A stretch of 24,757 nt of DNA from Priapulus caudatus. Taxonomy: Eukaryota > Priapulida > Priapulimorpha > Priapulimorphida > Priapulidae. Within the stretch, counting starts at the first letter, position 1. Every line of letters begins with the position of its first letter. A model generated the notes under the pieces. The model did not search any database. It was not told the origin of the DNA and worked only from the letters and a program-made list of their open reading frames with translations. The translations under genes were made by a program, and so were the position numbers. Shown here in pieces: positions 1 through 24,757 of this stretch. Location: contig NW_014577590.1 of assembly GCF_000485595.1 (NCBI RefSeq), positions 201,081 through 225,837 of the forward strand, given 5' to 3'.

Positions 1-104
1 TGCACACACGCGGGTGTAAGGTCGGATGCACACACGCGGGTGTAAGGTCGGATGCACACACGCGGGTGTAAGGTCGGATGCACACACGCGGGTGTGGGGT
101 CGGA
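1..104. repeat. 26-bp minisatellite, four units
   Basis: Four head-to-tail 26-bp units starting TGCACACACGCGGGTGT fill the window's first 104 bases. The first three are identical and the fourth has TGGGG in place of TAAGG. The array probably continues to the left of the window. It is CpG- and CA-rich, and no coding potential is seen. Confidence 0.95.
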
Positions 105-439
105 TACAAGTAGACGCGTTGGCGTTAGCATAAATTCGCGCGCGTGCACACACACGCACGCAGACGCGTGATGAGTCTTTTTTATACGAGTGTATGTGAG
201 CAACGGTACTTAGATGCATGATGTCAGCATAAATGCGCGCAGGCACGTGGGCTGGAGCATGCGAGAAGCCATGCAACTTTCATCACCGCCGCATCCCACA
301 TGCCGATCGGAATCTGCAGCTATAGTGAACGCTGCACGCTAAAGCTTGTGCGCATGCTCAGCGGCCGCAGACGCGGTGCGTGTCCATTATCGCAGCCGCG
401 GGCGAAATCCCCACAAAAGCGTTATCCCGCAGTTGCCTG
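105..439. other. gene-free stretch
   Basis: This is mixed CG- and CA-rich sequence with an isolated CACGTG at 244-249 and a GCGGCCGC site near 360. I see no coding region, RNA gene or clear repeat in it. Confidence 0.5.
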
Positions 440-560
440 CACGTGACGTCACTCGGATGCCGGCACGTGACGTCACGCTACTCGTGGGTTGAGAAACCAG
501 CGAGTACATGATAACCGACATCGCGTACGGATCACGTGGGCGTCACGTGGGCGGCACGTG
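440..560. promoter_or_regulatory. cluster of E-boxes and CRE sites
   Basis: The composite CACGTGACGTCAC occurs exactly twice, at 440-452 and 464-476. It overlaps a palindromic E-box (CACGTG) with a full CRE (TGACGTCA). Three more CACGTG hexamers follow at 533-538, 544-549 and 555-560. Five CACGTG in 121 bp is far above chance for a hexamer. bHLH-zip (USF/MITF type) and bZIP (CREB/ATF type) factors bind these motifs in animals. No transcript start can be assigned, and no gene is visible next to the cluster, so a promoter or enhancer role is inferred. Confidence 0.5.
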
Positions 561-576
561 CGAACACCATTCGTGC

Positions 577-1510
577 AAGTTTTCGTGCATTCCTCTCCTA
601 TTAGGTTTCGTGCAAATTGAAGAAAAACATTTGCGAGAAAAAACAAACCGTTGTCCCGGAGTTGGGCGCCGCGCGCATGATGGTACTTCCTCCGGCCGCA
701 AACTCGATTAGCAAATGAGATAACGTTGGAATTGTGAGGGATTTTCTAGAATCTCTACTTCTCTTCCCTGACCCACTTGCTCTCCTATCTGCTCGGTCTA
801 AGCGGTCCTATATTTTTTCGTCGTACGAGGTTTTACATGGCGAAGGGAATCTTTCTGTGTCGCTCACCGATGTAAGCAGTCATTGTTCATAGTGAAATAG
901 ACGTTGATGGAACTAGGAGTGAGACACGAGCTCAATACGAAAAAAAGGTTCTCATTCGAGTCATTCACATTAGAGTTCTGCATTCGTGTTTAACAGCTGC
1001 TATCGTGGGGTAGGGAAGGACAGCACGCCATCACGCACAGATACGCCCACATGCATTCAAACACGTACGCAGAAACGTATTCACACTCGTGCATCACGCA
1101 CGCAATCACGTATACACGCACGTGCGCTCACACGCACGCACTCGCGTTCACGCGCATGCAGTTTACTCCTCAGTAGATTTACTTCACTCGCTATGGGTGC
1201 CGGATCGGAAAGCGCTATGCGTGTGTGGAACCAGAACGCAGCGCCCGCGCACCTACTGTGGCGTTTGATGCATCAGTGCTAGCCGTTGTCATTATAACTC
1301 ACCAGAAAAGCTGCTTCGTTTGCAATCACCGATTTTCCGAGCCGATAAATGGCCGTAGATGGTAAGAAGCGACTTATATACTGCCCGTACAGAGATTTTC
1401 GTTCTTTCCTTTCCCCTCTTCCCTCCTCCTCCTTCTGATCAGCAGAAGCAGCATTAAATTTTTCTAGAGCAGGATACGGATGAGAAGCCGCTTACGGGGC
1501 AGTAAAACAG
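577..1510. other. gene-free stretch with a CA/ACGC-rich patch
   Basis: Positions about 1020-1160 are rich in ACGCAC and CACACG words, which creates an accidental open frame on the plus strand. The rest is unremarkable, with a pyrimidine-rich run near 1400-1435. No supportable gene. Confidence 0.5.
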
Positions 1511-1790
1511 AGATGCAGGGATGTGCGGATGCAAAAGAGAGGGATGCATGATTGCGAGAAGCGGAGATGCTGGGATGCGGGAAGCGAGGATGCAGGGATG
1601 AGGGAAGCGGGGATGCAGGGATGAGGGAAGCGGGGATGCAGGGATGAGGGAAGCGGGGATGCAGGGATGAGGGAAGCGGGGATGCAGGGATTCGAGATAG
1701 GACACAGTGATGCGGACAGCAGTGATGCAGGAATGCAGGAAGCTGGGATGCCGGGATGCGGGAAGCAGCGGTGCGAAAAGCACAGGAATA
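1511..1790. repeat. 23-bp GGGATG-rich minisatellite
   Basis: Purine-rich units built from GGGATGCAGGGATGAGGG plus AAGCG repeat about every 23 bp. The core at roughly 1586-1690 holds about four and a half nearly identical units. The flanks, from about 1511 and to about 1790, are diverged forms built from GGGATGC and GGAAGC words. The minus strand is open across it (His/Pro/Ser-rich), but this is a by-product of the repeat. Confidence 0.85.
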
Positions 1791-2700
1791 GAAATGCAGG
1801 GAGGCAGAAAATTAGACACGCGAATGTAATCAGAAGTCTCGCTAGAAGCGGTGCATCATGGCCGGGATACGGTTAGTGTGGAGTAATCACATGCAATGAA
1901 GTGAATTTAAAATCATGCGCGAAATCAGATGTATAACGCTGGGGTTGATCTTTACAAGGTGTTAGAAATCGTCGACCAAAGGAAATATATAAAGATGCAA
2001 CATTTACACAATTGCATTGCTGGCACTCAAGTCACAAGATTTCAAGCCGTTTGGCCGACGTGCTTGGTCACTCGTGCAAGCACGTTGAGAGGGCTTTTAC
2101 ATGCAGCTGTGAGGCGATGTACTCGTAACGTGTGAGCACGTGCGTGAGCCACGTCATCCGCTGCCTAGGGGCGCTTGATACTCGCGTTTTCCGCTCACCC
2201 TACTTACGCATGCGGTCGATCCCACAATTCCCGCTTGATGTTACCGTGGTAATTTACAAACGCGTTGAGTGCGTGATGGAATATGTCCGATCGCATCAAG
2301 TTAGCCGTTCTGTTCTTTTAGATTTTTGCGGCCCCTGGATAGGCAATAAACATAGCCTAAATCAAACACTATCACAATTCTGAGATAGGGCGTTGGCTTA
2401 GTATCGATTTTCTTCGAATGCAGGTTAATAAAAAGACAATGCCGAAAGGCGCCCCGGAATGTAAAACAAATTTTTAAAAAATCACAAATATTTAAAATGT
2501 GTCACGTGATTATATTCTGTCAAAAATTCTTCCGTGGCTTCGGACGCCACGTATTGTTTACGCTTCACGATGCGATAAAACGAGAGGTAAAGATCAAGCC
2601 TCAAGCCAAGTGGATTGTCTAGCGTAAATATATTTTTGATACTGTTCAGTAGCTTCACGATTGAAATCGTATTCAATTGTTTCTAGTTTGCCGGCGTCTA
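1791..2700. other. gene-free stretch
   Basis: No gene, RNA or clear repeat is recognised. There is a TCACGTGA E-box near 2500. Short open frames on both strands show no family resemblance. Confidence 0.45.
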
Positions 2701-2788
2701 TTTTTGCGTTTAAAACACACACGCACAAACGTCCACACACGCATGTATGCGCGCCTCACACATATGGGCACGCACCAGCGCAACTAGC

Positions 2789-2876
<88 letters not shown>

Positions 2877-2886
2877 CATATATAAT
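2789..2886. repeat. (AT)n microsatellite
   Basis: An almost pure alternating TA tract, interrupted only by single C bases near 2835 and 2873-2877. It is preceded by CA-rich sequence (2717-2780). Open frames of Tyr-Ile repeats on both strands are artefacts. Confidence 0.97.
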
Positions 2887-2887
2887 A

Positions 2888-4276
2888 CACACACATATAG
2901 CATTATATAGTTTTCTCCTATTACATATATCAAGAGTGAATAATAATAGACTAGATATAATAACACCAGCCGATGATGAAGACGTATTTCTTCCTTCCTC
3001 CGAGGATGCGAGCCCCGTAGCGTACGTGCGCACGGCGTGTGCACCGGTCAGATAGCGCACTACTATATATAGGCTACTGCCATTACACGCTTCCCCTACT
3101 GCACTTTAGATGGCGCACAAATACGTCGAGCGATCAAACCGCTGAATAGTTAACGTTACAAACAGAAAGGAAGATAAGAGTTCGTCTTTACATTCGAGGA
3201 TTTGTCGAGCCGTACATTCTGACGTGTTCCTCCGGTGATAGCGCAGCTGCTGCGACATGTAAATAGACCAACTGTTTGGTCGCATTCTCCACAGATGGCT
3301 ATGCTAGCCATCTTTCCGTACTGACTTGCCCTGGGCACCGTCTACAAGTAATAGCTTAGCACTCATCCTGTCAATAAATAATGGTTGGCCATTCACTGTG
3401 TCAACAAGTAAAGTAATAGCTTGACACTCACGCGAAACGACTAATCGTTTCGTCGGGGCTCGGTCATCTTCGAAATTTTTAGGTCACGTCACACGAATGA
3501 GTAAACCAATCAGATTACGAAATGTTCGACTGACCTCAGCGCTGTCTACACCGGTGGACGCGGTCACCTAATGCCAAACATTAATCCGATTTCGGTTACG
3601 ATTGGGGTGGACTCTGTACGATTCGGTGGTCCTGGACAGCAATCAAATATAACGAGACGAAAGAATAGAAGGTCGGACAGCAAAAGGTCGGAGCAATGCA
3701 GCGATGGAGAGGTCAGGCGGTCCAGCAGAGCTACATTAGAAGAGCGCGTCAGAGGAAAGTGAAGGTAGTTACTCTCTGTGCATTAGAAGATTCTTCACGA
3801 CGAAACAGGCTTCTTATACAGACGCAAATGGCACGCACAAGAAAAAAGAACACTAGCGGCCCTGACAACCGCACAATACGCAGCCACTGAGTTTTTACGT
3901 ACCATTATTTCATAGATGGATTATACGGGGGAAAACAGCGTGTCTATAGATGACTACAGCACGACGAAGTGAGTGAGTCAGAGTAAAAGAGACCGGATGA
4001 AAGAGAAGAAAGAGAGTGCGCTCGAGATATACAGAACCAGAGATATAGATTAAAGATGCATTCTCGCGCACATTTTTGTGACAAACTACGTAAAAACGTA
4101 AGTAAATAACTCACTAAACTTTAACTGAACATTCGCTTTGAAAATAAATGTATTTATATTTGTATCAAGCCTATAATCGCTCAACGAAAAAGCAACTCGG
4201 AAAACGCGTTTCGCCGCGGTTCTGTATCATGGCGGCAAGAGTCGACGCAGGTCACGTAATGAGCACAGCTACATAC
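2888..4276. other. gene-free stretch with minor repeats
   Basis: Two near-copies of AAGTAATAGCTT...CACTCA lie about 65 bp apart (about 3347-3364 and 3412-3430). A perfect 8-bp-stem hairpin, CGAAACGA-CTAA-TCGTTTCG, is at 3433-3452. An ATGGCGGC motif near 4231 resembles a YY1-type start context but leads to no continuing coding sequence. No gene is supported. Confidence 0.45.
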
Positions 4277-4330
4277 ATCATATCAGGAGCTAATAATGAC
4301 AAATTTGTCATTATTAGCTCTTGATCATAT
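4277..4330. mobile_element. ultra-short palindromic insertion, copy 1, with 7-bp direct repeats
   Basis: A 40-bp palindrome at 4284-4323 contains a perfect 34-bp inverted repeat (4287-4320) and ends in CAGGAG and CTCTTG. It is bounded exactly by ATCATAT at 4277-4283 and 4324-4330. The structure matches the two palindromes at 24367-24403 and 24514-24546: same kind of ends, same length of flanking duplication, same kind of AT-rich target. It is too short to encode anything, so movement, if real, was in trans. The reading as a mobile element is inference from structure. Confidence 0.6.
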
Positions 4331-4627
4331 CTATGAGCCTATGCAGACTTCATACCTTTCAGCGCTTGGCAACACCGCATGGCAACAAGAGACGCGTCCC
4401 AAATTAACATCGACGCAGAGCGGCAAAAGTAAACGCTGTTTGAAACATTTGACCCGACACTTTCACTTTGTAGTTTAAAAGCTTTGAATGAACGTATTCC
4501 TGAGCAATTTTTTTTATCTATCACAAATATATATATAGACAAGTACAAACGTACAATGTTAAAATAATAAATTTTTGCCTGATTTTATGTTTGCCGCTGG
4601 AAATTTCGAGACAAGACACCTAAGACG
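4331..4627. other. gene-free stretch
   Basis: AT-rich sequence with no recognised feature. A short 60-residue open frame begins within the palindrome at 4296 and is not credible as a gene. Confidence 0.45.
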
Positions 4628-4852
4628 CGGAACTAGAGAATGGGAAGAGAAACATAAAGAGAAAAAAAGAGATGGAGAGAAAGCGATAGTAGAAAGAGAA
4701 TGAGAGAGAGAGGGGGGACGGAGAAAGAGAGAGAGAGAGAGAAAGAGAGAGGGGAGAGAAAGCGAGAGAGAGAAAGAGAGAGGGGAGAGAAAGCGAGAGA
4801 GAGAGAAAGAGAGAGAGAGAGAAAAAAAGAGAGAGAAGTGTCGTGGTGAGCA
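4628..4852. repeat. GA-rich low-complexity tract
   Basis: About 225 bp of (GA)n with GGGG, AAAA and GCGAGA interruptions, including two nearly identical segments (about 4745-4770 and 4781-4806). Several Ser/Leu/Phe-rich open frames on the minus strand come from the polypyrimidine complement. Such a polypurine run could form triplex DNA. Confidence 0.93.
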
Positions 4853-5211
4853 AGGCGAGCAAGAAGAGAAAACATAATGCTCAGTTTTCCCCGAGGACGT
4901 ACTTGCATGCAACATTAATACGATCACCCGTAGTCTCCCAGCAGAAAATTGCCGTTAACTGAATAGCATGCGATACTAGACACAAACAAGCTAATGGGAA
5001 GAATATAGACTTTAACCGCTCAACATTAATCAGTTAGAATTTTCGCTGTATTCAACTCACGACTCCCCGATTGCTCATAATAGAGAGTTTGTTACGAAAA
5101 CGAAATTCGAAAGGAGTAGGCGCCTGTTCCGTGTAACGATTTCTCTCGTTTGTCTCGCTGTCACTGCTTCTCGTCGCTGCTCCATACGTGCCTACAATAT
5201 AGTCATTATTC

Positions 5212-5796
5212 CCCACACACACGCACGCATTCACGCACACGCATGCACACACGCGCATGCACACACGCGCGCACATACGCACGCACGCACGCACGCACAT
5301 ACGCACGCACGCACGCACGCATTCACGCACCGCACACGCGCAAGCACATAACGCACGCAACGCACGAAACAACGCACGCATGCACGCAACCGCAACACGC
5401 ATGCAACACACGCGACGACACACCATACGACACGCACGCATGCACCGCACCCGTACACGCATGCACCACACGGCGCGCACATACGCACGGCCGCACGCCA
5501 CGCATCTCCACCGCACCCCGCACACGCATGCACACACGGCCACGAGCGCACACACACAGAACACAGACCACACTGCCACAGTACAACACACACGCGCGCA
5601 TGCACGCACGCATGGCCATGCACCACACACACACATGCACACACAATCGAGAACACACGGACGCACGCGCGCGCGCGCACAACACACACACCCACACCGC
5701 GCGCGCGACACACCACACACACACCACACACACACACACGACACACGCACACGCACGCACGCCACGCACACCACACCATACACACCACTCACACCG
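5212..5796. repeat. long CA/ACGC-rich low-complexity tract
   Basis: About 585 bp made almost only of CACA, ACGC, GCATGC and CGCGCG words. Alternating purine-pyrimidine order runs nearly throughout, a known Z-DNA-prone arrangement. Open frames of up to 262 codons overlap on both strands here (His/Thr/Arg-rich on plus; Cys/Val/Arg-rich on minus). They reflect a lack of A/T-rich stop codons, not coding. Confidence 0.93.
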
Positions 5797-6284
5797 CACT
5801 GATCAGCAAAGCGCGCGGAACCAATAGATAGAGAGGACATATAGCATTCTTCTGTATTCTATATCTCTGCGCGAACGCATTATGCGCAGCATTGCTCCAC
5901 CTTCCTATTTCCATTCTTCTTGTTGTTCCGTTGCCTTACTTATTAGTAAACAGCAAGTGACGCACTGACCGTCGGTTGCGCAGCTCTTCGTTCCTTGCGG
6001 GGGTGTGATCGGTGTCACGCATGATTCCCGGGCGTTATCCGGCTGTCACACCAGCGCCAACAACATGTGATCACCTTAAATCGGATGTGTGGCGATCTCG
6101 CCTGTCACAGTTGGTAGGCTCTAAGCATTAGCGTTAGGGTCATTGAATAACCCGCTCTTATAACCGTTACCATCACACGACAAACAAAGTGATCACTTAA
6201 GTCTATTTCTATACATGCACATCTGAGTCAACTGATCATAATTAGTCACAGTAACCTTATAAGCTTTCAGATTGCACAGAATAA
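5797..6284. other. gene-free stretch
   Basis: Unique-looking sequence with no recognised gene, RNA or repeat. It leads directly into the 23-bp minisatellite. Confidence 0.45.
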
Positions 6285-6838
6285 CGCTCTTTTAGGAGAC
6301 CGCGACAGTAGCTCTACTAGTCTATTAGGGATGCTGACAGTAGTCTCTATCAGGAATGCTGACCATGTAGTTCTATAGCGGATGCTGACAGATAGCTCCT
6401 ATAACGAGACGCTGACAGTAGCCTATATAGGGATGCTGACAGTAGCTCTATAGGGACGCTGACAGTAGTTCTATAGGAATGCTGACAGTAGTTCTATAGG
6501 GATGCTGACAGTAGCTCTATGGAGACGTTGACAGTAGCTCTATAGAGACGCTGACAGTAGCTCTATAGGGACGCTGACAGTAGCTCTATAGGGACGCTGA
6601 CAGTAGCTCTATAGAGACGCTGACAGTAGCTCTATAGGGACGCTGACAGTAGCTCTATAGGGACGTTGACAGTAGCTCTATAGGGACGCTGACAGTAGCT
6701 CTATAGGAACGCTGACAGTAGCTCTATAGGCACGCTGACAGTAGCTCTATAGGGACGCTGACAGTAGCTCTATAGAGACGCTGACAGTAGCTCTATAGGG
6801 ACGCTGACAGTAGCTCTATAGAGACGCTGCCAGTAGCT
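6285..6838. repeat. 23-bp minisatellite, about 23-24 units
   Basis: Head-to-tail units of the form GACGCTGACAGTAGCTCTAT plus AGG, period 23. Units from about 6440 to 6838 are nearly identical, differing by single bases (GGGAC, GAGAC, GGAAC, GGCAC). Units at 6295-6440 are longer and more diverged. There are no spacers between units, which rules out a CRISPR array. Confidence 0.97.
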
Positions 6839-7335
6839 GCCGTTACTCAAGTAAACGTTGCCGGGAGTTTCAGCACGGCATTCGCTGAATTCATAGATGT
6901 GTGAATCTGAATGTGTTAAGCGTCTGATCTGTGTTGGATGCGATAAGCGTCTTGTGAACTCGCCTCCTCCGGGCTTACATCGATCCTGTCTAATCGTCGG
7001 CGACGCGACAACAGCCGATCCGGGAATTTCTCCCGTTAGTTTTACAAATAAAGGAAATTAAAAGAAAATTGAACGTTTGCGGACGCCGTCTACGCCGTGT
7101 GCCTCACGCGCGGTGACAGGTATAAGCAGCGATGTCATCTCTCCCGTTGACACTCTGTGAGAAGTGGCGCGAAAGGTGTCCGCGCAAAAGTTCGAATTTA
7201 AAACTCGCGATGGTGATTGTTGAATTTGCGGGTTGCGGCGGCCGTCGGATCGTGTCAATCAATCACGTGCGCGCGTCATGTTGCCTCCCCCGCCGTCTGC
7301 CGAACACGGTACGCAGGAATGGACAGGAAATTGTT
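6839..7335. other. gene-free stretch
   Basis: Nothing recognisable: overlapping short open frames on both strands and no conserved motif. Confidence 0.4.
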
Positions 7336-7347
7336 TGACGTCACGTG
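7336..7347. promoter_or_regulatory. composite CRE/E-box
   Basis: TGACGTCACGTG is the reverse complement of the composite found twice at 440-476. A further CGTCACG follows at once. A regulatory role is inferred only from the motif. Confidence 0.35.
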
Positions 7348-7542
7348 CGTCACGTTACAGCATGCGCGAGTTGTTGTTGATATTGATATTGATATCAACG
7401 CGTTTGAACTCGCGTTTCATGTTTGCATTAATTGTTGTTCCCTGAACGAACACCTGCCCATAGTGAACTGTGGAAATGTAAGTTTGCTTTTTAATTACTT
7501 TAGTTGCAGACAGACGAGACATGTGTCCGCGGGCGTGCGTGC

Positions 7543-7606
7543 TAGCGAGCGAGCGGGAGTGCGTGCGTGCGTGCGTGCATGCGTGCGTGCATCGACGGCA
7601 AGCACT
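7543..7606. repeat. short (GTGC)n-type repeat
   Basis: GCGAGCGAGCG followed by several GTGC and ATGC tetramers. A simple repeat with no other meaning seen. Confidence 0.8.
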
Positions 7607-9566
7607 GCAGCGCATGATTGGCGCCTACACTCCCGGCAAACACTTCGCCTCCCAACATGTTACATTAGCAACGCGAAAAAAACATTGCTTTTACGATTTT
7701 GCGTATCTTATTCCTCGAATTGGTGATGTTATATACCTATGTATCGACCGAAGAGGTAGGTAACAAAAATTATACGGACATACGAACATAATGGCAATAG
7801 CGAGAGTGCGAAATAACGTTATAGTAAAATTGATCATATCGTGGTGTGTGAATAGAACGCATCTTTTCCCGTATCTTTCTAAAGGCCATCGAACGAGAGA
7901 AGATTGGTCGCGGAATCGTTCGTTGCCCCGTATAATACAACAATATCGTTAGCTGCAATTACCCACCCACACCCCCGCACCCACCCGCTCGCGCAATACT
8001 CAGTTCCGAGATTGATATAATATAAGATGGACAATATATTATATCGGACGAGAAAACCATTTGCACGGGAAACGCACGGGACGACAGGAGGAGCGGCGAG
8101 GCGGAGAGGGAGGGGAGAGGAAGGAATGTCCAGCTGGGAATTAGAGAAAGATATTACGATCATTACCGGCATCGTAACAATGCCGGTGGGAATTAACGCG
8201 CTCATGCATTACGCAGAGTAATCAAGCTCAGACAGCAGCAGTAAGTAACTAACGTCAGCGCTATACAGACATCGGAGGGGCTGCCTCGCACCACGACCTC
8301 CCTCCATCCACATCAGTGACCGTTATCAGCGACACCTGTCGGAGCTATATGACAGGTAATGTCATAAGCGAGGCGTCCACTTATCGCTGATAATCGCGCA
8401 GAGGAACACATAAATTATGCAACGCGACGAGCGAGAGAGCTGCCCGGTGTTTTTTTCATGTAATGGATTCGTTCAGCGAATGCCGGCATTCCATTTGGTT
8501 AAAATAAAGTAGACATTTAGAACTGCGCCAAGACATTTCTGCGCACTGCACACATCTTTGCAGGGCGCTCTGTGCGCACAGCAGCTGTTAAAATCCCAGC
8601 GCCATGTCCAGCTGAAACTTACTCACTTACTTACTCACGCACTTAGAACGAATACGTGTAAAGCAGCGCCGAGTATACCTCCGTCGTCGCGACGTTTTCA
8701 AATGTATAGTTCAACGGCGATGTTGGCAGCCGACACTGCACTTCCCACCCCTGTCTACTCCTTGGAGTGTTCCTTAGGCAGTACCCCTGAGAGACGCGCT
8801 ACCGGGAAGGCGATACTGCTACGTAGCTGAGGTCTGTAGTAGAGGATATCACGAGAGCAGTAAGAGTTGCGCAGGTTATTACGGGTTAACTGTAGCTGAC
8901 TGTGCAAACGAGATGTAGTATATATACGAATATGTATATTAGAATATACAGCAGGACGCGTTTGCAACGTACCTAGAGAAATCGGAATAGCCCCAATTCT
9001 TAGATTTTCTATAGAATAAACTGCTAGCACGACCTCTGTTTCAGTTACACACTCACAACCACAAAAACGAACACAAGGTATCCATGATTATATCTAGCAC
9101 TCTTATATTATGCTTACCCTTTACTTAATAATATATCTAACATATAAGAAATAGACATAAGACACCTAACCCGGTGTTCAGTAAATACTTGAATACAAAA
9201 CTAGATTGATGACTCATACTTTTGCAAATAGCCGACTCGATTGCTGTAAATATTCACGCTTATATAAAAAACTATACGAGTTTAAATAACTGGGGAAATA
9301 CAAAAATAAATCTGCTTAATAGCATGGAATGTGTAACAAACAGGAATTTACACAAAGCATAATTAAGGTTATTATCAAAGTACACATCCAAATGCGCAGT
9401 TAAGCACATACACAAGATTATGAAAAATATGATGTAATCCAATAATACGAACAGTAAACAAACATGGAACCATTGCCAAGTGATACAGAACGTTGCAGAC
9501 AATGTATCATACAAGGCTGTAGAACAATGAATACACACATGAAACGCTGCAGACATTTATATAACA
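7607..9566. other. gene-free stretch with small hairpins, 3' of the endonuclease gene
   Basis: No gene recognised. Visible structure: a stem ACCGGCAT/ATGCCGGT near 8165-8187, a two-stem inverted repeat at 8323-8393, and a 14-bp palindrome GAATGCCGGCATTC near 8478-8491. The part just below 9567 is the expected 3' UTR of the minus-strand gene. A TATAAA on the minus strand (9561-9556) is a weak poly(A)-signal variant and lies too close to the stop to be convincing. Confidence 0.4.
8323..8393. repeat. two-stem inverted repeat
   Basis: Outer arms TTATCAGCGA (8323-8332) and TCGCTGATAA (8384-8393) enclose inner arms ACCTGTC (8334-8340) and GACAGGT (8351-8357). This could be an extruded hairpin, an RNA structure or a remnant of an inverted-repeat element. 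No flanking duplication is seen. Confidence 0.45.
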
Positions 9567-9748
9567 CTAGTTGTCACACAGGCCATACAGTATCTCGACT
9601 TCGTGATCATCAGAGACATCTAGAGGCGTCTCCAGCACAAGCGGAATTCCATCAAACCGTGGGTCGTTCATAAGAAACTGAAATCCTGCAATCCCAATGT
9701 GACCTTTACCAATGTTCTCGTGCCGGTCGAGGTGACAGCCCAGGGCAC
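9567..9748 (-). CDS. apn1: apn1 exon 6, with stop
   Basis: 182 bp, residues 862-921 and the stop at 9569-9567. The acceptor is TTAATACAG before GTGCCC. It encodes [15 protein letters not shown] with ligands Asp869 and His871, and LVLETPL with ligand Glu901. The C-terminus, ILYGLCDN, is at the normal family end. The intron before it is 353 bp (9749-10101). Confidence 0.95.
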
Positions 9749-12700
9749 CTGTATTAACAACAATGTTATCAACAAATGGCATGACAGGCAATGAGCGTTA
9801 CTAGAGTAAGCTGAGAATATTGACACACTCACATACTACACAATTGGCAAACGTACAAACAAGATTAACCCCAAAAGCACTGAGAGTAAATGTGCCATCA
9901 CAAATGACGCACCAACATTCAACAGTGAAATACAACGCAAATACGGAAATTCACAAGCACGATTATGATTTTGTCATCACGTGACGATGCGGATGCAGTC
10001 GTCAAATGCCTGCGCATTAAATTCCCACCAGTGAGGAATGCTAGAGGCACAGAAACCTGTGAGTCGGTGGCGTACGTTCCGGGAGAGAACGTCTGTCTCA
10101 CCTTTGGAGTCGTTGAGGTGAACGGCCTTGAGGTAGTTCATCCCGATGACGACCTTGAACTCATTCATCATGGCTTCGTATCCCAGCTTCGTCGCAAGGT
10201 CATGACCTGCGGCGAACGCGTGACACGTGTCCAGGCACACGCCAATCCTAGATTGGTCCTCGACTTTGTCGATGATCGCCCGCAACTCCTCGAACCTGCC
10301 GCGTGGAAAAACGTCAGCGCGAGACTAGATAGTGCGACGCAGTAGCGATGGGATGTGGTGGCAAGAGACAGGCACGACACCACCTCGACGCATTTAGAGT
10401 GCCACACAACATGCTAGTATCCAGGAAAGCAAGAAGGCAGCAGGTCATGGGACCTGGCGCTAGGGAGTGGGCGGGACACTTTGGTGGGTATCGAGTGAGA
10501 TGTCTCGGTGCATTTCGACTGCATTGTGACGAGTCGTTAGTTATGGGCGAGGCATCCAGTCGAGGTTAGAATGCCCGATGTACACATCGTTTGCTTTCAT
10601 CTCGTAATGGAATTCATGACAGAGGGTGCATCCATAAATTGCGTTAATTCCCGGCACTGTCGCGATCGCCTATGTAGCAGTGCAATATAGCCAAGCTGAT
10701 ACTAGCAGAGGCATCGTGCATGCCACGACGACGGCATGACCTTGGACACTGCATTTCTGTATGTCACGAGGATTACTCTAGGATGTGCAATCAGATGTGC
10801 TCTCTGATAACAGTAAAAGATCAATAACCTCTGCAAAATTCTGATTCACAATTTTCATGGCATTCCACCGCATACCAATTAATCATCGACTTGTAAAGTA
10901 GCTTTTATGTGCTTAAGGTGCGAAATTAACGGGAGTCCGGAGTCAAATACCCCCTGCTTTACTGTCGGACTCCCTGATTTGACATATACAGGAGTCCGTG
11001 TGACTCCCTGAAAATTCTGCCATACTAACTAGTTCGTTCCAGAGAACGGCCTCGCTGAATTACTGTATTTTTTCAGCTAATGTCCAAAGAAAATTTGGCA
11101 GACGTGCAACTGCATGAATCTTAAAAATTAAGCACATGCGTTATTGGTAATATCTTTAATTTTGAACCTCAGACTGCGGACTCCCTCATTTTGCTGCGGA
11201 CTCCCTCTTTTTGAGGGTAGAGAGTCCGTTGGACTCCCTTGTTCAAAAGTTAATTTCTATCCCTGGATATGGGACTGAGAATTGTTGTGGTGCTTTCTGA
11301 CACACTGAGACTCAGGAATCTATCTATTAACTCATGAGGCCACACTCAAGCAATGTCTGGTTTGCAGTGAGCTCGACCCAGTCTTTTAGTTGAATGTAGG
11401 TATAGTTCCACAAGATTGTGCTTTTGCTGGTGGCTGTCAAGCAGTATAGTCATATACGTACAATCATGAACCTATGTATATTCCAACTAGTAAACAAGTT
11501 ATTATTATATTACATAAATATTGTATAAATAAACAAATAGATATTTCATTATAAACATTTTTTTTCACAAATAGTCAGCATGGTTTGGACGAATTGGTTG
11601 GGCTTATACCAGACAAGAAATGCAAGGCCTGCCCCGTAACACTGTGCACGTCCTTGCCATTGCTGGTGTGTCCCTGATAAATGTATAACACATACTTCCC
11701 ACCAATGGTATGTTCCTGACAACAAATATATAGTACATACTTGCCACCTATGCTTTGTTCCTGACAGCTAGTCTATAGTACATGCTTTATATATATAATT
11801 GCCATGGATGGTGTGTTCCTGACAGCTAGTATATAATACATACTTGCCACCGATAGTGTATTCCTGACAACAAGTGTATAATACATACTTGCCACCGATA
11901 GTGTGTTCCTGGCAACATTAGAATAATTCATACTTGCCACCGATAGTGTGTTTGTGACAGCTAGTGTATAGTACATATTTGCCACTGATGCAATGTTCCT
12001 GACAACACATGAATAACTCATACTTGCCACCGATGGTATGTTCATGACAACTAGTGTAATATACATACTTGCCACCTATAGTCTGTTCCTGACAGCTAGT
12101 GTATAATACATAGTTGCCATCGATGCTATGCTCCTGACAACACATGAATAATACATACTTGCCACCGATAGTGTGTTCCTGACAGCTAGGATATAGTACA
12201 TACTTGCCACCGATGCTATGTTCCTGACAGCTAGTGTATAGTACATATAGTACATGCCTTATATATCAAATTGCCACTGATGGTGTGTCCCTGACAGCTA
12301 GTGTATAATACATACTTGCCACCGATGCTATGTTCCTGACAACACATGAATAATTCATATTTGCCACCTATATTGTGTTCCTGACAGCCAGATGAGACGG
12401 GATACAAGAGAAGTGTTGCCGAAAGGAGGTGTTGATTCTAACCGCTGAGCGCGGATCTTGCGCGCAGTTCCCCGGCAAGGCGCACACAACCGCGGGAACG
12501 TCGTACGACAGTATGCAGCGCTGGCAGCTATGGATCCGTGCGCCGAATGCATAGGCCGGCGCACGGATCCATAGCTGCCAGCAAACAGTCCGGAATTTTA
12601 GGGGGGACACAGAGGGCAGAGATTTGGGACGTGGGAGGAATTCGCGACGGGGGTCGTACAGATGGGGGGGGGCTAGAGCAAAGGTTTTGATTTCGCGGTG

Positions 12701-15700
12701 GTTTCATTTCCGTGTGGTCTTAGGCGTTTTCACTATAAGTTGTACAGCGCCCCATGGCGCCTGTCCTATGTAACACTTGATATATGAACATCAGAGAGAT
12801 CACACCATGATTGCATGAAGAAATGGATGACGATGTTGTATGAGAGAGTATGCGCATTATGTGGCTATTCGTAACATCGAACTGATTCCTCTGCGTATTG
12901 CTCTGCTCTGTGCTGCTACAGAACGTCATGACAGCAGTACATATGTCGTGTTGAAGGGAACTGTCACACAACACCACCTAACCATCTACTTTATCCACCA
13001 ACGAAACCAAACTCACAACTCGAACTGTGTTTTGTATATGGTGTTGGGGGTTAGTTGTATATATACTGCAGCAGTGAAAAAAATACACGGGGGCTCGGGG
13101 CGATTTAGCCCCGAAATGCCTAAAAGAGCCCCGGAAATGCCAAAAAGAGCCCCCGTAAATTTGCATAGAGTTCAATGCCAACAACATTTTAGAGTGCTAT
13201 TTTCATGCACGCGAGCTTGAAAAGTAGCCCCCGAAAAATAATTTTTTTCCCTGTACTGCAGTATATATGCAGTGTCAATACTGATGCTTCCCATCGCACA
13301 GCACATCAGCCAGCTGTACATGAGCCGGCAAAGGCAAAGTCTGCTGAGGCAGTTACAAGTATAACACACAAAGAAACCATCGAACCATCAAGAACACGAG
13401 TGAACAGCGGTATTTCCTTACTGCTTATAAGGCTGGTGAGGTAAATGGAATGAACGGTTACAAATACATCGCAATATATGCTGTTATATGCTAGGACTCT
13501 ATATGCTTTACATTGCACGGTCGTTCAATTGTCAGACATTGCGCGATGACATGCCCCACCAGGAAAATCAGGACACAGAAATAATGCATACGGAAGAATA
13601 CCCAATACTTCATCATTCACTAACCGCATACTTCAGCACCCGCGAAATGGTCGGTTCAAGGATAGAGATCATGGGTCCCATTGAGACCTATGTCATTTTC
13701 GTAAATGTGGGGGTAGCCCCTTTAAAATCGACAGGGGTGCTGTTGAGGGTGTTCTTTGTTCATTTCGACCGACAAACATGTGAGTTAACAGAGTGTCGAA
13801 AAAAATGCGTTGAAGCGACATTACTCGCCCGTTTTTGACTGTTTCTGACCATTGCGACGCGCGAGAATTTCCCGTCACCTTCCTCTGCTACGGCCCTGAA
13901 ATCTATGTGCGTATTTGCGCGTGCCATTTACGGACTCGTATTACTTTCTCTCCGAAATAAATTACCTGGAAATCCGTTGATATTCCGTCTTTTTTTGGGA
14001 ACTCATAAATCTGAGTGTACGAACGTCGAACGGGCGCTGGATAGAGTTTGGGGGGTTATAGTTAGACTGGTACCCATTCGCCACCTTCACTCGGGCAAGT
14101 ATCCTTCGCTACACTGAAGTTAGTGTAGCGTGTGGAACTGTCGACCGGGTACCAGTCTAGGTTATAGCCGGCCGAGCCGTCTGCAGGAAAGTGCTAGGCA
14201 AATGCTATGCATATAGCCTCGTTGCGCCATCTATTGCACGTTATATGTACTACACTGATATGGGGGCCTGAACTAGTCGCTGGCACAAAAAAGTTCAACT
14301 CCGTTTTTTACAGCAAACCAAGCGCGCCTAGTAGCGAACCAAGAATTACGACCATTTCTAGAAAATCTCTAGCTACGTGGGTAGTCAAACCCGTCGTGCA
14401 ATCGCCAGAACTGCTCAATTCAGCGATTGCCCCACAATTACGCTATATAGTAAACCCGTTGAAATTTCTATTCAATGAGTGCAGCGTTGTTGTGTTAGTG
14501 TGCCGCTACACAGCGTTTTTCGCGCTTCGCGCGATATCCGGGCTGCCGATCGTCTAGGGTATAGTACCTACTTGCCACCGATGGTGTGTCCCTGACAGCT
14601 AGTGTATAATACATACTTNNNNNNNNNNATAATACATACATGCCACTGATGGTGTGTTCCTGACAGCTAGTGTATAATACATACTTGCCACCGATGGTGT
14701 GTCCCTGACAGCACATGTTCTCCAGCAGGATCGTACAGTACTTCGTCTTGCGGTGAGCTAGGTTGACGCTCTCCGCTATTTTCTCGATGCACTCCTCTAC
14801 CGAAATCAGTCCACAGGTGGAGCCTGCGTCACAATCACCTCGGTTATAAAATGTTGCCAAAGAAGTGTGGTCGAGTAGAAAGGCATGCGCGTTACAAGTT
14901 TCCGCGCTCTTCCACATTTCTCCAGACTAAGCCGTAAATTTTAAATGGTTGCTGCCTATGAGACACAGAAAGGCTTTTCGATACAATTGCTGAAAATAGA
15001 TTTGCAAGGGCGTTGCTCTACCAGTGTGTGGCAACCACGTAGCTTATCATCCCGGTACACGAATTTTCCAGACCGTGACTGGAAGCAAACCCGGGAAATG
15101 ATTTCTCATGCATGCAATGGAATGCTACCTGGAATGCATGGAGGAAACTTCCGCCCATGATCACCCACGACCGCCCACGGATCAACCACGTCTCTGGCAC
15201 CCTATATCTGACGCCCGCTAGCCCACGCATGGACCACTGCCCTGCCGGTGGAACGACCCTGTGATGGCGATACTAACCCGGATGAAAATTGTAGAGCTGC
15301 AGTCCGAGCCGCTCGCAGCGTTGCACCTCCTCCACCAGGCCAGCTCTGCTCTTTACCAGAATCTCAGGGTTAGGAGCACCGCAGTTCAGCAGGTAGGAAG
15401 CTGAAATATGCGGCAAGAAAGCATACGATGAGCATCAGCCTGTGAACGTTAGCGAGGACAATGTTAAGTGCAGAGATAGGGCTGGTATTGAGATTATAAT
15501 AGCATGCTACATAACGGTTACAAATATTTTATAGATTTTTTTAGTTTTCTCCTACAATAAACTGAAAACTAGTGCAAGAATGCTGGCGACTGTTGGTGGT
15601 TAGACATAAACAAGCCAAAACATGCAACCCAGTTATATTCTTCCGTATAGATGCTGCCCTCTAGTGACTAAACATTGAAACACATACCTAAGAACTAGGA

Positions 15701-18241
15701 CCCGCGTGACTTACATATCTAATGAAATAACCACGCGAGAGTCGGATTCCTACATGATCCATCTATATCATATTATCAGCTCTACAATACCGTATGTGAC
15801 ATATCGAACATGAACAACTGAACATAAACATCGAATACAACAGAAGTAAGAGAACAGTGCGGCTGTCACGAACCATGAGGCACAATCAGATGAGGTTCGA
15901 AGCTGTGATCTTTACAGGCCTCCCTGAACTTTTCAATGACGTCGTCAGTCAGGGGTTTGCTCTCCCACTGACGCTGTGATCGTAGGAATATCGCAAAGCT
16001 TCTGGCCCCCAGAGCACTTGCATTAGCAAATGCATGCCATATACCACCTACAAGTATCACACATTACACATGCATCATACATGCACATCACACATACATG
16101 AAAAATCAACAATGCAGGTACATACATGTACACGTGCTTGCAATTTTGTGTGTTGTTGTTGTTATTACTGATCATGGAAAGAATACTTATCAATGCCAGA
16201 TTAATTCTTCCAGTTTGAAATTCCAGTCATTTGATAAAAAAGACCCCCGGGTACTATATAATGTGCTATGGTGAACACCTATCTTACCTGCGATAGACAC
16301 ATGCATTCCAACATACTTGTTCGCTCTGCTTGAGTATGAATCAGAGCTTGACATAGTAGTAGACACTTCCTTGAGAGTTTCAGGGGTAACTTTGGCAAGC
16401 TTATTCTCAGTGGTAATGACTTCAATGCGTGAAAACTTCTTCAGTGGTTCATCAACTTCTTCCTCATCCTTATTTGCAGACGGTTTAGTCATAACATGCC
16501 GTTTCTTTGCAGTGATGCTTCTAGTACGCTCCTCAGGCAGCTTGCTTTCAGAGTGTTCTTCTCCCTCTGCTAGTTGATCAATTTTCTCCTTAACAAATAA
16601 TTTATTCGTTGCCGCTTGTTTTTGTTCTGTAATTTCAACTTCCTTTTCCTTTACTGTTTTATTCTTAGCCTGTCGTTTCTTTGTTCCAAGTTCCTTGTTC
16701 CCATATAGCAGCTTGGCTTCAACTTGTTCTTTCTCTGCTAGTCCATCTACGTTGACCTTAATGAGTAGTTTACCTTTTGTCTGTCGTTTCATTGCTTTAA
16801 CTTTAGTTAGTTCCTCCTTATCAGACAGCTTATTCTTAGCTGTTTCTTCATCTGCCATGACTTCATCTTCATCTTCATGAAGTTGTTTTTGTTTATTCCT
16901 ACCCTGGCGTTTCTTTGCTGGAACTTTGACTAGTTCCTCTTTCTCAGACAGCTTACTCTCAGTGTTTTCTTCATCTGTAATAATTTCATCTTCATCTTTA
17001 CGAAGTTGTTTTTGTTTATTCCTAACCTGGCGTTTCTTTGCTGGAACTTTGACTAATTCCTCTTTCTCAGACAGCTTACTCTCAGTGTTGTCTTCATCTG
17101 TAATGATTTCATCTTCATCTTTACGAAGTTGTTTTTGTTTATTTCTAACCTGGTATTTCTTTGCTGGAACTTTGACTAATTCCTCTTTCTCAGACAGCTT
17201 ACTCTCAGTGTTTTCTTCATCTGCAATGATTTCATCTTCATCTTTACGAAGTTGTTCTCGTTTATTCCTAACCTGGCGTTTCTTTGCTGGAACTTTGGCT
17301 AATTCCTCTTTCTCAGATAGCTTACTCTCAGTGTTTTTTTCATCTGCAATGATTTCATCTTCATCGTCATGAAGTTGCTTTTGTTTATTCCTAACCTGGC
17401 GTTTCTTTGCTGGAACTTTGACTAGTTCTTCATTCTTGGTCAGTTTGTTTGCAGCATTATCTTCCTGTGCTAGTTCCTTATCCTCAGCCTTATCATTTTC
17501 CTTACTCTTAGCCTGTCTTTTCTTTGCAGTAAGTCGAGGTATCTGTGTGTCAGGTAGCCAGCTCTCACTTTGTTCTTTCTCTTCTAGTACACTGTCTTCA
17601 TCTCTATGAAGTTGTTGTTGTTCCTTCCTAATCTGCCGTTTCCTAGTTGGAACTTGGTTGGGTGGAGCATTATTTGGATCTTCATTTTCAGGTCGCTTGT
17701 CATCATCTAGTTTTTCCTTCATTAGTATATTGTCTTCAGCCCTACAAAGTTGTTTAGTCTTCAACTGTCGTTTCTTTCCTGTAAGTACAATCAGTTCCTT
17801 CTCCTCAGGAAGTTTGCTCTCAGCTTGATCTGTCTTTGCTATTATTTCATCTTCAACCTTAAGAAGTTGTTTGTTTCTATTCTGTCGTTTCCTTGCCGGA
17901 ACATTAAGCTCCTTTCTATCATGGAGCTTGTTATCAGCTTGCTTTTCTTTAGCTGTTATTTTACCTTCAATCTTAAGAAGTTGTCTATTTCTAATTTGGC
18001 GTTTCTTTGCTGGAACTTTTTCCTGCTTAGGAAGCTTATTTTCACTTTGATCTGTCACTGCTATTATTTTATCTTCATCCTTTAGAATTTGTTTATTTCT
18101 AATCAGTCGTTTCTTTGCTGGAACTGTAGGCTCATTGTCCTCAGACAGATTGCTCCTACTTTGATCCTCCGCTGCTATTATTTCATCTTCCACCTCAACA
18201 GGTAATTTATTACGAGTACGCTGTCTTGATTTTGCTGGCAT
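9567..18241 (-). CDS. apn1: endonuclease IV (APN1/Nfo-type AP endonuclease), six exons, with repetitive N-terminal extension
   Basis: The family cuts DNA 5' of abasic sites and removes 3' blocking groups in base-excision repair, using three metal ions (usually zinc). The six exons join in phase to 2766 nt, 921 residues plus stop. The catalytic domain is residues about 642-921, the usual length. By count the nine metal ligands are His709, His749, Glu785, Asp819, His822, His856, Asp869, His871 and Glu901. Their successive spacings (40, 36, 34, 3, 34, 13, 2, 30) equal those of E. coli Nfo His69 to Glu261. Residues 1-640 are about 15 degenerate repeats around PAKKRQxRNK, likely nuclear and nucleic-acid-binding (inference). 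The start chosen is the ATG at 18241, just inside an exon whose 3' splice site ends at 18271. All introns are GT-AG. Mammals lack this family, but it occurs in several invertebrates and in fungi. Confidence 0.95.
10102..10295 (-). CDS. apn1: apn1 exon 5
   Basis: 194 bp, residues 797-861 plus one base. The acceptor is CGCGGCAG before GTTCGAGG and the donor is AAAG followed by GTGAGA. It carries [24 protein letters not shown] with ligands Asp819 and His822, and KAVHLNDSK with ligand His856. It is separated from exon 4 by a repeat-filled 4389-bp intron (10296-14684). Confidence 0.95.
10922..11257. mobile_element. MITE-like element rich in GGACTCCC words, in apn1 intron 4
   Basis: The ends carry GAAATTAAC (10922-10930) and its reverse complement GTTAATTTC (11249-11257). 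Each is followed inward by GGGAGTCC or its complement. The octamer GGACTCCC occurs five times on either strand (10931, 10967, 11178, 11198, 11231), with three near-matches. No open frame is present. The inverted ends and lack of coding suggest a non-autonomous DNA element. No clean target duplication was found. Confidence 0.5.
11650..12388. repeat. 45-bp minisatellite, block 1, about 16 units (apn1 intron 4)
   Basis: Units repeat every 45 bp around ACTTGCCACCGATGGTGTG, with some length changes near 11770-11800 and 12240-12270. Read on the gene's strand, each unit contains GTCAGGAACACACC, then GGTGGCAA followed by GTATGTA: the end of exon 4 and its donor. Nine units keep CATACTTGCC exactly (plus strand). 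Two versions exist: most read TATACACTAGCTGTCAGG, while some read TTCATGTGTTGTCAGG, closer to the exon (ACATGTGCTGTCAGG). Minus-strand open frames show the 15-residue period [15 protein letters not shown]. Confidence 0.95.
12520..12582. repeat. perfect 26-bp-stem hairpin
   Basis: Arms 12520-12545 and 12557-12582 are exact reverse complements, with an 11-base loop. The left arm begins GCTGGCAGCTATGGATCC. Both arms pass through short minus-strand open frames. No target duplication lies at its edges. Confidence 0.9.
13054..13271. mobile_element. MITE-like element with about 45-bp inverted ends
   Basis: The left end (about 13054-13100) and the reverse complement of the right end (about 13224-13271) align over TATATATACTGCAG, GAAAAAAAT and CGGGGGCT with small gaps. 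Inside, GCCCCGAAATGCC-type units repeat about every 22 bp (13108-13155). There is no credible coding. The AT-rich ends could hide a TA target duplication. Confidence 0.55.
14063..14557 (+). mobile_element. dispersed 0.5-kb repeat, copy 1, with foldback 5' end
   Basis: Aligns along its length with 20187-20692 at roughly nine in ten positions by eye. It starts TAGACTGGTACCC and ends GTCTAG. The first 98 bp fold back: TAGACTGGTACCC pairs with GGGTACCAGTCTA (14147-14159), with an inner stem CGCTACAC/GTGTAGCG. Near the 3' end a CGCG-CTTCG-CGCG hairpin precedes CTAG, which recalls Helitron ends, but the TC start and A/T insertion site expected of Helitrons are not clear. Unclassified non-autonomous element. 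Confidence 0.7.
14558..14684. repeat. 45-bp minisatellite, block 2, beginning at the apn1 exon 4 donor
   Basis: About three units, with ten N at 14619-14628 (an assembly gap, so the unit number is unknown). The last unit runs directly into exon 4: the donor GTATGT at 14684-14679 is the same as the donor-like site inside the other units. The unit next to it reads GGCATGTATGTA and the following complete one GGCAAGTAGGTA. Confidence 0.93.
14685..14823 (-). CDS. apn1: apn1 exon 4; its 3' end is also a minisatellite monomer
   Basis: 139 bp, completing residue 751 and encoding 752-796 plus two bases of codon 797. The acceptor is GACGCAG before GCTCC and the donor is GGCAA followed by GTATGT. It contains STCG, the conserved helix and ILLEN with metal ligand Glu785 (E. 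coli Glu145), then QGHTIGG. The last roughly 33 nt and the donor match the 45-bp repeat that fills the next intron. The join to exon 5 restores the 34-residue Glu145-Asp179 spacing of the family exactly, so this donor is the functional one. Using a later donor would insert extra 15-residue blocks. Confidence 0.93.
15278..15400 (-). CDS. apn1: apn1 exon 3
   Basis: 123 bp, residues 710-750 plus one base. The acceptor is ATATTTCAG before CTTCC and the donor is CCGG followed by GTTAGT. It begins [10 protein letters not shown] and ends LYNFHP, with metal ligand His749 (E. coli His109). The HPG motif is completed by exon 4. The following intron is 454 bp (14824-15277). Confidence 0.93.
15874..16047 (-). 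CDS. apn1: apn1 exon 2
   Basis: 174 bp, residues 652-709. The acceptor is TTGTAG before GTGGTAT and the donor is CATG followed by GTTCGT. It encodes the family motif [11 protein letters not shown] and ends at metal ligand His709 (E. coli His69). The flanking introns are 240 bp (16048-16287) and 473 bp (15401-15873). Phases on both sides join without a stop. Confidence 0.93.
16288..18241 (-). CDS. apn1: apn1 exon 1: Lys/Arg/Glu repeat region and first residues of the endonuclease fold
   Basis: This exon encodes residues 1-651 and the first base of codon 652. About 15 repeats each carry a basic core ([10 protein letters not shown] and variants), then an acidic stretch (DEDEII) and [10 protein letters not shown]. 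Repeats at residues about 265-465 are five near-identical 41-residue (123-bp) units, so recently amplified; the others are more diverged and vary in length. The last residues, [10 protein letters not shown], are strand 1 of endonuclease IV. The donor is CAG followed by GTAAGA. The exon is A+T-rich with AAA/GAA codons, unlike the G+C-rich exons 2-6. No membrane segment or signal peptide is seen. The basic cores look like nuclear-localisation motifs. Confidence 0.92.
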
Positions 18242-18243
18242 AT
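18198..18243. repeat. 46-bp direct repeat, copy A (apn1 start codon region)
   Basis: This segment contains the apn1 start codon and about the first 14 codons. It is identical over 46 bp to 18546-18591. Sequence on both sides of the two copies differs. Confidence 0.95.
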
Positions 18244-18270
18244 TACTTTTCTCTACGTAAACTTTATGAC
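18242..18270 (-). other. apn1: 5' UTR part of apn1 exon 1, after a 3' splice site
   Basis: On the minus strand TTTCCTTTTATTAG precedes position 18270 and looks like a polypyrimidine tract plus AG. This implies an upstream non-coding exon. An ATG at 18292 is in frame with the protein but lies in this inferred intron, so the ATG at 18241 was preferred. The upstream exon was not located. Confidence 0.55.
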
Positions 18271-18545
18271 CTAATAAAAGGAAACACAACAAATAGGTTA
18301 ATTTACACTTTAAAAAAAACAGACCATTACATACATTCCTACCAGAAAACTTGGTAATTCTAAAAAAGCTAATACTAATAGAATTATGTTACAGCAGTGC
18401 TGTCAGCACGTGTGACACTGACAAGACAATCCTTATGAATTTCTAAAAATCTCCCATCATATTTGTGCAATGTGGTGTATTGTCGTACATATAACGTCGT
18501 ATATATTGTCGTATATATAACGTCAGATTATATTACTGTAAGTCT

Positions 18546-18591
18546 ACAGGTAATTTATTACGAGTACGCTGTCTTGATTTTGCTGGCATAT
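18546..18591. repeat. 46-bp direct repeat, copy B, a duplicated apn1 start
   Basis: An exact copy of 18198-18243, lying 348 bp upstream of it on the gene's strand. On the minus strand it encodes [14 protein letters not shown] followed by VDLQ and a stop. It is therefore a duplicate translation start in the apn1 upstream region, either an upstream ORF if transcribed and kept, or intronic. Confidence 0.9.
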
Positions 18592-20186
18592 ACACCCATT
18601 GACAGTTCTGCGTCTATGTTCCGCGCCATTAGTTACGCATCTCCGCGAGAGCCCGGTTGTGCGAGTAAACTCCGCAATATTGTTTATCTCGATGCGTTAT
18701 CTGCCTTGCATACGCAGGTCGCTCACATTTTTCTCGGCCGTCTCTACCCAATCGGTACTAACTGGATCGGGTAAAATCTAATATGCCGGACCGTAGCCTC
18801 GCCTACTCCACTAACGAGTCTAGGGAGTTGCCTACTTCCTCACGCTAACCGCTAACTTCTTAACCCTAACCTAAACTCTAACTTCTACACCTAAAGCGCT
18901 ATATAACCCTAACTCAAAACCCTACTCATCCATGCAGTTCGATAGTTACGCAGGGTAACGTTCCGGTATACGGACCTGTACCCAGCTAGGGTAACGTTTC
19001 CGGCAGGTACCCTCGGGGACATAGACCGCCTTATTGAGCGCAATGTATACCCTCTTTGTATCGTTAGCCTACCTAGCCAGTGTTTCCTCATTGTAATTGG
19101 TTTTTTGGTTAACAACGGTGTAGTCTTGTGGCTAGATTACTGGGAGGGACTCAGACAGAATGCTGGAGAGGGCCAATATCAGGGCTCGAATTAAGCGGAG
19201 ACGAGGAAGCAGGCAAGGCAATTTTTTTAGGCGGCATCGTGAGAAATCGCCGTCGATTTTCTCTAAAATAGAAAGGGCACCAAGGCAACTCTGCAAAAAA
19301 TTTGAGAGGTGCACACCAAGGCACTTTTGAAAATAAAGGAAAACTCATAACCATTAGTACATCAACACGTCGTCTTGCTTTTAATGTACAAAACGAAAAT
19401 CATTGGCCCCCAGTGTTAAGCTTACCCGTAACACGTGACACCTGTACGCCACCTTCGTGCTCAATGGACAGTACAGTAACAGACCAGTTTTACATGCTCC
19501 GTATCAGGAGCAGAAAATAATTATCCCGATGCTGTTATTATTCGCTCCTGCGGACCTATCGTTTTGTAGCTCATGCATTGGCAACTACAGCACCACGATG
19601 CGCACCGTGTTTATGTTTGATTCGACTGAAAAACGAACCTAGGCGGCAGTAGATTAAAGGGCATCCCTGACGGCAATATACCACAAAGGGGCTAAGGCCA
19701 GAGTGACTGCCGTCGGCTCGGGTTTGGATTTTCAGGGGCAGTACGGCGATTGATAGGGGCAGGGCACCGACGGGAATTGCCGTCGGTGCCGTCGGTTAAT
19801 TCGACGTTTCCCGTCGCCAGAAAAGCGCGAGTAAAATGCGGCGAACAATGGCGTTAACGTGTAGTGTGAAGGGCTGCTCAAACGGATCGTATTGGGCGTT
19901 AAGAAAGACAGAGCATCGCATCGAGCCATAATTTAAATGTACTCAAGATGTCGATGTCCTCAGGTCCATCCATGTATCGGGTCTCTATTCCCTGCTAACC
20001 GTGCACCTGTTTCTTCGACTACAAAGGTGANACACCATTTCTCAGCTTTGTGCAATATGGACTCAATGAACAGAAGGCTATAATGAAATGTTACATATAT
20101 ACCACTCACAGTAACGTTATGATGCTGCTCATGCATTGTGCAGATAGGCTAGTTCCCATTTCAGTTTCTCTTTCCAGTTGGCTTTC
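18592..20186. other. gene-free stretch
   Basis: No gene recognised. Visible items: a few CCCTAA-like words near 18855-18925; two GCACCAAGGCA-type near-copies near 19277 and 19310; a hairpin GGCACCGACGG/CCGTCGGTGCC at 19763-19790; and an N at 20031. Short open frames on both strands carry no family motif. Confidence 0.4.
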
Positions 20187-20692
20187 TAGACTGGTACCCG
20201 TTCGCCACCTTCACTCCGGCAAGTATCCTTCGCTACACTGAAGTTAGTTAGTGTAGCGTGTGGAACTGTCGACCGGGTACCAGTCTAGGTTAAAGCCGGC
20301 TGAGCCGTCCGCACGAAAAGTGCTAGCGAAATTCTATGCATATAGCCTCGTTGTGCCATCTATCGCGCGCCATATGTACTACAGTACTACACTGATGTGG
20401 GGGCCTCAACTAGTCGCTCCCACAAAAAAGTTCAACTCCGTTTTTTACAGCAAACCAAGCGCGCCGAGTAGCGAACCAAGAATTACGACCATTTCTAGGA
20501 AATCTCTAGCTACGTGGGTAGTCAAACCCGTCGTGCAATCGCCAGAACTGCTCAATTCAGCGAACTTGCTGCTTACTTGCTATATGTAAACCCGTTGAAA
20601 TTGCTATTCAATGAGTGCAGCGTTGTTGTGTTAGTCTGCCGCTACGCTGCGTTTTTCGCGCTTCGCTCGTGATCCGGCTGCCGATTGTCTAG
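20187..20692 (+). mobile_element. dispersed 0.5-kb repeat, copy 2, with foldback 5' end
   Basis: The second copy of the 14063-14557 repeat, in the same orientation. The 5' foldback (TAGACTGGTACCC with GGGTACCAGTCTA) and the 3' GTCTAG are kept. Differences include a four-base duplication (AGTT) in the inner loop and a short indel near 20385. Its left flank is unrelated to that of copy 1, so the shared unit ends at TAGACTGG. Confidence 0.7.
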
Positions 20693-21192
20693 CTGTACCG
20701 TTGTAACTGCTTCACTCCCGCTACCTGTAGTCCGTAGTGGGAGCGAAGGGGCAACATAGGTAGAGCTAGGGCTGAAGGCTGAAATGGACTATGATTTATG
20801 CATCTGCTGCTGCATACACACACATATTCAAATAATCGGGGGTTTTCTAGTGTGAGAAATGTGTTGATTAATCAAATCTTACCATTTTTGCCCAAATTTA
20901 GTATTTAACTACAGAATCGCACGTAATGAACAATCTAAAAACTGTTAAGCTCGCTAACTTTTGAACTAGTTTGATCTAATTTCCATCAATCAGTGCATGC
21001 CACCGTGTGCTGAAAAATCATTTGCTTACATTGCTATATATATAGCAGCTATTGTAATATTTCACTTCCTGATGAAAACTTTATCTCAATCTGGTACACC
21101 ACAACTTACCTGAAATGCACTGCATATGCATTCAATAGTAATAATGAGAGTGATTGGGTAAAGCAGTGATCATACTCACTTGTGCATTGCAG
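20693..21192. other. gene-free stretch, presumed intron before the kinase exon
   Basis: AT-rich with short palindromes (TTGATTAATCAA near 20864; GCTATATATATAGC near 21038). No kinase glycine-loop exon is found here or farther upstream on the plus strand. It ends with a 3' splice site TGTGCATTGCAG. Confidence 0.45.
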
Positions 21193-21358
21193 GAAAGTGC
21201 TGAAGGAGATCGTGGTCAGTTCTCTGAAGGCAGACGACACGAAGGACGTTGTGCAGGAAGCGAAGCTGCTCTCTAAGCTCAACCACCCTGGCATCGTGCG
21301 CTTCAAGGACAGCTTCCTTGCCGGAGAGTTCTTCTGCATCGTCACGGAGTATTGTGAG
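21193..21358 (+). CDS. NEK11-like protein kinase, single internal exon (partial)
   Basis: 166 bp, one base plus 55 codons. It encodes KVLKEIVV..., then QEAKLLSKLNHPGIVRFKDSF and FCIVTEYCE (kinase subdomains II to V). KVLKEI holds the ATP-binding lysine position, QEAKLLSKLNHP is helix C with its glutamate, and the TEYCE hinge is typical of NEKs and closest to NEK11 as I recall that family. It is bounded by TTGCAG and by GTGACA. NEK kinases act in cell-cycle and ciliary control. Neither the glycine loop nor the catalytic loop is in the window, and the next 3.4 kb is repeat and retroelement. It is either one exon of a gene with long introns or an orphan fragment. The frame is intact. Confidence 0.85.
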
Positions 21359-21404
21359 GTGACACACACACACACATACTTTTTGTCATAGTTTGTCATA
21401 GTTA

Positions 21405-21536
21405 TGTTATATGTCACGATAGATGACAGCACTTGTCCGCCAGTCATGCACGTGTGGTTCTGCTGAGTAAACTTACTTGTCACATACTCTACGAGTTCTT
21501 TATCTAATTGCATATCCGTAGTACAAAACTACAACA
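21405..21536 (+). mobile_element. short LTR of a Ty3/gypsy-type element
   Basis: It begins TGTTAT and ends ACAACA, the usual TG...CA form, and is followed directly by a primer-binding site, which fixes the right edge. At 132 bp it is short for an LTR. It starts 47 bp after the kinase exon, beyond a (CA)n run. The left edge is inferred from the TG and is less certain. Confidence 0.6.
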
Positions 21537-21554
21537 TGGTGTCAGAAGTGGGAT
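21537..21554 (+). other. tRNA-Leu-type primer-binding site
   Basis: TGGTGTCAGAAGTGGGAT is the reverse complement of the 3' end (with CCA) of an animal tRNA-Leu and is a known primer site of metazoan Ty3/gypsy elements. It is oriented to the right. Confidence 0.8.
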
Positions 21555-21689
21555 CAGGAACAACTCGTCAGTAGTATGTACCTGTGATCGAATTTTTGCA
21601 CTTATCAGCATTAAAGCACAGACTGCTGTTCAGCCTGCCGGCGCTTCATGACCGCGTACGTAGCTTGCTGTCATGCTGTCACGTATACT

Positions 21690-22200
21690 GCTAGCCATAC
21701 AGATCGATATCGTCGGCATCCCAGTAACACCTGGCGTAAATCTCCGAACGTTTCGCTCTTACCTTCTTCTGGAAGATATCTTGCGCACAGATCAATCCGA
21801 AAGGTACCTGCAAAAAAACGGAATCTCCATGTCGCTGATATTGAGACTTGTTCTGTACAGCCGCAGCTCTCATGGTTCTAACTTAATTATCCATTACCCA
21901 CTGCGATGCTCCACTATAGCAGAAGTACTTTGCTCCTCGCTGAGCTTGGGAAGAACTGCATCTATCGTTGGTGACAGTGGTGAGGCCCGCCTTGATGGCA
22001 TAGTTCAGATTCCTTTGGTCTAAAACACAGTCGAAGCGCACCGTTACTCTTGTAGTGACGACATACTAGGCGCAGTTGACCCAGTCTGATGGCGCCCTCA
22101 TCCACTTTGCTATGATTCCCTGAGCTGTGAGGGAGTTCAGTCTCTCTTCAGCGGCCCTCACGTAATGCCTCTGGAACTCGGCGTGGTGGATGTATCACTG
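21690..22200 (-). pseudogene. decayed Ty3/gypsy reverse transcriptase
   Basis: Minus-strand translation shows RT motifs in order but in different frames. LNSLTAQGIIAKW with SDWVN lies at about 22160-22075, LNYAIK near 22010-21990, VPFGLICAQDIFQKKV near 21810-21760, and DADDIDLYG, a relic of the YxDD-type active site, near 21715-21691. Stop codons and frameshifts separate them, so no polymerase can be made. The order is that of gypsy pol read leftwards. The sequence ends abruptly before RNase H and integrase. Confidence 0.85.
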
Positions 22201-22439
22201 GTGGCACATGTTGGGGGCTGCAGGGCGACGTGAAATTCGCTTTGAAACACCGATGCCTTACGAAACAATCCTTGTGTTGATGCCAGTAGTTCAGCTTTAG
22301 CCAGCAGGATCACCTGTAAGTACCTGTGTAGGCTGTTCGTGTCTTGTTGCGTTAGTTAAATGCGGTAGTTCAGCCGTTAACTAGGCTTCATATTCCCGCA
22401 TGTAGGCGAGACCCAAGATAGTTGCCGTCCATCAGCATG

Positions 22440-22780
22440 GGACTACAGGGAATGGGGTATGCCCATTAGAGCATCCATTGCGAGTGAGGGTGAAGCATAC
22501 ATGTACCGTATGTGCTGTAGTGGATTGACCTCCAAATGCAGTAATCTTAGTGTCATGATGGCGTTACATCCGTATGAGTGCCTACCATTAGTGTCGCCCA
22601 GTGCTTGTCTGGGGACACAGCTGTTTGCTACGTGCCTAATCGGAATGATGCTTTCCTTGCTGCCTCCCGTGTCAATTTTGCATATCAGCCGGCATGTGCA
22701 TCCTCCACGGTCCCACATGCTACCTTTGAGTACTGCCGTGTATCGTAGACAGATCTTTACACTGTCAATCTGCAAGGAAG
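22440..22780 (-). pseudogene. retroelement protease remnant
   Basis: A 110-codon open frame contains CKIDTGGSKESIIPIRHV. The DTG (22673-22665) is the aspartic-protease active-site motif of retropepsins, followed by the expected hydrophobic IIPIR segment. It lies on the pol strand and upstream of the RT, as expected. The second half of the frame has no clear family match. Confidence 0.7.
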
Positions 22781-22867
22781 TGGAAGTACAGTTGAGGGGC
22801 TAACTGGCCGCGTCAATCACTGTGCTCGCTGCTAGTAGTAGCTAGCTTTGTATACCCTGTTTGTACT

Positions 22868-23074
22868 TCAGCCATTGAGTCTTTGCGTTGGTAGGTAACA
22901 GTTTTCGCGCTTCGAATCCTTGGCCCTCCGTTCGCGGTCTTCAACGCACGGCATACAGATCGCCCAGTGCTCGTTACTTTGCCACGATGCTTTGCATTGA
23001 GTTTCCGAAAGCACGGGCCACATCAGTCTCTGAGCATCGGTCGTTGGAAGCGTGCCGCAGCCTTCCACAAACAC
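22868..23074 (-). pseudogene. probable gag zinc-knuckle remnant
   Basis: At 22996-22955 the minus strand encodes a C...S...H...C pattern of 14 residues (CKAS...EHWAIC) like a CCHC knuckle, with the second cysteine lost and the histidine shifted by one. Its place upstream of the protease fits gag. The evidence is weak on its own. Confidence 0.4.
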
Positions 23075-23867
23075 TCTTCTGCGGTGCTCTTATACTTGTG
23101 CGGATGGTGGCTTGACGCGGACAGGTTCCATGGTGCTTCATTGCATCTACTCTAGTCTCTGTGCCCTCTAATGTCGTGCAAATCTGCGTTTGCTCGCGTT
23201 GCCTCCAGCCGTTCTGGCCAATAATCGATGCTCTATCCAGAGCGTTAGTGTCTCGTCGTATTCCAGCAACTTTGCCTAAAACGTGTCGGGTAATGTGGTC
23301 ATTAGCATTACTGAACTTGCAGTTCGTTGACTATGAGTGCGTAATTTTCTTCAGCAAGGAGATTCTACAGCCAGCTCACCAGTGCCTGTCTCACTGTGAG
23401 TAATTTGTATCTAAGCCCAAACGAAAGTGCTCTCGGGTGCGACCAAACTTGTTCGCCAATAAGTACTGGAAGCTGCATTTCTTTTCGTCATTGGTTAAAT
23501 TCCACGTCGGCGAAAACGGAGCTCAGACCCTCGGTACGCCTATCCATATCTGCAGGCTAGCTGATCTTTCTCATGTCTCGCTTTTGCTCTTGAGTGGTCC
23601 CTCGAAGTAAAGCTCACACATTTTCGCTGAATTCTTTGATCGCTTGCGGCGCATCAGCTGTGAAGACAGTCCATTCTAAGGAAAAGCGTATTCCCGCCAA
23701 TTCCGCAATTACAGTGTAGAGAATGAAGCACGTTGATATCATCAGCTAATTGTCACGTTCGTGATAATATTAACACTGTCCTAGTAATAAATTACTCAAC
23801 TATACAACTGCCGTACACTGANCCTGCGGCAACTTTACACACAACGGGCTATAGTACTAGACTACTA
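23075..23867. other. presumed remainder of the retroelement, or unassigned
   Basis: No motif was recognised. It may be decayed gag and leader. No second copy of the 132-bp LTR, in either orientation, was seen. One N at 23822. Confidence 0.35.
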
Positions 23868-23932
23868 GAGCTAGTCAGCCTAGTGTAGTGTATGACTAGC
23901 TCCAAGAAACGGTATTGCTATTAGAATACCGT
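23868..23932. repeat. two adjacent hairpins
   Basis: GAGCTAGTCA (23868-23877) pairs with TGACTAGCTC (23893-23902), and ACGGTATT (23909-23916) pairs with AATACCGT (23925-23932). Neither is bounded by direct repeats, so they are kept apart from the palindromic insertion family. Confidence 0.6.
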
Positions 23933-24328
23933 ATGTACCGTATGTATATTGACGTCAGTACACAGCCTGGTCGGGTCACAGGCACCTATATCTAACACGA
24001 TCCCCCAATGCGAGCACCTTCGTGGGTCGGGTTAGTGTATGACGAGAAAACTCACAGGGAATGTAGGTGGGGGTTGCAGTATCGGTCCTGGAAGCACATC
24101 TCCTCTCCCAAACCCTAGACTTTCGACGTTAAATGACAGTCCTCGTCCTCTGCCTCGCCCCCGTCCAGCCATTGCTCACATTAGACTATTATTATTTATA
24201 AAATCGCAGTCGACACTTGAGGACTTGACCATGTTGACAAGTTCCACAATCAATCGTAGCGCCCCCTGGTTACCCAAGAAGGAAACTATTCTGCCAGTGA
24301 TATGTACGGCTCTAGCGTGCTCTATAGC
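23933..24328. other. gene-free stretch
   Basis: No recognised gene or repeat. A 100-codon open frame at 24039-24341 has no recognised motif and ends inside the palindromic insertion, so it is probably accidental. Confidence 0.4.
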
Positions 24329-24427
24329 GTCGCAGCCATAAAAATAATATAGATATTATATAATATCAAGAGCACATAATAGAGTCTCTATTATGTACTC
24401 TTGATAATATCTATATGGTCGCAGCCA
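24329..24427. mobile_element. palindromic insertion flanked by 10-bp direct repeats, containing a nested one
   Basis: GTCGCAGCCA occurs at 24329-24338 and again at 24418-24427. Between them are 79 bp. If the nested insertion and one of its 7-bp repeats are removed, 35 bp remain, containing a 26-bp palindrome with 12-bp arms (ATATAGATATTA / TAATATCTATAT). So a small palindrome inserted first and duplicated its target, and a second one landed within it. Confidence 0.6.
24360..24410. mobile_element. ultra-short palindromic insertion, copy 2, with 7-bp direct repeats
   Basis: A 37-bp palindrome (24367-24403) with ends CAAGAG and CTCTTG and interior CACATAATAGAG/CTCTATTATGT. It is flanked exactly by ATAATAT (24360-24366 and 24404-24410). 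It lies near the centre of the 10-bp-repeat-flanked palindrome. Confidence 0.65.
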
Positions 24428-24506
24428 ACCTCTGCCATGGGCTTGATCATAGATACACATGTGTTTGCATATATAGCTATATATCAGCCTATATCTGGTT
24501 TGATTC

Positions 24507-24553
24507 ATAATAGCAGAAGTATATAATAGGCAATAATCTACTTCTGATAATAG
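24507..24553. mobile_element. ultra-short palindromic insertion, copy 3, with 7-bp direct repeats
   Basis: A 33-bp element (24514-24546) with perfect 8-bp inverted ends CAGAAGTA and TACTTCTG and a weaker AT-rich inner palindrome. It is flanked exactly by ATAATAG (24507-24513 and 24547-24553). The bases just outside differ, which fixes the duplication at 7 bp. Confidence 0.65.
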
Positions 24554-24652
24554 GAAAACTAATAACACCACGTACAGGCACGAACAATAACAAACATAAA
24601 TGATAATTATGACTACTAGTCCATGCCCGTTAGGTGGTCAGAACTTCTGTTT

Positions 24653-24757
<105 letters not shown>

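Follow-up and report, generated by a model that had tools for sequence, protein, structure and literature searches.

We think it highly probable that local duplication of a splice junction gave rise to a minisatellite in the apn1 gene of Priapulus caudatus, a structure of the kind called a mirage in amphioxus, that this array was later interrupted by other DNA, and that other exon edges in the genome have been copied too. Judged from the DNA itself, the end of exon 4 with its donor is shared with the array in intron 4, the exon came before the array, the unit occupies a single locus, the array is split, and similar copies lie at other loci. The 14,919-bp contig C2952 carries a COX1 gene with 100% identity to that of Priapulus caudatus, which assigns the 385-Mb genome to this priapulid worm.

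Within the window, by which we mean the whole stretch of 24,757 nucleotides (24.8 kb) analyzed here, the minus strand carries an intact apn1 (endonuclease IV) gene: six exons join into a 921-residue open frame interrupted by five GT-AG introns (Table 1). The last 281 residues correspond to endonuclease IV/Apn1 (PDB 1qtw, E 5.6e-87) and are 56-66% identical to the best 120 relatives listed. Neither of two protein relative lists had a Priapulus Apn1 model among its best 120 entries, and scanning the window against Rfam and for tRNAs gave no matches. Contig C1024 holds a partial recent copy of the apn1 3' end that takes in part of exon 5, plus exon 6; another exon 6 lies at 109117. In a 3-kb stretch this copy matches the window over 274 nt at 98.2%, the match starting inside exon 5. 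The 3-kb stretch searched and fetched contained no exon 4, intron 4 or array (best unit match 25/45), so the copy is uninformative for dating the array.

Table 1. Features of the apn1 locus (window coordinates) and kinase loci with copied splice junctions.
Feature	Position or locus	Strand	Remarks
apn1 exon 1	16288..18241	-	gene model; coding begins at 18241; N-terminal part long, repetitive and rich in Lys/Glu; also start of endonuclease IV domain
apn1 exon 2	15874..16047	-	gene model
apn1 exon 3	15278..15400	-	gene model
apn1 exon 4	14685..14823	-	gene model; its final 33 nt (14717-14685) supply the exonic portion of the array unit
Authentic donor GTATGT with the intron bases after it	14673..14684	-	12-nt intronic part of the unit
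Intron 4	10296..14684	-	4,389 nt; acceptor TCCACGCGGCAG
Proximal block	14558..14672	-	two readable units and one cut by the gap
10-N assembly gap	14619..14628		within proximal block
Non-array DNA between blocks	12394..14557		about 2.2 kb
Distal block	about 11642..12393	-	16 units including one degenerate; two followed by spacers; 7 exact CAAGTATGTA decoys
apn1 exon 5	10102..10295	-	gene model
apn1 exon 6, stop codon included	9567..9748	-	gene model
Donor junction copies	L049, L050, L059 (two copies), L077 (two), L079
Acceptor junction copies	L056 (two), L047

The initial annotation had proposed that the end of exon 4 and its donor are the same sequence as the monomer of the intronic array, and the alignment bears this out: the junction (14717-14673, minus strand; 33 exonic and 12 intronic nt) aligns with the array consensus without a gap, 41 of the 45 positions being identical. 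Seventeen array units score 35-42 out of 45 and a degenerate last unit scores 26, and the best background score on both strands of the window, outside the exon end and the array, is 25; one spacer-overlapping window (12256) was left out of the unit scoring, as were all background peaks not exceeding 25. The units differ from one another (mean pairwise identity 0.71-0.83 per unit), and, as had also been noted, some of them keep an exon-like version, the CATGTG start being retained in three (12348, 12146, 12011). CATGTG is the state that codes for the invariant Met. TRF reported the 45-bp array plus a 135-bp period. Among eight contiguous units, identity was 0.75 at lag 1, 0.81 at lag 3, and 0.84 at lag 5 (three pairs), and because identity at lag 5 exceeds that at lag 3, the 135-bp higher-order period is weak.

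The array had been taken as continuous, but it really consists of two blocks, one close to exon 4 and one deeper in the intron. The assembly gap falls in the proximal block, which means that copy number there is not fixed by the assembly. No array unit was found between the blocks; part of the intervening DNA (14063-14557) consists of an element that recurs at 20187-20692 with 89.8% identity. Between 10296 and 11641, the last 1.3 kb on the acceptor side of intron 4, no unit match rose above background.

Conservation of the protein bears on which came first. The pattern E-N-M-[SCA]-[CKGRN]-Q-G-x-T-[VIL]-G-G is present at this place in all of the best 120 relatives listed, with MCC itself in 8 of them. 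The named members of that list are animals, except for one oomycete. A second list, of 120 longer relatives, also took in fungi, algae and protists; a looser pattern was found in 97 of the 120, and M follows the second residue in 92 of those 97. We take the exon motif to be old because it is common to all of the best 120 relatives listed and, in looser form, to most of the second list. The motif had been described as a conserved ENxxGQG; its conservation held, and the wording did not, as the sequence here reads ENMCCQG.

The array units encode motif-like peptides of up to 15 residues in the reading frame of the exon, unit 12348 among them, and the array consensus matches 9 of the 11 motif positions, a level that 20,000 shuffles did not approach beyond 7. 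At the same time, the invariant Gly of QG has become Glu in 14 of the 18 units and Lys in one, and differences between units and exon spare no codon position (24, 42, and 52 of 198 when the degenerate unit is counted): the array does not share the constraint on this coding sequence. Unit 11686 entered the motif and codon counts and was omitted from a tree, built on 17 units plus the exon, in which the exon joined the three CATGTG units with weak support (0.57). A genome-wide search for the unit had been set beforehand as the refuting test of an origin in apn1, and it placed the unit at apn1 alone: all 16 pattern matches in the 385-Mb genome (up to 3 mismatches; exon itself included) lay at this locus, as did all 10 matches from a DNA search that skips very common words. 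Together, the motif in relatives, the in-frame units and the single locus make the direction from exon to array, already claimed in the initial annotation, well supported at the sequence level.

Many of the copied junctions retain a donor. The exact sequence CAAGTATGTA occurs eight times on the minus strand, once as the authentic donor, leaving seven decoys; the figure of at least nine intact decoy donors given earlier is reached only by counting AAGTATGT, which adds unit 11728 and the gap-cut unit. CAG|GTAAGT is the donor consensus, and at a threshold of 7 of 9 positions or better against it, intron 4 contains 10 donor-like sites besides the authentic one, nine of them within the array blocks (two proximal, seven distal). 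The two readable proximal donors, CATGTATGT and CAAGTAGGT, are unlike the authentic donor; the gap-cut unit reads AAGTATGT, and the first proximal unit is open in frame. Joining exon 4 to exon 5 places 34 residues between a Glu and an Asp, which we take to be metal ligands, and this spacing is 34 in 119 of 120 relatives and 36 in one, so the earlier statement that this donor yields the spacing of the family stands. It is from protein conservation across the join only that the first donor is chosen as authentic. Because the unit measures 45 nt, each unit included through use of a proximal decoy would be predicted to insert 15 in-frame residues between the two ligands. The spliceosome probably stays with the outermost, exon-attached donor, since this is the sole copy belonging to a complete exon with its own acceptor, and most decoys would consequently be silent.

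These features suggest a simple history. A short tandem duplication, covering the final 33 nt of exon 4 and the first 12 nt of intron 4, would have placed a second exon end and donor in the intron; slippage or unequal exchange may then have expanded the duplicate into the 45-bp minisatellite, and other DNA may have inserted and split the array. As read from the layout only, the array presumably came first and the insertion later.

We surveyed kinase exons in the same genome. A PF00069 genome search gave 143 matches, from which 42 stretches holding 66 exons were taken; these exons, mostly short internal ones, were hand-picked from the match table before any sequence was seen and were not chosen for repeats. 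Each exon, extended by 12 nt at either end, was compared on the same strand with its own flanks and those of the 41 other loci, exons being masked. At a score of at least 35 bits, 7 of the 66 exons matched their own flanks, compared to 7 of 2,706 exon-locus pairs for the other loci (expected 0.17; Fisher p 9e-9). All seven matching exons have a copy that spans a splice junction, at five donors and two acceptors (Table 1), and the seven stretches contain no N gaps. The clearest case is L050, where a copy 113 nt downstream is identical at 45 of 47 nt, donor included. Four copies (both at L077, one at L059 and the upstream one at L056) have an altered splice dinucleotide or altered surroundings, and one of the L056 copies is found beyond the opposite end of its exon. 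In six of the seven cases the blast match itself covers the junction; at L047 it falls within the intron, since the domain match extends past the exon, and the junction copy there (25 nt exact, 62 nt upstream) was found separately. L047, a TAO kinase, also carries about 28 tandem copies of a 23-bp unit that contains the acceptor GTGTTACAG, an array tied to the locus (8 of 9 pattern matches). The likeness of this unit to the acceptor and exon start is moderate, with a score of 21 that was reached by 9 of 5,000 shuffles (maximum 25) and by none of 1,617 downstream 24-mers. Simple repeats or intron-only arrays at L046, L055, L056 (its GGTGAG), L062, L065 (at 33 bits, below threshold) and L071 were excluded as junction copies, as were repeats near L078 and the GA-rich stretch of L079.

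Copying of this sort is not restricted to exons. Random non-exonic segments from the same loci, equal in number and length, matched their own surroundings in 1, 5, 2, 5, and 3 of 66 cases over five draws, and the resulting 16/330 is not clearly fewer than the 7/66 for exons (p 0.08). The contrast was weaker at 30 bits (8/66 exons; 1, 7, 5, 7, and 6 of 66 non-exonic segments). On the minus strand, a single exon of 66 matched its own flank (p 0.06). Local direct duplication is thus common around these genes and, because non-exonic segments are copied locally almost as often, no special mechanism is needed for the junction copies; mirages seem to be a side effect of frequent local duplication. 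Where an exon has copies of its own junction in its flanking introns, the spliceosome would have to choose the outermost of several near-identical sites. We consider it an evenly balanced proposition that roughly one in ten Priapulus caudatus exons has such a copy, that mirages are no peculiarity of amphioxus, that spliceosomes routinely make this choice, and that the copies form a standing supply of splice variants and introns. The one-in-ten estimate comes from 7 of 66 kinase exons (95% interval 4-21%), describes one protein family in one animal genome, and does not imply that such a frequency is unusual.

Other histories would account for parts of this evidence. An existing minisatellite could have supplied the exon end and donor, through exonisation or by the array converting the exon, and exchange between the two is conceivable given how close some units are to the exon (12348 at 0.91, 14604 at 0.89). 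However, the exon has the motif shared by all of the best 120 relatives listed and 15 of the 18 units lack the invariant Gly of QG; a dispersed satellite would have its unit at many genomic places, and the apn1 unit was found at no other place. We reject this origin as extremely unlikely on the conservation of the exon motif, the single locus and the divergence of the units from the motif. Duplicated donors at an exon edge would also be expected if intron 4 had itself been made by tandem duplication of exonic sequence, a Rogers-type gain with the array as its remnant, and the text available for the amphioxus globins proposes mirages as an intron source (PMC3087553). An intron gained by that route has an acceptor derived from the duplicated block, but the acceptor of intron 4 lies in 1.3 kb with no unit match above background, and we reject this reading too, as very unlikely.

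A function for the array, in which decoys would yield isoforms with 15-residue inserts or slow apn1 splicing, has somewhat more in its favor: nine of the ten donor-like sites of intron 4 lie within it, its unit length is divisible by three, and no stop interrupts the frame in the first proximal unit. We nevertheless regard such a role as unlikely, because an insert would break a spacing kept in 119/120 relatives, neither readable proximal donor is identical to the authentic one, use of a distal decoy would mean retaining about 2.2 kb of other DNA, and amphioxus mirages are described in the cited text as leaving splicing undisturbed (PMC3087553, PMC3902484). That the structure stems from collapsed or mis-joined haplotypes is barely credible. 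The gap inside the proximal block and a 76-nt copy at 100% identity at L056 would fit such an artefact, but the array units are mutually different, the seven kinase loci are free of N gaps and most junction copies have diverged.

The local duplication and expansion that we favor for apn1 has its closest parallel in amphioxus. In the accessible text of the cited reports, mirages are tandem duplications of exon/intron boundaries in Adh3 and the globins BflGb6 and BflGb9 (PMC3087553), and a further mirage is given for TnC, with similar repeats in PGBD5 (PMC3902484). The boundary copies sit inside the intron on the donor or acceptor side, vary in length and are proposed as a source of new introns (PMC3087553, PMC3902484); units are 10-72 bp in Adh3 and 150-160 bp in the globins (PMC3087553). 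Like these, the apn1 unit spans an exon/intron boundary (33 + 12 nt, 41/45), is minisatellite-sized at 45 bp, and keeps the splice signal in many, not all, copies (7 exact CAAGTATGTA, others altered). By its boundary-spanning unit, unit size and retained splice signals, the apn1 array can be assigned to the mirage kind on sequence features. Unlike the amphioxus cases, it belongs to Priapulida, and length instability and undisturbed splicing are reports from amphioxus, apn1 being known from one assembly.

No structure called a mirage outside amphioxus was found in the open-licence literature searched, as far as its available text extends; the nearest are tandem repeats at exon-intron boundaries of human segmental-duplication genes, which can alter splicing and form introns (PMC2812944). 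Both involve minisatellites at gene boundaries, but the human case, as given in that source, concerns variation between recent paralogues (PMC2812944), whereas in apn1 a single-copy exon edge seeded an intronic array. The Rogers model of intron gain, in the part of the literature consulted, likewise has local duplication carrying a splice site (PMC4974935, PMC3087553); there the splice sites of the new intron come from the duplicated block (PMC4974935), whereas in apn1 the donor side alone was copied and no unit lies near the acceptor. Earthworm metallothionein has intronic minisatellites for which no exon-edge origin is apparent in the available text (PMC12783039).

Structures of this kind are thus already known from amphioxus, and Priapulida is a new and distant phylum for mirages. 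What is new here is the presence of junction-spanning copies beside 7 of 66 kinase exons that were not selected for repeats. The apn1 array is a clear example of a minisatellite seeded by a coding/splice junction, and protein conservation fixes the direction. If the frequency seen among kinase exons holds genome-wide, priapulids and lancelets would be natural systems for learning how splice sites are told from nearby exact copies, and the same animals would be suited to asking whether junction copies become new introns.

Repeats other than the 45-bp array were present in and around intron 4 of apn1. One of the two copies of an interspersed element directly adjoined an array unit, an inverted repeat lay in the DNA between the two array blocks, and a third repeat was common to intron 4 and to a second place on the same contig. 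Coding minisatellites were also observed within exon 1 of apn1 itself, and the Lys/Glu-rich repeat ahead of the enzyme domain is their product.

Repeats and copied stretches in the window and elsewhere in the genome
Feature	Location	Details
Interspersed element, two copies	window 14063-14557 and 20187-20692	89.8% identical to each other
Inverted repeat	window 12520-12582	perfect, 25 nt, 13-nt loop; read from sequence
165-nt repeat	window 10917-11081 and L038 2061-2225	90.9% identical
Exon 1 coding minisatellite	window 16781-17436	123-bp unit x 5.3
Exon 1 coding minisatellite	window 17805-18125	114-bp unit x 2.9
10-bp array	L062, about 1140-2100	unit TATGTGTATA, ~92 copies
COX1-like stretch (L028, L029)	C1568:75493-76781	
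apn1 3'-end duplicate (L083)	C1024:62874-63577 and 109117-109302	98.2% identity over 274 nt in the stretch examined

Repeats were also seen at two protein-kinase exon loci elsewhere in the genome. At L056, the acceptor region of the kinase exon was copied on both sides of the exon, upstream and downstream; each copy stopped at the same exon position and was joined to CCTCAC-type repeats, and a minus-strand match was present too. At L062, the 10-bp array started right after the kinase exon donor, and its likeness was to the exon's first intron bases only.

A COX1-like stretch on contig C1568 carried TGA, TAG, and TAA stops; it may be mitochondrial DNA copied into the nucleus, or else DNA from another organism. 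Finally, the 3' end of apn1 was partially duplicated on contig C1024, where part of exon 5 together with exon 6, plus another exon 6, were found; this partial duplicate of the gene is recent.
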